NCBI GenBank assembly: GCA_027619225.1
Contig: JAQCFW010000010.1
Coordinates: forward strand, 1 to 64,000
Length of the DNA: 64,000 bases
Reading direction: 5' to 3'
Source: Bacteroidota bacterium
GTDB taxonomy: Bacteria > Bacteroidota > Bacteroidia > Flavobacteriales_D > Sanyastnellaceae
Shown here piece after piece: positions 1-64,000 of this stretch (position 1 is its first letter; each line of letters opens with the position of its first letter). The position numbers and the translations under genes were made by a program. Under the pieces are notes generated by a model. That model was not told the DNA's origin. It ran no database searches and was given only the letters and a program-made list of their open reading frames with translations.

Positions 1-779
1 CTTGGACAAGCACGACTCAATTCTGCATAGAGTTTCAGGCCTATTTGGAATTCGCCCCAGTAATAAAGGGTGTCTTTGATTCCTGCGTCAATGAAGAAGT
101 GCAGCATCAACAACTCAAATTGATCATCTTCTGCAATCTCATTTTTATAAAAGTCAAGAATCAAGTCAGGTCGGATACCCAAACGAGACGTATAGTAAGC
201 CGATTGAGGCTCCTCATTGATCGCCATCCGTAACCCGATTTTTACCTTGTCCTTGAGCTTCGCCTTCTTCAAGCGCGTCTTGATACGTTTCAGCTCAGTA
301 AGGCTATCGAGTACCGTGATGCTATTCGTGAACCCCTGTTTGTGAAGGGCAATGATCTTATCTAGATAAGAGTCCGTCTTGTATCCATTGTGCACCAATT
401 TGATATCCAATCCGAGATCACCCTCCTTGTAAAGCTGCATGATCAGGTCGATGTCATAGCTCGAAGAGGTCTCAATGTGCACACCCTGTTTGAGGGCCGT
501 TTTAACAACAGGGGCAAAGTGATTACACTTGGTGCAATAGCAATAGTTGTATTTTCCGGTGTAGCCAATCTTCTTAATGGAGCGATTGAAAAGGTTCTTT
601 ACTTTTTTTATCTGATCCTCAATCCGAGGTAGATACATGAGACGGAAAGGAGTTCCGTGCTTCTCAATAAGATGTTGAAGCGACAGCCCATAGAATGTGA
701 GATATCCATTCTTGAGATCAAATCCCTCTTGAGGGAAATAGTACGACTGATCGATCAAGTCGAAATAGGTATTCTTCAT
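1..779 (-). CDS. speA: Arginine decarboxylase, N-terminal part (runs off window)
   Basis: The minus strand is open for 259 codons from an ATG at 779 to the window edge, so the 3' part is missing. The translation starts MKNTYFDLIDQSYYFPQEGF and contains the PLP-barrel signatures of the biosynthetic arginine decarboxylase family as found in Bacteroidota: YCYCTKCNHF (about residue 80), ETSSSYDIDLI (about 107), NGYK (about 130), YTSRLGI (about 200) and LHFFIDAGIKDT (about 230). The family converts arginine to agmatine plus CO2, the entry to polyamine synthesis, in the cytoplasm. The gene points away from the accessory block on its right. Family assignment is from motif recall. The usual family length of about 460 residues fits the missing C-terminal half. 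Confidence 0.88.
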   Translation of the reverse strand, partial: MKNTYFDLIDQSYYFPQEGFDLKNGYLTFYGLSLQHLIEKHGTPFRLMYLPRIEDQIKKVKNLFNRSIKKIGYTGKYNYCYCTKCNHFAPVVKTALKQGVHIETSSSYDIDLIMQLYKEGDLGLDIKLVHNGYKTDSYLDKIIALHKQGFTNSITVLDSLTELKRIKTRLKKAKLKDKVKIGLRMAINEEPQSAYYTSRLGIRPDLILDFYKNEIAEDDQFELLMLHFFIDAGIKDTLYYWGEFQIGLKLYAELSRACP

Positions 780-1141
780 GAGAAGTTTGCGGATATGTTG
801 TTTTTCAAAGGCTCAGATTGCTACACTGTTGATTGCCTCATAGACTGTCTATATTTTCAGGAAATGTATGAAATAATTTGATATACAAGCAAGTTTTGTA
901 ACAAAAAAATAAAATCCTAACAAGGAGCAGAAATGCCTTATTTATCTATGGTTTTAATGAAAAATAAATGAGTCAAGTAACTCAATTGATTGAATTCTAT
1001 TCGACTATCTCTCTGCACATCGCCCGAATTGGTCAGTCCGCTGGTGAAAAAGGTCATTGCGCGAACAGAAGAGTACAGCTCACCATATAGGGCTTGACAA
1101 ATGATGTGGAATTCCGACAGCTGATTCGCGTAAAAAAGCGT
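780..1141. other. Intergenic stretch without a recognised gene
   Basis: This lies between the arginine decarboxylase start and the end of the HAD gene. The part next to 780-960 is AT-rich and should hold the speA promoter, but I see no convincing -7/-33 pair. On the minus strand, the frame of the HAD gene stays open for 67 codons after its TGA, ending with TAA at 938-940. This has no start codon of its own and no recognised similarity. I see no RNA gene, terminator hairpin or repeat. Confidence 0.5.
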
Positions 1142-1798
1142 TCAAAACGTTTCGATTATGATTTCAAGAGCGTCCATAATGTGAGCACTTGATTCGATTT
1201 TTATGCCATTACCCCCAGCTTGTAAAACAGGGTTGATGTCTTTATCCATTCTATCCCCAACAATCAATACGTTTTCCATTTTAATACCAAGGCTTGAACA
1301 GAGGTTGGGATAAATGCTAAACTGAGTCGATACTTTTCGATGACCATTTTCCATTCCAATAATAGAATAGAAAACATTGTCAATTCCGATTGCACTTAAG
1401 GTTCGTTCTATTTGCTTTAAATAGCTATCGGTATATAGAACCGTATGAAATTGTTTTGAGATTGTCATGAGTTTCTCAGCCAATTTTGGATTTGGTGAAT
1501 GAATTCTATCGAATTCAAATAAGGGGTCATTGTCACGATGTTTATAAAAATCATATTTATCCAATGCTGGAAACAATCCAAAAGCTTCATCAGTATTAAC
1601 CGAAAATTGCTCTGGAACTGAATGACCGAGTAATCTTTCCAAATATTGATTTCGGTATTCAATATGATACGGATGGACAGAAGTTCGGTTGGTTAATGTT
1701 CCATGCAGATCAAAAACAATCAATCTGATGTCAGAAGAATTAAAAAAAGTTGACACCTTTTTTTCTTCTCTTTTTGGTTCCTTTTCATAAATCGACAT
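1142..1798 (-). CDS. HAD-superfamily hydrolase with altered nucleophile motif
   Basis: This 218-residue protein has the four HAD phosphatase motifs in order. Motif I is FDLHGTLTN with nucleophile Asp30. Motif II is LYTDS with Thr123, followed by Lys155 as the motif III candidate. Motif IV is VGDRMDKDIN with Asp182. The usual second Asp of DxD is His32, as in HAD branches that use DxT, DxY or DxA. This suggests a different acid/base step or a phosphonatase/dehalogenase-like reaction rather than an ordinary phosphomonoesterase. The substrate is unknown. The gene follows the RelA/SpoT-domain gene by 91 bp on the same strand, so co-transcription is likely. The first 20 residues are lysine/glutamate-rich and precede the fold; an internal start is possible but no other Met fits. 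Confidence 0.8.
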   Translation of the reverse strand: MSIYEKEPKREEKKVSTFFNSSDIRLIVFDLHGTLTNRTSVHPYHIEYRNQYLERLLGHSVPEQFSVNTDEAFGLFPALDKYDFYKHRDNDPLFEFDRIHSPNPKLAEKLMTISKQFHTVLYTDSYLKQIERTLSAIGIDNVFYSIIGMENGHRKVSTQFSIYPNLCSSLGIKMENVLIVGDRMDKDINPVLQAGGNGIKIESSAHIMDALEIIIETF

Positions 1799-1858
1799 TT
1801 CTCTTAATTTGTTTTGCGAACGTTTTTGCTTAATTGCGTTTCAATGTTGTTTAGGTTT

Positions 1859-1874
1859 TGTTGTGGAGCGTTAG
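1859..1874 (+). repeat. Left copy of imperfect inverted repeat around mgtC-relA pair
   Basis: The plus strand reads TGTTGTGGAGCGTTAG, 15 bp outside the stop codon of the RelA/SpoT-domain gene. A similar sequence, TGTTGTGGTGCATAG, lies on the minus strand at 3336-3322, just upstream of mgtC. The first eight bases are identical and most of the rest agrees. Together they bracket the two-gene unit. Whether they are ends of a mobile unit or chance is open. Confidence 0.35.
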
Positions 1875-1889
1875 TACTATTATTCAACC

Positions 1890-2831
1890 TTAGATAAATC
1901 TACTAATTAATTCCAAATTATCTGTCATCAGTTGATCGTTATCCCAAACGGACATTTTAGCACGATGAGTTAGATACAACATCAATTTCATAGCCTCCTC
2001 TTGTGATAATTGTATGCTTTTCTCTTTTTCAATGTATTCAACGTACAAATAACCATTTTTATGGCTTTCAATAATTTCATCAAAACCTATCCCAGCACTT
2101 AACAATTCTTTCATTAATAGTTTAGAATACCTGTATCGCATTTTTCTCTTTGGAAAAGTTGAATCCATATAAGACATAAACGTATCAATATTCATTTCTG
2201 TAGAATCTGAAAAAGGAGTTTCTCCAGCCGAAAGCAAGTTTCTCATTGTATCCTTCTCCATCTTAATTGTCTGAAACTGTTCATCAGCTAGTTCAAGTAT
2301 CGCACTTATTTGATGTAATTTTCGTTTAAATTCTTTAGGTATATGTTCTTCTTTTTTATACTCAAGCTTACCTTGAATGTGTGCCCAGGCATGCATTAAT
2401 ATAGTTCTGCATTGGATTTCGATTTTGAAATTCAACAGTTCCTTACGAAGGCCTAATTTGGGCAATTTAACGATGTAGTGATTTGATCTGTATCCAAAAC
2501 GATCGGGATCTTGAATTTCACCTTTGTCAGTAAAATTACTTATGTAAAATGTATTATTAATGATTTGATGAATTTTCTCTAAGTCCTTCGAAAAAAAACA
2601 AACAACCCGCAACCCGCAAATATCCTCGACTTCCACAGAAGGGTTTTGATATTGTTTGCGTGCGATTTTCTCATAGAATGACTCAAAGGATTTAACTCGA
2701 GCACTTGTATGTAACAGATCTATTTTTTCAGCTTTCAGGGCTTTTTCCAATAGATCTTTTCCTATGTCACAAACTTTTTCATAGGATGCTCGATTTAAAT
2801 CATAAATTTTCGTTAAAGGGTTCCTATTCAT
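1890..2831 (-). CDS. RelA/SpoT-domain (p)ppGpp synthetase-like protein
   Basis: This 313-residue protein contains a RelA/SpoT nucleotidyltransferase (synthetase) domain at about residues 40-160. It includes RVKSFESFYEK (Arg45, Lys47), the acidic DICGLRV (Asp70), the GTP-stacking loop FGYRSNHYIV (Tyr114), EIQCRTILMHAW with catalytic-type Glu138, and HIQGKLEYK. The family transfers pyrophosphate from ATP to GDP/GTP; a toxic relative modifies tRNA instead. There is no HD hydrolase domain and no TGS/ACT domain, so it is a stand-alone synthetase. It carries a helical C-terminal extension of about 130 residues that I do not recognise. Its ATG overlaps the end of mgtC by 8 bp, so translation is coupled. 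A toxSAS-type toxin or an ordinary small alarmone synthetase both fit. Confidence 0.85.
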   Translation of the reverse strand: MNRNPLTKIYDLNRASYEKVCDIGKDLLEKALKAEKIDLLHTSARVKSFESFYEKIARKQYQNPSVEVEDICGLRVVCFFSKDLEKIHQIINNTFYISNFTDKGEIQDPDRFGYRSNHYIVKLPKLGLRKELLNFKIEIQCRTILMHAWAHIQGKLEYKKEEHIPKEFKRKLHQISAILELADEQFQTIKMEKDTMRNLLSAGETPFSDSTEMNIDTFMSYMDSTFPKRKMRYRYSKLLMKELLSAGIGFDEIIESHKNGYLYVEYIEKEKSIQLSQEEAMKLMLYLTHRAKMSVWDNDQLMTDNLELISRFI

Positions 2832-3300
2832 TGGATTCTATTTCATCAGATTTCAATATTTTATGTACGCCGATTCTAAGTCCCTTGAACGCACGTTCAA
2901 GAAGATTAACTCCTATCAAAGTAATTAAAGTTAGAAAAGTTAAAGACAGGGCCGCCTGGTAGTTTCCAAAACCAATGAGACTTCCAATAGCTGCAAGTAT
3001 CCATATTATGGCCGCTGACGTCACACCTTGTACAATTCCTTCTTTCGAGAGCATCATTCCTGCTCCTAGAAAACCAACACCCGTTATCAGCGATCCGAGT
3101 ACTCGTACACCACCCATTTCATCCTGATAATAATTGGCCAAAGCTATAAAAGCAGAAGCACCCATACATACTAGAATACTAGTCCGAATGCCAGCAGGTT
3201 TTCCCCACCATTGCCTTTCAAGACCAATTAAAAAACCGCAAAATATGGCAATGATGCATGCTTCTATTTTAAGAGGTTCTATTGAAAATATTTGATTCAT
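2824..3300 (-). CDS. MgtC/SapB family inner-membrane protein
   Basis: This 158-residue, very hydrophobic protein has about four to five membrane segments. It carries the MgtC/SapB hallmarks GLERQWWGKPAGIRT (about residue 26), TGVGFLGAGMML (about 74) and GVTSAAIIWILAAIGSLIGFG (about 92). MgtC proteins in other bacteria affect magnesium stress survival, membrane potential and F-type ATPase activity; the molecular activity is not settled. The short form here lacks the cytoplasmic C-terminal domain of Salmonella MgtC and ends in an acidic tail. It is the first gene of the unit and overlaps the RelA/SpoT-domain gene by 8 bp, suggesting a joint role in stress physiology (inference). Confidence 0.88.
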   Translation of the reverse strand: MNQIFSIEPLKIEACIIAIFCGFLIGLERQWWGKPAGIRTSILVCMGASAFIALANYYQDEMGGVRVLGSLITGVGFLGAGMMLSKEGIVQGVTSAAIIWILAAIGSLIGFGNYQAALSLTFLTLITLIGVNLLERAFKGLRIGVHKILKSDEIESNE

Positions 3301-3321
3301 CTTGTATCTGTTTAATTTCGT

Positions 3322-3336
3322 CTATGCACCACAACA
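3322..3336 (-). repeat. Right copy of imperfect inverted repeat around mgtC-relA pair
   Basis: The minus strand reads TGTTGTGGTGCATAG, about 22 bp upstream of the mgtC start. It is the partner of the plus-strand copy at 1859-1874, sharing TGTTGTGG exactly followed by nGC and a TAG end. It could equally be part of the mgtC promoter region. Confidence 0.35.
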
Positions 3337-3395
3337 CGCTTCTGTCGCATTAATTTGGTCTAAAGATAAAGAAACTTCATTTTAAGCAAAAATCA

Positions 3396-3497
3396 CAAGA
3401 CATATTTAAGCATCACCGAGATCCAAAAGCCATAATTCTTCAAGCAGTCTATTTCAAACTTAGATTCACTCTAAGTCATCGAGATGTAGAAGAGTTA
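3396..3497 (+). pseudogene. Decayed N-terminal fragment of an IS6-like transposase
   Basis: The plus-strand frame through CAT at 3411 reads QDIFKHHRDPKAIILQAVYF followed by KLRFTLSHRDVEEL. This resembles the start of IS6-family DDE transposases, where a pattern like F-x-x-x-H-F-P-x-E-I-I-L-x-A-V and Y-x-L-S-Y-R-D-V-E-E-L precedes the helix-turn-helix. There is no start codon. The similarity stops at the EEL motif and is followed immediately, in another frame, by the dockerin-like fragment. No terminal inverted repeats or remaining catalytic domain are visible, so this is debris of an old insertion or recombination event. Assignment is from motif memory only. Confidence 0.55.
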
Positions 3498-3609
3498 CAT
3501 CCCTTGTGCCGCCACCGACGGAGATTGCGACGGTGTCATCGGGGTCAATGATTTGCTCGACCTGCTCAGTCAATTTGGGTGCTTAGCGGACAGCTTGCAT
3601 TTAATTTGA
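3490..3609 (+). pseudogene. Dockerin/EF-hand-like C-terminal gene fragment
   Basis: A 39-codon open frame preceded by TAG and ending in TGA at 3607-3609 encodes CAATDGDCDGVIGVNDLLDL followed by LSQFGC. This is the calcium-binding DxDxDG...DLLxxLxxFG repeat common near the C-terminus of large secreted Bacteroidota proteins. No start codon, signal peptide or T9SS domain accompanies it. It abuts the transposase fragment at about 3497, so it looks like the tail of a lost exported protein. It is too short to be functional. Confidence 0.55.
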
Positions 3610-3709
3610 CAATCTATAATACACAATGAAACATGGCTTTACTTGTCAAATAATACCTATCATTACGTGTTATCTAAGTCAGTTTTAACAATCCAAGAAT
3701 TTTATCAAA

Positions 3710-4948
3710 ATGAAATTAATAAACATTTCAACTGTGCTGATCAGCATGTTTCTGGTTTTAAACACATCCGCTCAAAAGATTGAAGAAACAGTTCTTCAGT
3801 ATGAATATGTTCAGCAGCCATTAAATCCATTGACTGGACTGGTATCATATAGCTTTACAGTAGCAACTCCTTATCCCGAAAACCACGATGCACTTCTCGC
3901 GCAAGCTGACAAAGAGTTTCAGGAGAGATTGGATGGGTATCCCGATGAAGTAGAAGAGGCCAAAAGAATGCATGCGGAAAGAGAGGATAGCTATGCAGAT
4001 GATGTCGCATTGGCTCAATATAATTTTCAATTAGAAACGGAGGCCTTCGACAATCTCAATGCGATTGAAAAATTAGCTTTGGAAGAAGGAAGACCTAAAT
4101 TAAGAATGCCCTCAAAGCCAGGTCCTTTTAGAGCACCTACTGAGCCCACTTACATTGCACCAAACACGTCTACAAGTATTATATTTAAAACAGATGTATT
4201 GGCAGACACGTATTTGAAACTAGAAGGTTTTGTGAAAGGGACTGAGAATGCGCTTATAGGGACTGTTGATATGGAAGCGTTCGATGCTGGCGATACTGAG
4301 CGGAAATCGAGTACTGAGAAAGTTTATAATTCCAGCACCAAACAATATGTAGATCAGACAACTTATTCCTACGAAACTGCAGTAAGACGTCCAACGAGAT
4401 TAACACTTGAATTTAATGGTGAGACGATTTACAATGATATTTTTGAAGGAACTGGAGAGTATTCAACGACAATTACCACGGTGTCTCCCAACATGTTCCA
4501 AATAGAAAAGGACAATGTGTCAGGTATCCTTCAGAACATAAACACATACTTGAATGAGCAATATGGTTTCGTGAATGTACCTGCTGTTTTAACGATTAGA
4601 GCACCTAAAAACAAAGGTGAATTCGATGACTTAGAGAAAGCTGGGAAACTCGCAAAAAGGGGCATCAACCCAATGGGAAGTAGTGATGGGAAGGCCGAAT
4701 TAACTGAAGCTATTCAGATTTGGGAAACTGTTCTAGGAGAGTCTGACGTAAATAACAAGAAAGCCAGAATAAACGACAAAGTGACTCAGTCTATTTATCA
4801 GAATTTAATTGAGGCTGCCATTTATAAAGAAGAATTCATCAGCGCACAGGACCACTTAATTCTATTTGGAGAAATGGATCTGAAATACAAGGGGGAAACG
4901 TGGGTTACATCGAGGACTTCATTTATAGAAAAGCGTTTGGGAAACTAG
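3710..4948 (+). CDS. Secreted protein of unknown function
   Basis: This 412-residue protein has a clear Sec signal peptide (MKLINISTVLISMFLVLNTS with cleavage near SAQ-KIEE). I do not recognise the mature part. Residues about 60-120 are charged and predicted helical or coiled (repeated E/A/R). Residues about 140-290 look like a beta-rich domain with YVDQTTYSYETAVRRPTRL. The last 110 residues are helical, with a possible TPR-like pair around WETVLGESDVNNKKARINDK. There is no lipobox and no T9SS sorting domain, so a periplasmic location is likely. It stands alone, with decayed gene fragments on both sides. The stop codon overlaps the end of the DUF2130 fragment on the other strand. Confidence 0.7.
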   Translation: MKLINISTVLISMFLVLNTSAQKIEETVLQYEYVQQPLNPLTGLVSYSFTVATPYPENHDALLAQADKEFQERLDGYPDEVEEAKRMHAEREDSYADDVALAQYNFQLETEAFDNLNAIEKLALEEGRPKLRMPSKPGPFRAPTEPTYIAPNTSTSIIFKTDVLADTYLKLEGFVKGTENALIGTVDMEAFDAGDTERKSSTEKVYNSSTKQYVDQTTYSYETAVRRPTRLTLEFNGETIYNDIFEGTGEYSTTITTVSPNMFQIEKDNVSGILQNINTYLNEQYGFVNVPAVLTIRAPKNKGEFDDLEKAGKLAKRGINPMGSSDGKAELTEAIQIWETVLGESDVNNKKARINDKVTQSIYQNLIEAAIYKEEFISAQDHLILFGEMDLKYKGETWVTSRTSFIEKRLGN

Positions 4949-5112
4949 GCGGTACGTTCACTCTCATAAACGATGGTCCCGCACTCCTGCTGCATAGAAT
5001 TCACAACGGTCTGAATACAATCCGCCCCACGAATCCCTTTGGGCTGATTTTGTTTTATCACAACCTTGTCATCATGCTTTAACCTCTCTAATCCCAAACT
5101 TGAACTATATGC
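4945..5112 (-). pseudogene. DUF2130 protein fragment
   Basis: The minus-strand frame between TAA at 5115-5113 and TAG at 4947-4945 encodes KGIRGADCIQTVVNSMQQEC followed by GTIVYESERT. DUF2130 proteins contain the same core (KGxRGADCIQxVxN...CGxIxYESKRT). In intact proteins this sits in the middle of a sequence of roughly 400 residues; here both flanks are missing and there is no start codon. The fragment is therefore a relic whose other parts were deleted or replaced, probably when the neighbouring genes arrived. The match is made by eye and spans about 30 residues. Confidence 0.6.
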
Positions 5113-5335
5113 TTAATTCGCCTCTTAGCGCGGTCTAAGAAGTGGAGAAGAGAGGCGGGAAGTCGAAACATTTTGAGGGGGAGTTGAAGGGGATTAGTCG
5201 GAAACAAACTCAAATTAGAGTTACGTCTAATTGTGGCTAACAATCATAGATTTTGTTTATCACTGATTCGATTACTATGTGTAATCGGCTCATATTTTTT
5301 ATATATTTGAGCCGAATAAGAATCGCAATCGGATC
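5113..5335. other. Non-coding stretch between DUF2130 relic and fic
   Basis: With the preceding relic this makes a 387-bp gap between intact genes. Short open frames exist on both strands around 5120-5240, but none has a plausible start and none is recognised. The right part holds the promoter and palindromes of the fic gene. Confidence 0.5.
5269..5315 (+). promoter_or_regulatory. fic promoter with two overlapping palindromes
   Basis: A Bacteroidota-type -7 box TATATTTG sits at 5302-5309, 27 bp before the fic ATG. Two perfect inverted repeats surround it. CGATTAC-tatgt-GTAATCG occupies 5269-5287. TCGGCTCA-(15 nt)-TGAGCCGA occupies 5285-5315, and its right arm overlaps the -7 box. This is the geometry of an operator; the winged-helix C-terminus of the Fic protein itself is the obvious candidate binder (inference). 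Confidence 0.55.
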
Positions 5336-6442
5336 ATGAAATATAATTGGGAACAAGAAGACTGGAGGAAATTTACCTACAACAAAGATAAAGTTGAGGT
5401 GTATTACAATGTTTTCTCGGAAAAGTTAGGCATTGCAAAAGGAGGTTTGGCTTTTTTAGATGAGAAACAACATGCAGAAACATTGGTTGACATATTAGTT
5501 TCAGAGGCGATAAAAACATCAGAAATTGAGGGAGAGTTTTTGAGCAGAAAAGATGTAATATCTTCAATAAAGAAAAATATAGGCATGCCTTCAGACAGTT
5601 CTACCGTAAGAGATATTAGAGCTAAAGGAATAGCTGAAATGGTGTCCGTTGTTCATAAGGATTATGAGTCTTTACTGACAGAAGAGAAGTTATTTCATTG
5701 GCATAAATTAATGTTCCAAAAAAACACTACTGTAAAAGCCGGTTGTTGGAGGACTCATCAAGAATCCATGCAGGTTGTTTCTGGAAGACTTGGTAGAGAA
5801 GTTGTTCGTTTTGTGGCTCCTCCCTCCTCCTCAGTCTCAAGGGAAATGAGTTTATTTATTAAATGGTTTAATGAAACTGCACCTGGGGGAAAGAAAGAAA
5901 TAAAGTTTGCTGCTTTAAGATCTGCTATCGCTCATTTATATTTTGAGAGTATTCATCCTTTTGAAGATGGTAATGGGAGAATTGGAAGATCTATTGCTGA
6001 AAAGGCTTTATTACAAACTGTAGGGCATCCATTGCTATTAAGTTTATCTGTTGCTATTGAAAAAGATAAAAACAAATATTACGAATCACTTAGAGTTGGT
6101 AGTAAAAGTAATGAGATTACAGAATGGCTTAAATATTTCATTGAAACCATCCTGGATTCGTTTGACAATGCAGAGAAAATCATCAACTTTACATTGAAAA
6201 AAACTAGATTATTTGATCTTCACAAAGATGTTCTTACTGCAAATCAAACTTTGGTATTGAAGAAAATGTTTAGCAAAGGACTTGATGGATTCGTAGGGGG
6301 AATGTCAGCTAAAAAGTATATGAAAATTACTAAAGTTTCGAAATCAACAGCTACCAGAGAAATGGTCAAGTTAAAAGATCTAGGAATATTTAAAACTGTG
6401 GGCAAAGGTCGAAGCACCTCATACGAGGTGGATTTTAATTAA
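5336..6442 (+). CDS. Fic-family protein with N-terminal inhibitory helix and C-terminal winged helix
   Basis: This 368-residue protein has the full Fic core HPFEDGNGRIGR at residues 207-218, so it should be catalytically competent for AMP (or other NMP) transfer to a target hydroxyl. The inhibitory motif TSEIEG at residues 61-66, with Glu65, lies before the core. This makes it an auto-inhibited class II Fic protein. The N-terminus resembles the DUF4172-type domain. The last 80 residues (KYMKITKVSKSTATREMVKL) look like a winged helix-turn-helix, common in Fic proteins that control their own promoter. Target unknown. It stands alone between gene debris and ssrA, as expected for an accessory gene. 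Confidence 0.88.
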   Translation: MKYNWEQEDWRKFTYNKDKVEVYYNVFSEKLGIAKGGLAFLDEKQHAETLVDILVSEAIKTSEIEGEFLSRKDVISSIKKNIGMPSDSSTVRDIRAKGIAEMVSVVHKDYESLLTEEKLFHWHKLMFQKNTTVKAGCWRTHQESMQVVSGRLGREVVRFVAPPSSSVSREMSLFIKWFNETAPGGKKEIKFAALRSAIAHLYFESIHPFEDGNGRIGRSIAEKALLQTVGHPLLLSLSVAIEKDKNKYYESLRVGSKSNEITEWLKYFIETILDSFDNAEKIINFTLKKTRLFDLHKDVLTANQTLVLKKMFSKGLDGFVGGMSAKKYMKITKVSKSTATREMVKLKDLGIFKTVGKGRSTSYEVDFN

Positions 6443-6549
6443 CTAACCTACCTGAACGTCTTCAAAACCATTTGATAAATTCCCTGGAAGTCTTCAGCGA
6501 AAGTTGGATAAATTAGACGCATAAGAATCAATATCAAAAAATCTATAAC

Positions 6550-6565
6550 TTGTATTTAAATACAA
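6550..6565. terminator. 16-bp perfect palindrome downstream of tmRNA
   Basis: TTGTATTTAAATACAA is a perfect palindrome starting about 5 bp beyond the tmRNA 3' end. On the minus strand it is followed by TTATAGATTTTTT. The stem is pure A/T except one G-C pair, so as a terminator hairpin it is weak. It may be a bidirectional end signal for ssrA and the convergent fic gene. Confidence 0.3.
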
Positions 6566-6569
6566 AATC

Positions 6570-6971
6570 GGTGGAGCCGGGGGGAGTCGAACCCCCGTCC
6601 AAACAAGGGAGAACTGGGACTTCTACATGTTTATTCCGTGATTGATTTTCGACTTGAGGATGGCCATGGACAGCCCACCTAAAGCTTAGTTCAGTAGTTT
6701 TCGCTCCGGGTGTCGAACCCACCGTTCACTAGTCCCATTTGCCTGATACCCCATTGATGCCGCGGAAGGGTCCGTACGTAGCACCGGGATAGCTCGTTCC
6801 GCTATTTAATAGCTAGAATGAAGCGAAATCAACTGAGTTGACTAAGCTGCGAGCGAGTAGGAAGTGTTGTCATTTCTGACGTTAGCAATTCTATATTTAC
6901 GAGCGGAATTACCAAGAGCTCGACATGCTTACACAATTAACCATCTTGCTGTCAAATCCAAGATCGGCCCC
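6570..6971 (-). ncRNA. ssrA: tmRNA (ssrA)
   Basis: This is a one-piece transfer-messenger RNA that rescues stalled ribosomes. The 5' end GGGGCCG (6971-6965) pairs with CGGCTCC (6579-6573) to form the acceptor stem with one G-U pair. The T arm GGGGGTTCGACTCCCCC lies just before it. After the discriminator A the DNA reads CCG, so the terminal A of CCA would have to be added by tRNA nucleotidyltransferase. The tag reading frame at 6886-6842 is most simply ANVRNDNTSYSLAA followed by TAG; the exact resume codon is inferred from position and spacing. The end (SLAA) keeps the hydrophobic, Ala-Ala-type degron. Transcribed toward fic. Confidence 0.93.
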
Positions 6972-7064
6972 AAAAAACAAAGAACAACAAGGGTCTAACG
7001 AATAAAAATACGCAAGGTTGCCTTGAAAGGCGTAAAGGTAGATGGGATTGAGTAAATTGCGGGC

Positions 7065-8279
7065 ATGAAAATGGGTCTAATCAGAGAAGGGAAATTGCCG
7101 CCAGACGAAAGAGTCGCACTGACGCCTGTTCAATGTCGTGAGTTTATGGAGCGGTGGCCGGATGTGGCGCTCGTGGTACAGGAAAGTGAGGTGAGAAGGA
7201 TTCCGGCGGAAGAGTACACCCAAGCGGGCGTTTCCGTCGTGGCGGATGTCAGCGATTGCGATGTGTTGATCGGCGTCAAAGAAGTGAATATAGAAGATCT
7301 AATTGCGGGAAAGACCTATCTGTTTTTCAGCCACACCTACAAGAAACAACCCTACAACGCAGCGTTGCTGGCGGCCATTTTAGAGAAGAAGGTGAGTTTG
7401 ATCGATTATGAGATGCTGAAGAAACCCGATGGAAACCGCATCATCGGGTTTGGTCGTTGGGCTGGGATTGTCGGGGCATACAATGGATTGCGTGCGTGGG
7501 GATTGCGAGAGAAGACGTTTACCTTACCGCGGGCCATCGACGGGAAGGACCAGGATGAGATGGTCTCAAAAGCGAAGGCAGAAAAGTTGCCGAATGGCTT
7601 GAAAATCGTGTTGACTGGATATGGACGTGTGGGTCGTGGAGCCGCTGAGCTTTTAGACGCAGTAGGGATACGTAAGGTCGACAAAGAGGCGTTTCTATCC
7701 CAAGAATTCTCGGACGGCCCTGTATACACACACCTGGATATTGCAGATTACAACGCACGGAACGATGGGGGAGAATTCAACCGGGATGTTTTTATGTCCG
7801 ACCCGAAAGGCTATAAGAGCACTTTCCTCCCCTACGCGTGTGCTGCGGATATATTCATCGCGGGACATTTCTATGCCCAAGGATCGCCCTATATCATCTC
7901 CAGAGAGGATTTTAAACATCCCCTAGTGAGATTGAAAGTCGTAGCGGATATAAGCTGCGACATAGACGGACCGGTGGCGTGTACACTTCGACCTTCTACA
8001 GTAGCTGACCCCGTATATGGTTACGATCCCACAAATGAAAGTGAGTGTTCATTAAACGCACCCGGAAGCATTACGGTGATGGCGATAGACAACTTGCCGT
8101 GCGAACTTCCGAGAGATGCTTCGAAAGGGTTTGGGCGTGATATGTTAGACCACGTCATTCCTTTGCTGATTGAAGGCGATCAAGATGGCATACTTGCAGG
8201 AGCGAGAGAGACGAATCTCGATGGGGAGCTCTGTGAGAAGTACAAGTATCTACAGGGATACGTCGCGGGAGACTACTGA
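7065..8279 (+). CDS. Saccharopine dehydrogenase (lysine-forming)-like NAD(P) oxidoreductase
   Basis: This 404-residue protein belongs to the alanine dehydrogenase/transhydrogenase/LYS1 superfamily. The N-terminal domain starts MGLIREGKLPPDERVALTP, typical of the Bacteroidota LYS1-like branch. FSHTYKKQPYN at about residue 90 includes the substrate-contacting segment, and the Rossmann motif is VLTGYGRVGRGAAELL (about 183-198). The family member LYS1 interconverts saccharopine with lysine plus 2-oxoglutarate using NAD. The exact substrate in Bacteroidota is not settled, and many entries are named only oxidoreductase. The gene is monocistronic; its last 7 bp overlap the convergent tonB-like gene. 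An alternative ATG lies two codons downstream. Confidence 0.75.
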   Translation: MKMGLIREGKLPPDERVALTPVQCREFMERWPDVALVVQESEVRRIPAEEYTQAGVSVVADVSDCDVLIGVKEVNIEDLIAGKTYLFFSHTYKKQPYNAALLAAILEKKVSLIDYEMLKKPDGNRIIGFGRWAGIVGAYNGLRAWGLREKTFTLPRAIDGKDQDEMVSKAKAEKLPNGLKIVLTGYGRVGRGAAELLDAVGIRKVDKEAFLSQEFSDGPVYTHLDIADYNARNDGGEFNRDVFMSDPKGYKSTFLPYACAADIFIAGHFYAQGSPYIISREDFKHPLVRLKVVADISCDIDGPVACTLRPSTVADPVYGYDPTNESECSLNAPGSITVMAIDNLPCELPRDASKGFGRDMLDHVIPLLIEGDQDGILAGARETNLDGELCEKYKYLQGYVAGDY

Positions 8280-8995
8280 GCCACGAAAGCGTAGCTGAGG
8301 GTACCTTCTTGACGTCTCGGAGCACTCGAAAGGGGAAGAAATTCCGATGCAAGGGCAGAACGAAGGGCGGCAACGGCGAAACAAGATCCGTCAGCAGCGC
8401 CAGAAACGAGCTCGGCAGAAAGAACTTCACCGGAAGCGCTCACGGAGATCTTTACAACGATGTCTGCACGCCCCTGACATTTGTACCCTGGCACGTCTAA
8501 GTGGCGGGGACTTCGGGCGTCTAGGTCGAACCTGACTGTAACTCGCCCCTCATACTGCTTGTCCCAATCATCCATCGTGTCTATGTCTCTCTGAGAATCT
8601 TCTCCGGATTCTGGAACCCCCACCGTTTCGAATTCTATTTCCTCAGAAGAAAGTCGCTCGAATTCAGAAGATTCTAGGTCGGAGAGGTCCGAGGCGACTT
8701 CAGCTTCTAGGGCGGCTAACTCAGCGGCAGAAAGACCTGTAGAACGAGATTCTTCTGAGGTTTCTGCAGAGGCGTCAGCACGTAAATTGGAGATGCGTTC
8801 GTTCAGTTTTTCCTGAAACAACTCCTCGGGGGATTTATCTAGCTCAGGGAGTTCAGAAGGGTCGAAAAACTCTATCGAAGTAAACTGCTCTGAAGGAGAA
8901 GTGGTGTCGGAAACTGTAACCTGAGTAACGATAAAAAGAGCTACCACATGAACCGCTAGGGTATAGATAACTGCTTTGCTGACTCCGGGTGACAT
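8273..8995 (-). CDS. TonB-like energy transducer protein
   Basis: This 240-residue protein has a single N-terminal membrane anchor (KAVIYTLAVHVVALFIV). A long acidic Ser/Glu-rich linker follows (residues 30-145), which replaces the usual proline-rich one. The C-terminal TonB-like domain contains VPGYKCQGRADIVVKISVSA, a pair of cysteines and RRQEGTLSYAFVAQ at the end. In Bacteroidota this type of protein passes proton-motive-force energy to outer-membrane receptors. ExbB/ExbD are not next to it. It lies 16 bp downstream of the 630-residue coiled-coil protein gene, so the two form an operon. The last 7 bp overlap the convergent dehydrogenase gene. Confidence 0.75.
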   Translation of the reverse strand: MSPGVSKAVIYTLAVHVVALFIVTQVTVSDTTSPSEQFTSIEFFDPSELPELDKSPEELFQEKLNERISNLRADASAETSEESRSTGLSAAELAALEAEVASDLSDLESSEFERLSSEEIEFETVGVPESGEDSQRDIDTMDDWDKQYEGRVTVRFDLDARSPRHLDVPGYKCQGRADIVVKISVSASGEVLSAELVSGAADGSCFAVAALRSALASEFLPLSSAPRRQEGTLSYAFVAQ

Positions 8996-9011
8996 CTATT
9001 TCTCAGGGGAT

Positions 9012-10904
9012 TTAATCATGAACATACGTCGTCTCTAAACGCCAAATAGCGGATGTTATACTCACCCCCTCTCGGAAATAATATGTCCCGGTCTTCATCA
9101 TTACTTTTCTGTAGTGGATTACTTTGTCGCCTGATCTAAGCGAACGTTCGATGACAATTCCGTTCTGGATTTTATAAGAACTCTCATACAAACCCTGAGG
9201 AAGGTCAACATCTGAATCTGCTAAATAAGGCTCTCCATTGTCCGTTTGAGAAGTTCCATCGCTCAGGTCGTAGATTCTCACAACGGCATCGTAATTGCGC
9301 GATTCTGAATCAACCCTACGTTGGTCTAAATCACCTTTCTGCCTGTCGCTTTTGTCGTGAATCTGGAATTCCACATCTTGTATCTTTTGCTTGTGAGCAG
9401 CGGCATCACCCTCATACATCTCCCCCACTTCCTGACTTACAGAGTGGTCGTAATCCTTGACTACAGAGAAGAGCTCATTGCGCCTGGCCATAATCGCCTC
9501 AGCGTTGGATCTCGATTCAGAATCGCTGATTTTCGAATTTTGAATCAACTCCTCCAACTCCTCTTGCTCAAGCCTTTGCCTCTCACGTGACTGCTCCTCA
9601 CGGGCCCTTAAAGCATCGTTCTCAGCCTGAACACGGGCAGCCAATTCCTCAGCTATAGCAATACTCTCTGACTTTAATGCATCTTTAAAATACTGCTCAG
9701 CTTCATCAGGTTGATTCGATGAGCTTTTTGCCAAAAGAGCTGCGCGCTTCGCATCCGCCTCTTCTTGAGCTTGTCTCTCATCAGCCTCAGCCCTGTCCTT
9801 GTTCTCTGACTCTGCTAACCGATCTCTGCGATCGGCATCCTCGGATTCCCTCCTCTCCTGTTCTTCAAGAGCTCTATTCTCAGCCTCCTGACCTCTATCT
9901 CTGGCAGCGGCATCAGCGGCGGCGGAAGCAGCATCGGCATCGGCAGTATCCTCAACTGGGTCGGGGACTGGATCGGGAATTGGGTCGGGAACTGGGTCTG
10001 TATTAACATCATTCGAAGAAGCGGCATCGGCAGCAGCTCGCCTGGCATCGGCTTCTTCTTGTCGCTGTCTGGCATCTTCTTCTTCGGCCAACTTTTCAGC
10101 GTTCTCTTTAGCCAGTGCTTCTGCAGCGGCAGCCTCCTCGGCGGCACGAGCAGCTTCTTGGGCATCATTGTCGTCCGCTAAAGCATCAAGCTTAGCACGA
10201 GCCTTGTCCCTCTCCGTTATTGCTTCCTCTTCGTCTGGGATGAGTGTCAATGCTTCGTCAAAATGAGCGAGAGCTTCTTGCCATTTCTTCTTCTTCATGG
10301 CATTTTCACCTTCCTTCATCGCCACATCGAAAGCACGTTTGTTCTTCGAGCGATTTTCCTCAATTGCAAGGAGTCTGTTGCGTTCATTGTCGATGCGCAA
10401 TTTCATGCGATCCGTGTGATCTAAATCAAACTTAAATTTCCCTGAGTTGACATCGTACATCCCCATGCCAATAGGTGTGTCAAGTATCGAAATATCGAAG
10501 CCTTCTATATTCTTAAACAAGGACATATCAAGGTCAAATCCAAAACCACCTACCGCCTCCCCTTCAGGAATTTCACTTACATCTAATACTACTTTCTTAG
10601 AGACAAATCCGTCTCGCTCATATTGAAATGTGTAGCTGTACCTGATCGGCAACTCTATAGAGTACCCTGCATTCTTATCACATTCTAACCTTGTGAACTC
10701 TACTCCGTCTTGGAATATCACAATTTCACACCCAGGAAGCTTGCGACCAGAATCCTCATCTTTGATGGTTCCGGAGACTTGAAGAATGGCGTCTGTTTGG
10801 GCTAATGAAGCGCCGATAGCAAATGCAAAAAATATACTTAAGACAACAATTTTTCTAGCTGCTAGAACAGAAAACGTAGGAAATATCATAATGTAAAAAT
10901 ACAA
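9012..10904 (-). CDS. Exported protein with CarboxypepD-reg-like, TPR and long Ala/Glu-rich coiled-coil regions
   Basis: This 630-residue protein has an N-terminal signal segment (IVVLSIFFAFAIGASLAQ). A carboxypeptidase-regulatory-like beta domain follows at about 40-120 (VSGTIKDEDSGRKLPGCEIV). A TPR-like helix pair lies at about 195-245 (MKKKKWQEALAHFDEALTLI). Then come about 230 residues of alanine-, glutamate- and arginine-rich coiled coil, interrupted near 310 by a DPxPDPxP repeat. The C-terminus is a compact beta domain (VVRIYDLSDGTSQTDNG...). This resembles exported structural proteins near T9SS/gliding loci of Bacteroidota, but I cannot name it. It is in an operon with the downstream tonB-like gene. 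The true start may be the internal Met at residue 6. Confidence 0.65.
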   Translation of the reverse strand: MYFYIMIFPTFSVLAARKIVVLSIFFAFAIGASLAQTDAILQVSGTIKDEDSGRKLPGCEIVIFQDGVEFTRLECDKNAGYSIELPIRYSYTFQYERDGFVSKKVVLDVSEIPEGEAVGGFGFDLDMSLFKNIEGFDISILDTPIGMGMYDVNSGKFKFDLDHTDRMKLRIDNERNRLLAIEENRSKNKRAFDVAMKEGENAMKKKKWQEALAHFDEALTLIPDEEEAITERDKARAKLDALADDNDAQEAARAAEEAAAAEALAKENAEKLAEEEDARQRQEEADARRAAADAASSNDVNTDPVPDPIPDPVPDPVEDTADADAASAAADAAARDRGQEAENRALEEQERRESEDADRRDRLAESENKDRAEADERQAQEEADAKRAALLAKSSSNQPDEAEQYFKDALKSESIAIAEELAARVQAENDALRAREEQSRERQRLEQEELEELIQNSKISDSESRSNAEAIMARRNELFSVVKDYDHSVSQEVGEMYEGDAAAHKQKIQDVEFQIHDKSDRQKGDLDQRRVDSESRNYDAVVRIYDLSDGTSQTDNGEPYLADSDVDLPQGLYESSYKIQNGIVIERSLRSGDKVIHYRKVMMKTGTYYFREGVSITSAIWRLETTYVHD

Positions 10905-10946
10905 GAATGTAACCTTATCTGTCGCACTCTCGTAAACAATTATGTC

Positions 10947-11888
10947 ATGAAAAAAATCAATTCAACCCTAAGCAGCCTTTTGATGTTGCTCGTTTTTATT
11001 ATTTGCATTCCATATACAGGTCAATTCCAGACCTTGAGTGCAACTTCTGGATCTATTAATTTTGAGAATTCTAATCATGTTGTGAATGGAATTTCTTTAA
11101 GTAAAAATGTAACTGATTTTCTCAGCGTAGGCATAGAGAGGATAGGTGGACAATCTGAAATGGGGTCTCTAAGGATGACTAGCTCATCGTTGAGGTTATT
11201 CCCTCGGAATTTGAACACATCTGCGGTGCGACCATGGATTGGAGCTGGAGTCTGTTACAGCGCATTGACACCCGAAGTAGCTTTGACTGCCGATTTTGCA
11301 GATAAAGGCTCAAAGTCTGATTTGGCTCTAAATAGACAAACTGGAATAACATTTCCGATTAGTGCAGGAGTCGATCTTCAACTTTCTGAGAGATTTAACA
11401 CTTCAATTTCAGTTTCCAACCACATGGGCAAGAAAAACACATTCAATGATCCGCAAAGGAATTCTGAGGCGAAGACAGCTAGCACAGATGCTCTTATTAC
11501 AGTCTTACAGGTGGGTTTGGCATTTAGGATTGTTAAAACGATAAAGAGAAACAAAATCGAATCGAATTACAACGATGAAGAGAAAATGAGGAATCCTAAC
11601 GATCAGTTTGCACCTGTTTTGTTTGTAAACACAAAAGGATCTGTCGTGAGTGAAGACGAGTGGAACCATATTTTCCCAGCTCTTGGAGATCCCAACAACT
11701 ACGCAATCGACCACGCAATCATCATTTCTGAATATTCTAATGCAGATTATAAGAAAATGATAAAAGCTTCGGAGAAGAACATTGAGATGTATGAGACAGG
11801 TGCTGTTGAGCGTGTTAATGCCTCGATACTTTATCACATGCTTCACGATAAAAAGCAGGATAAGGAGTCGCAGAAGAAAGACAGATAA
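10947..11888 (+). CDS. Exported protein, probable outer-membrane beta-barrel with extra C-terminal segment
   Basis: This 313-residue protein has a signal peptide (SSLLMLLVFIICIPYTGQF). Residues about 30-195 have alternating short strands with aromatic ends (VRPWIGAGVCYSAL, FPISAGVDLQLSERFNTSIS, DALITVLQVGLAFRIV), as in small outer-membrane barrels. The remaining 115 residues are charged and do not look like barrel. This part includes FVNTKGSVVSEDEWNHIFPA, and its function is unknown. The gene diverges from the coiled-coil protein gene with only 42 bp between starts, so both share one control region. No named family is recognised. Confidence 0.6.
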   Translation: MKKINSTLSSLLMLLVFIICIPYTGQFQTLSATSGSINFENSNHVVNGISLSKNVTDFLSVGIERIGGQSEMGSLRMTSSSLRLFPRNLNTSAVRPWIGAGVCYSALTPEVALTADFADKGSKSDLALNRQTGITFPISAGVDLQLSERFNTSISVSNHMGKKNTFNDPQRNSEAKTASTDALITVLQVGLAFRIVKTIKRNKIESNYNDEEKMRNPNDQFAPVLFVNTKGSVVSEDEWNHIFPALGDPNNYAIDHAIIISEYSNADYKKMIKASEKNIEMYETGAVERVNASILYHMLHDKKQDKESQKKDR

Positions 11889-11908
11889 TCGGCAACATCA
11901 GGATCGGC

Positions 11909-13519
11909 CTAAATCGGGGTTGCCATTTTTTCAGCTACAGAGATAGCAACCTTCCGTCCGTCCATCGCCGCAGATAAAATACCACCGGCATATCCTCCAC
12001 CCTCTCCACATGGGTATAGCCCCTTTAACTCAGGATGCTCAAGGGTGATTTTATCTCTTGGAATTCTAACTGGACTGCTCGTTCTTGACTCTGGAGCGAC
12101 CACAATAGCATCTTCGTGAATAAACCCTCGAAGTTTTCTATCAAATTCTATAAAACCCTTCCTTAACGACCTAACGACCATCTTAGGGAGCAACATGTTT
12201 AAATCAACTGGTGTTACTCCAGGTAAATATGAGCACTCTGGGAGGTCTCTTGAAGGCCTGCCTTCCACGAAGTCGGTAAGTCGTTGGGCTGGTGCAGCTT
12301 GAGTACTTCCGGCGGCTTCCCAACAAGCTTGCTCTACAGCAGCCTGGTATTGCATCGCAGCCAGAGGACCACTAAATCCAGCGGCTTCCCAAACAGCCTC
12401 GTCTATGGTCACCACCATTCCCGAATTGGCAAATGGGCTATTTCGTTTCGAAGGAGACCAACCATTCGTTACTACCTCCCCAGGCGTCGTCGAACAAGGT
12501 GCGATGATTCCACCAGGACACATACAGAAACTGTGAACACCACGACCGTCAATTTGGGCTACTAAATTGTATGCAGCAGCTGGCAATCTCTCCTCATCCA
12601 GCAAGTTCATCCTCGATTCCCCATGATACTGTACGGTATCCACAAACGATTGCGGATGCTCAACCCTGACGCCTAACGCAAAGGGTTTTGCTTCTACTTT
12701 AATTCCACTATTTACGAGCATCTCAAAAATGTCTCTCGCACTGTGTCCAGTAGCTAAAATCACCGACTCACAAGATTGTATTTCAGTCACACCACCTGAC
12801 TCCAACTCCACGCCTACTACTTGATTATTTTCTGTAACTATGTTCGTTAACTTTGTGTTAAACAAAACTTTACCACCAGAGTTCTCAATGGTTTCTCTAA
12901 TTGATGTTATGATGGCTGGAAGCTTGTTCGTACCTATATGCGGGTGGGCATCCACTAAAATAGAATCGGGTGCACCGTGCACAACTAGCCACTCTAAAGC
13001 CTCTTTTAAATGCCCCCTCTTTTTCGATCTGGTGTACAACTTACCGTCAGAATACGTCCCCGCGCCTCCCTCTCCGAAACAGTAATTCGAATCTGGATTC
13101 ACCAAGTGATCTTTCGTTAGGGCAGCCAGGTCGCGGCGACGCTCTCTAACATCCTTGCCCCTCTCTATGACTATAGGTTTTACACCCTGCATGATAAGCT
13201 CAAGAGCAGCATATAAACCCGCTGGACCACTCCCTATAATAAAAACCTCTGGGGAATTACTCACATCTTGCCAAACCCAATCCTCTATCTCGTTCGCTGG
13301 TTCAGGAACGCCTTCACCACCCGCTTCGACTGTAAGTTGCATCACGACCGGTATTTTCCTTGCATCTATGCTCCTTCTAACTACACGTACCCAAACCAAA
13401 GCGTCATCTTGAAGACCCCAACTCTCCTCCACAGCAACACGAAGTAAATTCATATCCACAGCCTCATCAGGAGTTACCCTCACCTGACCTTTAAAAACTC
13501 CATGTTCGTTTTGCACCAT
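11909..13519 (-). CDS. NAD(P)/FAD-dependent dehydrogenase (COG2509-like)
   Basis: This is a flavoprotein of about 536 residues. The dinucleotide-binding motif VFIIGSGPAGLYAALELIMQG lies about 90 residues in. Family signatures follow: IERGKDVRERRRDLA, SNYCFGEGGAGTYSDGKLYTR, DAHPHIGTNKLP and, near the end, YPCGEGGGYAGGILSAAMDG. These match the widespread uncharacterised FAD-utilising dehydrogenases found in most Bacteroidota; the substrate is unknown. I prefer the ATG at 13519 because the conserved first strand (GQVRVTPDEA) follows it closely. The longest frame starts at 13564 and would overlap the divergent E1 gene. Its stop is close to the end of the convergent 313-residue gene. Confidence 0.8.
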   Translation of the reverse strand: MVQNEHGVFKGQVRVTPDEAVDMNLLRVAVEESWGLQDDALVWVRVVRRSIDARKIPVVMQLTVEAGGEGVPEPANEIEDWVWQDVSNSPEVFIIGSGPAGLYAALELIMQGVKPIVIERGKDVRERRRDLAALTKDHLVNPDSNYCFGEGGAGTYSDGKLYTRSKKRGHLKEALEWLVVHGAPDSILVDAHPHIGTNKLPAIITSIRETIENSGGKVLFNTKLTNIVTENNQVVGVELESGGVTEIQSCESVILATGHSARDIFEMLVNSGIKVEAKPFALGVRVEHPQSFVDTVQYHGESRMNLLDEERLPAAAYNLVAQIDGRGVHSFCMCPGGIIAPCSTTPGEVVTNGWSPSKRNSPFANSGMVVTIDEAVWEAAGFSGPLAAMQYQAAVEQACWEAAGSTQAAPAQRLTDFVEGRPSRDLPECSYLPGVTPVDLNMLLPKMVVRSLRKGFIEFDRKLRGFIHEDAIVVAPESRTSSPVRIPRDKITLEHPELKGLYPCGEGGGYAGGILSAAMDGRKVAISVAEKMATPI

Positions 13520-13562
13520 TATACGAAGATATCTATTTTTGGGTGCGTACATTCGTACTGCC

Positions 13563-15584
13563 ATGGAAAAAACTACAATGGAATTCCCACAAAACCCACT
13601 TCTATTCGACCCTGAGGGAATGGATAGATCTGAGGTGTTGGCACTGTACGAGAAGCTACTTCTTCCTAGAATGATCGAAGAAAAAATGCTCTCTCAGCTC
13701 AGGCAGGGGAAAATCTCAAAGTGGTTCAGCGGAATAGGCCAAGAAGCGATCTCTGTCGGAGTAGGAGCAGCTATGCCCTCAGAGGATTGGATACTTCCAA
13801 TGCACAGAAACTTGGGCGTTTTCACCGCACGTGGAATTCCTTTAGACAGACTTTTCGCACAGTTTAAAGGAAAAGACCACGGTTTTACAAAAGGGCGGGA
13901 CAGGTCATTTCACTTCGGGTCTTATGAGCATAAAATCTGTGGGATGATCTCTCACCTGGGGCCACAACTCGGGATCGCTGACGGAATCGCCCTTGCAAAT
14001 AAACTCGATGAGTCGGGAAAGTCAACCTTCGTTTTTACAGGGGATGGCGGAGCGAGCGAAGGAGATTTTCACGAAGCTGTGAACGTAGCTGCTGTTTGGC
14101 AACTCCCTGTGATTATAGGAATTGAAAACAACTCATGGGGGCTATCAACGCCATCGAAGGAACAATTCAGATTTGAGCACTTTACAGACAAAGCAATCGG
14201 ATACGGAATTCCCGAAGAAGACGCCATTCAAGTGGATGGAAACGACGTACTCGCCGTTTACAATACGGTGCGTAGATGTGTTGAATCTTTACGCGAACGA
14301 CCACGACCTATAATACTAGAATTCAAGACATTCCGGATAATGGGTCATGAGGAGGCTTCAGGCACTAAATACTACCCTGATGGCCTGATTGACAAGTGGA
14401 AGAAGATAGATCCGATTGACAGAATCACGGAGCACCTTAAAGCCAATGGTGGGCTTAGTGAGGAAGAGGAGGCTGACATGCGAAGCAGACACAAGCAAGC
14501 GATTTTAGATGGACTGAAGATTTCATCTGACCTCCCGGACATTGAAGTGGATGTAGAGGAAGAGCTAGAAGACATGTTCGCCCCAGGAACCCCTTCAGAA
14601 GTTCCACCTACAACAAAGGGGCGCGAAATCAGAATGATAGACGCGATCCATGAAGGATTGGGCATGAGCATGGAGAAAAACCCAAGCATGGTTTGTATGG
14701 GCCAAGATATAGGGGCTTACGGAGGCGTGTTTAAGGTGACGGACGGCTTTGTAGATCGTTTCGGAAAGGAAAGAGTACGAAGCACACCACTTTGCGAGTC
14801 TGCTATTGTAGGGGCTGCCTTGGGACTGAGCATCAGCGGGCGCAAGTCTATGATGGAGATGCAGTTCGCAGACTTCGTTACCTGCGGCTTTAACCAAATC
14901 GTAAACAACCTCGCTAAGATCCATTGGCGCTGGAACCAATCCGCTGATGTCGTTGTTAGAATGCCTACAGGCGGAGGAGTCGGAGCTGGGCCATTTCACT
15001 CACAAAGCATCGAAGCCTGGTTCTTCCATGTTCCAGGGCTTAAAATAGTCTACCCCTCCACCCCTCACGACGCCAAGGGGCTTTTGAGAATGGCCGTTGA
15101 AGATCCCAACCCAGTCCTGTTTTTCGAACACAAAGCAATGTACAGGAGTCTAAGCGGACTCGTTCCCGAGGAGGATTACACTATCGAGTTTGGAAAAGGA
15201 AGGATCGTGAGAGAAGGAACTGACGCAACGATTGTCACCTATGGAATGGGCGTAAAATGGGCAGAAACCGTTTTAGACGACCATCCAGAGTGGTCAGTGG
15301 AGCTTATAGATCTAAGGACGCTTGTGCCTTGGGATCAAAAAATGGTATGTGAAAGCGTAAGTAAAACAGGCAAAGCGCTGGTACTTCACGAAGCCACCAG
15401 GACAGGAGGAGTCGGCGGAGAAATCAGCGCAGTTATCCATGAAAATTGTTGGCGCTCGCTAGATGCTCCGGTAGCAAGAACTGCAAGCTTAGACACACCT
15501 GTTCCTTTCGCAACTGACCTAGAAAGAGAGTTTATGGCCAACTCTAGACTTGAGGCCGATTTAGAAACGTTACTAAATAGATAG
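13563..15584 (+). CDS. 2-oxoacid dehydrogenase E1, fused alpha and beta subunits
   Basis: This 673-residue protein joins both E1 halves. The alpha part has the thiamine-diphosphate motif GDGGASEGDFHEAVNVAA ending in ENNSWG, and the phosphorylation-loop-like RDRSFHFG. The beta part starts near residue 365 (MVCMGQDIGAYGGVFKVTDG) with TPLCESAIVGAALG and PTGGGVGAGPFHSQSIEAWF. Such fused E1 proteins in Bacteroidota are generally branched-chain 2-oxoacid (or 2-oxoisovalerate) dehydrogenases. They feed branched acyl-CoA into branched fatty acids, with separate E2 and E3. No E2/E3 lies nearby. The ATG at 13563 is chosen over an upstream one because the upstream extension lies inside the divergent gene's 5' end. 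Confidence 0.88.
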   Translation: MEKTTMEFPQNPLLFDPEGMDRSEVLALYEKLLLPRMIEEKMLSQLRQGKISKWFSGIGQEAISVGVGAAMPSEDWILPMHRNLGVFTARGIPLDRLFAQFKGKDHGFTKGRDRSFHFGSYEHKICGMISHLGPQLGIADGIALANKLDESGKSTFVFTGDGGASEGDFHEAVNVAAVWQLPVIIGIENNSWGLSTPSKEQFRFEHFTDKAIGYGIPEEDAIQVDGNDVLAVYNTVRRCVESLRERPRPIILEFKTFRIMGHEEASGTKYYPDGLIDKWKKIDPIDRITEHLKANGGLSEEEEADMRSRHKQAILDGLKISSDLPDIEVDVEEELEDMFAPGTPSEVPPTTKGREIRMIDAIHEGLGMSMEKNPSMVCMGQDIGAYGGVFKVTDGFVDRFGKERVRSTPLCESAIVGAALGLSISGRKSMMEMQFADFVTCGFNQIVNNLAKIHWRWNQSADVVVRMPTGGGVGAGPFHSQSIEAWFFHVPGLKIVYPSTPHDAKGLLRMAVEDPNPVLFFEHKAMYRSLSGLVPEEDYTIEFGKGRIVREGTDATIVTYGMGVKWAETVLDDHPEWSVELIDLRTLVPWDQKMVCESVSKTGKALVLHEATRTGGVGGEISAVIHENCWRSLDAPVARTASLDTPVPFATDLEREFMANSRLEADLETLLNR

Positions 15585-15628
15585 AGCGAAATTTTGCAAA
15601 GTCGGGGTTTAAGCGTACATTACTTGCT

Positions 15629-15973
15629 ATGTCATTTCACTTTGAAAACATACGAAAAGCAATTCACGCAATGTTAAACGACGTTGTGGAGCAGGGTTTC
15701 AAGCATTCTCTAGAGTTCCCAAATGACAGCGAGAGTGCGCACAAGATTATTGAAAACGCCAACACTTCTCTAACAGACATCGTAAATTTAGCCAGGAAGG
15801 ATAACCTAATTCCTAATGCCGATATAAAACAGGAGGCATTCAGGCACACCATTAAACAAGCGGAAAAGACAAGTCTTCAACTCTTATCCGAAATTCAATT
15901 CATGCGGAGGCGTCAAAATGTGACAATGCATCAATTGGAAAAGAGCGACTTGGTCTCAAGAAAACATCCCTAG
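15629..15973 (+). CDS. Small hypothetical protein
   Basis: This is a 114-residue soluble, mostly helical protein without signal peptide or membrane segment. It begins MSFHFENIRKAIHAMLNDVV and has a basic C-terminus (RRRQNVTMHQLEKSDLVSRK). No family is recognised. It follows the E1 gene by 44 bp on the same strand and is convergent with the next gene. The frame has normal codon use and a plausible ATG, so I take it as real. Its function is unknown. Confidence 0.5.
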   Translation: MSFHFENIRKAIHAMLNDVVEQGFKHSLEFPNDSESAHKIIENANTSLTDIVNLARKDNLIPNADIKQEAFRHTIKQAEKTSLQLLSEIQFMRRRQNVTMHQLEKSDLVSRKHP

Positions 15974-15999
15974 TGCGATTTGCACGCAGACAATTCTAG

Positions 16000-16587
16000 T
16001 TACTTTTTCGCCTTCGACCTGCGAGCCTGTCTAGCTGAAGAAGGAGATCCTCCACGTCCACCAACTGATGTTCTTGCTCCCCCACCCTTGATGGCATCTT
16101 CAACCATTTTAATGTCCTTCGCGAGAACTCCTTTTTTGTCTAAGCGCTTGGCATCCTTTAAAAGTATCGTCGCTTCGCGGACTTTGCGTTTCGCACTGGC
16201 ACAAACGGCGAGGTTCAATTTCGCAGCTGCCTCATCGTGCCCCTGACGAAGACCTAAACGCACTGCGTCCTTCAAAAACTTTTCCGCGACATTCATATTC
16301 TCCTCCATCGTTAAGCTTCCCATTAAAAAATTGTAGTATCCTCTTTGTCTAGGCCAAAGCTGATTTACTTTTATTCTTGCCAACCACTTCTTTGCTTCCG
16401 GCATCTTTTGCTGTCGAAGGTTGACGAACGCCATCACCATGCGCATGCTGCGAAGGGTGGTGAGGGTTAAGATGATTGTAAGGAAAGTCATCCCTATTGC
16501 GGAACCAATATGGTGTGTTGAATAGAGTTGAATTGTATACAATAAACTTGATAAAGCAATTAAAATTTTTATGAGTCTAGTAAGCAT
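16000..16587 (-). CDS. Membrane-anchored helical-repeat protein
   Basis: From the ATG at 16587 this gives 195 residues. There are two N-terminal membrane segments (LIKILIALSSLLYTI and IGMTFLTIILTLTTL). A cytoplasmic helical domain of TPR-like pairs follows (MPEAKKWLARIKVNQLWPRQ, NVAEKFLKDAVRLGLRQGHD, KVREATILLKDAKRLDKKGV). The tail is a Gly/Ser/Arg/Lys-rich basic sequence. A longer frame to 16755 would overlap the divergent ytxJ gene and is rejected. The function is unknown; the basic tail may bind nucleic acid or membrane lipids (inference). Confidence 0.6.
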   Translation of the reverse strand: MLTRLIKILIALSSLLYTIQLYSTHHIGSAIGMTFLTIILTLTTLRSMRMVMAFVNLRQQKMPEAKKWLARIKVNQLWPRQRGYYNFLMGSLTMEENMNVAEKFLKDAVRLGLRQGHDEAAAKLNLAVCASAKRKVREATILLKDAKRLDKKGVLAKDIKMVEDAIKGGGARTSVGGRGGSPSSARQARRSKAKK

Positions 16588-16633
16588 GGTCGGGTTTACC
16601 TTTGTAAATAATAGAAGCGCAAATTTAGTAAGT

Positions 16634-16969
16634 ATGAACTGGAAACACCTGACAAGCATCGATGATTTAGACAGTGCGATTGTATCTTCTAAAAACAGAA
16701 CCGTTGTTTTATTCAAACACAGCACCCGTTGCTCGATTAGTCGCATGGCTCTCAAGATGTTTGAGTCAGATTGGGATGAATCTTTGGCAGAAGTGGACGC
16801 TCACTTTCTGGATCTGTTAGAACACAGAGATATTAGTGCTGCCATCGCTGAGAAGGTTGGGGTTACTCACCAAAGCCCGCAAATGATCGTCCTTCAAGCC
16901 GGGAGACCTGTTCACCATGCGAACCACAGTTCAATAGATGCTGCTGATGTTAAGAAGCTCGTAGGATGA
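16634..16969 (+). CDS. ytxJ: YtxJ/BrxC-type bacilliredoxin
   Basis: This 111-residue thioredoxin-fold protein starts MNWKHLTSIDDLDSAI. It has the single-cysteine active site FKHSTRCSIS at about residue 27 and the cis-Pro region HQSPQMIVLQAGRPV. YtxJ (BrxC) is a monothiol bacilliredoxin that removes bacillithiol from proteins. The presence of bshC in this same window supports a bacillithiol system. The chosen ATG at 16634 lies 46 bp from the divergent membrane protein start. The longest frame starting at 16571 would overlap that gene. The stop overlaps the following vestigial frame by 4 bp. Confidence 0.82.
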   Translation: MNWKHLTSIDDLDSAIVSSKNRTVVLFKHSTRCSISRMALKMFESDWDESLAEVDAHFLDLLEHRDISAAIAEKVGVTHQSPQMIVLQAGRPVHHANHSSIDAADVKKLVG

Positions 16970-17049
16970 CTGTTCTTCGATTAAAAATCACCTTAGACAC
17001 AAAAGAGGATGTGTATCGTGAGATTGACGGTCTTGACGAACTTATGTAA
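16966..17049 (+). pseudogene. Vestigial pRiA4b ORF-3/TnpR-passenger-like N-terminus
   Basis: This 27-codon frame starts at an ATG overlapping the ytxJ stop and ends 10 bp before miaA. It encodes MTVLRLKITLDTKEDVYREI plus seven residues. The pattern resembles the first strand and turn of the pRiA4b ORF-3-like family (x-R-F-K-V-T-L-E-D-x-x-D-V-Y-R-E-I). Intact members are far longer, so only the first tenth or so remains, joined to a stop. It could still be translated as a leader peptide between ytxJ and miaA. Confidence 0.45.
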
Positions 17050-17059
17050 GATCTGAGGA

Positions 17060-17968
17060 ATGAAGCCGCTTCTAATATGCATCGTAGGACCAACAGCCGT
17101 GGGGAAAACTGACCTGGGGATTAAGGTTGCAAAAAACCTAAATACAGAGATTGTTAGCGCTGATTCTCGACAGATCTACAAAGGCATGTCGATCGGCACG
17201 GCAGCACCTACAGAGAAAGAATGCCATGGAGCCAAACATCACTTTGTAAACTTCTTAGACCCTTGGGAAACGTACAGCGCAGGAGATTTTGAAAGGGACG
17301 CGACCTTGTTTCTGTCAGAATTTTTTAGAAGCCACAAAGTAGCGGTAATGGTTGGCGGGTCCGGGCTTTACGTGAAAGGTGTCGTTGACGGGTTCGATCA
17401 TTTGCCCTCTGATGAAACCATACGAAAGGAATTAAACGCCAGGGTTGAATTAAATGGATTACAGTCTTTAGTTGAGGAACTCATTACGTTAGATCCAGAA
17501 ATGGCGAGCAACATGGATCTCCACAATACCCAAAGGGTAGTAAGAGCTCTTGAAGTGTGTCTTGGTTCTGGAAAAACCATGACCTCATTCCTCAACAACA
17601 CATCTACTGAAAGAGATTTCGACATCCTACAGGTTGGACTTGAGATGCCGCGGGCAGAGCTACATGACAGAATCGCAATGAGGACACAGTCGATGATAGA
17701 CGCTGGCTGGATCGCTGAGACCGAGAAACTCATTTCCTTCTCACAATACAATTCCTTAAGAACGTTAGGGTATAACGAGCTGTTCGCTTATTTAAAAGAG
17801 GAATGCTCATTGGGAGAGGCTCAGGAGAAAATTGTAATAAAAACAAGGCAATTTGCCAAGAGACAGATGACTTGGTTTAAAAAGGATGAACGGGTTGTTT
17901 GGTTTGAGAGCAAGAATGAGAATGAAGCCTTGGAGTACTGTTTAGAATTTGCATCGAAGTATGAATAA
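17060..17968 (+). CDS. miaA: tRNA dimethylallyltransferase
   Basis: This 302-residue enzyme adds a dimethylallyl group to N6 of A37 in tRNAs that read UNN codons. The P-loop GPTAVGKTDLGIKVA is at residues 9-23. Further motifs are SADSRQIYKGMSIGTAAPT (substrate tRNA A37 pocket), HHFVNFLDPWETYSAGDFER and GGSGLYVKGVVDG. The C-terminal TRQFAKRQMTWFKKD is a family signature that contacts tRNA. The length is typical. Its last 8 bp overlap the start of mutS2, so the two are translationally coupled. Confidence 0.95.
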   Translation: MKPLLICIVGPTAVGKTDLGIKVAKNLNTEIVSADSRQIYKGMSIGTAAPTEKECHGAKHHFVNFLDPWETYSAGDFERDATLFLSEFFRSHKVAVMVGGSGLYVKGVVDGFDHLPSDETIRKELNARVELNGLQSLVEELITLDPEMASNMDLHNTQRVVRALEVCLGSGKTMTSFLNNTSTERDFDILQVGLEMPRAELHDRIAMRTQSMIDAGWIAETEKLISFSQYNSLRTLGYNELFAYLKEECSLGEAQEKIVIKTRQFAKRQMTWFKKDERVVWFESKNENEALEYCLEFASKYE

Positions 17969-20048
17969 GGATCTTATGCTACACTTCGATGAGCAGGTAG
18001 CGTCTGACCTTGAATTCGATATTGTCCGTGCTATGCTTGCGGAAAAAGCCCTTCAGCCCACTGCTAAATCTAGAGCTCACGTGCTGGTCCCCCTAAGAAA
18101 TCGAAAGACCATTGTCAGGCTGCTACAAGAGACCGACGAGCTGCGAAGGATAAAAACTGAAGGAGAGAGTTTTCCAAGTCTCGAGTTTGAAGAAATGCCC
18201 GACGAGATTCGGATGTTAGAAATTCGAGATTCTGTCCTTTCCGAAGCGGCTTTCAATATAATATCTCGCGCTTCGAATACGGTCAATCAAATTATTCAAA
18301 GCCTGAAAGACAAAGAAAATAAATACCCTCGACTTCACCACGTAAAAAAGAACATCTACGATACGAAAGACCTCATCACCCCTATCGCTAAGGTGTTTAA
18401 CGCCAATGGGGAGATTTCTGACAAAGCCTCCCAAGCGCTCAACAACATCCGAGAAGAGATGACGGGTTTAAGACGTAAAACAAGTCAGAGCTTTAACAGG
18501 GTAATGAGAGACTTGCAAGCTAAAGGGATGCTTGCTGACATACGAGAGGGTTTCGTCAATGAAAGAAGAGCCTTGGCTGTAGAGAGCACGTACAAGAGGC
18601 GTGTGAACGGAAACGTGCTGGGATCATCAAACACAGGAACCATCACGTTTATAGAACCCGCTGTGGTAGTGCCGTTAAATCACGAGCTTGAAATCCTTCG
18701 CGATGATGAGCGCAAGGAGATGAGACGTATTTTAAAAGATCTCACGAAAATAGTAAGAGCTCACCTTCCACTAATACGTCTTTACTCTCAGACGTTAATT
18801 GAATTTGACTGGATTCAGGCCCGTGCAAAATTAGCGATAGACTTAAAAGCATACTTGCCTGGGCTGCCTAATAAAACAGGCCTACATTTTATAAAGGCCT
18901 TTCATCCGCTGCTTGTAAAGACGAACGAAATCCTCGGGATAAACACCCATCCCCAAACCATAGAACTCTCTAAAGAAGGGCGACTTCTGGTCATCTCTGG
19001 TCCTAACGCCGGCGGAAAAAGCATTACCCTAAAAACAGTAGGCCTACTTCAAGTCATGTTTCAATCGGGGTTACTTATCCCCGTCTCCCCTGCTTCTGAA
19101 GTAGGTTTTTTCGATTCCATCCTCACAGACATAGGAGACAACCAAAGCATTGAAAATCAACTAAGCACCTATAGTTACCGGCTTGGACGCATGAAGCATT
19201 TCCTCGAGGTTTCTGACAACAAATCTCTGCTGTTGTTAGATGAGTTTGGCACAGGTTCGGACCCGGAACTGGGAGGCGCACTTGCGGAAGTGTTCTTTGA
19301 GGAGCTTTATAAAAGAGGTGTTTCCGGCGTAATTACCACCCATTACGCGAACATCAAGTCTAGAGCTGCCGAGCTGCCTCACGCGATAAACGCTTCAATG
19401 CTATTCGACAGAGACACACTTGCCCCGCTTTTTAAGTTACATATAGGCCAACCTGGATCCTCCTTTACTTTCGAGGTAGCAGAAATGATCGGGATTCCAC
19501 AAGCGATCATTACACGTGCAAAAACAAAGCTAGACAAACGTAAAGTGGAGCTTGATGCATTGATGGGCGATCTTCAAAAGGAGAAGGGAAAGATTGCAAA
19601 ACTTGCGAATAGACAACTAAGGGCTGAAGTTGATGCACAGAAGTTGTCCCTAGAAGCGAGTAAAATTAAATCTCAGTTTTCAGAAAAAAATACGGCTCTA
19701 AATAAGGCTACAGAAGAGAATAACAAAGAACTTTCTCTTGGAAAAAAAATGAATCAGTTTATCTCACGATTTAAGCCTGGCACAAAAAACAAAGAGTTGC
19801 TTGAGGAAATCTTGAAGCTTTTAGCTGTTGAAACGGCAAGGAAGAACAAAACCTCAGCAAAACCTGCCGATGCGGTGAAACGCAGACCCAATCACAGATC
19901 AAATGAGATCAAAGTCGGATCGGTTGTGAAACTTCGAAGTGGAAAGGAAAAAGGTGATGTACTTTCTTTACAAGGCAAAAACGCCACCGTACTGTTCGGA
20001 GCCTTTAAAACCCGTGTGAAAATTGAAAAACTGTCTTTGGTGAAGTAG
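17961..20048 (+). CDS. MutS2-like ATPase lacking the Smr domain
   Basis: This protein has 695 residues from the ATG at 17961. It has the MutS2 clamp/lever helices, then Walker A GPNAGGKSITLKTVG, SxxD region DIGDNQSIENQLSTYS, Walker B LLLDEFGTGSDP and TTHYANIKSRA. A long coiled coil follows (about 530-620), then a small KOW-like end (GSVVKLRSGKEKGDVLSLQG). MutS2 proteins act in recombination control or ribosome-collision rescue rather than mismatch repair. The C-terminal Smr nuclease domain of the classical family is absent, as in some Bacteroidota members. Coupled to miaA by an 8-bp overlap. Confidence 0.88.
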   Translation: MNKDLMLHFDEQVASDLEFDIVRAMLAEKALQPTAKSRAHVLVPLRNRKTIVRLLQETDELRRIKTEGESFPSLEFEEMPDEIRMLEIRDSVLSEAAFNIISRASNTVNQIIQSLKDKENKYPRLHHVKKNIYDTKDLITPIAKVFNANGEISDKASQALNNIREEMTGLRRKTSQSFNRVMRDLQAKGMLADIREGFVNERRALAVESTYKRRVNGNVLGSSNTGTITFIEPAVVVPLNHELEILRDDERKEMRRILKDLTKIVRAHLPLIRLYSQTLIEFDWIQARAKLAIDLKAYLPGLPNKTGLHFIKAFHPLLVKTNEILGINTHPQTIELSKEGRLLVISGPNAGGKSITLKTVGLLQVMFQSGLLIPVSPASEVGFFDSILTDIGDNQSIENQLSTYSYRLGRMKHFLEVSDNKSLLLLDEFGTGSDPELGGALAEVFFEELYKRGVSGVITTHYANIKSRAAELPHAINASMLFDRDTLAPLFKLHIGQPGSSFTFEVAEMIGIPQAIITRAKTKLDKRKVELDALMGDLQKEKGKIAKLANRQLRAEVDAQKLSLEASKIKSQFSEKNTALNKATEENNKELSLGKKMNQFISRFKPGTKNKELLEEILKLLAVETARKNKTSAKPADAVKRRPNHRSNEIKVGSVVKLRSGKEKGDVLSLQGKNATVLFGAFKTRVKIEKLSLVK

Positions 20049-20063
20049 TCAGAACCGCAAAGG

Positions 20064-21734
20064 TTACTCAACGATCAACTTCATCGTAGAAGAAGTCCCA
20101 TCGGGCGTTCTCACTGTTAAGTAATGAAGCCCTTTGGAAATCTGCCTCACACTCACCATCATTGTTTGCTGAAATACAGAAGGGATTATAGACTCCTCCA
20201 ATCGTCCAAGTGTATCATATATACGAAGTTCCGACAGTGTAGCCCCTGCAGGCATTTGAATTTGGATTCTGTCGAAAGCAGGGTTTGGACTAAACGACCA
20301 ACCCTTTTCTTCAAGGATCATTCCTTGTATTTCTGTGGCCGAGCAAGCCCCGAAATTACCACATGGCTGATCGCCCTCACCTACATAAGAACCGTATATA
20401 ATTTCCTGACCGGAACCTGAAGGATCTAAGAAATTATCTAGATGCTGAGAAGATGGAATGGGATTTGCTCCATCCCAGTGGTAGCTCATCTTACCGTAAA
20501 AGTCAGGCTGATTGGGGCCCGTTCCATTCCCTGCTCCTCCTGCTGCACAAGCAGAAAGACCTGAGCTTAAAGTACCCACAATTTGGTGATTCTCTGAGAA
20601 AATTGGAGATCCCGATGAACCTCCTTCTGTGACTCCATGATTTGTTGCTGTAGCTTCCCAGTAAACCCTCCAGTGTGAACCCGCTGAACCAAGTGAATAG
20701 GATGTTAAAGGATTTGTATATGTGGATATTTTCTTTCTATCTCCAGCAGGATGGTGAATCCCTACTCCAGAATGGCCCGTTTCTCCTGAAGCATCAAATC
20801 CAGCATAAAACGGATTCCAGCTAGCTGGTATAAGATCTTCTACCTCAACGAGTAGAAAGTCTGATCCACTAAAACTTTGACTCGTAGCATCATCGCTATT
20901 TGAGAGAGGAATAACGCCTGTTCGAGTGTGTGAGTTGATGGAAACCGTACTATCACATACTAAATACTCATAGTTATACTGAACCTTAAAGAAAGCCCAT
21001 TCATTTTCTTCAACAGCGTCCGCACAGTGAAAAGCACTTAGTAGCAATTGTCGGCAATCGCGCTCAGTGTTGTTGACCATCGCACCCGAGCAGAAGTAAA
21101 TTCCACCATTTTGAGTTATTCTCAACTTAACAACAGCATCTCGTTCACACTGCCACGAATCACCTTCTGGACACATCACATCAACCTCACAATCTTCTGA
21201 CCCTCTTTCTAGATTCCTAGCAAAGAAACCCACACCCATTATACCTAATCGAGCTGAACCCACAGCATTCGTGGGTTGGTGATAGATGATTTTTATCACA
21301 GACCCTGGGATATCTCCACTTACCCAACGTCCGTGAGCGTTATTCTCACTCGCATCGACAGGTCCCTCATTATAAATCACATCAAAAGCTCCATCCGGAG
21401 ATTCAAAGAACAACTCCCCACCCACTGGAATATGGAAATCATCGAAATACACACACATCCCCAACGCCTCAGCGGCCTCTATTTCTAACTCATAAACGGT
21501 TAATCCATCCAACATAACTTCATAAGAAGCCTCTTCGAAGAAGTCAAAGCCATGTTCTACAATTACACCCGTCAAATCCTTTCCAATACTAAAGGCTTCA
21601 TGCTCCATTCTTGTTATCACCTCATCTAAAGTTGGTGCATCAACAACGATTCTTTGAGCAGTTGCAATATTTGCAAAAGCCTGAATTGACACGACAAGCA
21701 ACGCGAGGGCGAATGTTTTCATTTTCATCCGCAC
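20064..21734 (-). CDS. Secreted lysyl-endopeptidase-like serine protease with T9SS sorting domain
   Basis: This 556-residue protein has a signal peptide (MKTFALALLVVSIQAFANIATAQ) and a propeptide-like N-domain to about residue 185. A trypsin-fold catalytic domain follows with His in LLLSAFHCAD, Asp likely in SGSDFLLVEVED and Ser in GVTEGGSSGSPIFSENHQIVG, arranged as in Achromobacter protease I. The last 80 residues (FSPNPAFDRIQIQMPAG ... LRIYDTLGRLEES ... GLHYLTVRTPDG) are a type-A T9SS sorting domain. The protein is expected outside the cell or on its surface, cleaving proteins for nutrition. Start candidates are Met1, Met3 or Met5. Confidence 0.85.
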   Translation of the reverse strand: MRMKMKTFALALLVVSIQAFANIATAQRIVVDAPTLDEVITRMEHEAFSIGKDLTGVIVEHGFDFFEEASYEVMLDGLTVYELEIEAAEALGMCVYFDDFHIPVGGELFFESPDGAFDVIYNEGPVDASENNAHGRWVSGDIPGSVIKIIYHQPTNAVGSARLGIMGVGFFARNLERGSEDCEVDVMCPEGDSWQCERDAVVKLRITQNGGIYFCSGAMVNNTERDCRQLLLSAFHCADAVEENEWAFFKVQYNYEYLVCDSTVSINSHTRTGVIPLSNSDDATSQSFSGSDFLLVEVEDLIPASWNPFYAGFDASGETGHSGVGIHHPAGDRKKISTYTNPLTSYSLGSAGSHWRVYWEATATNHGVTEGGSSGSPIFSENHQIVGTLSSGLSACAAGGAGNGTGPNQPDFYGKMSYHWDGANPIPSSQHLDNFLDPSGSGQEIIYGSYVGEGDQPCGNFGACSATEIQGMILEEKGWSFSPNPAFDRIQIQMPAGATLSELRIYDTLGRLEESIIPSVFQQTMMVSVRQISKGLHYLTVRTPDGTSSTMKLIVE

Positions 21735-21800
21735 AAGATACCTGAGAATTTGGCAAAAATTGACTTTTCAATTAATATCAATTTCATACCTTGTACCTCG

Positions 21801-23432
21801 ATGAAAAAACTGAACTCACTCACTCTTTTATTGGCACTTTCGGCCATCGTTTTCCTTCCGACTTCCTCTTTAGCCCAAAACTCAACACAGGCTGCCACCA
21901 AGAAATTTGGCACCCTACTCAACATGCTTGACCGGTTATATGTCGACAGTGTGGACATGGATGAACTCGTCGAAGTCGCGATCACAAAGATGCTGGAAGA
22001 GCTTGACCCCCACTCTATTTATTTATCTGAAGAAGATCTGAGAGAGGCAAACGAACCACTCGATGGGAGTTTTGAAGGCGTGGGCGTTCAGTTTAACATC
22101 TTCAAAGACACCATTATGGTTGTCTCCCCTATCACGGGAGGTCCCTCGGAGAGATTAGGCATCAGAGCGGGAGATAGAATTGTACAAGTTGAAGAGGAGT
22201 ACGTAGCAGGTGTTGGCGTCACTAACAAAGACGTTATAAGGTTGTTAAAAGGACCTAAAGGATCTCTGGTCAAGGTCTTTATCAAGCGCGATGGCGAAAG
22301 AGATCTGTTAGAATTTAATATAGAGCGTGATAAAATTCCAATATTCAGCGTAATGGCCGCACATATGATTGACGATGAGATTGGATACATTAAGGTCAGT
22401 CGTTTCGCAAAAACTACACTCGAAGAACTCAGAAGTGCCCTCGAAGAACTCAACTCTAAAGGCATGCAGGATCTTATACTCGACCTTCAAGGCAACGGTG
22501 GCGGAATGCTCCGGACGGCGATTAACATGTCTGACGAATTTTTGACAGATGATAAGCTCATCGTTTACACTGAGGGGAGAGCCTTCCCCCGTGAAGACAC
22601 CTTCACATCCTATGAGGGACTGTTCGAAAGCGGCCGGTTGGTCATTTTAATGGATGGTGGGTCAGCTTCTGCAAGCGAAATCGTGGCTGGGGCTGTTCAG
22701 GATTGGGATAGAGGACTCATCGTAGGTCGACGGTCTTTCGGAAAAGGCTTGGTCCAAAGGCCAATTAATCTCGGTGACGGTTCTGCAATCAGAATGACTG
22801 TACAGAAATACTACACACCAGCCGGAAGATGTATCCAGAAATCATACGAAGAAGGTGTAGAAGCCTACAGATTAGAAAAATACGAAAGGTTTGAAAGTGG
22901 GGAATTGCTTTCAATCGACTCTTTAGACCTTCCAGACTCACTGAAATACTACTCACGCATTAAAAACCGTACGGTATATGGAGGAGGAGGAATCATCCCA
23001 GATGTTTTCGTTCCTATAGATACAACCTCAAACAGTGAATCTTTTAGGATACTACTTCGCAAGGGGCTTATGAGTAGATATGCTCTTGAATTCGTAGATA
23101 ACAACAGGACCAGCATTGAAAGCGACTATCCCACTGAAGATGACTTTGTAGCTCACTTCTCAGTTTCTGAAAGTGAGATTGAAAAGTTTAAGGTTTGGGC
23201 TGAAAGCCAAGGAACGGAAGAAAGCCCCATCGTTATTTCTGAAGAAGACTGGACTGTTTCTGGGGATGCTATCATACTAAGGCTCAAAGCTTTTATGGGC
23301 AGAGATGTTTATGATCAATCTACTTTTTATAGAATAATAGGAGGTCTGAACGAATCGCTACAGGAGGCCGTTAAGATCCTTAAAGACGGAACGTTTGAGA
23401 AAAGCAATTTGGCCCACAGAACGTTTAAATAA
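21801..23432 (+). CDS. S41-family C-terminal processing protease
   Basis: This protein has 543 residues from the ATG at 21801, which gives a proper signal peptide (MKKLNSLTLLLALSAIVFLP). A PDZ domain at about 75-155 contains EGVGVQFNIFKDTIMVVSP. The S41 core has LILDLQGNGGGML, the catalytic serine in MDGGSASASEIVAGAVQDW and lysine in RRSFGKGLVQRP. CtpA-type periplasmic proteases trim or degrade envelope proteins. It is divergent from the T9SS protease gene with a 66-bp gap. The following lipoprotein gene is 80 bp away behind its own promoter-like box. Confidence 0.9.
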   Translation: MKKLNSLTLLLALSAIVFLPTSSLAQNSTQAATKKFGTLLNMLDRLYVDSVDMDELVEVAITKMLEELDPHSIYLSEEDLREANEPLDGSFEGVGVQFNIFKDTIMVVSPITGGPSERLGIRAGDRIVQVEEEYVAGVGVTNKDVIRLLKGPKGSLVKVFIKRDGERDLLEFNIERDKIPIFSVMAAHMIDDEIGYIKVSRFAKTTLEELRSALEELNSKGMQDLILDLQGNGGGMLRTAINMSDEFLTDDKLIVYTEGRAFPREDTFTSYEGLFESGRLVILMDGGSASASEIVAGAVQDWDRGLIVGRRSFGKGLVQRPINLGDGSAIRMTVQKYYTPAGRCIQKSYEEGVEAYRLEKYERFESGELLSIDSLDLPDSLKYYSRIKNRTVYGGGGIIPDVFVPIDTTSNSESFRILLRKGLMSRYALEFVDNNRTSIESDYPTEDDFVAHFSVSESEIEKFKVWAESQGTEESPIVISEEDWTVSGDAIILRLKAFMGRDVYDQSTFYRIIGGLNESLQEAVKILKDGTFEKSNLAHRTFK

Positions 23433-23461
23433 TTGAATTACATTATAAGTGTATTTATTCT

Positions 23462-23469
23462 TATTTTTG
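23462..23469 (+). promoter_or_regulatory. -7 promoter box of DUF1573 lipoprotein gene
   Basis: TATTTTTG matches the Bacteroidota -7 consensus TAnnTTTG and lies 43 bp before the start codon in a very AT-rich leader. A TTG at 23433-23435 is the nearest -33 candidate, but its spacing of about 26 bp is longer than usual. Confidence 0.45.
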
Positions 23470-23512
23470 CACTCCTACTTTAAAATTAGAAATTAAACAA
23501 TAAATATATAAT

Positions 23513-24037
23513 ATGTCTAGACTAACACTAGTTGCAGCAATTATCGTCTCTACCCTCCTATTCTCATGTGGAGCAGACGAAACATCTAACTCTAAACCTA
23601 TCGATGACAGTGGTAGTGACAAAACTGAAGTGGGTGATCCACCAGTAAACGCAAAGCCGGAACAATTTGACCCAGCTAAAAAGGAAGTTCAAGAGCCTGC
23701 TGGACCATTAACTGGAATTTCTTTCAACGAGTACGAGCACGATTTCGGTATTATGGACGAAGGTGATGTTGTAACATACGACTTCAAATTCACGAACACT
23801 GGAGCTGAACCACTCATCTTAGATAAGTGTAAAGGATCATGTGGCTGTACGGTTCCACAATGTCCTAAGACCCCTATCGCTCCAGGAGAGACGGGCTCTA
23901 TCGAAGTGAAGTTCAACTCTAAAGGAAAGAAGAACCAACAGACAAAAACGGTGACTGTTACTGCCAACACAGATCCAGTACAGACGATCCTAACAATTAA
24001 GGCTAACGTTACACCTGCTCCTGCTCCTGCAGAGTAA
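23513..24037 (+). CDS. DUF1573 lipoprotein
   Basis: This 174-residue protein has a lipoprotein signal (TLLFSCGADE; lipobox Cys19). A low-complexity Asp/Lys/Pro linker leads to a DUF1573 Ig-like domain at about 75-165: ISFNEYEHDFGIMDEGDVVTY, then FTNTGAEPLIL, CKGSCGCTVPQCPKTPIAPG and NTDPVQTILTIKANV. DUF1573 proteins are common periplasmic or outer-membrane lipoproteins in Bacteroidota with no defined role. The strong leader and the good terminator right after it suggest a highly expressed single-gene transcript. It ends in a repeated Pro-Ala tail. Confidence 0.88.
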   Translation: MSRLTLVAAIIVSTLLFSCGADETSNSKPIDDSGSDKTEVGDPPVNAKPEQFDPAKKEVQEPAGPLTGISFNEYEHDFGIMDEGDVVTYDFKFTNTGAEPLILDKCKGSCGCTVPQCPKTPIAPGETGSIEVKFNSKGKKNQQTKTVTVTANTDPVQTILTIKANVTPAPAPAE

Positions 24038-24052
24038 TCGCATTGAAACTAT

Positions 24053-24088
24053 AAAAAAAGGGAGGCCAATTGTGGTCTCCCTTTTTTT
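24053..24088 (+). terminator. Rho-independent terminator after DUF1573 gene
   Basis: A run of A is followed by GGGAGGCCA, a 4-nt loop ATTG, TGGTCTCCC and a run of seven T. The 9-bp stem has one G-U pair. The A-run makes it work in both directions, serving the convergent SirB1-like gene as well. Confidence 0.9.
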
Positions 24089-24115
24089 GTGATCGAGTTT
24101 TAATGTAATCTTAGG

Positions 24116-25063
24116 TTAGCCTTCAGCCCCGTCATCTCTCCCGTCCGCGTCAGCCGACTCTACATTCTCTGTAGCGCCTGATTCAATATACAGCAGCAAT
24201 TCACGCATTTGCTCTGATTGAGATATTTTCCCGTTGCGCTCGAAAGCGTAGGCTACATTACCTATCAGGCGACGAATGATATCTATGGGAGCGCAAGGCC
24301 CACAATTACTTTCATCTACAGGCAAATCTAGGTGACTAAGGAATTCACTAACATCACTGGGATGAATGACAGTTCCTTCACTGAATGGATTGATATAAAA
24401 CAGGATGCCCGAAGGAAGTTCGCTGCCCTCGACTAACTCACTGCCGTCGTGAACATGATGTTCATCACAATAACAAAGAATAAAGTGGTTGGGTAGATTT
24501 ACTCCGTGGATGGGAAGCTTTAGATCACGAGCTATAGCTAAGTACAACGTACCAAGACCCAGTGGATTGCCCTTTTTCAAATCCATAACATCTCCGATTA
24601 AAGCATCTTGGGGATTTGGATGTCCCGATCTGGAATTAAGAAACCCTTCTTCGCTAAATAAGACGTGATTTAAAATTCTTACCTGTTCTAAAGCTGTGAG
24701 TTCTTCATTCAATTCAAGCCAAACATCTCTTTTAAGCTTCTCGTACTTGGCCTTTATCGCTTCAACATCTAAAAGAGGGTCTGCAGCTTTGTGTATTAAA
24801 AGCGCTCCCTCTAAAATATTTTGGGCTCCCGAATCATGCCAATTTTTTATCGCCTTTTTCACAAAAGCTCCATGAAGACCTTCGACCAGCTCATCTAGTC
24901 GATTTTCATGAACCTCACATTGAGTCTTACTAGCTCTATGATCTAGAATATCTGGGAGAATTGAAGCCCCTTTAGACATCAGCTCCTCACGAACGTGCTG
25001 ATAAACACCTTCGTCCGGGTCATCTAAAAGTTGAATCAATGCATGTATTTCAGAAACGCTCAT
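24116..25063 (-). CDS. SirB1/transglutaminase-like protein
   Basis: This protein has 315 residues from the ATG at 25063. The N-terminus (EIHALIQLLDDPDEGVYQHV) looks like a HEAT-type repeat. The centre matches the SirB1 transglutaminase-like core 2 family: LNHVLFSEEGFLNSR, then GNPLGLGTLYLAIARDLKLP and GVNLPNHFILCY. The usual nucleophile cysteine position is not evident: NPLGLG occupies the segment where catalytic members often have a Cys, so the activity is doubtful. The acidic C-terminal tail is probably disordered. The longest frame begins at 25099. Confidence 0.75.
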   Translation of the reverse strand: MSVSEIHALIQLLDDPDEGVYQHVREELMSKGASILPDILDHRASKTQCEVHENRLDELVEGLHGAFVKKAIKNWHDSGAQNILEGALLIHKAADPLLDVEAIKAKYEKLKRDVWLELNEELTALEQVRILNHVLFSEEGFLNSRSGHPNPQDALIGDVMDLKKGNPLGLGTLYLAIARDLKLPIHGVNLPNHFILCYCDEHHVHDGSELVEGSELPSGILFYINPFSEGTVIHPSDVSEFLSHLDLPVDESNCGPCAPIDIIRRLIGNVAYAFERNGKISQSEQMRELLLYIESGATENVESADADGRDDGAEG

Positions 25064-25181
25064 TAATGTATAAATTAGTTCAGGTACTGACGTGACCAAA
25101 AATAGCTACTCATTTTCTCTAATTTTCACAATTAAAAATCACTTATCCAACCGAAGGTGTTGATGGGGTAACTTTACATAA

Positions 25182-26000
25182 ATGAAATCACACCCTCGAT
25201 TATTTTATGCCTTGTTCTTTACAACAATCTTTCTATTAATCATTTGGGGTGTCTATTTCATAGATATAATCTACGAATTGGGTCTTAGGTCACATGGAAA
25301 CAGGCCACGAGAACTACGCGGACTTAAAGGAATTGTAACTTTTCCTTTTCTTCACGGGAGTCTTTCTCACATCTGGAACAACACCGCATCCTTCTTTGTC
25401 CTCAACGGGCTTCTGTTCTATTTCTATAGATCTTTGGCGATTCGGGTTTGGTTGATCTCGTTTTTTGCTACTGGCGTATTACTTTGGATGTTTGGAGGAG
25501 GAGGCAATCACATCGGAGCCAGCGGAATGGTGTATGCCCTTGCATCATTCTTATTTTTAAGCGGCATCATTCGTAAAAACCTGCTGCTGCTCAGAATCAC
25601 ATTGCTAGTAGCATTTTTATATGGAGGAATGGTTTGGCTTATGCTCCCCATAAAAGAGCATGTAAGTTGGGAAGGTCATTTAGCAGGCGCACTTTCAGGA
25701 GCTGTTCTTGCTTTTTATTACCGCAACATGGGACCTAAAGATCCGATCTACAAGTATGAACTTTCGGAAGCCACTGGCGAAGACCTGCCAGAATGGTGGA
25801 TGCGAGGGAATCCAAACCACCCTGATACCATCGCTCAACGTGCAGAAAATGAAGAAGAAAAATCGCCGAGCATCGATGAACAATCAGACTCTACCAGCAA
25901 CGTAGCATTCACCTATCAGTGGACGGCAAAGGTGAATGAAAAGACGAATACCCCGACTAGAACAAAGTCTAAGTCAAAGACTCAGAATCCTGAGAAATAA
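25182..26000 (+). CDS. Rhomboid-like intramembrane protease
   Basis: This 272-residue membrane protein has about five to six helices in its first 185 residues. Rhomboid landmarks are the L1-loop/TM2 segment HGSLSHIWNNTASFF, the catalytic serine in HIGASGMVYALASF (GASG) and the catalytic histidine in SWEGHLAGALSG. The last 85 residues are a polar cytoplasmic tail rich in Glu, Ser and Lys. The substrate is unknown. A near-consensus -7 box (TAACTTTA, 25169-25176) precedes it. Its end faces dnaN across a 12-bp tandem duplication. Confidence 0.88.
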   Translation: MKSHPRLFYALFFTTIFLLIIWGVYFIDIIYELGLRSHGNRPRELRGLKGIVTFPFLHGSLSHIWNNTASFFVLNGLLFYFYRSLAIRVWLISFFATGVLLWMFGGGGNHIGASGMVYALASFLFLSGIIRKNLLLLRITLLVAFLYGGMVWLMLPIKEHVSWEGHLAGALSGAVLAFYYRNMGPKDPIYKYELSEATGEDLPEWWMRGNPNHPDTIAQRAENEEEKSPSIDEQSDSTSNVAFTYQWTAKVNEKTNTPTRTKSKSKTQNPEK

Positions 26001-26008
26001 AGTTTAGA

Positions 26009-26032
26009 CCGCTAGTTATTCCGCTAGTTATT
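26009..26032. repeat. Perfect 12-bp tandem duplication at the dnaN stop codon
   Basis: CCGCTAGTTATT occurs twice in direct succession. On the minus strand each unit reads AATAACTAGCGG. The inner copy contributes the last Asn codons and TAG stop of dnaN; the other copy repeats them just downstream. Confidence 0.8.
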
Positions 26033-27142
26033 CAGCATTACAGGCATAACGAGCATGAGCACATCCTCCCCTTCTTCTTCAGGCTCCGATGGACGGATAA
26101 TCCCAGCTCTATTAGGCGCGCTGAGCTCTAATGTCACCTCAGGTGACCCTAAGTTGTTCAGCATATCTGCAAGGAAGCGACTGTTGAATCCTATCTCAAT
26201 ATCTTTTCCCTGATAGCTACATGTTAATCTCTCCGTCGCCTCATTTGCAAAATCCAAATCCTCAGCGTTCACTGTTAATTCACTACCTGCAATTCTCAAA
26301 CGAACTTGATGGGTTGTTTTATTTGCAAAAATCGCTACCCTCCTTATTGCCTGCAAAAAACTCATTCGATTAATCGTCATGCGATTCGGATTGTCCTTAG
26401 GGATTACAGCATCATAATTGGGGTACTTACCCTCAATGAGTCTGCATAAAATTGTCACCTCATCAAATTCGAATTTTGCATTCGAATCGTTAAAACTCAT
26501 TGAAACATTTTCAGCTGAAGCAGCAGTGTTCTTGAGAAGGTTTAGGGGTTTCTTAGGAACAATAAACTGAGAAGATTCTTTTGCCTTAGCGTCTGTCCTT
26601 GCATATCTCACCAATCTGTGGGCATCGGTTGCAACAAATCGAATGCTATCTTCATAAAGTTCAAAGAATATACCAGACATCACAGGTCTAAGATCATCTG
26701 ATCCAGAAGCAAACAGTGTTCTGTTAATCGCGGTAACTAAAGTAGTGGCTCTTATTTGAACATCTGACCCTCCCTCTAAATCTGGAGTTTTCGGGAATTC
26801 ATCTCCATTTGCTCCAGTGAGTTTATACTTGCCGGCATCACTAATGAGTTCTATTGCAAAAGCTTCTAAATCAACTTTAAACGTAAGAGGAATGTCTGGA
26901 AATGCTTTTAAGATATCGAGCAACATCTTCGCCGGGATGGCAATCGTACCAGTATCCTCCGTTCTTACTTCAAACTTTACGGTCATCGTAGTTTCGAGAT
27001 CGCTGGCTGAAATAACAACCTCTCCAGGAGTAAGGTCGAATAAAAAATGATCTAAAATCGGCAACGTGTTGCTGCTGCTAAGAACTCCACTCAACATCTG
27101 AAGGCGGCGGAGAAGTTGGTTACTAGAAACTATAAAATGCAT
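26024..27142 (-). CDS. dnaN: DNA polymerase III beta sliding clamp
   Basis: This protein has 372 residues from the ATG at 27142 (MHFIVSSNQLLRRLQMLSGV). It shows the three-fold clamp architecture: NTLPILDHFLFDL and SDLETTMTV in domain I, VMSGIFFELYEDSIRFVATDAHRLVRY in domain II, and GSPEVTLELSAPNRAGIIRP plus VMPVML at the C-terminus in domain III. It encircles DNA and tethers polymerase III. It is a single-copy core gene. The longest frame starts at 27187, but the 15 extra residues are hydrophobic and unlike the family. It is not beside dnaA here. Confidence 0.96.
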   Translation of the reverse strand: MHFIVSSNQLLRRLQMLSGVLSSSNTLPILDHFLFDLTPGEVVISASDLETTMTVKFEVRTEDTGTIAIPAKMLLDILKAFPDIPLTFKVDLEAFAIELISDAGKYKLTGANGDEFPKTPDLEGGSDVQIRATTLVTAINRTLFASGSDDLRPVMSGIFFELYEDSIRFVATDAHRLVRYARTDAKAKESSQFIVPKKPLNLLKNTAASAENVSMSFNDSNAKFEFDEVTILCRLIEGKYPNYDAVIPKDNPNRMTINRMSFLQAIRRVAIFANKTTHQVRLRIAGSELTVNAEDLDFANEATERLTCSYQGKDIEIGFNSRFLADMLNNLGSPEVTLELSAPNRAGIIRPSEPEEEGEDVLMLVMPVMLNN

Positions 27143-27228
27143 AGTGTAAAGATGCGAGAAACTAGATATAAATAAGTGAAAAAACAACGCGATTTTTCCA
27201 CACTTAACTCACCATTTCAACAGCAATA

Positions 27229-28053
27229 TTAAACAGCTACGTTATGCTCCCTTAAAGCGCTGTTGAGTGAAGTCTTTCTGTTGGTGCTTTCCTTCCGTTT
27301 ACCAATGATGAAAGCACAGGGAATATTGAACGTCCCTGCGGGGAATTTTTTTGGCCTCGTTCCAGGAATAACAACAGACCGTGGAGGCACATACCCCCTA
27401 AGTTCAACAGGTTTATCACCCGTAACATCAATGATTAAGGTACTCTGAGTCAGCACCACTCCAGCTCCGAGCACAGCTTCCGTACCCACCCGAACTCCCT
27501 CAACGACAATACAACGAGAACCTATAAACGCCCCGTCTTCAATGATTACAGGAGAAGCTTGCATGGGTTCTAATACTCCTCCTATCCCAACGCCTCCACT
27601 CAAATGAACTTCCTTTCCAATTTGGGCACAAGAGCCTACAGTAGCCCAAGTATCCACCATCGTACCAGAATCCACATAAGCTCCAAGGTTAATATAACTT
27701 GGCATAAGAATCACATCCTTCGCTATATACGAACCGTAACGGGCCACAGCATGAGGCACCACTCTAACTCCGGCCTCCGCATACCCCTTCTTCAGTGGCA
27801 TTTTATCGTGGAATTCAAACGGCCCTACCTCAATCGTTTCCATTTTCTGAATAGGAAAATTTAGAACCACCGCTTTTTTAACCCAATCATTCACCTCCCA
27901 GCCTCCATTCCCATCAGGAGATGCGCACCTCAACTCACCCTTATCAAGACACTCCATCACGATTGCGATTGCATCTCTCGACTCTGTAGACTGGAGCAAA
28001 TCCCTATCTAACCATGTCTTTTCAATAATGTCTTTAAGGGTCGAGTTCTCCAT
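27229..28053 (-). CDS. dapD: Tetrahydrodipicolinate N-succinyltransferase
   Basis: This protein has 274 residues from the ATG at 28053 (MENSTLKDIIEKTWLDRDLL). It has a left-handed beta-helix of hexapeptide repeats: VVPHAVARYGSYIAKDVILM, then GAYVDSGTMVDTWATVGSCA and GGVGIGGVLEP. The C-terminus (PRSVVIPGTRPKKFPAGTFN) is typical. The enzyme makes N-succinyl-2-amino-6-oxopimelate in the succinylase branch of lysine/diaminopimelate synthesis. The frame extends to 28284, but that part lies inside ruvX on the other strand and is rejected. It is divergent from ruvX with a 46-bp gap. Confidence 0.94.
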   Translation of the reverse strand: MENSTLKDIIEKTWLDRDLLQSTESRDAIAIVMECLDKGELRCASPDGNGGWEVNDWVKKAVVLNFPIQKMETIEVGPFEFHDKMPLKKGYAEAGVRVVPHAVARYGSYIAKDVILMPSYINLGAYVDSGTMVDTWATVGSCAQIGKEVHLSGGVGIGGVLEPMQASPVIIEDGAFIGSRCIVVEGVRVGTEAVLGAGVVLTQSTLIIDVTGDKPVELRGYVPPRSVVIPGTRPKKFPAGTFNIPCAFIIGKRKESTNRKTSLNSALREHNVAV

Positions 28054-28099
28054 TCCATTTTTTTTCAAAGGTATGTATCCACAAGTGTATATTGCACCC

Positions 28100-28510
28100 A
28101 TGGCAAGGTATATCGCATTTGATTGGGGTTTGAGGCGGACTGGCATCGCTGTTACGGACAGCTCCGCCATTGTTGCATCTCCTTTAAAAACGGTTGAAAC
28201 GAAAGTTCTTTTCAAGGAAATAGACCAAATCATACGCGCCGAACCTTGCAGAGGCATCATCGTCGGAGTACCCGGATTAATCATTGGCCTGAAAACTGAT
28301 AGCTCTGATGGAATAGAAAAATTTATCTCTAGCCTAGAAAATAAATACCCATCAATCCCTGTTCATAAAGTTGATGAAAGTGGCACCAGCAATGAAGCTA
28401 TGAGCGCATTAATCTCTGGTGGGATGAAAAAAAGCCAGCGTAAAAACAAAGGGGTTTTAGACAAAGTAGCCTCTGCGATAATTTTACAGCGTTTCTTAGA
28501 CTCTATCTAG
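28100..28510 (+). CDS. ruvX: YqgF/RuvX Holliday-junction-resolvase-like nuclease
   Basis: This protein has 136 residues from the ATG at 28100 (MARYIAFDWGLRRTGIAVTD), with the RNase-H-like catalytic Asp in FDWG. The middle GIIVGVP and the later HKVDESGTSNEAMSALISGG (catalytic Glu) follow, then KNKGVLDKVASAIILQRFLD. The family processes the 5' end of pre-16S rRNA and has RuvC-like folds. The length is typical. An upstream in-frame extension to 28028 would overlap dapD and is rejected. Confidence 0.92.
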   Translation: MARYIAFDWGLRRTGIAVTDSSAIVASPLKTVETKVLFKEIDQIIRAEPCRGIIVGVPGLIIGLKTDSSDGIEKFISSLENKYPSIPVHKVDESGTSNEAMSALISGGMKKSQRKNKGVLDKVASAIILQRFLDSI

Positions 28511-28515
28511 TTTTT

Positions 28516-28944
28516 CTACCTCTTAAAAACTTCTACGTTTTTTTGCTCTACGATCAACTCCGTAAACTTCCCCTCAAAACGAGTAGCTCTTACAATGTGA
28601 TTGTCTATCCAATGATAGTTTCCACCCCTGGGCTTCCCCATAAGTAGACTGTGATATTTTATAGAATGCTTCTTAAGCCAAACCTCAGTAACCTCTCTGT
28701 GCTCTTCGGTTCTTGACGTGAAGAACGTGAGGACATGTCCTTCTTTATACCATTTAGCCATAGTTTCTAAAGCATCCGGATAGGGCATGCATGTCACCAT
28801 TCTTTCTGGCTCTTCATTAGGGACATCATCCGTAATTGTACCATCGATATCTATCAAGAAGTTCTTTACTTCACTTGGCAATTGAGGAGAAATAGATTCA
28901 CCCAATTCATTTGTTTCTTCTAACAGTTGTCTTTCTTCACTCAT
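28516..28944 (-). CDS. Small HAD-like phosphatase domain protein
   Basis: This 142-residue protein has HAD motif I as FLIDIDGTITDD (both Asp present), motif II as FFTSRTEEHREVTEVWL and a conserved GKPRGGNYHWIDNHIVRATR. Close relatives in Bacteroidota are often labelled phosphoheptose isomerase, but the visible motifs are those of a compact HAD/LNS2-type phosphatase, not a SIS-domain isomerase. Its ATG overlaps the bshC stop (ATGA), so it is translationally coupled to bacillithiol synthesis. The substrate is unknown. Confidence 0.75.
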   Translation of the reverse strand: MSEERQLLEETNELGESISPQLPSEVKNFLIDIDGTITDDVPNEEPERMVTCMPYPDALETMAKWYKEGHVLTFFTSRTEEHREVTEVWLKKHSIKYHSLLMGKPRGGNYHWIDNHIVRATRFEGKFTELIVEQKNVEVFKR

Positions 28945-30533
28945 AAACCCACCTTATTTTCATTAACACTTGACACAACATGCATAAGTTCACAAACAGC
29001 TTTATCCACCGAATAATCGAGATCCAAAAGTAAGTCCCTAAGCTTAAAAAACCCTCCTACATCTCGAGATAAAATGTGGAAATTCATATACCTGTCTTGC
29101 GGACTACCCTTGCTGTATATTTTCAGTGCAGCACTTGACAAATCCGTTAAAAACGATTCATTTTTTCTTTTAATCGCCTTCCCTATTTTCTTCAAAAGAT
29201 TTCCAAGCGCCTTGTCCATTGTAACTCCACTTGCTAAAGCGGTGCCCTCTAAAGTAGGATCCGTTCCTACTGCTACTTCCACTGACAATCTCTTAAATTC
29301 TGACAATTTTTCTTCTAAATCCGAAATTCCTGAAGGCATCTTCCCTTCTACCCAAACCTTGACCCACTCCTCCTCACTCCACCAGCCTTTTTCTATTGAC
29401 CATCCCACTTGAGACGCTTTCGACAACAACTCTTCACTCAATACAAGTACGTGATCTCGAAGGTGTAAAACCGGCATCACAATTTCTCGCATTTGAAAAG
29501 CTCCTTCGAGCTGTTTCCAATACCCCAGTTCTCCCGGCCCCAGCACTACATGAGAATTACTCAACAAAATCTCTTGATACAGGGGCCTTAACAAAACACC
29601 AGGGCTCAAAAACTCAGCATTTTTTTGACACCAATCAGCCCAATCCTCACCCTTGCTATTTATCACAGTTTTTCCCGCTAAAAACCCATCCCCATTTTTT
29701 ACGATACCTACTCTTTCTCCATCGCCCTTTTGAAAGAATAAATTCACATCTCTAATATGTGTACCCACCTTAAAGCCTCTAAGCTTAAGCTCTTCCGTTG
29801 TCTTCAAAACCGAATTAGCTATACCCGAGCCCGTAAATTCATGAGCGAATAACGCTGCAGCCGAATTTTTCAACTTTGGGTGACTTGCATCTAAAACCAA
29901 CAGCTCTGTATCTCCATACCACAATTCTAGCCACCTCCTAAAAAGGTGAACGTACTTCTCCCCGTTCGCTTTGGCTTTTTGCAACTCCAACATCACAGCC
30001 TCAGACTCGATGAAATCCACTCCGTTCGCCCCCCAGCCCCTTACCACTTCCTCTAAGCCCTCCAGGGAGAATTTACCTACTGGCAACTTTGAGTTTTCTA
30101 AATGATTTGACCAAACAAACTTATCACTCTCCCCATTCACCCAACTCACCTCCTTAAAATCATGATCTTCCGACGCCAACCAAAATATCGGGACAACTCC
30201 CCTTCCCGACTCCTTTTCCAGTTTTCTTGCCAGTCGAATTGTCGTAATAATCTTGTAATGAAAAAACGCCGGACCACCACATAATTGAAGTTGGTGTCCC
30301 GTCGTTACTGTGCTAGATTCTAAATCCCTAAGCTTATCCAATCTCCCATTCATCGACATTCCCACTTCTCGATATTGCTCAGAAATTACATCACAAACAA
30401 CTGCACGCATTGTCGCCGCACCACGAATACGTTCTCCCAACGGAATCTTCACTTCCGTGCTACGATTTAAGTGATCCATCACAATGGGGCTAAAACCCGG
30501 ATACGCCGAAGCCTTTTCAGAAGTAAGTTTCAA
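28941..30533 (-). CDS. bshC: Bacillithiol synthase BshC
   Basis: This 530-residue protein is of typical BshC length. Signatures are TGHQLQLCGGPAFFHYKIITT (residues about 77-97) and VPIFWLASEDHDFKEV (about 113-128). RPLYQEILLSNSHVVLGPGELGYW (about 317-340) is part of the nucleotide-like site. A long C-terminal coiled coil follows. BshC adds cysteine to GlcN-malate to form bacillithiol, the low-molecular-weight thiol of many Bacteroidota. YtxJ in this window is a partner of that thiol. BshA and BshB are not here. It is followed by the small HAD gene with a 4-bp overlap. Confidence 0.92.
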   Translation of the reverse strand: MKLTSEKASAYPGFSPIVMDHLNRSTEVKIPLGERIRGAATMRAVVCDVISEQYREVGMSMNGRLDKLRDLESSTVTTGHQLQLCGGPAFFHYKIITTIRLARKLEKESGRGVVPIFWLASEDHDFKEVSWVNGESDKFVWSNHLENSKLPVGKFSLEGLEEVVRGWGANGVDFIESEAVMLELQKAKANGEKYVHLFRRWLELWYGDTELLVLDASHPKLKNSAAALFAHEFTGSGIANSVLKTTEELKLRGFKVGTHIRDVNLFFQKGDGERVGIVKNGDGFLAGKTVINSKGEDWADWCQKNAEFLSPGVLLRPLYQEILLSNSHVVLGPGELGYWKQLEGAFQMREIVMPVLHLRDHVLVLSEELLSKASQVGWSIEKGWWSEEEWVKVWVEGKMPSGISDLEEKLSEFKRLSVEVAVGTDPTLEGTALASGVTMDKALGNLLKKIGKAIKRKNESFLTDLSSAALKIYSKGSPQDRYMNFHILSRDVGGFFKLRDLLLDLDYSVDKAVCELMHVVSSVNENKVGL

Positions 30534-30560
30534 AATATAAGATAGATTTTTTTTGCGAAA

Positions 30561-31634
30561 TTACTGCAAAAGTGTGACTGAGCCACTCAACTCCTCCACA
30601 GAGCCATCCTCTGTGACTATAGACAGAGTCCAAACATACACACCCAATTTCGCCACGCCCCCAGCTAAGGTATACCCTTCCCAATTCGGAATCTCATCAT
30701 CACTCTCCCAAACCATCGCGCCGCTTCTATCGAAAACTCTCATTAAAGCACCTCTATTGGCTTGTAAAGACGGTGCAAAAACATCGTTCAACCCATCGTT
30801 ATTTGGTGTAAACGCTGTAGGAACAAATGTGCTTCTCTCAAGGTTAAATAAGTTAGACATATCGCCCCTTGAGTCTGAAACATTGTCATCTAGCTCAGAT
30901 GTTAAATCTCTAATCGCAAAATCATCAACAAAATAATACGCAATCGTTCTACCCGGTCCCTCAAAAGATTCTATATCCTTACCCGCATCATCTCCAAATA
31001 GTCCAAACGTAAAAAATTCATAATTGTCAATTGCCGTGAAAGCAAACTTCACAAGTTCCCAACCATGATAGTACTGGATTTGAGTCATGCTGATTTGTGG
31101 ATGCAACGAAATCGGCTCTCTATGTTGTTGTTCTATTCCGTCAGTTGAGAAAACCACACCTAAATCGCTCACTCCCAATCCTGCAGTACTGTGCTTGTAA
31201 ACATCACCATTCGCTAATGCAAAAGAAAACTCATAGCGCTTACCTATTTTCAATGGCTCAGAAAACTCACCCATTAAGTACTCGCGAGCATTTTGCCCAG
31301 ACCTTCTACTTACCTCTAAACCTGCAATCGCATAACCATTGTAAGCCTCGACATACGCTAAAGGTGTTTCTGGAAGATCTCCTCCATTGTATCCAAAAGA
31401 GTGATAATAATCAGGATTTGCTGTGGTGCTACCCGCATTTGTCCAGTTGTGGATTAAATCCCATTGCCCGGTTTGATTGGGTACAGTCTCACTAAACTCA
31501 AATCCTCCATTAATCACAAAGACTTGAGCGTTAATTGAAACAGCTGAAATGACTGAAAACACTACACCTAAAATGAATTTAGTCGAACTAAGTAAGGGTT
31601 TGGTGGGGGATATTTGTGTTTTTAACATAATCAT
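30561..31634 (-). CDS. Secreted protein with T9SS type-B (gliding-associated) C-terminal domain
   Basis: This 357-residue protein has a signal peptide (LGVVFSVISAVSINAQ). A jelly-roll-like domain at about 36-230 starts VINGGFEFSE and contains WELVKFAFTA, resembling carbohydrate-binding or choice-of-anchor modules. The last 95 residues (FVPTAFTPNNDGLNDVFAPS ... MRVFDRSGAMVWES ... GVYVWTLSI) are the CHU_C/type-B T9SS sorting domain. Expected on the cell surface or secreted, possibly binding polysaccharide. It lies 27 bp upstream of bshC on the same strand. Confidence 0.85.
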   Translation of the reverse strand: MIMLKTQISPTKPLLSSTKFILGVVFSVISAVSINAQVFVINGGFEFSETVPNQTGQWDLIHNWTNAGSTTANPDYYHSFGYNGGDLPETPLAYVEAYNGYAIAGLEVSRRSGQNAREYLMGEFSEPLKIGKRYEFSFALANGDVYKHSTAGLGVSDLGVVFSTDGIEQQHREPISLHPQISMTQIQYYHGWELVKFAFTAIDNYEFFTFGLFGDDAGKDIESFEGPGRTIAYYFVDDFAIRDLTSELDDNVSDSRGDMSNLFNLERSTFVPTAFTPNNDGLNDVFAPSLQANRGALMRVFDRSGAMVWESDDEIPNWEGYTLAGGVAKLGVYVWTLSIVTEDGSVEELSGSVTLLQ

Positions 31635-31677
31635 AACACTGCAATCTAACGATTACAATATTAAAAAACAAAAAAAG

Positions 31678-32520
31678 TTACCATAAATATCCAACACCAA
31701 CACAGGCACTCGCAGAATTTTTTGATAGTAAAACCTCACCCCTTATAAAGAAAGGGGTACTCCAGGGCGACCAACTGGTGTAAGCTCTAAACTTAATCGC
31801 ATTGGTTTCACCAGGTTTCATCATATAAGTTGACTCGACAAGCACATCTTCCCAATCTGCAGGGTCAGCAGGTGGCTCTAACAAGTGAGCTCTTTTCGGT
31901 TTAAATGGCGACCATTCTATTTGGCCTCCCCAAACCCAACCCCTTGCACTTCGCATCACTCCCCGCCACTCTAAACCAGCAACAATACTCAAGTTTACAG
32001 TATTCCTTAAAGGCACTTGTAATGTGTCAGATTCATTTAAAAGAGGATCCTCGAAAGATACAATCTGTAGAAGATTATCACTATTATCCCAATTAAACCC
32101 GATTACATCATCATCTAACTTGTTGTAATGCAGAAGATTTACCAAGGACACATTGGCCCCTGTTTTGTAAAACAATTGAAAAGACTCTTTTACTGGGTGG
32201 GTTACTTCTACTGAAATTTCCGGGAAAGTTGTTTTTTCTAAAACTCTGAAGAATCCATCTCCTATTGCTGGCTCGCCACCTATCTCCTCTCCCATTCTAA
32301 TCACAGAATAAAATTGAGCATCATTGAGCCATTTGCGAAACTGAGTCCGCTCTGGCTGGGGTGACAACGTATCTACTTTAACAGAGGATTTTATTGAAAG
32401 AATTCTGCCGTTTATCAAAACCGTATCTTTAAAACATACGGGGGAGACTTCAGCTTTTAGAGCAGCAGCAGTTGAAACACCTATGACAAAAAGGAATAAG
32501 TTCCTCGTCAATCTTATCAT
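31678..32520 (-). CDS. Exported protein, last gene of ECF-sigma operon
   Basis: This 280-residue protein has an N-terminal signal segment (NLFLFVIGVSTAAALKAE). The C-terminal half shows alternating strands and ends in an aromatic residue (ACVGVGYLW), as in outer-membrane barrels. The N-terminal half has RTQFRKWLNDAQFYSVIRMG. No family is recognised. Its ATG overlaps the stop of the acidic membrane protein (ATGA), so it is translated together with it. It may be the effector or sensor of the sigma-factor circuit (inference). Confidence 0.65.
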   Translation of the reverse strand: MIRLTRNLFLFVIGVSTAAALKAEVSPVCFKDTVLINGRILSIKSSVKVDTLSPQPERTQFRKWLNDAQFYSVIRMGEEIGGEPAIGDGFFRVLEKTTFPEISVEVTHPVKESFQLFYKTGANVSLVNLLHYNKLDDDVIGFNWDNSDNLLQIVSFEDPLLNESDTLQVPLRNTVNLSIVAGLEWRGVMRSARGWVWGGQIEWSPFKPKRAHLLEPPADPADWEDVLVESTYMMKPGETNAIKFRAYTSWSPWSTPFFIRGEVLLSKNSASACVGVGYLW

Positions 32521-33143
32521 TCGTCAACCTCCAATTTAGCTGGTAAAACCCACTCTAAAACTTCTTTCTCTTCTTTTATTTTAATCACCTCTTCAGTTGG
32601 AGCTGCTTCTTCAATGATTTCATCATCAACAATGGGATCAACAATGGGAATAACCACGTCAACCACAACCTCTGGGTGAACATCTTCTACGACTGGTGCA
32701 ACAACCGTGTTCTCATTTTCTTCCTCAGCTAAGATGGGCTCTTCAACGCTGATTTCTACCTTAGCTTCAACTACCTCTGGTGACACTTCATATACAGCTT
32801 CAGTCACCACAATTTCTTCGACAACCTCAACTTCTTCGACAACAAGCTCCTCAACAACTTCAACTTCATCAACCCATGCATGCTCTTCATATACAGGCTG
32901 GAAGTACCAATCATACCCCACCATCACAACAGCAGCTCCAAGGACGGTAATCACAACAGCAGCTCCAATAACGGCTTTAGTTGTAAACCCGCCTGAAGCA
33001 CTACCACTTGCGGTGGATCCATTTATTGCATCTAGTTGATTAAACACTCCTTCTTGAACAGATCCTGGAGCATCAACTTCATGACCTTTATATAGGCCTT
33101 GAATATGAGAGCTAAATATGTCTTTAATTGGTTTCATTATCAT
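32517..33143 (-). CDS. Acidic single-pass membrane protein, putative sigma-factor partner
   Basis: This 208-residue protein has about 45 polar N-terminal residues (cytoplasmic), one membrane helix (KAVIGAAVVITVLGAAVVMV) and a very acidic outside part made mostly of Val and Glu in imperfect repeats (VEVVEELVVEEVEVVEEIVV). The order ECF sigma gene, then single-pass membrane protein, is that of a sigma/anti-sigma pair. However, I see no zinc-binding anti-sigma motif, so that role is inference. It starts directly after the sigma stop (TGAATG) and overlaps the next gene by 4 bp. Confidence 0.7.
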   Translation of the reverse strand: MIMKPIKDIFSSHIQGLYKGHEVDAPGSVQEGVFNQLDAINGSTASGSASGGFTTKAVIGAAVVITVLGAAVVMVGYDWYFQPVYEEHAWVDEVEVVEELVVEEVEVVEEIVVTEAVYEVSPEVVEAKVEISVEEPILAEEENENTVVAPVVEDVHPEVVVDVVIPIVDPIVDDEIIEEAAPTEEVIKIKEEKEVLEWVLPAKLEVDE

Positions 33144-33731
33144 TCATTCATCAATGTTACTGTGGTCATCTACACGAGGTGTTGCGATTTGCTCCATATG
33201 TAATAGAACACCTTGCAAAAACTTCTTTGCTCTGCTGAGTTGGCTTTTAGAAGTGTTTACTTCTATATCAAGCATCTCAGCTATTTCCTTGTGTTTATAT
33301 CCGTCAATCACATATAATTTAAATACAACTCCATACCCTTCAGGCATACGAGAAATTGCATTCTCGAGTTCTTCACGGGTGAAATCACATTGTTTAGACG
33401 CATCAATGTCTTGAGGGGTTGCAAGCACTTCTGAAATATCTGCTTGGTTGGCGTGCTTTTTATTCTTACGATACAGGGTAATGGCAGTGTTTACTACTAT
33501 TCTACGCATCCAACCCTCAAAAGAATTATTTTCAGAAAAAGTGTCTAGTTTAGAGAAAATCTTCACCCAGGCGTTTTGGACTACATCCTCAGCATCAATT
33601 CTCGTATTGGTATATCTCAGAGAAACCGCAAACATGAGCCCGGAAAATCTACCGTACAGATCGAATTGCGCACGCCTGTCACCAGCTTTGCACTTTTCAA
33701 TCAGTTCTAGTATATCAGGCTCGACACTCAT
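33144..33731 (-). CDS. ECF-type RNA polymerase sigma factor
   Basis: This 195-residue sigma-70 family protein has region 2 at about 25-90 (FDLYGRFSGLMFAVSLRYTN, then DAEDVVQNAWVKIFSKLDTF and FEGWMRRIVVNTAIT). Region 4 is at about 120-175 (ENAISRMPEGYGVVFKLYVI, GYKHKEIAEMLDIEVNTSKSQLSRAKKFL). It redirects RNA polymerase to its own promoters, probably including this operon. It begins right after the ACMSD stop codon, and the next gene begins right after its own stop. The linkage to a metabolic decarboxylase is unusual. Confidence 0.92.
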   Translation of the reverse strand: MSVEPDILELIEKCKAGDRRAQFDLYGRFSGLMFAVSLRYTNTRIDAEDVVQNAWVKIFSKLDTFSENNSFEGWMRRIVVNTAITLYRKNKKHANQADISEVLATPQDIDASKQCDFTREELENAISRMPEGYGVVFKLYVIDGYKHKEIAEMLDIEVNTSKSQLSRAKKFLQGVLLHMEQIATPRVDDHSNIDE

Positions 33732-34742
33732 CTAAATAAATTGATTTAAGTCCAAATCTAACCAACTCATTGCGGAACCGTGAAAGATATCTTCTAATTC
33801 TGCTTTTTCAAGCCCCATATCTTCCATATACTGACCGAATTTAAGGTCTCCCAATGGGAAGGGGTAATCTGTCCCCATGCAAATTCTTTTCGAACCTTGC
33901 ATGTCTAGAACATATTTTAAAAGGCGTTCGTCATGGGTGATGCTATCCACCCAAAACTTGCCGACATACTCGCGAGGGTTGATCTTGTTTTCTACTGCGA
34001 CAAGGTCGGGACGGCAATTAAAACCGTGTTCGATACGCCCAAGTGTAGCGAGGAAAGCGCCACTTGCGTGGGAGAAAAGAACTCTAAGATGAGGCAGTCT
34101 TTCGAATACTCCCCCGAATATCATAGAGCAAGCAGCTCGGGACATCTCTGCGGGCATACCTACTAACCATGGAAGCCAATATTTCTCCATCTCCGATCTC
34201 CCCATCATGTCCCACGGGTGGATTAGAATCGCCATGCCCAATCTCTCACAAGCTTCGAAGAATGGGAAGAAGCGTGGGTCATCAAGATTGAGAGAATTGA
34301 TATTGGAGCCGATTTGGACTCCCACATGACCTATAGACTGAGCTCTCTCAAGCTCAACAATAGCGAGGTCGACATCTTGCATAGGCACAGTACATAGCCC
34401 AATGTATTTCTTAGGAAAACGTGCAACCAAGTCTGCGATATGATCGTTTAGGAAACGACTTAATTCAAGGGTATCGTTAGGTTTAGCGGTGTAAGAAAAC
34501 ATGACAGGGATGGTGCAAACCACCTGAACGCTAACTCCAGAATCGTCATACTCATCCATCCTGATTTTCTCATCCCAACAGTTGTCTTCTATTTCTCTAA
34601 AGAACTTATCGCCATGCATCATTCTTGCAAACCCCGCTCGGTTGCTATCTTCTAAATGTATGAATTTTCCGTATCCGAATTTCTCACTCCATTTAGGCAT
34701 ATGCCTGGGGATTATGTGAGTATGAACATCTATCTTGAACAT
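33732..34742 (-). CDS. Aminocarboxymuconate-semialdehyde decarboxylase (ACMSD)
   Basis: This 336-residue protein of the amidohydrolase fold has the zinc-ligand motif VHTHIIPRHMPKW at residues 6-18. ILIHPWDMMGR (about 173), LFSHASGAF (about 222) and the metal-binding GTDYPFPLGD (about 290) follow. The match to ACMSD along its length is good. The enzyme decarboxylates the tryptophan/kynurenine-pathway intermediate ACMS, diverting it from NAD synthesis toward oxidation. Other kynurenine-pathway genes are not in this window. It is the first gene of the sigma operon, with the oligopeptide-binding protein gene 5 bp upstream on the same strand. Confidence 0.88.
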   Translation of the reverse strand: MFKIDVHTHIIPRHMPKWSEKFGYGKFIHLEDSNRAGFARMMHGDKFFREIEDNCWDEKIRMDEYDDSGVSVQVVCTIPVMFSYTAKPNDTLELSRFLNDHIADLVARFPKKYIGLCTVPMQDVDLAIVELERAQSIGHVGVQIGSNINSLNLDDPRFFPFFEACERLGMAILIHPWDMMGRSEMEKYWLPWLVGMPAEMSRAACSMIFGGVFERLPHLRVLFSHASGAFLATLGRIEHGFNCRPDLVAVENKINPREYVGKFWVDSITHDERLLKYVLDMQGSKRICMGTDYPFPLGDLKFGQYMEDMGLEKAELEDIFHGSAMSWLDLDLNQFI

Positions 34743-34747
34743 GTGTT

Positions 34748-36349
34748 TTAGTGTTTTTCCGTTTTACTTACGTACCTCAACTCTAACCTGTTTACCGGAC
34801 TCACTACCCAGCCTTTTACTGATTTCCTGACAAAATGCGTTACCTGATCGTGATAAAGTGGGAGCACTGGCATTTCTGCGTATAGTATACTGTCCATTTT
34901 CTCATACAAAATAACTCTGCTTGACTCATCAGAATCTAACATAGCCCGATCGTATAGTTCTTCAAAATGAGGAGATTTAAAATGAGTGTAGTTAGGGCCG
35001 CCGGGAGAGAAATTGCGTTCTAAGAAAAGCCCTAAAAAATTCTCGGCATCAGCATGATCTGCAAGCCAAGACTTCTTAAACATCACAGATTTAGATGTTG
35101 CCACTTTCTCTCTGTGAACTGTAGCTGGGCTGACGTCGACTTCCACTTTGATACCTATTTTTTGCCAACCGTGTTGGATTGCTGCACATATATCAACGTA
35201 GTCAGAAGTTGTAGCAAGTTCTATTACAGGAAGCCCCACTCCACCAGGATACCCTGCTAATACGAGAAGTTCAGACGCAAGTTCTAAGTTATATTCTGGG
35301 GATGAATGTAAGCGGTTTCCCAGCATGGAGGGCGGAATAAATCTATCCGAAGGAAGAACAGAGCCACGTCTAAGGTTTTTTGCAATTCCGGCTCGATCAA
35401 TACTCAAACTCAGGGCTTTCCTAACTCTTGGATCAGAGATTGAATCAATAAGAATACCTACATAATCAGTTTTTAAAAATGCCACTCTTTTAAGCTCTAA
35501 ATTTTCTTGGTGCTTCTGTGCGAGCGTGCCTTCTTGGGTCATTAAATCCTCCATATATGCGGGATGTAAACCGCTCATGAAATCGTAGCGCCCTTGGATA
35601 AGTCCCAAGTACTCTGACCCCATATCTGGAACAAAATCTATATGTACGGCATCCAAATATGGCAGAGAATGGCCCGCTTCATCTTTCTCCCAATAATCAG
35701 TGTTTTTATGAAGAACTAAAGCAACATCCTCCACTGACCAAGCGACTTTAAACGGCCCGGTACCAGCGGGGTTGAATCTAAATTTTACGCCCCTAGCCTC
35801 CACAGCTTCAGGAGCAACAATGGAAGCGTACGGTGTGGTTAGAAGACCTAAGAACGGTGGGAAATCGTTTTTTAAGGCGATTTTTACAGTACGATCATCG
35901 AGTGCAATGATACCATCTTCCATTACCGCATCTAAAATCCAACCCCCTGGCGAAGCAACAAGTGTGTCTCTCAACCTCTCTAAACTATAGACCACATCAG
36001 AGGCGACAAGTTCTCTGCCATTTTCCAGTCCGGGTACATCTGAAGCAGCTGAGAACATGACGCCTTTCCTGAGATGAAACACAACGCCACCCTCAACCCA
36101 ATCCCAACTCTCTGCAATTGCGGGAATCACCTCCAAATCGGGGGACAGTTCGACCAATCCATCGTAGATCGCATCGACAGCCCACATCATCTCTAAACTT
36201 CTAGCATGAGCAGGATCAAGAGTGGCAATCCCGGCGCTTTCATTATACCTGAACACCCTGTGATCATCCGAAATTCCATTACCGACACATCCCGACAACA
36301 AAGTTACCGTGGCGATTCGTAAGATGATTTGGGAGAACAAAAGTTTCAT
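34748..36349 (-). CDS. Oligopeptide ABC transporter substrate-binding lipoprotein (family 5)
   Basis: This 533-residue protein has a lipoprotein signal (TVTLLSGCVGNG). The family-5 solute-binding fold follows: FRYNESAGIATLDPAHARSL, then YDGLVELSPDLEVIPAIAESW, NPAGTGPFKV and RVRKALSLSIDRAGIAKNLRRG. It captures peptides or similar solutes for an ABC importer; no permease or ATPase subunit lies next to it. It ends 5 bp before the ACMSD gene, so the five genes from 36349 to 31678 may share one transcript. It is divergent from the TonB-receptor gene with a 66-bp gap. Confidence 0.88.
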   Translation of the reverse strand: MKLLFSQIILRIATVTLLSGCVGNGISDDHRVFRYNESAGIATLDPAHARSLEMMWAVDAIYDGLVELSPDLEVIPAIAESWDWVEGGVVFHLRKGVMFSAASDVPGLENGRELVASDVVYSLERLRDTLVASPGGWILDAVMEDGIIALDDRTVKIALKNDFPPFLGLLTTPYASIVAPEAVEARGVKFRFNPAGTGPFKVAWSVEDVALVLHKNTDYWEKDEAGHSLPYLDAVHIDFVPDMGSEYLGLIQGRYDFMSGLHPAYMEDLMTQEGTLAQKHQENLELKRVAFLKTDYVGILIDSISDPRVRKALSLSIDRAGIAKNLRRGSVLPSDRFIPPSMLGNRLHSSPEYNLELASELLVLAGYPGGVGLPVIELATTSDYVDICAAIQHGWQKIGIKVEVDVSPATVHREKVATSKSVMFKKSWLADHADAENFLGLFLERNFSPGGPNYTHFKSPHFEELYDRAMLDSDESSRVILYEKMDSILYAEMPVLPLYHDQVTHFVRKSVKGWVVSPVNRLELRYVSKTEKH

Positions 36350-36389
36350 AAATGAGCTTATAGTATCGTCCTCGCAAGTTAGTTAAGTG

Positions 36390-36397
36390 TAGCTTTG
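36390..36397 (+). promoter_or_regulatory. -7 promoter box of TonB-receptor gene
   Basis: TAGCTTTG matches TAnnTTTG exactly and lies 18 bp before the ATG at 36416, in the 66-bp space shared with the divergent transporter gene. No clear -33 TTG at standard spacing is seen. Confidence 0.5.
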
Positions 36398-36415
36398 CAT
36401 TGAAATGAACAAGCA

Positions 36416-38764
36416 ATGATTAAGTACTTTGTATTAACAATTTTATCAGCGATTACTTTAGTTTCCATTTCAGCCCAAACAACCCTCAGTGGACGCGTTA
36501 GAAATGCTGTGACCGGAGAATATATACTTGGTGCTTATGTGATTATTGAAAATAACACAAGTGGTGTTTCTACGAACCTTTATGGGTTCTATAGTTTATC
36601 ACTGACAGAGGGAGAGCACTCGGTAAAGTACTCATTCATCGGATTTGAAAGCTTTACTGTAAATGTGAACATGAGCGACTCGAGGGTGAAAGATGTTGAT
36701 TTGGTTCCTCAAACCGTGGAAATCAAGGGTGCTTATATAATCGGTGATAAAGGAGAAAACACAAACAGCACTGAATTGGGGAGTACGGTAGTGAGTATTG
36801 AAACAATTAAAAGTCTGCCAGCGCTTTTCGGTGAGGTGGACGTTTTAAAGGTCATTCAACTTCTGCCTGGAATTCAAAGCTCTGGAGAGGGAAATACGGG
36901 GTTTTACGTGAGAGGTGGCGGGCCTGATCAAAATCTGATATTGTTGGACAATGCGGCGGTGTACAACGCATCACATTTGTTTGGTTTTTTCTCGGTATTT
37001 AATGCCGATGCGATAAGTAATGTGGGCGTGCACAAGGGTACGATGCCCGCAAGATATGGTGGTAGAATTTCATCTGTTTTAGACATTTCTCTGAGGGAAG
37101 GAAACAGACGAGAGCACAAAGTAAATGGAGGAGTGGGCCTTATTTCTGCAAGGTTTACTGTAGAAGGTCCCATTAAAAAAGACACCTCTAGTTTTATTAT
37201 TTCTGCTCGCAGGACGTATATAGACATTCTCACTCGTCCGTTTGCAAAGGGTACTTCTGCTGAAGGATCTGGGTACTATTTCTATGATCTCAACGCAAAG
37301 GTTAATCATCGGTTTGGCGAAAAAGACGAGGTCTTTCTAAGTGGATATTTCGGGAGAGATGTCTTTACCTACAAAAATGTAGATGCTGGCTTCGGAACTT
37401 CTATTCCGTGGGGAAATTCCATCGCTTCTCTTCGGTGGAATCACCTTTTCAATGACCAACTTTTTCTCAACATGAATGTGACATATAGCGACTACAACTT
37501 TGCTTTTGAAGGGGAGCAAGAGGAATTCGCCTTTGGGTTTAATAGCGGCATAGAGGATTGGAGTTATAAGTCTACTCTGAACTATTACCCCAATTCTCGT
37601 CACGAAATAAAAGGTGGAGTTGAGGTTGTTTTTCATGAATTTATGCCCACTGATTTTTTCGCAAGAAACGGAGATACTCCTATAGAATTTGGCGTGTCTG
37701 GGGTCACGTACTCTCATGAAAGCTCAGCTTTTCTTGAAAGCGACTTTGAGGTCAATGAGTTTTTAAAAATCTATAGCGGTCTTCGCTACAGCGATTTCCG
37801 TCATGTGGGCCCCTTCACAAGATATTCTCCAGATTATACAGTCCAGGAGTCTACAGTATTCGGAAAAGGCGAGTTGGTCAAGAAATATGGTGGATTCGAA
37901 CCGCGAATAAGCGCAAGGATTAAAACTGGAACTTATTCAAGTGTTAAAGCTGGATTTAGTGAGAATTACCAATATGTACACTTGGCATCACTTTCAGCTT
38001 CTACAGCGCCAACAGATGTTTGGCTTCCCAGCAGTGACCTTGTTAAACCCCAATGGGGAAGGCAGTGGAGCACGGGGTATTTTACCGACCTTGGCGAGGA
38101 CAGATCGTGGGAAGCTTCCATAGAAGGATACTATAAATCTTTAGAAAACTTAGTCGAATACGCTGAGAACACCTTACCTACTGACAACATCGGAACCAAT
38201 ACGGACAACAACTTGATTTTCGGAGAGGGCTGGTCATATGGAGCTGAGTTTTTCCTCAAAAGAAGGACAGGAAGAATGAACGGTTGGGTAGGATATACCT
38301 GGAGTAAAACTCAAAGAGTCTTTGAAGACCTGAACGACGGGGAAGTTTTCGATGCGAAATTTGACAGGCGACACGATCTCAGCGTAGTCATTGACTATAC
38401 CATTAATGAGAAATGGAGGCTTGGCGGAGTTTTCGTCTATGCCACAGGAAATGCTATCTCTCTGCCCATTCAGAGGTACATGCTCGAAGGTCGAATCACA
38501 GATTTGTATGGCGATCGGAACGGATTTAGAATGAGTGACTATCACAGGGCTGACATTAGCGCGACTTACACACCTAAACAAAAACGAGAAAACTTAGAGT
38601 CATCATGGGTTTTCAGTATCTACAACCTATACAACAGAGCGAATCCATACTTCTTGTTTTTTGATACTGAAGGATCATTAACCGACGGAAGTCTTCAAGT
38701 GAATGCAAAACAAATCTCTCTCTTCCCCATACTTCCGTCATTTACATGGAACTTTAAATTTTAA
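36416..38764 (+). CDS. TonB-dependent outer-membrane receptor
   Basis: This 782-residue protein has a signal peptide (IKYFVLTILSAITLVSISAQ). A CarboxypepD-reg-like domain follows (TLSGRVRNAVTGEYILGAYV, residues about 22-105). A plug domain comes next (LPALFGEVDVLKVIQLLPGI, GNTGFYVRGGGPDQNLILLD, KGTMPARYGGRISSVLDISL). A 22-strand-type barrel ends in FPILPSFTWNFKF with the terminal aromatic. It imports a ligand too large for porins, unknown here. There is no SusD partner, so it is not a standard polysaccharide-utilisation pair. The following ABC exporter starts 5 bp downstream. Confidence 0.92.
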   Translation: MIKYFVLTILSAITLVSISAQTTLSGRVRNAVTGEYILGAYVIIENNTSGVSTNLYGFYSLSLTEGEHSVKYSFIGFESFTVNVNMSDSRVKDVDLVPQTVEIKGAYIIGDKGENTNSTELGSTVVSIETIKSLPALFGEVDVLKVIQLLPGIQSSGEGNTGFYVRGGGPDQNLILLDNAAVYNASHLFGFFSVFNADAISNVGVHKGTMPARYGGRISSVLDISLREGNRREHKVNGGVGLISARFTVEGPIKKDTSSFIISARRTYIDILTRPFAKGTSAEGSGYYFYDLNAKVNHRFGEKDEVFLSGYFGRDVFTYKNVDAGFGTSIPWGNSIASLRWNHLFNDQLFLNMNVTYSDYNFAFEGEQEEFAFGFNSGIEDWSYKSTLNYYPNSRHEIKGGVEVVFHEFMPTDFFARNGDTPIEFGVSGVTYSHESSAFLESDFEVNEFLKIYSGLRYSDFRHVGPFTRYSPDYTVQESTVFGKGELVKKYGGFEPRISARIKTGTYSSVKAGFSENYQYVHLASLSASTAPTDVWLPSSDLVKPQWGRQWSTGYFTDLGEDRSWEASIEGYYKSLENLVEYAENTLPTDNIGTNTDNNLIFGEGWSYGAEFFLKRRTGRMNGWVGYTWSKTQRVFEDLNDGEVFDAKFDRRHDLSVVIDYTINEKWRLGGVFVYATGNAISLPIQRYMLEGRITDLYGDRNGFRMSDYHRADISATYTPKQKRENLESSWVFSIYNLYNRANPYFLFFDTEGSLTDGSLQVNAKQISLFPILPSFTWNFKF

Positions 38765-38769
38765 GGCAG

Positions 38770-40662
38770 GTGAAATCTTTAAAGGCTCTAAGAACTCTCA
38801 ACCCATTGTTTTGGGAACACAAAGGCAAACTCTTTGCAGGTGTTTTCTTTATTGCCATAACAAACATATTGGCCGTTTTTGCCCCTGCCCTTTTTGCTGA
38901 GGGAGTGAATTCATTGCGTGATGCGAATGTTCATTATCTCGAACCGCTATCCGACGCTTCTTCCGACGCCGAAAGAGTTGATATTTTCCAGCAAGAGAAT
39001 GCCATTGCTATCCCTAAAGTAATGATGAGGACGATGGCGGAAATTGAGGGGGATTTAGGGTCTATTAATAGCACTGACGATCTTCATAAGCTAGTTATTG
39101 CGATTGCCATTTTCCAGGCGCTTCTTTATATGCTCACCTTTTTCATAAAAGGTATTTTTCTCTACTTTACACGCCAAACCATTATCGTCAACTCCCGCCT
39201 TATGGAGTTCAGTCTAAAGAAGAAAATCTATGAACACTACTCCGTTCTTGACGCCAACTTTTATAAATCTCACGACACTGGAGATTTAATGAACAGGATA
39301 AGTGAGGACGTCAGCAAAGTGAGGATGTATATGGGCCCTGCCGTTATGTACACCATTAATCTGCTTGCATTGATCATCCTCGTCGTGGGAGTTATGGTTA
39401 CGATTGACGTTGAACTCACTCTTTACACACTACTTCCCCTGCCACTGATGTCGATTGGGATCTACTTTATTTCTTCTAAGATTAACAAGCTTAGCGATGC
39501 CGTGGCGAGCAAGCAAAGCGACTTAACCTCATTCGCTCAGCAACACGTTTCAGGCATTCGAGTTCTTCAATCATACAACAGAGAATCAAAGGCATCGGAC
39601 AGATTTGAGAACGTTTCGGACGCGTATAAAAAGCACTCTCTTGACCTTGTGAAGGTTGAAGCCCTATTCATCCCTTTAGTCCTTTTATTAGTGGGTCTGA
39701 GTACAGTACTCACGATTTACATCGGTGGCATGAAAGTGATCGAAGGCACCCTAGAATTAGGGCATATTTTCCAATTCATCTTCTACGTAAACCTTCTAAC
39801 GTGGCCTTTTGCCTCCGTCGGTTGGGTTACTTCTTTGGTCCAAAAAGCGGAGGCTTCTATGGCCCGTATCCTGGATTTCTTAGACACTCAACCCGAGGTG
39901 GTTTCTGGCAGTGTTGTAGCAGAGGAAAGTGGTCATTCAGGACTTGTATTTAAAAACGTGAGTTTTACGTACCCAGAAACAGGAATTTCTGCAGTCAAAA
40001 ATCTCAGCTTCACAATCGCCCCAGGATCTACAGTAGCGATTACTGGCAGAACGGGAAGCGGAAAATCTACCATCACCCAACTCGCTATGAGGATGATGGA
40101 TCCAGATTCTGGAAGCATAGAGTTTTTCAACCAAAACATTGTGGATTTACACTTGGGGAAGTTTCGTGAAAGAACTGGATATGTCCCCCAGGATGTTTTT
40201 CTTTTCTCAGACACGATTGCGAACAACATCGCTTTCGGGCAAGAGAGTGCAAGCCTTGAGATGATTCACAAAGCAGCCGAAGCAGCTGGCGTTTCTGGAG
40301 ATATCGATGGATTTACAGATGGATACGATACAATATTAGGTGAGCGTGGCGTCAATCTTAGCGGAGGCCAAAAGCAGCGTATATGTATCGCCCGCGCACT
40401 TATACGCGAACCCGAACTCCTTATTTTAGACGACTGCCTTTCTGCTGTTGACATCAGCACAGAAAAACACATTTTAAAAAGCCTGAATAAAAATGAGGCA
40501 AATAGAAGCTCCTTAATTGTGAGTCACAGAATCAGTACTATTCAAGGTGCCGATTTAATTCTAGTTATTGACAAGGGCATAATCATCGAGCGTGGTACAC
40601 ACAAAGATTTGTCTAAAAAAGGTGGTCTTTACTCTAAAATGCTCGCAAAGCAAGATGTCTAA
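38770..40662 (+). CDS. ABC exporter (fused permease and ATPase)
   Basis: This 630-residue half-transporter starts with GTG behind an AGG-type ribosome site. Its membrane domain (about 1-340) contains a periplasmic insert of about 70 residues between the first two helices and DTGDLMNRISEDVSKVRMYM. The ATPase domain has Walker A GRTGSGKSTITQ, Q-loop YVPQDVFLFSDT, signature LSGGQKQR, Walker B LLILDDCLSAVD and H-loop IVSHRIS, all intact. It works as a homodimer, or a heterodimer with an unseen partner, and exports lipids, peptides or drugs. It overlaps the CoA-transferase gene by 8 bp. Confidence 0.92.
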   Translation: MKSLKALRTLNPLFWEHKGKLFAGVFFIAITNILAVFAPALFAEGVNSLRDANVHYLEPLSDASSDAERVDIFQQENAIAIPKVMMRTMAEIEGDLGSINSTDDLHKLVIAIAIFQALLYMLTFFIKGIFLYFTRQTIIVNSRLMEFSLKKKIYEHYSVLDANFYKSHDTGDLMNRISEDVSKVRMYMGPAVMYTINLLALIILVVGVMVTIDVELTLYTLLPLPLMSIGIYFISSKINKLSDAVASKQSDLTSFAQQHVSGIRVLQSYNRESKASDRFENVSDAYKKHSLDLVKVEALFIPLVLLLVGLSTVLTIYIGGMKVIEGTLELGHIFQFIFYVNLLTWPFASVGWVTSLVQKAEASMARILDFLDTQPEVVSGSVVAEESGHSGLVFKNVSFTYPETGISAVKNLSFTIAPGSTVAITGRTGSGKSTITQLAMRMMDPDSGSIEFFNQNIVDLHLGKFRERTGYVPQDVFLFSDTIANNIAFGQESASLEMIHKAAEAAGVSGDIDGFTDGYDTILGERGVNLSGGQKQRICIARALIREPELLILDDCLSAVDISTEKHILKSLNKNEANRSSLIVSHRISTIQGADLILVIDKGIIIERGTHKDLSKKGGLYSKMLAKQDV

Positions 40663-41764
40663 AGTCACACCATATAAACCTTTTGAAGGGATTAGAGTCC
40701 TTGAATTGGCAAGTGTTCTCGCGGGACCTTTGGCAGGGTCATTTTTCGCTGAAGGAGGTGCAACTGTGATTAAAGTGGAGCATCCAGAACTCGGCGATAT
40801 CACAAGGAGCTGGAGATCTGGAAACGAAGATCAAGAGGATGAACTATCAGCATACTATGCTGCGGCAAACACATACAAGAATGTTCATAGAGTCGATTTA
40901 AAAACCCAAGAAGGCCAGGATTGGCTGGATGAAGAATTGGGGAAATGTGACATCCTGCTTCAGAACTTTAAGGAAAAAGATCTCGTTAAGTTCAACCTAG
41001 TCCCTTCAGAAATAGCTGAAAAATTCCCGCAACTGATTCACATCAGGCTTTTGGGGTTTGCTTCCCAACCAGAAAGACTGGCTTACGATGTGGTGGTTCA
41101 GGCTGAGACGGGTTTTATGAACATGAATGGGGCGGAGAATGGTGAGGCTACGAAGATGCCCGTTGCTATGATGGATATTCTTGCTTCACACCAAATCCGC
41201 TCTGCCGCCTTAAGCGGACTTTACGCCAGGGAAAAAGGCCGTAGTGGTTGGTTTGCAGAGGTGAGCCTTGAGTTAAGTGGAATCTCTGCGCTTGCGAATC
41301 AAGCTACAAACTACCTCATGAATGAAAATGTGCCCAAACGCCAGGGATCACTTCACCCGAATATCGCCCCGTATGGGGAGCAACTTCACCTAGATGGCGG
41401 AAGCATCGTTCTTGCAGTGGGCAGTGACTCACAATTTTCAGCTTTGTGTAAAATTCTCGGCAGCTCCGAATTGTCAACCGATGAGAGATTTTGTGACAAC
41501 CATGCGAGGGTAAAAAACAGAAGTATTCTCATCAAAGAACTACAGAATTTAGCCAAGGCTCACTCAAGAAATAGTTTGTTAAATTCTTTTCACTCCAAGG
41601 GCGTTCCCGCTGGTGCGATTAAAGATTTAAAAGAAGTTTTTGCTTCGGGATCACCGGGAGAAAAAGCTGTTATCCAGGAGGAAATAGAGGGGTCCAATCG
41701 CACTGTACGAAAACCGGCAACCACTGCTTACTCAGTGACAGTCTTCGGGAAGTATACCGTATAA
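40655..41764 (+). CDS. CaiB/BaiF family (class III) CoA-transferase
   Basis: This protein has 369 residues from the ATG at 40655. The fold start GIRVLELASVLAGPLAGSFF and GATVIKVEHPELGDITRSW match the family. The class III catalytic aspartate is probably Asp in VAMMDILASHQIRSAALSGL. SLHPNIAPYGEQLHLDGG corresponds to the CoA-site region. It moves CoA between carboxylic acids; the substrate is unknown. It overlaps the upstream ABC exporter by 8 bp, and its 3' end overlaps the convergent lytic transglycosylase by 37 bp. Confidence 0.87.
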   Translation: MSKVTPYKPFEGIRVLELASVLAGPLAGSFFAEGGATVIKVEHPELGDITRSWRSGNEDQEDELSAYYAAANTYKNVHRVDLKTQEGQDWLDEELGKCDILLQNFKEKDLVKFNLVPSEIAEKFPQLIHIRLLGFASQPERLAYDVVVQAETGFMNMNGAENGEATKMPVAMMDILASHQIRSAALSGLYAREKGRSGWFAEVSLELSGISALANQATNYLMNENVPKRQGSLHPNIAPYGEQLHLDGGSIVLAVGSDSQFSALCKILGSSELSTDERFCDNHARVKNRSILIKELQNLAKAHSRNSLLNSFHSKGVPAGAIKDLKEVFASGSPGEKAVIQEEIEGSNRTVRKPATTAYSVTVFGKYTV

Positions 41765-42633
41765 GTTTTCCCTGGACTAGCTACAAACGAATCCTTGATA
41801 AGCCAAGGATTTAACTCCTTTAGCTCCCTGTAGTTAGATCCATTTTTCAGTGCGAACTCACTCAGGTTTTCTATGCTTGCAGTGATCGCAACTTTTCTCA
41901 CTTCATGAGGAAGGTACAGGTCATTTTCAGTCAATTGAAAACCATACGTTTCCGGATGTGATAGCACCTCCTTGACAGCAAGAAGTCTATAAACATACCT
42001 TCCTGTCTCACTATTCAGGTGAAGCTCCCAATAACTATCTACTCCCTGAGCTTCTAATCTATGTTCAACGCCTGTCATACCCATATTATATGATGCCGCA
42101 GCCAACCCCCAGTTCCCGAATTTCTCATATGATTCCAGAAGGTACTGGCAGGCTGCATGCGTACTTTTCTCCACGTGATACCGTTCATCTACTGTTGAGG
42201 TTACTTCTAATTCATATTCTGGGGCAGTCTTTTTCATAAACTGCCAAAAACCACTTGCACCTGCCGGCGAAACGGCCTGGGTTAAACCACTTTCAATGAC
42301 TGCTAAATACTTAAAATCATTAGGGATGCCATGTTCTTCTAAAATAGGTTCGATTAACGGAAACCACCTTGAGGCTCTCTTTAGATAGAGAATGCTTGAG
42401 CTATGTCCATAGGTGTTTATGATCAGCTCCCTGTCCAATTTTTCTCTTACACTGAAAGATTCTGTAGGGACCTGCTCCCCCGCCAAGAATAAATATTCAG
42501 GAATGGGAGGTGAGACTACTGTACTTGGCAGGATTTTATTGACTCTTGTAGAGTCAGTATCTGGAGAGATAGCGGTTATGAACAGCACACTAGAAGCGCT
42601 GATAAGAATGGCGGGGATAAGGGAATTAGGCAT
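41728..42633 (-). CDS. Membrane-bound lytic murein transglycosylase (MltD-like)
   Basis: This 301-residue protein has an N-terminal membrane/signal segment. A family-1 SLT domain at about 90-240 has the catalytic Glu in LAVIESGLTQAVSPAGASGF and the NMGMTGVEHRL helix. The final 55 residues form a LysM-like end (LSEFALKNGSNYRELKELNP, KTYTVYFP). It cleaves peptidoglycan glycan strands to give anhydro-muropeptides. The 37-bp overlap with the convergent CoA-transferase covers its last 11 codons. MltG, 1.2 kb away, is a second transglycosylase of different fold. Confidence 0.9.
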   Translation of the reverse strand: MPNSLIPAILISASSVLFITAISPDTDSTRVNKILPSTVVSPPIPEYLFLAGEQVPTESFSVREKLDRELIINTYGHSSSILYLKRASRWFPLIEPILEEHGIPNDFKYLAVIESGLTQAVSPAGASGFWQFMKKTAPEYELEVTSTVDERYHVEKSTHAACQYLLESYEKFGNWGLAAASYNMGMTGVEHRLEAQGVDSYWELHLNSETGRYVYRLLAVKEVLSHPETYGFQLTENDLYLPHEVRKVAITASIENLSEFALKNGSNYRELKELNPWLIKDSFVASPGKTYTVYFPKTVTE

Positions 42634-42695
42634 AGCACGAAAGGTACACCTATTAGAAAATAATGAGCGTGCTAACTCATGTGGTTATTCACACT

Positions 42696-43241
42696 TTATA
42701 GTTCCAAATCTTTAAAAGAAACAGCTGCAGAATCTTTGTCTGACATGATGGTGTCTTGTGGAGACACACCCCAATCAATACCTAGATCTGTATCGTCCCA
42801 TTTCAATGATCTTTCACAAGCAGGGTTAAAGAAATCGGTACATTTATACATCACTACAGTATCAACCTCTATCGCACGGAATCCATGAGCAAAACCCTCA
42901 GGTATCCACAATTGCCATCTTGATTCTGTATCTAATTTTACAGAAAAATGTTGTCCGTAGGTTTTTGAATCCGGGCGGATATCGACTGCAATATCGAGGA
43001 TTGATCCGGAAACAACACGGATGAGTTTGCTTTGGGCTGAAGGAGGAATCTGATAGTGAAGACCGCGAATAACATCAGCCTTTGAGATGCTCACATTGTC
43101 CTGAACGAAGGTGATTTCCATGCCTACTGCTGCATTGAATTTATGGGCGTTCCAAGATTCGAAAAAACAGCCCCTATTATCTTCAAACACAGCAGGCCGA
43201 ATTAAAAGTAGCCCATCAATAAAGGTTGTTTTTATTTCCAT
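42696..43241 (-). CDS. rfbC: dTDP-4-dehydrorhamnose 3,5-epimerase
   Basis: This 181-residue cupin enzyme of normal length has FEDNRGCFFESW, TFVQDNVSISKADVIRGLHY with the catalytic histidine, VVSGSILDIAVDIRPDSKTY, WIPEGFAHGFRA and YKCTDFFNPACERSLKWDD. It epimerises the sugar nucleotide in dTDP-L-rhamnose synthesis for cell-surface polysaccharide. The other rfb genes are absent from this window, so it stands apart from its usual operon. Divergent from the GNAT gene. Confidence 0.94.
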   Translation of the reverse strand: MEIKTTFIDGLLLIRPAVFEDNRGCFFESWNAHKFNAAVGMEITFVQDNVSISKADVIRGLHYQIPPSAQSKLIRVVSGSILDIAVDIRPDSKTYGQHFSVKLDTESRWQLWIPEGFAHGFRAIEVDTVVMYKCTDFFNPACERSLKWDDTDLGIDWGVSPQDTIMSDKDSAAVSFKDLEL

Positions 43242-43295
43242 AAAGTTAAATAATTAAAAATCAGAATAGTTCGTTTAAGCGCAAGATAAGGAGAG

Positions 43296-43303
43296 TAACT
43301 TTG
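43296..43303 (+). promoter_or_regulatory. -7 promoter box of GNAT gene
   Basis: TAACTTTG fits TAnnTTTG exactly and ends 4 bp before the start codon at 43308. That implies a nearly leaderless transcript if this box is used. An AGGAGAG sequence at 43289-43295 lies just before it. Confidence 0.4.
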
Positions 43304-43307
43304 CAAT

Positions 43308-43844
43308 ATGCTAGAGAATGCAACACATCGATTAAGAGCTATAGAGCCAGAAGATGTAGACATTCTTTTACGGTGGGAAAACGACTCGAACCACTGGTGG
43401 GCAGGTGCAAGTATAACTCCCTTTAGCAGAGCTACTTTACTCAAGTTTGCCACGGGTGATCACGATCTGTATCGAGACAGACAATTGAGGTTGATGCTAG
43501 ATCACAAAAATGCACAAGGAGATTGGTATACTGTAGGGGCTATTGATGTTTACGATTTTGATGTGCGGAATCTAAGGGCAGGTATAGGTGTGATTGTAGA
43601 TCATAAAGAAAGGAGGAAAGGGCATGCTAGTGAGGGGCTAGATCTTATGGCGAATTATACAGACGAGCATTTGGGGTTACATCTTATTTACGCGGAAGTT
43701 CCCACTAAACACGAAGCTAGTAGAAAACTTTTCCTTCGTGCGGGATATAAAGAATGTGAAGTAAGAAAGCAGTGGATTAAGGGGGTAGACGGATGGGAAG
43801 ATGTCGTTTTGATGCAGCTTTTTAATCATAAAAAATTGGCCTAA
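43308..43844 (+). CDS. GNAT-family N-acetyltransferase (RimJ/RimL-like)
   Basis: This 178-residue protein opens MLENATHRLRAIEPEDVDILLRWEND, typical of RimJ/RimL-type and SpeG-like acetyltransferases. The acetyl-CoA loop is VIVDHKERRKGHASEGLDLM, followed by IYAEVPTKHEASRKLFLRAGYKE. The substrate could be a protein N-terminus, a polyamine or an antibiotic. It lies 11 bp upstream of mltG and probably forms an operon with it and the DUF5916 gene. Confidence 0.9.
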   Translation: MLENATHRLRAIEPEDVDILLRWENDSNHWWAGASITPFSRATLLKFATGDHDLYRDRQLRLMLDHKNAQGDWYTVGAIDVYDFDVRNLRAGIGVIVDHKERRKGHASEGLDLMANYTDEHLGLHLIYAEVPTKHEASRKLFLRAGYKECEVRKQWIKGVDGWEDVVLMQLFNHKKLA

Positions 43845-43855
43845 AAGAATAGAAA

Positions 43856-44881
43856 ATGCTTAAAAAGTATATCAAAAAATATGGCCTGCCGTTGGTCATC
43901 ATTGGGGGATTGGGGAAACTAACTTCAATTATATGCGTATTTGGAATTTATGGACATTGGTTTGTGACACTGTTGCCTGAAAAATCAGGGAATATCACGA
44001 TATATCTAGATCCAGAAAATACTGTAGAAGAACAATTAACGACACTTGAAGAGGAAGTGAAAAAGCATGGCGGGCATGGGGAGCGACTTTCTCGGGTTTT
44101 ATATTGGAGAGGTTGGAGCGAACGTCTTGTTCCTGGTAAATATCATATCGTGGACGGAGAGTCAATTGGAGACGTTGCTCATCAACTTGCTACTGGCGAC
44201 AGAGAGTCTGTTAGAATAATTGTTCCTTCCGGAAGGGATCTAGATGTTATCGCAGGCAAAATAGCTACACGCATTGCCGCTGACAGTGTAGAGGTTTTAA
44301 ATTTGATCCGTCCGGATAGCATTAGATGGCAAATTATTCCCAATACCTACGACATGTGGTGGGAAACTGATGCAGAAGGAGCAATAAATAGATTAATCAA
44401 TGAGAGCCAAATTTGGTGGACGGCTGAAAGGCTGGAAAAAGCAAAAAGCCAAGGTGTTTCTGCTGAAGAGGCTGTGATTTTAGCTTCTATCGTTCAAGCT
44501 GAAACATCTGTTCTATCCGAAGCGCCTATTGTAGCGGGGCTTTACCTAAATAGATTAAAAATTGGACAGGCTCTTCAAGCTGACCCTACTTTAATTTATG
44601 CATGGGATGATATAAGTATAACTCGGGTTCTGGATATACACAAGGCAATAGACTCGCCTTACAATACATATAAGAATACTGGACTTCCCCCCGGGACCAT
44701 CAGAACGCCTGAGCCTACCTTTATCGATGCTGTTTTGAATCCCGCTGAACATGATTATCTATATATGTGTGCCGAGCCAGGAGGTACAGGGAAACATGTT
44801 TTCGAAAAGAGATACAGAGATCATCTCAAAAATGCGAGGAAATACCAAAAGTGGCTGAATGAAAATAGAATCTATCGATGA
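43856..44881 (+). CDS. mltG: Endolytic murein transglycosylase MltG
   Basis: This 341-residue protein has one N-terminal membrane helix (LPLVIIGGLGKLTSIICVFG). A LysM-like module follows, then the YceG domain with catalytic Glu in ASIVQAETSVLSEAPIVAGL, then YLNRLKIGQALQADPTLIYA, YNTYKNTGLPPGTIRTPEP and a C-terminal GTGKHVFEKRYRDHLKNARK. MltG cuts nascent glycan strands and sets their length. The stop overlaps the DUF5916 start (ATGA). Confidence 0.94.
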   Translation: MLKKYIKKYGLPLVIIGGLGKLTSIICVFGIYGHWFVTLLPEKSGNITIYLDPENTVEEQLTTLEEEVKKHGGHGERLSRVLYWRGWSERLVPGKYHIVDGESIGDVAHQLATGDRESVRIIVPSGRDLDVIAGKIATRIAADSVEVLNLIRPDSIRWQIIPNTYDMWWETDAEGAINRLINESQIWWTAERLEKAKSQGVSAEEAVILASIVQAETSVLSEAPIVAGLYLNRLKIGQALQADPTLIYAWDDISITRVLDIHKAIDSPYNTYKNTGLPPGTIRTPEPTFIDAVLNPAEHDYLYMCAEPGGTGKHVFEKRYRDHLKNARKYQKWLNENRIYR

Positions 44882-47208
44882 GACTTGCCGTTCATTTTTT
44901 TTGCTTCATTTTCGTTGCCATTTTTTGTATTCATGATGTCGAAGCCCAAAGAGTTGCCAACGCTAGTATCAAAGTTGGTGAGATCGTTTTAGATGGAAAA
45001 TTAAATGAAATAGATTGGGGAACTGCAGAAGTAATATCCGATTTAACTCAATTTTCTCCCAATCCAGGTGACAAATCTTCACAGAAAACAGAAATAAGAA
45101 TTCTGTATGATGATGAAGCTATTTATGTGGGAGCACAAATGTTCGACACTGCACCAGACTCAATATTGATGCAGTATTCACAAAGAGATCAAGTGAAGAA
45201 CTCTGACGAATTCGGAATACAATTGTCGCCCTACAATGACGGCATTAATGGCGTCGCTTTTGCGACAACACCAGCGGGCATCTTAGTAGATGTGAACATC
45301 TCCCCTACTGGGCAAGATTTTAATTGGGATGCTGTCTGGAATGTTCAGACTGTCGTTGATGAAAACGGATGGACTGCAGAGTTTAAAATCCCATGGGCCG
45401 CTTTGAGATTTTCGAAAATGGAGAAAGGAGAATACATTGTTTGGGGAGTAAACTTTTATAGGAAAATTAGAAGATTTAGAGAGTTCTCCGTTTGGGAACC
45501 CATGGACCCCACAAGCACTGTAAAAGGACTGAGAGAAAATGGAGAGCTTCATGGGTTTAGTGAAATCACTCCTCCCCCAAGAATCACTCTCTTTCCATAC
45601 GTATCTGCATATGCTGAAAACAATGTTGACCGGAAGTTAGGAACTCGTATCAATGGGGGAATGGATTTAAGGGCTGGAATAGGTGATGCCTTTACCTTAG
45701 ACTTGACCTTAATCCCCGATTTCGGTCAAGTGGTAGCTGACAATCTTGTGCTTAATTTAAGTGCTTACGAAATTGAATTTCAGGACAATCGACCTTTTTT
45801 CACAGAAGGCACTGAACTTTATAACAAAAGCGGACTGTTCTATAGTCGCAGAATAGGTGAAAACCTTCAACTGATCAATGCATCAAAATTTTCTGGCAGG
45901 ACGAAAGGTGGATTAGGAATAGGCGCATTACAAGCTTTTGCTATAGATGCTGCCGCTCAGGATACTACGGAAAATACTCCAGTCACATCATATTCTGTCG
46001 CTGTGTTAGACCAAACCCTGCCTAACAATGGATACGTACACGGAATAAGCACATTTGTCACAAATGACGGAGAATCTGCACTCGTACAAGGTGTCGATTT
46101 TGAACTTCGAAACAAACAAAACTCTCAAGCGGTGTATGGCCAAGCCTCCTACAGCACCGAGGGCCACAAATGGGAACTGGGAACAGAAAAACTCTCCGGA
46201 AATTTCACATTTAACGCCTCTCATCTTGAAGAAAGTGAGTTTTATGACCCGAACGATTTGGGATATTTAGATGCCCCAAACGAGGTGGTGAACGCATTAA
46301 GTCTTGAATATAAAATCGTGGAACCTTTCGGGAGGTTCCTTCGACTTTTCTCATCATTGGATTTTATCCATACTCAACTATACGCTCCCAGAACATTTAC
46401 AAACCTCATGATTTCAGGAAATTGTGGGGCGATGACAAAAGGATTTCAGTTTGCGCGGTTGGGGGTTGCGGGGTCACCTGTGAGAGGAGTTGATTTTTTT
46501 GAACCTCGCATAGATGGGTATTCTTTTAAATTGCCTTCATGGGGCAATGCCGATCTGGTATTCTCTTCGGATTATAGAAAAAAAATTGCATTTGATGTTA
46601 GATTAGCACGCAGTATTTCGTTTACTGAAAGTGTGGATTGGAATGGAACTGATTTTCGAATAGAACCCCGATTTAGAATAAATGACAAATTGTCCTGTAG
46701 TTACATCTACAGCTATCAAGGTCAGTTTGGAGAACTTGGGTTTGCCGACACGCTCTCGATCGGCATCATCCCCGAAACAAAAAGCCTCTTCGGGAAACGC
46801 AACAACAAGAGTGAAACACATGTGATCTCAGGGTCATATATCTTGTCCAACAGAGCGAGTTTTGACCTCCGGGTTAGACACTACTGGAGCACGGTCGATT
46901 ACCTTCAATTTTACACGCTGGGGACAGACTCTGAACTCCATGAAACTGAGCTTGTCAATCTCGATCCTGACAACACCTCTGAGTACGATGTAAATTTCAA
47001 TGCTTGGAGTGTCGACTTCGGATTCAGATGGCAATTCTCTCCAGGCAGCCTACTGAGTATTGTTTGGAAAAACACCCTCCAATCTAGAAGTGAACAACTG
47101 CCATCTGGATACTTTGACAATTGGGAACAAATGCTTGAAGAAACGTTTGTTAACTCTCTGTCTATAAAAGCACTGTACTACCTAGATTACAGCACAATAA
47201 GAAAGTAA
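44878..47208 (+). CDS. DUF5916 outer-membrane protein with N-terminal CBM9-like domain
   Basis: This 776-residue protein has a signal peptide (RLAVHFFCFIFVAIFCIHDVEAQ). A CBM9-like sugar-binding-type domain at about 30-215 opens VGEIVLDGKLNEIDWGTAEV and contains DDEAIYVGAQMFD. A long beta-barrel-like DUF5916 region follows (FTLDLTLIPDFGQVVADNLV, EFQDNRPFFTEGTELY). The function of the family is unknown; it is frequent in Bacteroidota. Coupled by ATGA overlap to mltG. It converges on the M23 peptidase gene with a 10-bp gap. Confidence 0.88.
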   Translation: MRLAVHFFCFIFVAIFCIHDVEAQRVANASIKVGEIVLDGKLNEIDWGTAEVISDLTQFSPNPGDKSSQKTEIRILYDDEAIYVGAQMFDTAPDSILMQYSQRDQVKNSDEFGIQLSPYNDGINGVAFATTPAGILVDVNISPTGQDFNWDAVWNVQTVVDENGWTAEFKIPWAALRFSKMEKGEYIVWGVNFYRKIRRFREFSVWEPMDPTSTVKGLRENGELHGFSEITPPPRITLFPYVSAYAENNVDRKLGTRINGGMDLRAGIGDAFTLDLTLIPDFGQVVADNLVLNLSAYEIEFQDNRPFFTEGTELYNKSGLFYSRRIGENLQLINASKFSGRTKGGLGIGALQAFAIDAAAQDTTENTPVTSYSVAVLDQTLPNNGYVHGISTFVTNDGESALVQGVDFELRNKQNSQAVYGQASYSTEGHKWELGTEKLSGNFTFNASHLEESEFYDPNDLGYLDAPNEVVNALSLEYKIVEPFGRFLRLFSSLDFIHTQLYAPRTFTNLMISGNCGAMTKGFQFARLGVAGSPVRGVDFFEPRIDGYSFKLPSWGNADLVFSSDYRKKIAFDVRLARSISFTESVDWNGTDFRIEPRFRINDKLSCSYIYSYQGQFGELGFADTLSIGIIPETKSLFGKRNNKSETHVISGSYILSNRASFDLRVRHYWSTVDYLQFYTLGTDSELHETELVNLDPDNTSEYDVNFNAWSVDFGFRWQFSPGSLLSIVWKNTLQSRSEQLPSGYFDNWEQMLEETFVNSLSIKALYYLDYSTIRK

Positions 47209-47218
47209 ATAAAGATAT

Positions 47219-48901
47219 TTATTTCCCCATTTCCACACTTCCAGTCCAAAAGGATTCGTTCCCTACCCCATCTTCAACTCGCACCGTTATTTGAGATTTT
47301 ACGCCCGGAATATGATGCAAGTCCGTCACGCTATAAACGGCTGTTTTCATTTTCGGATCCCAACGTAAAAGCACCCACTCTCCGTCTATAAAACCCTCCA
47401 CTTTAGACACTCCAGAAAGTTCGTCTTCTAGGTGGAAAACCAAGTTGCCATTCGACACCAGAGGGGTTGCAGAAAATTTAGGCAAAAGCCTTGGCGCAAT
47501 AGTATCTCTAACAAGTTTATATCTCCCCATTCTTCTCGATGAAAAAGACACCACGCCTCCCTGGGATTCGCAAATTTCCACCCCCAACCTAATTCCTTTT
47601 TCAGACAGACTCACAGCCACCAATTTCGACAAGTCCCCCTCTAGATCATTTAAATTCACTCTAAAGGATTTTGCCAATGCTGCGTCTTCTGGCCCTATGA
47701 AAAACTCCCCGTTTGAAAAAACTTGCAAGCTTGCGGTTTCCCTGTTGTAGAATGATCTTTCAGGCCAAACAACCTCAACACCTCCATCCTCTAAAGTAGT
47801 CACCGTGGAAGGCATCGCCGGGCAAAAGACGCTTTCACTTTGAGAACTCGCTATCGTCTGCTCGAATGAGCTCCCCCCAAAAAGTGTATACCCCTTTGTA
47901 GTAGTGTTTCCGTGAGCATCGCTACATCTCACAGATATGTGCATCGTGGAATCTTCAACAACCTCAAGTTGCACGACTGGGGTGAACTCATAAATAGACA
48001 ATCTATTTCCTGGAAGAGGTGTAAATCTATGTATTTGGGTTCTTGAAGATTTCCACTCCGGGTAATACGCGTGAGCGTTCATATCCTTATTCGTAGAAAA
48101 ATCAAGAGTGTCTATGAAAAAAGAAGAATACAAATCACCATCTACGAAAACTTCCAAAGAATATACTCCACAAACGTTCGACGCTCCATCGAGTTGGTCA
48201 TTTGCCTCTACTGCGAGCCTGATATTTCCCGAAGGGATTTCAAAAACGCCACCAGATTTAACTTCGCGTGTTTGAGAGCGATTCTCAAGACCTTGAGAAT
48301 CGATGGGAATAACTCTAAGCGAACCCACTTTAGGGGATTGTGAATCGGCGATATGAAATCCCCATTGAAGGGGGTTAATGGGTTTCTCGTTCTCATCACG
48401 AACTTCAAAGTGCAGGTGAGGTCCTCCTGATGAGCCCGAATTCCCACTCCAACCTATGGTATCTCCAACTGAAAATGAAATCTCTGTTGCAGGACGACTA
48501 TCTATGCTGAACGACCTTTTCGAGTATTGCCTTTCTAAAAGCCATTCCGAAATAGGAAGAGCGTATCTCGATAGATGACCGTAAACCGTAGTCGTTCCAT
48601 CTGCGTGTTTCAGATATAAAGCATGGCCATAACCCCAAGGCTTCACCTTCACTCTCGACACTATTCCGTCAGCAACTGCGAGAACAGGAAACCCTTCCTT
48701 TCCCTGGGTCTTAAAATCAAGGCCCGTATGAAAGTGATCGCCCCTGAACTCACCGAAATTTCCGCTTAAAACAAGTGGGATATCAAGTGGAGCAATGAAA
48801 CCTGATTGAGAAGAATAAAGGGGGGTGCGGGTTTGGGCTGAAAGATAAAACGGAGATAATAAAGCCGTAAAAATTGAAAATAAATAGAAAATGTGAGGCA
48901 T
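47219..48901 (-). CDS. M23-family zinc metallopeptidase
   Basis: This 560-residue protein has a signal peptide and an M23 (LytM) domain at about 45-190: GDHFHTGLDFKTQGKEGFPV with zinc ligands His and Asp, then GYGHALYLKHADGTTTVYGH and SGSSGGPHLHFEV with the second HxH. Several Ig-like beta domains follow in the remaining 370 residues. It cuts peptidoglycan cross-links or activates other hydrolases in the periplasm. It starts about 90 bp from the divergent zapA cluster. Confidence 0.92.
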   Translation of the reverse strand: MPHIFYLFSIFTALLSPFYLSAQTRTPLYSSQSGFIAPLDIPLVLSGNFGEFRGDHFHTGLDFKTQGKEGFPVLAVADGIVSRVKVKPWGYGHALYLKHADGTTTVYGHLSRYALPISEWLLERQYSKRSFSIDSRPATEISFSVGDTIGWSGNSGSSGGPHLHFEVRDENEKPINPLQWGFHIADSQSPKVGSLRVIPIDSQGLENRSQTREVKSGGVFEIPSGNIRLAVEANDQLDGASNVCGVYSLEVFVDGDLYSSFFIDTLDFSTNKDMNAHAYYPEWKSSRTQIHRFTPLPGNRLSIYEFTPVVQLEVVEDSTMHISVRCSDAHGNTTTKGYTLFGGSSFEQTIASSQSESVFCPAMPSTVTTLEDGGVEVVWPERSFYNRETASLQVFSNGEFFIGPEDAALAKSFRVNLNDLEGDLSKLVAVSLSEKGIRLGVEICESQGGVVSFSSRRMGRYKLVRDTIAPRLLPKFSATPLVSNGNLVFHLEDELSGVSKVEGFIDGEWVLLRWDPKMKTAVYSVTDLHHIPGVKSQITVRVEDGVGNESFWTGSVEMGK

Positions 48902-48969
48902 GCTGTAAAACTACAATTTGAAAGAGTGTGAATCATATAAATAAGTGAATATTATTACATTCATTTTAG

Positions 48970-48977
48970 TATATTTG
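48970..48977 (+). promoter_or_regulatory. -7 promoter box of zapA-rny cluster
   Basis: TATATTTG matches TAnnTTTG exactly, 17 bp before the ATG at 48995, inside an AT-rich spacer of about 90 bp. A proper -33 element is not obvious. Confidence 0.5.
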
Positions 48978-48994
48978 TTACGATATCGTGCCTC

Positions 48995-49318
48995 ATGCCT
49001 ACACTCAAAGATTCCACAAATAAACTTGTTGAAGTAACAGAACAGTTGCTTCAGAGATTTCAGGCGGAAAGTGCTGGACGTAAAGCAGATGAAGATGAAT
49101 TTAATGCTCAAATTAATGAGTTTAAAGAAAAGCTTTCTACTGCCTTACTACAGATTGAAAAGTTAACTATTGAGAACAAAGAGTGTTCGAAAGAACTTGA
49201 GGCATGCACAAACACCCCTAACCCTTTAATTCAAAGCCACGACACTGCCGACCTTTCGGCTAAGGAAATCGACACTTTGGTAAAGGAAATCGACTCTTGT
49301 TTATCTCTACTATCATAA
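48995..49318 (+). CDS. Small coiled-coil protein upstream of zapA
   Basis: This is a 107-residue, wholly helical protein with heptad-like leucine/isoleucine spacing (LVEVTEQLLQRFQ, FKEKLSTALLQIEKLTIE). It ends in a conserved-looking short helix AKEIDTLVKEIDSCLSLLS. It resembles ZapB-type division coiled coils in form but I cannot claim family identity. It is 19 bp upstream of zapA. Genes of this size and type commonly precede zapA in Bacteroidota, which suggests a ZapA partner (inference). Confidence 0.7.
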   Translation: MPTLKDSTNKLVEVTEQLLQRFQAESAGRKADEDEFNAQINEFKEKLSTALLQIEKLTIENKECSKELEACTNTPNPLIQSHDTADLSAKEIDTLVKEIDSCLSLLS

Positions 49319-49337
49319 ATATATTATTCATTCAGAT

Positions 49338-49649
49338 ATGTCTAAAGAAACCATCGAAGTAAACATTGCTGGACGCTCCTACCCCCTATCTGTTCTCCCA
49401 GAGGAGATCGAGGGTGTGAAGGACGCTGCATTTGCTATTGATGAAAGACTGACTGAATTGAAATCTCAATTTGCTGTTCAGGACAGAATTGATTTATTTG
49501 CTATGACAGCCCTTCAGCTCTCCATACGTGTTAAGCAGCTCGAAAATTCAAAAGCAAAAATAGCTTCTGATGAGAACGGCGATGAAGAATTTACTTTAGA
49601 ACTAGTCGATGACCTGATCCAACGTATGACCTCAGCCATGGAAAAGTAA
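49338..49649 (+). CDS. zapA: Cell division protein ZapA
   Basis: This 103-residue protein starts ETIEVNIAGRSYPLSVLPEE (beta hairpin head). The helix AAFAIDERLTELKSQFAVQD and RIDLFAMTALQLSIRVKQLE (coiled stalk) follow. The family binds FtsZ polymers and stabilises the division ring. The length is typical. It lies 19 bp before rny; zapA, rny and the small coiled-coil gene form one transcript. Confidence 0.9.
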   Translation: MSKETIEVNIAGRSYPLSVLPEEIEGVKDAAFAIDERLTELKSQFAVQDRIDLFAMTALQLSIRVKQLENSKAKIASDENGDEEFTLELVDDLIQRMTSAMEK

Positions 49650-49668
49650 GCAATAAGGCAACTAAAAA

Positions 49669-51198
49669 ATGGACATTTTAATTTATGGAATTGTTGCGCT
49701 AATATCTGTAACAGCTGGATTTTTCATATCGAAAGTTGGTTTAAAAACAAAATCGGATGCAATAATCCGAGAAGCAAAAATCAAAGGCGAGAGCATTAAA
49801 GAAAAGAAAATATCTCAAGCCAAGCAGAAATTCTTTGAGCTGAGAGAAAAGCAGAAAAGCGAGAGAAAAGACCTCGACTCAAATCTTCACTCGAGAGAGG
49901 ATAAAATCCGCAACACAGAAAAGAACCTTAACAAGCAAATAGAGAACAACAAGGAGCTCGAAAATGACCTTAACAAAGAAAAGGAAAAGCTGAGCCAACG
50001 TCTTAGCGCCATTGAGAAGAAGACGATAGACATTGAGAACGATAGACTTAAAGCCATTGAGCTTTTAGAGAAAATATCAGGTATGTCAGCAGAAGACGCC
50101 AAGAAAAATATGATTGAACAAACCGTTCAAGACGCTAAGGCTACAGCTTCAATATTGGTCCAAGACATCATCGACGAAGCGAAACAGAGGGCGAATACTG
50201 AGGCTAAGAAAATAGTTATTCAGACGATTCAAAGAGTTGCTACAGAGCATTCTGTTGAAAATTCTGTTTCTGTATTCCAAATAAAAAGCGACGACGTAAA
50301 GGGTCGAATTATCGGGCGTGAGGGTAGAAATATCCGTGCACTCGAAGCTGCTACTGGAGTGGAGTTCATCGTCGATGACACACCCGAAGCGATTATCCTT
50401 TCTTGCTTCGACCCTGTGAGAAGAGAGATTGCGAGACTATCTCTACACGAACTTGTAACTGACGGACGTATCCACCCGGCTCGGATTGAGGAGGTCGTTG
50501 CAAAGGTGATTAAGAAAATAGAAGAGGAGAACATGGAACTCGGAAAGAGAACCTGTATCGACTTAGGCATTCACAATCTCAAGAGTGAACTCGTTCGCAT
50601 GGTGGGACGGATGAAATACCGATCTTCTTATGGCCAAAACTTACTACAACACTCTCGCGAGGTAGCGAATCTTTGTGCCACTATGGCTGCAGAGGTAGGC
50701 GTAGATCCCAAGGCCGCTAAGCGAGCAGGATTACTCCACGATATTGGAAAGGTTAGCGACGAAGAAAGTGAACTTCCACACGCGTTACTTGGGATGAAAA
50801 TAGCTGAGAGATGTGGAGAAAAACCTGATATTCTGAACGCTATTGGGGCTCACCACGACGAGATGGAGATGACGTCTTTAATCTCTCCCATCGTTCAAGT
50901 TTGTGACGCTATTTCTGGTGCGAGACCTGGAGCTCGTCGTGAAATGGTAGACGCATATATCCAGAGGCTACGTAATTTAGAGGATCTCGCTCTTGAGTAT
51001 CCTGGGGTTACAAAGTCCTATGCTATTCAGGCCGGTCGTGAACTTAGAGTTCTCGTTGAGAGTGACAAAGTGAGTGATTCCGATGCTGACCAACTCTCTC
51101 TTGATATTTCCAACAGAATCATGAATGAGATGACCTACCCAGGTCAGGTGAGGGTAACTGTAATTCGTGAAAAACGTGCTGTGAGTATAGCGAGATAG
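49669..51198 (+). CDS. rny: Ribonuclease Y
   Basis: This 509-residue protein has an N-terminal membrane helix ([19 protein letters not shown]) and a long charged coiled coil to about residue 190. A KH domain follows ([20 protein letters not shown] ... [20 protein letters not shown]). The HD domain has [15 protein letters not shown] and [10 protein letters not shown] with the metal ligands. RNase Y is a membrane-bound endonuclease that starts mRNA decay. The size is standard. The flippase gene starts 2 bp after its stop. Confidence 0.96.
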
Positions 51199-51199
51199 C

Positions 51200-52729
51200 A
51201 TGACAGAAAGAATAATTGAACCGGAATTCAGCACTTCGCTTAAATGGCAAAGTGTTAACGTCACAACTCAAGTTATTCTGCAACTGTGTTTTATTGCTGT
51301 GCTCGCTAGGTTAATTCCAACTGACGCTTTTGGTGTGATGGCTATAGCTCTTGTCGTAGTAGGTGTTATAGAAATGTTCGCTCAGGTGGGAATAGGTCCC
51401 GCTTTAATACAAAATTCTAATGTCAGAGCAGAGCATAAGCTCACAGCTTTTGTTTTCAGCTTGGGACTTGGGATAATTTTCTTTGTGGGGACTTATTTAT
51501 CAGCTCCATATATCGCAAGTTTTTACAACCAACCTCTTCTAACTGACGTGCTCCGGTGGATCGCTCTTAGCTTCATCATTTCAGGTGCCTCCGTTGTTCC
51601 TAGGAGTATGTTGATTAAGGAAATGCGTTTTAAATCTTTGTTTTTCTGTTCATCGACAGCGATGATTATAGGAAACTTGATTGTTGGGTTGACTTTAGCG
51701 TACAATGGAGCTGGGATTTGGGCTTATGTAATCGCTCTTTTAGCCCAAAACACTTTGTTAGGCATCGGCTACTGGATAGCCGCTCCTAGCCCTATAGGAA
51801 TTTTTATGGACAACAAGGCTCTCCGAGAAATGGTGGGGTATGGAGGGCGAAGTACGGTGTTCAACATCCTCAATTACTCAGCTTCTAAAATTGACACCAT
51901 GGTCGTAGGAGCGACCACCTCGAACTGGACTCTAATTGGACTTTATGACAGATCATCCTACTTGATGGGACTTCCCGTAACGGTCTTAGGCAAGCTTGGA
52001 GATAGTGTTCTCTTTAGTGGCATGTCTATGATGCAAGACAATCGAGTGAGACTTAAAGCTACTGTATTAAGTGCCATTCACGGAGTGATACTTCTGGTAC
52101 TTCCTCTCACAGCACTTTTGATTTATCGCGCAGAAGATTTTACCGTAATTCTACTTGGCACCTCATATTTAGAGGCCGTTCCTATCGTGACAATCTTATT
52201 CAGCTGTGTCGCTTTGAGGAGCTTCATAAAGATTGGTGATGCGACGATGCGTGCCACTGACCACTTCACTATAGGCGCATTCATCAAGCTTTGTTTTCTA
52301 ATATGTGTAGGTGTTGGAGCCTGGAGATTTATGTCGGAGTCTAACGTGCTGCGTGTTGCTTGGGTCGTTGCCTTTTCTACTTTAGCACAATCATTAGCAA
52401 TCGCAGCTTGGCTCGTTTTCACCTTAAAAATTCGGGTAAATACCCTGAGCTCTAAAGTGCTTCCGGGCATATATTTAAGTGCTACAGTTGTTTTAGGCGC
52501 TTTCACAATAAACATCTTACCGATCAACGACTACCTCTCGAGTGCGATTCAAATTCCTGAAATTTCTCGATCTCTATACGTTCTTACACACATCCTCACA
52601 TCGTCATTTTTTGCCTTTGTGCTTATCTATGCTTACCCTAATATATACGATGGAGGGTCACCTAATATGCGCAGAACATTTTTCGAAAAACTTCCTGCAG
52701 GAAAACTTAAATCACGCCTAACTATTTAA
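51200..52729 (+). CDS. Polysaccharide flippase (MOP/Wzx superfamily)
   Basis: This 509-residue integral membrane protein has about 12-14 helices and the start of the polysaccharide-transport family (WQSVNVTTQVILQLCFIAVL, LARLIPTDAFGVMAIALVVV, VGIGPALIQN). Such proteins flip lipid-linked oligosaccharides to the outer face of the inner membrane. No glycosyltransferase genes are adjacent, which is unusual; it sits 1 bp after rny and probably shares its transcript. A Leu/Phe-rich N-terminus without cleavable signal agrees with the family. Confidence 0.88.
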   Translation: MTERIIEPEFSTSLKWQSVNVTTQVILQLCFIAVLARLIPTDAFGVMAIALVVVGVIEMFAQVGIGPALIQNSNVRAEHKLTAFVFSLGLGIIFFVGTYLSAPYIASFYNQPLLTDVLRWIALSFIISGASVVPRSMLIKEMRFKSLFFCSSTAMIIGNLIVGLTLAYNGAGIWAYVIALLAQNTLLGIGYWIAAPSPIGIFMDNKALREMVGYGGRSTVFNILNYSASKIDTMVVGATTSNWTLIGLYDRSSYLMGLPVTVLGKLGDSVLFSGMSMMQDNRVRLKATVLSAIHGVILLVLPLTALLIYRAEDFTVILLGTSYLEAVPIVTILFSCVALRSFIKIGDATMRATDHFTIGAFIKLCFLICVGVGAWRFMSESNVLRVAWVVAFSTLAQSLAIAAWLVFTLKIRVNTLSSKVLPGIYLSATVVLGAFTINILPINDYLSSAIQIPEISRSLYVLTHILTSSFFAFVLIYAYPNIYDGGSPNMRRTFFEKLPAGKLKSRLTI

Positions 52730-52732
52730 AAC

Positions 52733-53332
52733 ATGAAAATGACAATTTTATTCTCTACAGCAATTATCCTATTGGGATTGGGACTAGTTGCTTGGAATTT
52801 CTACGGTGGTGTATCTAAATACCCCGCAACTACAGAACAGTCCGATGTGGATTTTTATTCCTTGTCATGTAAAACACTTGAAGGAGAGGAATTCTCTTTC
52901 GAGCAACTTCGTGGAAAGAGAGTGCTTATTGTGAATACCGCATCTAAATGTGGATTCACCCCTCAATATGAAGAACTTCAAAAGCTCCACGAAACCTACG
53001 GAGGAGACTCATTTGTGATCCTTGGCTTCCCTTGTAATGATTTCGGAAAACAAGAGCCGGGAACTTCCGTGGAAATAGGAACGTTTTGTCAGAAGAATTT
53101 CGGAGTGGAGTTTACGATGATGGAAAAGGTAAGTGTGAAAGGAAAGGGGATGAGCGATGTCTATGTTTGGCTTAGTAACAAAACATCCAATGGAGTGGCT
53201 GACCACAATGTTAGATGGAATTTCCACAAGTTTTTAATTGACGAGAAAGGTCATTTGTCAGCATCATTAAAAAGTGGAGTCAAGCCGTTGTCAAAAGAGA
53301 TCACAGGTTTTGCAAACGGAGAATCACTCTAA
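52733..53332 (+). CDS. Glutathione peroxidase-family thiol peroxidase
   Basis: This 199-residue protein has an N-terminal membrane anchor or signal (ILFSTAIILLGLGLVAW). The peroxidase fold follows: peroxidatic Cys in NTASKCGFTPQYEELQ, then GFPCNDFGKQEPG with the resolving-type Cys, and VRWNFHKFLID. The Trp-Asn-Phe and Cys-Gln-type catalytic set is present. In Bacteroidota these use thioredoxin-like donors. The leader suggests periplasmic exposure or a tethered form. It is 3 bp after the flippase stop. Confidence 0.9.
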   Translation: MKMTILFSTAIILLGLGLVAWNFYGGVSKYPATTEQSDVDFYSLSCKTLEGEEFSFEQLRGKRVLIVNTASKCGFTPQYEELQKLHETYGGDSFVILGFPCNDFGKQEPGTSVEIGTFCQKNFGVEFTMMEKVSVKGKGMSDVYVWLSNKTSNGVADHNVRWNFHKFLIDEKGHLSASLKSGVKPLSKEITGFANGESL

Positions 53333-53369
53333 ATTATAGTCATCGACAGTCCTTTAAGACGTTTTAAAT

Positions 53370-54443
53370 ATGTTTAAAATACACAATTTTTCAGCCGGAC
53401 CTTGTATCCTCCCACCGGAGGTGTTAAAAGAAGCTTCAGAGGCTGTAAAGAGCTGGGGAAACAACGGTCTTTCGCTTATCGAAATGTCTCATAGATCCAA
53501 GCCCTTCGTGGCTGTGATGGAGGAAGCTAGAGCGATAACGAAAGAGTTACTCGGCCTTCCTGAGCGGTTCGAGATTTTATACTTGCAGGGTGGAGCGAGT
53601 TTGGGGTTTTTAACAACAGCATACAACCTCATCCCTGAAGGAGGTTCTGCGGCTTATACGGATACAGGTACTTGGGCAGCTAATGCTATTAAGGAAGCCA
53701 GGCACCTCGGTGACATTGAGGTCGTGGGCAGCTCTAAAGATTCAGGCTACAATGCCATTCCTCATACCCCATCTGTGGATTCTAAGCACAGCTACTTTCA
53801 CTACACGACGAACAACACGATCTTCGGAACGCAGTATAAGCACATTCCCACTGAAGCTGGTGTTCCTCTAGTCGCTGACATGAGCTCAGACATCATGAGC
53901 AAGAAGTTTGACTCAACTCCTTTTAAGCTTATTTATGCAGGAGCCCAAAAGAATATGGGACCCGCCGGAACCGTCATGTACGCAATAGATAAAGAGGCAC
54001 TGGGTAAGACCGGGAGAAATATTCCATCTTATTTAGATTTAGGTGTGCATCTTTCGAAGGACAGCATGTTCAACACCCCTCCTGTTTTTTCAATTTTCAC
54101 AACTTTGTTAACCTTGCGTTGGCTTAAAAATCTAGGAGGAATAGACGCGATCGAAGCTCGGAACAAAGCGAAGGCAGAACTCATTTATGGAGAGATCGAT
54201 AGAAACGAATTATTTACTGGTTACGCAGAGACGAATAGCCGCTCTACGATGAACGCTACATTTCAGCTCGTTGACGACAATCACAAGGAGAAGTTTAACG
54301 CTGCTTGGGCTGAGGCAGGAGTAAGCGGAATAAACGGTCACAGAAGTATAGGCGGATATAGAGCCTCTATGTACAACGCTCTTCCTCTTGAAAGCGTAAA
54401 GGTGTTAGCAGATGTAATGAAAGAATTCGAGAGAACGATCTAA
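53370..54443 (+). CDS. serC: Phosphoserine aminotransferase
   Basis: This 357-residue PLP enzyme has HNFSAGPCILPPEVLKEA at the start, SHRSKPFVAVMEEAR, LQGGASLGFLTTAYNL and the PLP lysine in YAGAQKNMGPAGTVMYAID. It converts 3-phosphohydroxypyruvate to phosphoserine, step two of serine synthesis. serA follows after 9 bp and DUF1015 after that. This serC-serA-DUF1015 order is common in Bacteroidota. Confidence 0.95.
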   Translation: MFKIHNFSAGPCILPPEVLKEASEAVKSWGNNGLSLIEMSHRSKPFVAVMEEARAITKELLGLPERFEILYLQGGASLGFLTTAYNLIPEGGSAAYTDTGTWAANAIKEARHLGDIEVVGSSKDSGYNAIPHTPSVDSKHSYFHYTTNNTIFGTQYKHIPTEAGVPLVADMSSDIMSKKFDSTPFKLIYAGAQKNMGPAGTVMYAIDKEALGKTGRNIPSYLDLGVHLSKDSMFNTPPVFSIFTTLLTLRWLKNLGGIDAIEARNKAKAELIYGEIDRNELFTGYAETNSRSTMNATFQLVDDNHKEKFNAAWAEAGVSGINGHRSIGGYRASMYNALPLESVKVLADVMKEFERTI

Positions 54444-54452
54444 AAAACAAAG

Positions 54453-55409
54453 ATGAATATTTTAGCTAACGACGGAATTAGTCCTTCAGGCCTGAAAGCT
54501 CTTCAAGAGGCAGGACACAGAGTAACAACTGACTTTATCGAAGCAGATAAGCTCGAAGCTTACATCAACGATAACAAAGTCGATGGTGTTTTAGTTCGAT
54601 CTGCGACAAACATTAGACAAGCTCTTATGGACGCTTGCCCCACCCTCAAGTTTGTGGGACGTGGCGGAGTAGGAATGGACAATATTGACGTTCAATACGG
54701 TAGAGATAAAGGTCTTACTATTTTCAATACACCTTCAGCATCATCTCAAAGTGTAGCTGAACTTGTAATGGGTCACCTCTTTTCTCTTTCTCGCTCTGTT
54801 TACGCGAGCAACAGAACCATGCCATTGGAAGGAGCTGTAGAGTTTAAATCTCTTAAGAAAGCTTATGGAAAAGGATTTGAGTTAAGAGGGAAAACTTTAG
54901 GGATTTTAGGGTTTGGGAGAATAGGCCGGTCGCTTGCTTCGTACGCACTTGGTTGTGGGATGAAAGTGATTGCTTCCGATCTCCACGCATCAAATGGTAT
55001 CGTAGAACTTGAAATCAACGGGAATAAAATTTCTGTCGTTTGTCCACTGATGTCTATGGAAGATCTACTCAAAGAGTCGGATATGGTCAGCCTGCATACT
55101 CCTGCACAAGCTGATGGGAGTGCCGTAATCGGTGAAGAGCAGTTTAAACTAATGAAACAAGGAGCTCTTCTCATCAACGCAGCTCGTGGTGGAATCGTTG
55201 ACGAAGATGCACTCCTTCGTGCTTTAGATTCTGGAAAACTTGGAGGAGCTGCTCTTGACGTTTTCGTAGGCGAACCCAATCCACGTGTAGATGTTCTTTC
55301 TCACCCCGCTATTTCTCTTACTCCTCATACAGGAGCTGCTACAAGCGAAGCCCAAGATAGAATTGGTTTAGAATTGGCTTCACAAATTGCGGAAATAGCT
55401 TCCGCGTAA
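54453..55409 (+). CDS. serA: D-3-phosphoglycerate dehydrogenase
   Basis: This 318-residue short form lacks the C-terminal ACT domain. The N-part has VRSATNIRQALMDACPTLKF. The Rossmann motif is LGFGRIGRSLASYALG (about 150), and INAARGGIVDEDALLRALDS with VFVGEPNP and SLTPHTGAATSEAQDRIG carry the catalytic Arg/Glu/His residues. It oxidises 3-phosphoglycerate using NAD, the first step of serine synthesis. Without ACT, feedback control by serine would have to act by other means (inference). It lies 9 bp after serC. Confidence 0.94.
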   Translation: MNILANDGISPSGLKALQEAGHRVTTDFIEADKLEAYINDNKVDGVLVRSATNIRQALMDACPTLKFVGRGGVGMDNIDVQYGRDKGLTIFNTPSASSQSVAELVMGHLFSLSRSVYASNRTMPLEGAVEFKSLKKAYGKGFELRGKTLGILGFGRIGRSLASYALGCGMKVIASDLHASNGIVELEINGNKISVVCPLMSMEDLLKESDMVSLHTPAQADGSAVIGEEQFKLMKQGALLINAARGGIVDEDALLRALDSGKLGGAALDVFVGEPNPRVDVLSHPAISLTPHTGAATSEAQDRIGLELASQIAEIASA

Positions 55410-55439
55410 CTCTATATATAACAATCAAAGGTTTGTGCT

Positions 55440-56684
55440 ATGCCTAATCTCGTTAGACCATTCAGAGTCATTCAGCCACCAAGACATCTTGCTCACCTTG
55501 TTGCTTCAAGATCATATATAAGTTACGAGAGGTTGGAGTTGAAGGACAAACTGACCCGCAATCCATATAGCTATCTACAGGTAATCAATCCAGATACAGA
55601 TAAGGAATTGGATGCTGATCGAGGCTCTAAAGAATATTTTAGAGAAATCAGGGCTGTCTACGATGAGTTTTTAAAAAATGGCTGGTTAGTAGGTGGTGAC
55701 GATGCTTGTTACATAATCTACCGCCAAACCTCCCCTACACATTCTTTTACTGGGATCGTTGCTTTACTCGACCTTCCTAAATGCGAGGAAGGTGCTCTTT
55801 TAACACACGAGCTCACACTGGAAAGACGAGAAAATTTATTCTCTGATTACTTAGAATGTGTGGGATTTCATGCTGAGCCCATTTTATGTGCAAGACCGTC
55901 AAACCACCCTGGTGAAGCCGTGCTAGATAGATGTATTTCTGAAGTGGTCAATTCTAGAGAAGCAGATTGCGATTTCTCGACGACGGACTATATAAGGCAC
56001 TCTATTTGGTATGTGAATCCTGAATTAAACCCGGCACTAACTGAAGCTTTAGGCCCACTAAACAAGCTATACTTGGCAGACGGACACCACAGATTGGCCT
56101 CCTCTATCAAGCTGAGACACAGGCACCCAAACGAGCCGGGAGTGGACAGGATACTCGCCATGATCTTGCCAGCCAAAGAGATGAGCATTTTCGGATATCA
56201 CAGGCAGATAAAAAATTTCGCTGGGAATTTAGAAGAATTAATCGTGAAGATTAACAGACTTGAGTCCGTCCGAAAAGTTGAGGAGATCTCAAAAGAAGAA
56301 TCTCGTATTCAGAAACTGGGATGCATCGATCTGTTTAATGACGGAAAGAGCTTTAGGATATTTATCGAGGAGGAGGAGGAGGAGTCAAGACTTAGGACTG
56401 ACGCTGGTTGGCTTAGTGAAAATATTTTGCAGAATCTTTTAGGGATTTCGGACCCGAGGAATGACCCTAGACTAAAGTACATTCCTGGAAGTTCTGATGC
56501 AGCTTTGACGGAGTCCTCAAAGGAAAAAATCATCTTTGCCCTCCATCCTACTCCCATAGACCAAATCATAGCCGTCTCAGACGCAGGGAAAACCCTCCCA
56601 CCGAAAAGTACGTGGGTAGAACCAAAGTTAAGGAGCGGACTTTTCATCTATGAGTTTGGTATGCACCCTCACCCTACAAAATAA
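55440..56684 (+). CDS. DUF1015 family protein
   Basis: This 414-residue cytosolic protein starts LVRPFRVIQPPRHLAHLVAS and contains SYLQVINPDTD. HELTLERRENLFSDYLECVG and the most conserved segment LYLADGHHRLASSIKLRHR follow. The family is a standard third member of the serine cluster in Bacteroidota; the role is unknown. The DGHHR element suggests a nucleotide or metal site, perhaps ParB-like kinase chemistry (inference). The serA gene lies 30 bp upstream and YggS 5 bp downstream. Confidence 0.9.
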   Translation: MPNLVRPFRVIQPPRHLAHLVASRSYISYERLELKDKLTRNPYSYLQVINPDTDKELDADRGSKEYFREIRAVYDEFLKNGWLVGGDDACYIIYRQTSPTHSFTGIVALLDLPKCEEGALLTHELTLERRENLFSDYLECVGFHAEPILCARPSNHPGEAVLDRCISEVVNSREADCDFSTTDYIRHSIWYVNPELNPALTEALGPLNKLYLADGHHRLASSIKLRHRHPNEPGVDRILAMILPAKEMSIFGYHRQIKNFAGNLEELIVKINRLESVRKVEEISKEESRIQKLGCIDLFNDGKSFRIFIEEEEEESRLRTDAGWLSENILQNLLGISDPRNDPRLKYIPGSSDAALTESSKEKIIFALHPTPIDQIIAVSDAGKTLPPKSTWVEPKLRSGLFIYEFGMHPHPTK

Positions 56685-56689
56685 CGGTG

Positions 56690-57337
56690 ATGTCCATCGC
56701 TGAAGGTATCGCCTCCATACAAAACTCTATCCCATCGAACGTCACTCTGGTCGCCGTCAGCAAGACGAAACCCATTGAAGTGATTCAGGAAGCTTATGCT
56801 CTGGGGATGCGCGATTTCGGAGAAAACCGACCTGCAGAGTTGGTGGAAAAAGCAAATAATTTGCCGAATGACATCCGTTGGCATGCTATAGGTCATTTAC
56901 AGAGGAACAAAGCGTCAATGGTAACTCCCATCAGCACGTTAATCCACGCTGTAGACTCTGTTAGATTGTACGATGCGCTAAGTAAACACGCAGGAGAAAA
57001 GCTGGATGTTTTAATCCAAATTCATATCGCTGACGAACCCAATAAACACGGTTTCTCTGCAGACGATTTTAAAAAAATCTTGGACGTTGGCGGTGATTTC
57101 CTCAGCCCCAATATTAAAATTAGGGGGCTCATGGGCATGGCTACTTTTACAGACAATAATTCTCAAATTATGAGTGAATTTAAAGCCTTACGTACCCTAT
57201 TCGATGATATCTCCCCAACTTTCGGAAAAGATTTTGACACTTTATCTATGGGTATGAGTGGAGATTGGAAAATAGCCATCGATGAGGGCTCTACTCTTAT
57301 TCGCGTGGGGAGTGCTATCTTCGGATCCCGAAACTAA
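56690..57337 (+). CDS. PLP-homeostasis protein YggS
   Basis: This protein has 215 residues from the ATG at 56690; a GTG one codon upstream is possible. VTLVAVSKTKPIEVIQEAY contains the PLP-binding lysine. FGENRPAELVEKAN, WHAIGHLQRNK and TLSMGMSGDWKIAIDEGSTL ending in RVGSAIFG are the family signatures. The single-domain alanine-racemase-like barrel binds PLP and balances vitamin B6 and amino-acid pools. It is the last gene of the serC run; the next gene is 6 bp downstream. Confidence 0.92.
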   Translation: MSIAEGIASIQNSIPSNVTLVAVSKTKPIEVIQEAYALGMRDFGENRPAELVEKANNLPNDIRWHAIGHLQRNKASMVTPISTLIHAVDSVRLYDALSKHAGEKLDVLIQIHIADEPNKHGFSADDFKKILDVGGDFLSPNIKIRGLMGMATFTDNNSQIMSEFKALRTLFDDISPTFGKDFDTLSMGMSGDWKIAIDEGSTLIRVGSAIFGSRN

Positions 57338-57343
57338 AACACA

Positions 57344-58429
57344 ATGATGAAAACACTTTACACCCTATTTGCACTGCTTTTTACTTCTACACTCTCAGCC
57401 CAAACTCCTTCAGGTATTGAATCTGCTGAATACGACCCCTCGGGTGAGCGTTGGTTTGTCAGCTGCGGATCCTCTACCCTACTTAGCACATCTGACATGG
57501 GCAACTCTTGGGACTTCTTTGGAAGTGCAAATGCTTCTTATGGAATGGAGGTGATGAACGGCGCATTATTCGTTATTCAAAGCAACCAGGTTTACGCCTA
57601 CGACCTCAACACAGCAGAACTTCTTGGAATGGTATCTATTGTCGGAGCTGGATTTTTAAATGGAATGGGGAGTGATGGAAATGGAACACTTGTCATCAGT
57701 GATTTTTCTACAGGCAGAATACTTAAAATCGACGCCTCAGACCCCGCCAACATGTCCACTTCTACCTTAGTGGGAAATACCGGCTCATCTCCCAACGGTG
57801 TCGTCATAGATGTTGCAAATGGCAGAGCTGTGGTAGTCAACTGGGGAGGTAATTCTGACATTCTTGCCATCGATATTGAAAGTGGCGCTGTAACGACACT
57901 TGTAAATGGGAGTGGTCTGGGAAATTGCGACGGCATAGATATGGACTCAGAGGGGAACTACTACATCAGCTCTTGGAGTCCCACGAGAATTACGAAGTAC
58001 AACAGCGACTTCACCGAATCTGAAATTGTAGTGAGCTCTGGACTAAGTAGTCCAGCTGACATTTCTTTTGACGAAGCGAACAATATTTTAGGCGTCGCAA
58101 ATAGCGGGTCTGATCAAGTTACTTTCCACTACTTTTCTGGATCCCGCACACAGAGTACAGACATCCAAGAGGATCTTGAAGTCGAATTTAACGGAAACGA
58201 GTTCATTTTCAACCTCTCACTTGGAGATCGCTTTACATTCACTGCCTACTCATTAGATGGAAAATTATTAGAAGCATCATTCATGAGTCTTCCGTCAGGA
58301 AAAAGCAGCGTTTTATTAGATCGACTTCCAGAAGGATTTTCTAAAGCAGCGCTTGTGCATATAAGTAGAGATTCTGATACAGAAAACTCTGCGGTGAAGA
58401 CTTTTAAACTGGGTCTACATCAACTTTAA
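57344..58429 (+). CDS. Exported beta-propeller protein (NHL/SMP-30-like)
   Basis: This 361-residue protein has a signal peptide (MKTLYTLFALLFTSTLSAQ). A beta-propeller of about six repeats follows (LNGMGSDGNGTLVISDFSTG, SPNGVVIDVANGRAVVVNWG, NCDGIDMDSEGNYYISSWS, SPADISFDEANNILGVANSG). The last 80 residues may be a degenerate sorting-type beta domain. It resembles SMP-30/NHL proteins, but no catalytic metal site is assured. Its 3' end overlaps priA by 26 bp on the other strand. Confidence 0.75.
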   Translation: MMKTLYTLFALLFTSTLSAQTPSGIESAEYDPSGERWFVSCGSSTLLSTSDMGNSWDFFGSANASYGMEVMNGALFVIQSNQVYAYDLNTAELLGMVSIVGAGFLNGMGSDGNGTLVISDFSTGRILKIDASDPANMSTSTLVGNTGSSPNGVVIDVANGRAVVVNWGGNSDILAIDIESGAVTTLVNGSGLGNCDGIDMDSEGNYYISSWSPTRITKYNSDFTESEIVVSSGLSSPADISFDEANNILGVANSGSDQVTFHYFSGSRTQSTDIQEDLEVEFNGNEFIFNLSLGDRFTFTAYSLDGKLLEASFMSLPSGKSSVLLDRLPEGFSKAALVHISRDSDTENSAVKTFKLGLHQL

Positions 58430-60875
58430 CTCTCAGTCTCTTCCACCGAGGGTCGGTTGAAAAATCCTCAAGGTCTTCGAGTATAGCCGCCTTGTATTTT
58501 TCGGGGGAGATATTCCGTTCGAATTTCAATAAAAGTTGTAAATGATAAAGATCATTCACCCTATAAAGAGGTGGAGTATCTGGGCCTATCACCCTTTCTG
58601 AACTGAATCTCTGCCTTAATCTTAGGGCAAGAACATCGGCTCCTATTTTAACCCTTTCTTCATCGCTGTGGCGAAGGGAAATCCTTATAAGTCTGACATA
58701 AGGTGGGTACCCGAAGATTTTACGTTCGCGAAGTTCATGTGCAACGAGTTTATCGTGGTCACCCGAGATTACACGTTTAATGACCCAATGATCAGGCGAA
58801 AATGTTTGGATCACTACCTTTCCCCTACTTGTTGATCTTCCTGAACGCCCAGCGACTTGAGTAAGCATTTGGTACGCCCTTTCAAACGATCTGAAATCTG
58901 GAAAGGTGAGCATCTTATCGGCGCTCATCACACCCACAAGCCCCACGTCTTTAAAATCTAACCCCTTGCTTACCATTTGGGTTCCTACCAAGACGTCCAA
59001 CTCATGATTGCTGAACGCATCTAAAATTTTAGAGTGGGCATTCTTAGACCTCGTCGTGTCGAAATCCATCCTACCCACCTTTATTTTCGGAAAAAGCTCA
59101 CCCAACTCTTCCTCTATCCTTTGTGTCCCTAATCCTTTAGGCCTAACAGAAGTACTGCCACAGGCGGCACACTTTACTGGAGGAGTCGCAACTGAATATC
59201 CGCAATGATGACAGTGAAGTCCGTTGCCATGTTTGTGATACGTCAGAGGGATGTCACAGCGCTCGCAGATCACAGCGTCTCCACAAGCTCCACATTGCCA
59301 AGACGGGGAATACCCGCGCCTGTTTTGGAATAAAATAACCTGTTTACCATCTTTGAAAGCGGCCACCATCTCCTCTCTGAGAAGTTTTGAAAAACCGCCC
59401 CTCATGCTCCTTTGCTTGTGTTCCTTTTGCAAATCGGCCGCAAAAATCTGTGGCAACATAACACCTGAGTACCTTTCTGTCAGGTTTACCCTCGAAATTT
59501 TACCTTCGTCAGACAGATAGACAGTTTCCACAGAAGGTGTAGCGGAACCTAAGACCAAAGGGATATTCGAAGTGGATGACATCCACATCGCCACATCGCG
59601 TGCGTTATACCGCGGTGCTGGATCCTGCTGTTTGTAACTGGACTCGTGTTCTTCGTCAACGATAATCAGACCTAAATTTCTGAATGGCAAAAAGGTCGCG
59701 GACCTCGGACCCACAATTAAAGCCCCCTTCTTTTCATCTAAGACTTTAAGCCAAACCTCCGTTCTCTCACTCGCATTAAAACGCGAATGATACACGAAAA
59801 TACTGTCCCCGAAAAATTTCTGGAGACGTGTAATCAGTTGTGTTGTGAGCGCAATCTCTGGAACTAAAAACAGTGCTTGCTGCCCAGCTTTTATGGCCTC
59901 TGCTATAAGATGGACATAGATCTCCGTCTTCCCCGATCCAGTAACACCATGAAGCAGAACGGGTTTGCGTTGTACAAGTGAGGTTCTAATCTCAGAGTAA
60001 GCGGTGCTTTGGGGGGTAGATAAAGTTGGGAGAGCTTGGATTTCACCTGTGTAAGCGGCCAACCTTGATATATCTCGCTCCACGATGTTGAAGACATCCT
60101 TTTGCACCCATTTCACAATCACCGCAGATGTAACATTCGCATGTTTTTGGAGTGTCTTCCTAAGAACTTCCTCTCCATGAGGTGCAAGCTCTAAATATGC
60201 AATTAGAGCTCGATATTGTGCTGGTGCCTTCTTCTCAACTCTATCAAGTTCTGCAGCTAACACCTCTTCTTCCTCGAGAACCTCTTTCACAATCGACACA
60301 AAAACTTGCTTCTTTGCCTTGTACTTTTCCTTAAGTTCTTCCTCAGTAATCGCCAGTCCTTTATCAATAAGCAACCTCACCACCCTCTGGGGGTACTTAA
60401 CCCCTAAAATATCGGACACCTCCTTTAAATTCAAGCCATCTCTAAGGTGAAGTGCATCTAGAAGTAAAGTCGCCGACTCCCCCAATCCAGATTCATCTCC
60501 CCCGTCAGGGTGTAATAATATTCGTGTTTTGCTGGCAAGCTTCATCCCCGAAGGCAAGGCAGCTGAAACTACATCGCCTATCGAGCACATATAGTAAGAG
60601 GACATCCAGCTCATCATCGCCGTCAAAGGCACTGTTACCACTGGTCTGTCGTCAACCACCGCCTCAATGGATTTGGCGATGTACCCCTCAGGCTTTTCAG
60701 TGTGTATAGACCAAACAACCCCCGTCAGCTTCCTGTTCCCCAGAGGCACCACCACCCTCATTCCTACCTCTGGAGCAACTGTGTTGTCCGGTATGCGGTA
60801 GGTTAGAACGCGCGGAAGAGCCGCAGGTAAGGCTACGTTACAAAAAACTTGTGTATTCTTAATAAGATTCGACAT
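58404..60875 (-). CDS. priA: Primosomal protein N' (PriA helicase)
   Basis: This protein has 823 residues from the ATG at 60875; a GTG at 60884 is possible. The N-terminal 3'-DNA-binding domain is FCNVALPAALPRVLTYRIPD. Walker A is LLHGVTGSGKTEIYVHLIAE, and the DEAH-type motif is IVDEEHESSYKQ. The zinc knuckles are CGACGDAVICERCDIPLTYH and CHHCGYSV...CAACGS. The helicase part continues with VLVGTQMVSKGLDF and TQVAGRSGR. It restarts stalled replication forks. Overlaps the propeller gene by 26 bp at its 3' end. Confidence 0.95.
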   Translation of the reverse strand: MSNLIKNTQVFCNVALPAALPRVLTYRIPDNTVAPEVGMRVVVPLGNRKLTGVVWSIHTEKPEGYIAKSIEAVVDDRPVVTVPLTAMMSWMSSYYMCSIGDVVSAALPSGMKLASKTRILLHPDGGDESGLGESATLLLDALHLRDGLNLKEVSDILGVKYPQRVVRLLIDKGLAITEEELKEKYKAKKQVFVSIVKEVLEEEEVLAAELDRVEKKAPAQYRALIAYLELAPHGEEVLRKTLQKHANVTSAVIVKWVQKDVFNIVERDISRLAAYTGEIQALPTLSTPQSTAYSEIRTSLVQRKPVLLHGVTGSGKTEIYVHLIAEAIKAGQQALFLVPEIALTTQLITRLQKFFGDSIFVYHSRFNASERTEVWLKVLDEKKGALIVGPRSATFLPFRNLGLIIVDEEHESSYKQQDPAPRYNARDVAMWMSSTSNIPLVLGSATPSVETVYLSDEGKISRVNLTERYSGVMLPQIFAADLQKEHKQRSMRGGFSKLLREEMVAAFKDGKQVILFQNRRGYSPSWQCGACGDAVICERCDIPLTYHKHGNGLHCHHCGYSVATPPVKCAACGSTSVRPKGLGTQRIEEELGELFPKIKVGRMDFDTTRSKNAHSKILDAFSNHELDVLVGTQMVSKGLDFKDVGLVGVMSADKMLTFPDFRSFERAYQMLTQVAGRSGRSTSRGKVVIQTFSPDHWVIKRVISGDHDKLVAHELRERKIFGYPPYVRLIRISLRHSDEERVKIGADVLALRLRQRFSSERVIGPDTPPLYRVNDLYHLQLLLKFERNISPEKYKAAILEDLEDFSTDPRWKRLRVKVDVDPV

Positions 60876-60917
60876 TCGAAGCACAAAGTACTACTCAACG
60901 AGGCGTAAATTTAAGTT

Positions 60918-61394
60918 ATGGCAAAATCTATTTCTCCATTAAGCGTAGGCGATTTAGCTCCGGATTTTTCTTCTACAGATTCTACCGGCACTATTCGTTC
61001 TCTGTCAGAGTTTTCAGGGTCAAAATTAGTTCTCTATTTTTATCCTAGAGACAACACCCCTGGGTGTACATCACAGGCGTGTAACCTCACCGAGAACTAC
61101 TCTGAGTTATCTAAGCACGGAATAAAAATTGTCGGAGTTAGTCCTGATTCTGAAGCAAAGCATATAAAGTTCATCAACAAGTACGATATCGCTTTCGAAC
61201 TTTTAGCTGATGAAGACAAGAGTGTACATCTGGCTTATGGAGTTTGGGCTGAGAAAAAGTTTATGGGAAAAGTATTTGACGGAACCCACAGAACGACATT
61301 CCTCATAGACGAGAACTCTAAGATTGTTGAAATTATCGCCAAACCTAAATGCACAGATCATGCCGCTGAAATACTTGCAGGATATAATCTTTAA
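60918..61394 (+). CDS. bcp: Thioredoxin-dependent thiol peroxidase (BCP/peroxiredoxin Q)
   Basis: This 158-residue protein has KLVLYFYPRDNTPGCTSQAC with peroxidatic and resolving cysteines five residues apart (CxxxxC), typical of 1-domain BCP/PrxQ. Then come GVSPDSEAKHIKFINKYDI and GTHRTTFLIDENSKIVEI. It detoxifies organic hydroperoxides and H2O2 in the cytoplasm. It is divergent from priA; recA follows after 146 bp. Confidence 0.93.
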   Translation: MAKSISPLSVGDLAPDFSSTDSTGTIRSLSEFSGSKLVLYFYPRDNTPGCTSQACNLTENYSELSKHGIKIVGVSPDSEAKHIKFINKYDIAFELLADEDKSVHLAYGVWAEKKFMGKVFDGTHRTTFLIDENSKIVEIIAKPKCTDHAAEILAGYNL

Positions 61395-61487
61395 TTGAGA
61401 TGTTATTCTAAGCATTGCGACAAACTAACGTTGAAAATCGCAACAGATATAAACTATTGGCCTACGAATAAAAAAAAGTACTTCCCA

Positions 61488-61523
61488 ACGTAAATCCTTT
61501 ACGTACCACTATATATACCTTCG
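61488..61523 (+). promoter_or_regulatory. recA promoter with 17-bp palindrome
   Basis: ACGTAAA-TCC-TTTACGT at 61488-61504 is a perfect 7-bp inverted repeat with a 3-bp centre. It is followed 11 bp later by TACCTTCG (61516-61523), a one-mismatch copy of the TAnnTTTG -7 box. The ATG of recA is 17 bp further on. This is the position expected for a damage-response operator. Confidence 0.5.
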
Positions 61524-61540
61524 CCTTAAAACCTAACAAT

Positions 61541-62596
61541 ATGGCTACAGAACAAGCACAAAAATTAAAGGCCCTCCAGCTCACGCTCGACCGCCTAGAC
61601 AAAACTTATGGAAAAGGAATCGTAATGAAACTTGGCGATGAGCCGGTGGAGAAAGTCGATGTTATTCCATCGGGATCACTAACCCTTGACATCGCTCTCG
61701 GTATCCAAGGATATCCCAGAGGCAGAGTAGTTGAAATCTACGGGCCAGAATCCTCTGGTAAAACCACACTCACTTTACACGCTATTGCTGAGTGCCAAAA
61801 GCAAGGCGGTATTTGCGCCTTCGTCGATGCTGAGCACGCCTTCGATAAATTCTACGCCGAGGCTCTTGGTGTTGATACTGAGAACCTTCTCATCACTCAA
61901 CCCGACAATGGAGAACAAGCGCTCGAAATCGCTGACAATCTTATTCGTTCTGGCGCCATCGACCTCTTGGTTGTCGATTCCGTAGCTGCCCTGACACCTC
62001 GTGCAGAAATCGAGGGGGAAATGGGAGATACTTCTGTGGGACTACAAGCTCGACTTATGTCTAAGGCACTTCGTAAACTCACTGGTACCATCAGCAAAAC
62101 GGGATGTTGTCTAATCTTCATCAACCAACTTCGTGAGAAGATAGGTGTTATGTTCGGAAACCCTGAGACCACTACTGGAGGTCATGCACTTAAATTTTAC
62201 TCTTCGGTAAGAATTGATATTCGTCGATCAACACAAATTAAAGACGGCGACAAAGTACTGGGAAACCGAACTCGCGTCAAGGTGGTGAAAAACAAAGTTG
62301 CCCCACCGTTCCGCCGTGCTGAATTCGATATCCTATACGGATTGGGAATCTCTAAAGCAGGTGAGATTATCGACCTGGGAGTTGAAACTGGCATCGTACA
62401 GAAAAGCGGGTCTTGGTTCTCTTATGGAGACACTAAGCTCGGCCAAGGTCGTGATGCAGTAAGAGTCCTATTGAACGACAACCCAGAGTTATTTGAAGAG
62501 CTGGAGCTTAAAATCAAGGAATCACTTTCTGCTACTAAAGAAGATAAAAAAGCTTCTAAAGCTGTAAAAACACTCACCTCTGAGCCAAGCAATTAA
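61541..62596 (+). CDS. recA: Recombinase A
   Basis: This 351-residue protein opens [20 protein letters not shown] with [21 protein letters not shown] (Walker A). [19 protein letters not shown], Walker B-type [20 protein letters not shown], the L1/L2 DNA loops and [20 protein letters not shown] follow. It forms filaments on single-stranded DNA for strand exchange and, where present, triggers SOS self-cleavage. The C-terminus is Lys/Ser-rich. The leader holds a perfect palindrome described separately. Confidence 0.98.
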
Positions 62597-62628
62597 AGCA
62601 AGTAAAGCAAGTAAAGCGAACAAGTTAG

Positions 62629-63681
62629 ATGACTCGACTTTTATATTTAGGCTTTGTTCTTTTTGTTTTCGGATGTGGAGCGGACAATCCCGGTCCACAT
62701 CTTGAAAATACTCAGGATAATTTCACAGACCAAGTTTACGCTGATTCTTCAGATTATTTCGAACAGGAAATTTTCAACAACTCCACCTCTCCACTTCCTT
62801 ATTGGAATAGAGCGGCTTGGCATTTAAAAAATGCACGCATAAAGGAAGGACTGCACGATTTAGATTTGGCTCTTGAAGCGGACTCTACATACGGGCCTGC
62901 CTGGTCTGCTAAAGCTGATGCTCTTTATTTATTACGTCAGTTCGACCCGTGTATTAATCACCTAGACGTGTGTATAAAGTACGCACCGAATCACATTCCG
63001 TGTAAGCTTAGAAGGGCTGAGATGTATATACATCTTAAACTTTACGCAGAGGCTTTTACTCTGATTAACGATGCTTTAAAGATTAACGATCAGATTTCTG
63101 AAGCGTATTGGATGAAGGGGACGATTTATAAAGAAAATGGTGAACTCGAGAATGCCCTCAGCTCTTTCCAAACCTCAGTTGAGGTTAATCCATCTTTCTT
63201 CGATGGATACATCGCATTGGGACTTGCCTACGCTTCAACATCTAACCCTTTGGCTGTCGACTACTACAACAGCGCTATTTCGTTAAATCCCAAAAGTGTT
63301 GAGGCAAAGTATAACCTAGCAATGTACTATCAGGAATTGTTTTTAGAAGATCCTACTGCGAGAAAGCTCGCTTTAGAAAAATCATTGGCGCTTTACGAAA
63401 CCATTATTGAGATTGATAGTCTAAACGCTTCTGCTGCTTTTAACCAGGGGTTTATATACCTCGAGTACTTGAGTGGATACTCTGAAGCTGAATACTGGTT
63501 CAGTCAAGCTATTGAAGCTCTACCGTATTATCATCAAGCGTTCTACAACCGAGGTCTTGCACGCGAGAGTCTAGACAACCATACTGATGCTCTGGAAGAT
63601 TATGAAGTGGCTCTTAAGCTAAAGCCTGACTATACTTCTGCTGCTCTTGCAAAAAGCCGAGTGCTTGAAGCAATGAATTAA
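62629..63681 (+). CDS. TPR-repeat lipoprotein
   Basis: This 350-residue protein has a lipoprotein signal (LGFVLFVFGCGADN; lipobox Cys16). About eight TPR units follow (NRAAWHLKNARIKEGLHDLD, YGPAWSAKADALYLLRQFDP, YAEAFTLINDALKINDQISE, GELENALSSFQTSVEVNPSF, YNSAISLNPKSVEAKYNLAM, YHQAFYNRGLARESLDNHTD). It should sit at a membrane and scaffold other proteins. It is 32 bp after recA. The repeats fit type I-like TPR consensus. A bidirectional terminator separates it from rplT. Confidence 0.88.
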   Translation: MTRLLYLGFVLFVFGCGADNPGPHLENTQDNFTDQVYADSSDYFEQEIFNNSTSPLPYWNRAAWHLKNARIKEGLHDLDLALEADSTYGPAWSAKADALYLLRQFDPCINHLDVCIKYAPNHIPCKLRRAEMYIHLKLYAEAFTLINDALKINDQISEAYWMKGTIYKENGELENALSSFQTSVEVNPSFFDGYIALGLAYASTSNPLAVDYYNSAISLNPKSVEAKYNLAMYYQELFLEDPTARKLALEKSLALYETIIEIDSLNASAAFNQGFIYLEYLSGYSEAEYWFSQAIEALPYYHQAFYNRGLARESLDNHTDALEDYEVALKLKPDYTSAALAKSRVLEAMN

Positions 63682-63718
63682 AAAGAGAATTCTGACATCA
63701 AGGGCATAAATAACAAAC

Positions 63719-63759
63719 AAAAAAGGTCGATCCGGAAATGAATCCAGATCGACCTTTTT
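63719..63759. terminator. Bidirectional terminator between TPR gene and rplT
   Basis: AAAAAAGGTCGATC, then CGGA-aatgaa-TCCA, then GATCGACCTTTTT. The perfect 8-bp GGTCGATC/GATCGACC stem is extended by GGA/TCC beyond one mismatch. A-run and T-run make it function for both convergent genes. Confidence 0.9.
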
Positions 63760-63818
63760 GAGATCAACTTGTAGAAATTGCAACCTCAGCGATTACACTC
63801 TACAATTACACTCTAGGC

Positions 63819-64000
63819 TTACTTTACTTTATCTACAACTGCTGTAAAAGCTTCAGGGTGGTTCATTGCTAAATCTGCAAGCACCTTTCGGTTAAGCTCG
63901 ATTCCAGACTTAGATAGTTTACCCATAAAAACGCTGTAAGACATTCCGTGCTGACGAGCAGCGGCGTTAATACGCATAATCCAAAGACTACGGAAATTTC
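63819..64000 (-). CDS. rplT: Ribosomal protein L20, C-terminal part (runs off window)
   Basis: The minus-strand frame ends at TAA 63821-63819 and is open to the window edge (60 codons). It encodes [20 protein letters not shown], then [20 protein letters not shown] and [19 protein letters not shown]. This is the C-terminal half of large-subunit protein L20, which assembles early on 23S rRNA. The usual neighbours rpmI and infC would lie beyond the window. In some bacteria L20 represses its own operon, but the leader is not visible here. Confidence 0.95.

Follow-up and report, generated by a model that had tools for sequence, protein, structure and literature searches.

The stretch of DNA analysed here (the window; positions 1 to 64,000 of contig JAQCFW010000010.1) carries a 17-bp inverted repeat, ACGTAAATCCTTTACGT, in the gap between recA and a 158-aa open reading frame whose product we take to resemble a Bcp-type peroxiredoxin (Table 1). 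The question is whether this repeat controls recA and, if so, through which regulator. The original prediction called it a perfect palindrome; the repeat is there, with 7-bp arms (ACGTAAA / TTTACGT) around a 3-base centre, and only the word "perfect" is loose, since an odd-length DNA palindrome is imperfect at its centre. Its 15-bp core, CGTAAATCCTTTACG, has the form CGTAA-N5-TTACG, and the claimed distance of 37 bp to the recA ATG was borne out when counted from the end of this core. The near-consensus -7 box proposed downstream was also recovered: TACCTTCG starts 11 bp past the end of the 17-mer and matches five of the six defined positions of TAnnTTTG.

Table 1. Features of the recA locus in the window, and the WYL gene elsewhere in the same genome.
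Feature	Position	Strand	Remark
158-aa ORF upstream of recA	60918..61394	+	ORF list
17-bp inverted repeat ACGTAAATCCTTTACGT	61488..61504	+	proposed WYL-activator binding site
15-bp core CGTAAATCCTTTACG	61489-61503		CGTAA-N5-TTACG
-7 box TACCTTCG, TAnnTTTG type	61516..61523	+	12 bp past the 15-bp core, without TTG at the usual -33 distance
recA, 351 aa	61541..62596	+	ORF matches RecA-encoding places in 36/40 relatives
WYL gene, 341 aa	G000 contig C48, 6766-7791

We evaluated the rarity of the repeat within the window. The exact word ACGTAAATCCTTTACGT occurs once, and a word search allowing up to three mismatches returned three matches against 0.19 expected, one of the three being the reverse reading of the site itself. 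Palindromes of the same architecture (7-bp arms, 3-nt centre) but of any sequence numbered three, whereas 30 dinucleotide shuffles averaged 4.3; the other two lie at 42540 and 47992 (TGACTCTTGTAGAGTCA, AAATAGACAATCTATTT). Enrichment of palindromes per se was thus ruled out. Because the count is no higher than chance, the palindrome alone is not evidence of function, and its meaning rests on comparison.

The original prediction hinged on whether close relatives carry the motif before recA, and they do. CGTAA-N5-TTACG stood exactly before recA in all 11 same-genus genomes whose recA start could be read, and mean column conservation across these 11 promoters was 0.96 within the site, 0.66 in the upstream flank and 0.82 between site and ATG. 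The shorter core GTAA-N5-TTAC was found before recA or its upstream gene in 27 of 36 genomes (our own included), directly before recA in 24 and before the upstream gene in three order-level relatives (G027, G030, G038). Near recA in the remaining nine the exact core was absent, degraded or changed (G019, G025, G028, G031, G033, G034, G035, G036, G039). Outside the order, an exact site lay within 1450 bp of recA in three of 23 class genomes that have a relative of the WYL protein described below, indicating that the link to recA belongs to certain lineages. Judged by this comparison, the palindrome counts as a recA control site kept in evolution.

Across whole genomes the motif was not enriched. 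CGTAA-N5-TTACG gave 111 forward matches against 187 for a reversed control in 41 genomes, and with loose mismatches our own genome gave 88 against 152, suggesting that the regulon is small and that most single matches are chance. Restricting the search to correctly oriented and spaced sites in 14 genus genomes yielded 29 matches (reversed control, 17), comprising nine at recA, eight linked to a WYL gene, one at G005:C1:90478 and 11 non-recurrent. The G005 site (L367) is exact and has the standard TTTG spacing, with neither recA nor a WYL gene as neighbour and no long ORF after it. In our own genome, a second exact CGTAAA-N3-TTTACG (C35:19663) falls within an ABC transporter reading frame and was taken as chance, and two further pattern matches (C26:18879, C27:13527) were rejected as lying inside reading frames. 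A spacing histogram over 395 class genomes was set aside as its pattern was too loose. The suggestion that the motif would accompany repair genes held in a hand-picked set of other genes. That set consists of 20 regions picked by hand from the genome-wide match list, with recurrent sites favoured, and serves as examples, not as a test. In order-level relatives, exact sites closely precede the genes of a Y-family polymerase, RmuC, an SbcD-like nuclease and a CoiA-like nuclease, and likewise those of one small HTH protein and one unknown protein (together L124, L120, L128, L117, L125, L127).

We next considered LexA-type repressors. As originally stated, ACGTAAATCCTTTACGT is not a classical LexA box, matching neither CTGT-N8-ACAG nor GAAC-N4-GTTC. 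PMC8565304 assigns SOS control in Bacteroidetes to repressors of the XRE-S24 type, with recA as a known target and with CTAA-N5-TTAG or GGA-N5-TCC as boxes; ACGTAAATCCTTTACGT matches neither of these. Searching with an alignment of 15 XRE-S24 proteins from relatives (A3) found a full-length protein in none of the 14 genus genomes, of which G005 and G013 gave short HTH matches only, and in none of G016, G020, G021, G031, G034 and G035. The alignment search recovered the XRE-S24 protein of G023 that PF00717 alone had missed. UmuD of our own genome (C4) was rejected as the regulator: it has no HTH part, and the umuD promoter lacks GTAA-N5-TTAC. A different palindrome, ACACAAATCATTTGTGT, lies 102 bp before the umuD start (L054, G000:C4) and is a candidate operator of yet another regulator. 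It is exact in L053 and L054, has one mismatch in L056, L057 and L058, was not found in L055, L059, L060, L061 and L062, and is followed in several umuD loci by a conserved GTAAC..CCTGTCCGC stretch.

The position of the site relative to the promoter was more informative. Against the usual -33/-7 promoter consensus, the centre of the site falls where the -33 element is expected. Among the exact-core recA promoters, the best -7 box lay 12 bp past the core in 24 of 25 and 11 bp past it in the other, with ties resolved toward the expected offset. A TTG 17-23 bp before the -7 box, the usual -33 place, was found in none of the 27 recA rows, which were drawn from 35 recA loci and include two one-mismatch matches (L023, L033) that appear accidental. 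The sites are also oriented, N5 starting with AT in most recA rows and with GT in several. Such a combination of fixed distance and orientation marks a site whose protein contacts RNA polymerase; this suggested a WYL activator, and we therefore searched for the WYL domain (PF13280).

The search found one WYL protein in our own genome (Table 1) and at least one in 34 of 40 relatives. Pfam assigned WYL and WCX domains to it and matched no HTH family, while its AlphaFold model has N-terminal helices and a wing. An alignable family starting with MPANKYALLRYRIID has 27 members (alignment A1). The closest PDB matches by sequence were DriD and PafBC, and Foldseek placed DriD best (E 2.7e-13). Superposition of the model gave Z 15.7 and rmsd 9.6 over 288 residues against 8tpk, and Z 16.7 over 191 residues against 9cu3; rows below DriD, BrxR, PafBC and CapW were Hfq/Sm and wHTH single-domain matches. 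In the WYL ssDNA sensors PafBC, DriD and SiwR, two conserved WYL arginines bind ssDNA (R211 and R214 in PafB). The equivalent of R214, R222, is invariant in the 27 rows of the protein alignment, and that of R211 is Gly219 in our protein. A single gene in the genome and a two-fold symmetric site suggest a homodimer. Two counts speak against the WYL protein as the regulator: it is present in six of the nine genomes lacking the recA site, and no WYL match was found in G009 and G010 (82% and 70% complete), which have the site.

The site is also linked to the WYL gene itself. Among the listed genome-wide sites, a WYL gene lies within about 1 kb in G014, G018, G019, G022, G023, G030 and G031, and somewhat farther away in G038. 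We then took 80 named relatives of the WYL protein, two of which were dropped for short downstream DNA, and scanned from -20 to +180 of the WYL stop. In the 78 remaining loci the site was exact in 31 and present with at most one mismatch in 45, compared with 0/78 for the reversed control, the pattern being the best of two spellings and the control a single one. TTTG stood at offset 15 in 35 of these 45 sites and TTG at offset 16 in 43, both counted without a tie rule. In our own genome the WYL gene is followed by CGTAAATAGATTGAG, 15 bases, TTTG and the gene for a 97-aa protein; CGTAAATAGATTGAG is a copy of the site whose right half is degraded, and its spacing is of the WYL type. Wherever a genus WYL gene has downstream DNA (11 cases), a copy degraded in this way precedes the same small gene, and none of the 11 is exact.

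Starting from the small protein instead, we collected 69 distinct relatives, of which 52 have the core with at most one mismatch within 130 bp upstream (control, 3/69). Of 51 small-gene promoters, 45 had their best -7 box at 11 bp, ties again going to the expected offset, and in 48 N5 started with AT when read in the direction of transcription. Seven of the 51 have a TTG at the -33 distance, an exception to its general absence. The small protein matched no Pfam family beyond chance (40 members), no NCBIfam and no PHROG, and its model is mainly helical (pLDDT 73). In L216, L220, L229, L234, L242 and L248, it is fused to a repeat-like C-terminal part (195-234 aa) that looks like TPR repeats, and a matching site lies upstream of each. 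L111-L116 contain a further small ORF (about 130-146 aa), preceded by a site of its own and often placed between the WYL gene and the small-protein gene; the one tested had no Pfam match.

We found that site and protein vary together. With STIDKD as the recognition helix, 12 of 14 exact-core sites carry A as the 3' outer base, and with STIEKD, 0 of 27 do (Fisher p 1e-8, uncorrected for phylogeny); few evolutionary events may lie behind this pattern. In four genomes of the same family with STIDKDIWAMKNE (G016, G020, G021, G024), the outer positions of the recA site are T and/or A. A wider set, with a WYL relative in 41 of 80 class genomes, includes a second subgroup, whose helices resemble SKRTIQLDLQNMRSEKLG. 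Here CGCAA-N5-TTGCG, in some cases as CGCAAATAGATTGCG, lies in the 200 bp preceding the WYL frame in seven of 11 loci (L304, L306, L307, L310, L311, L313, L314; L304 and L307 have two copies each, and G085 has it at two places), one base per arm being altered relative to the recA-type site. At recA, no site of this type was found in the second-subgroup genomes. Its place upstream of its own WYL gene makes autoregulation possible.

Taken together, we consider it probable that the palindrome is the site of a homodimeric, DriD-like WYL activator, the product of the C48 gene, which it would recruit to recA. Once activated, the protein would cover the region of the -33 element, always equally far from the -7 box, and keep RNA polymerase at a promoter without a proper -33 box of its own, and recA and the small gene beside the regulator gene would be turned up. 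From DriD and PafBC one would expect the WYL domain to bind ssDNA, which would make DNA damage the signal. The constant -7 distance, the orientation preference, the absence of a -33 TTG and the linked WYL gene point to activation rather than repression; physical binding of the WYL protein to the site is likewise inferred. The original suggestion that the site might serve another repressor is accordingly kept in part: another regulator agrees with the linkage to the WYL gene, and the spacing, the orientation and the missing TTG speak against a repressor. Similarly, of the proposed damage operator, a damage-related control site of recA survives at the level of our conclusion, and an operator in the repressor sense is probably wrong.

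Repression is nevertheless a known activity of the domain, some WYL proteins (BrxR, CapW) being repressors, and the protein could bind in this manner, block the -33 region and be released by damage. The site does cover the -33 position, where it would block sigma region 4, and the fold also resembles BrxR and CapW, although more weakly (Z about 11-12). We regard this as unlikely: the closest structures are activators, the protein has a WCX domain, spacing and orientation are fixed, and a promoter under repression should still have a usable -33 element, whereas none of the recA rows has the TTG. A third regulator or a general promoter element, with the WYL gene adjacent only through a shared operon environment, would agree with the fact that in most genomes the recA site and the WYL gene are unlinked. 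It is quite unlikely, as it leaves unexplained why the site at two unlinked places tracks the helix type of the WYL protein and why the variant site of the second subgroup precedes the WYL gene itself.

A diverged XRE-S24 box, with GTAA-N5-TTAC replacing CTAA-N5-TTAG, would share the TAA-N5-TTA geometry and a known target, recA (PMC8565304), but is very improbable. No full-length repressor was found in 14 of the 27 genomes that carry the recA site, and G028 and G039 have it with neither a WYL protein nor an exact recA site. Moreover, among 17 XRE-S24 promoters, CTAA-N5-TTAG was exact in three and GTAA-N5-TTAC occurred in none, even at one mismatch. Hardly credible is a chance palindrome or a terminator hairpin of the upstream gene. 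Palindromes are as frequent in the window as expected, yet this one is followed by no T-run, is conserved above its flank and keeps a constant position over many genera.

The WYL activator reading agrees best with DriD of Caulobacter crescentus. Both proteins have a wHTH-WYL-WCX arrangement, and our model matches DriD over its full length. According to PMC12340889, DriD sites are pseudo-palindromic, overlap a poor -35 element at a fixed distance from the -10 element, and serve to activate the neighbouring operon and not the gene of DriD itself; the site described here likewise sits over a poor -33 element at a fixed -7 distance beside the neighbouring gene. DriD has few targets, recA among them (according to PMC11804915 and PMC10693628). 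The differences are also clear. The DriD consensus is ATACGAC-N7-GTCGTAT (PMC12340889), which differs from CGTAA-N5-TTACG in sequence and in spacing; DriD acts in Proteobacteria at sigma-73 promoters; the small gene adjoining the WYL gene is unrelated as far as our searches show; and one of the two ssDNA arginines is kept. Most likely, therefore, the site works like a DriD site, yet by sequence it is neither a DriD site nor that of a DriD orthologue.

Other systems share single traits. Mycobacterial PafBC is described as a WYL/WCX activator of recA and damage genes at promoters without a normal -35 element and with fixed -10 placement; it is also a heterodimer and has a -26 motif without a palindrome, whereas our genus has a single gene per genome and its site is palindromic. 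SiwR of Mycobacterium smegmatis is, according to PMC10693628, a homodimeric WYL activator adjoining its targets, with a 19-bp imperfect palindrome between -35 and -10, and its targets there are DinB/YfiT-like metalloenzyme genes, not recA. The non-canonical LexA of Bacteroidetes shares the phylum, the recA target and an N5 palindrome with inner TAA/TTA (PMC8565304), and differs in the outer bases of its boxes and in not being found in the genus. In open-licence PMC papers we found no WYL regulator of a damage response in Bacteroidota.

A wider reading, tentative and somewhat short of an even chance, is that these proteins form a Bacteroidota branch of WYL activators with the motif (C/T)G(T/C)AA-N5-TT(A/G)C(G/A) and a LexA-independent damage response. 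This branch would be the main control of recA in Flavobacteriales lineages near our genome and would have a dedicated small effector beside the regulator ('SFxRPxGFNxYAW', perhaps a DidA-like checkpoint protein). In the streamlined genus, it would have outlived the loss of the LexA-like repressor. If so, recA in many LexA-less marine Bacteroidota would be under an ssDNA-sensing activator instead of a cleavable repressor, constituting a separate damage response in a large marine bacterial group and extending the principle of DriD and PafBC to another phylum. It would also account for the continued regulation of recA in bacteria that lack the non-canonical LexA recently described, and motif, regulator and second target would be available for direct testing.

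Among the loci collected for the WYL gene, L224 comes from a record titled Euryarchaeota archaeon isolate SP189 and holds a Flavobacteriales WYL gene at 65% identity, so that its label looks wrong; the organism labels of several loci titled Chryseobacterium gleum likewise look wrong.
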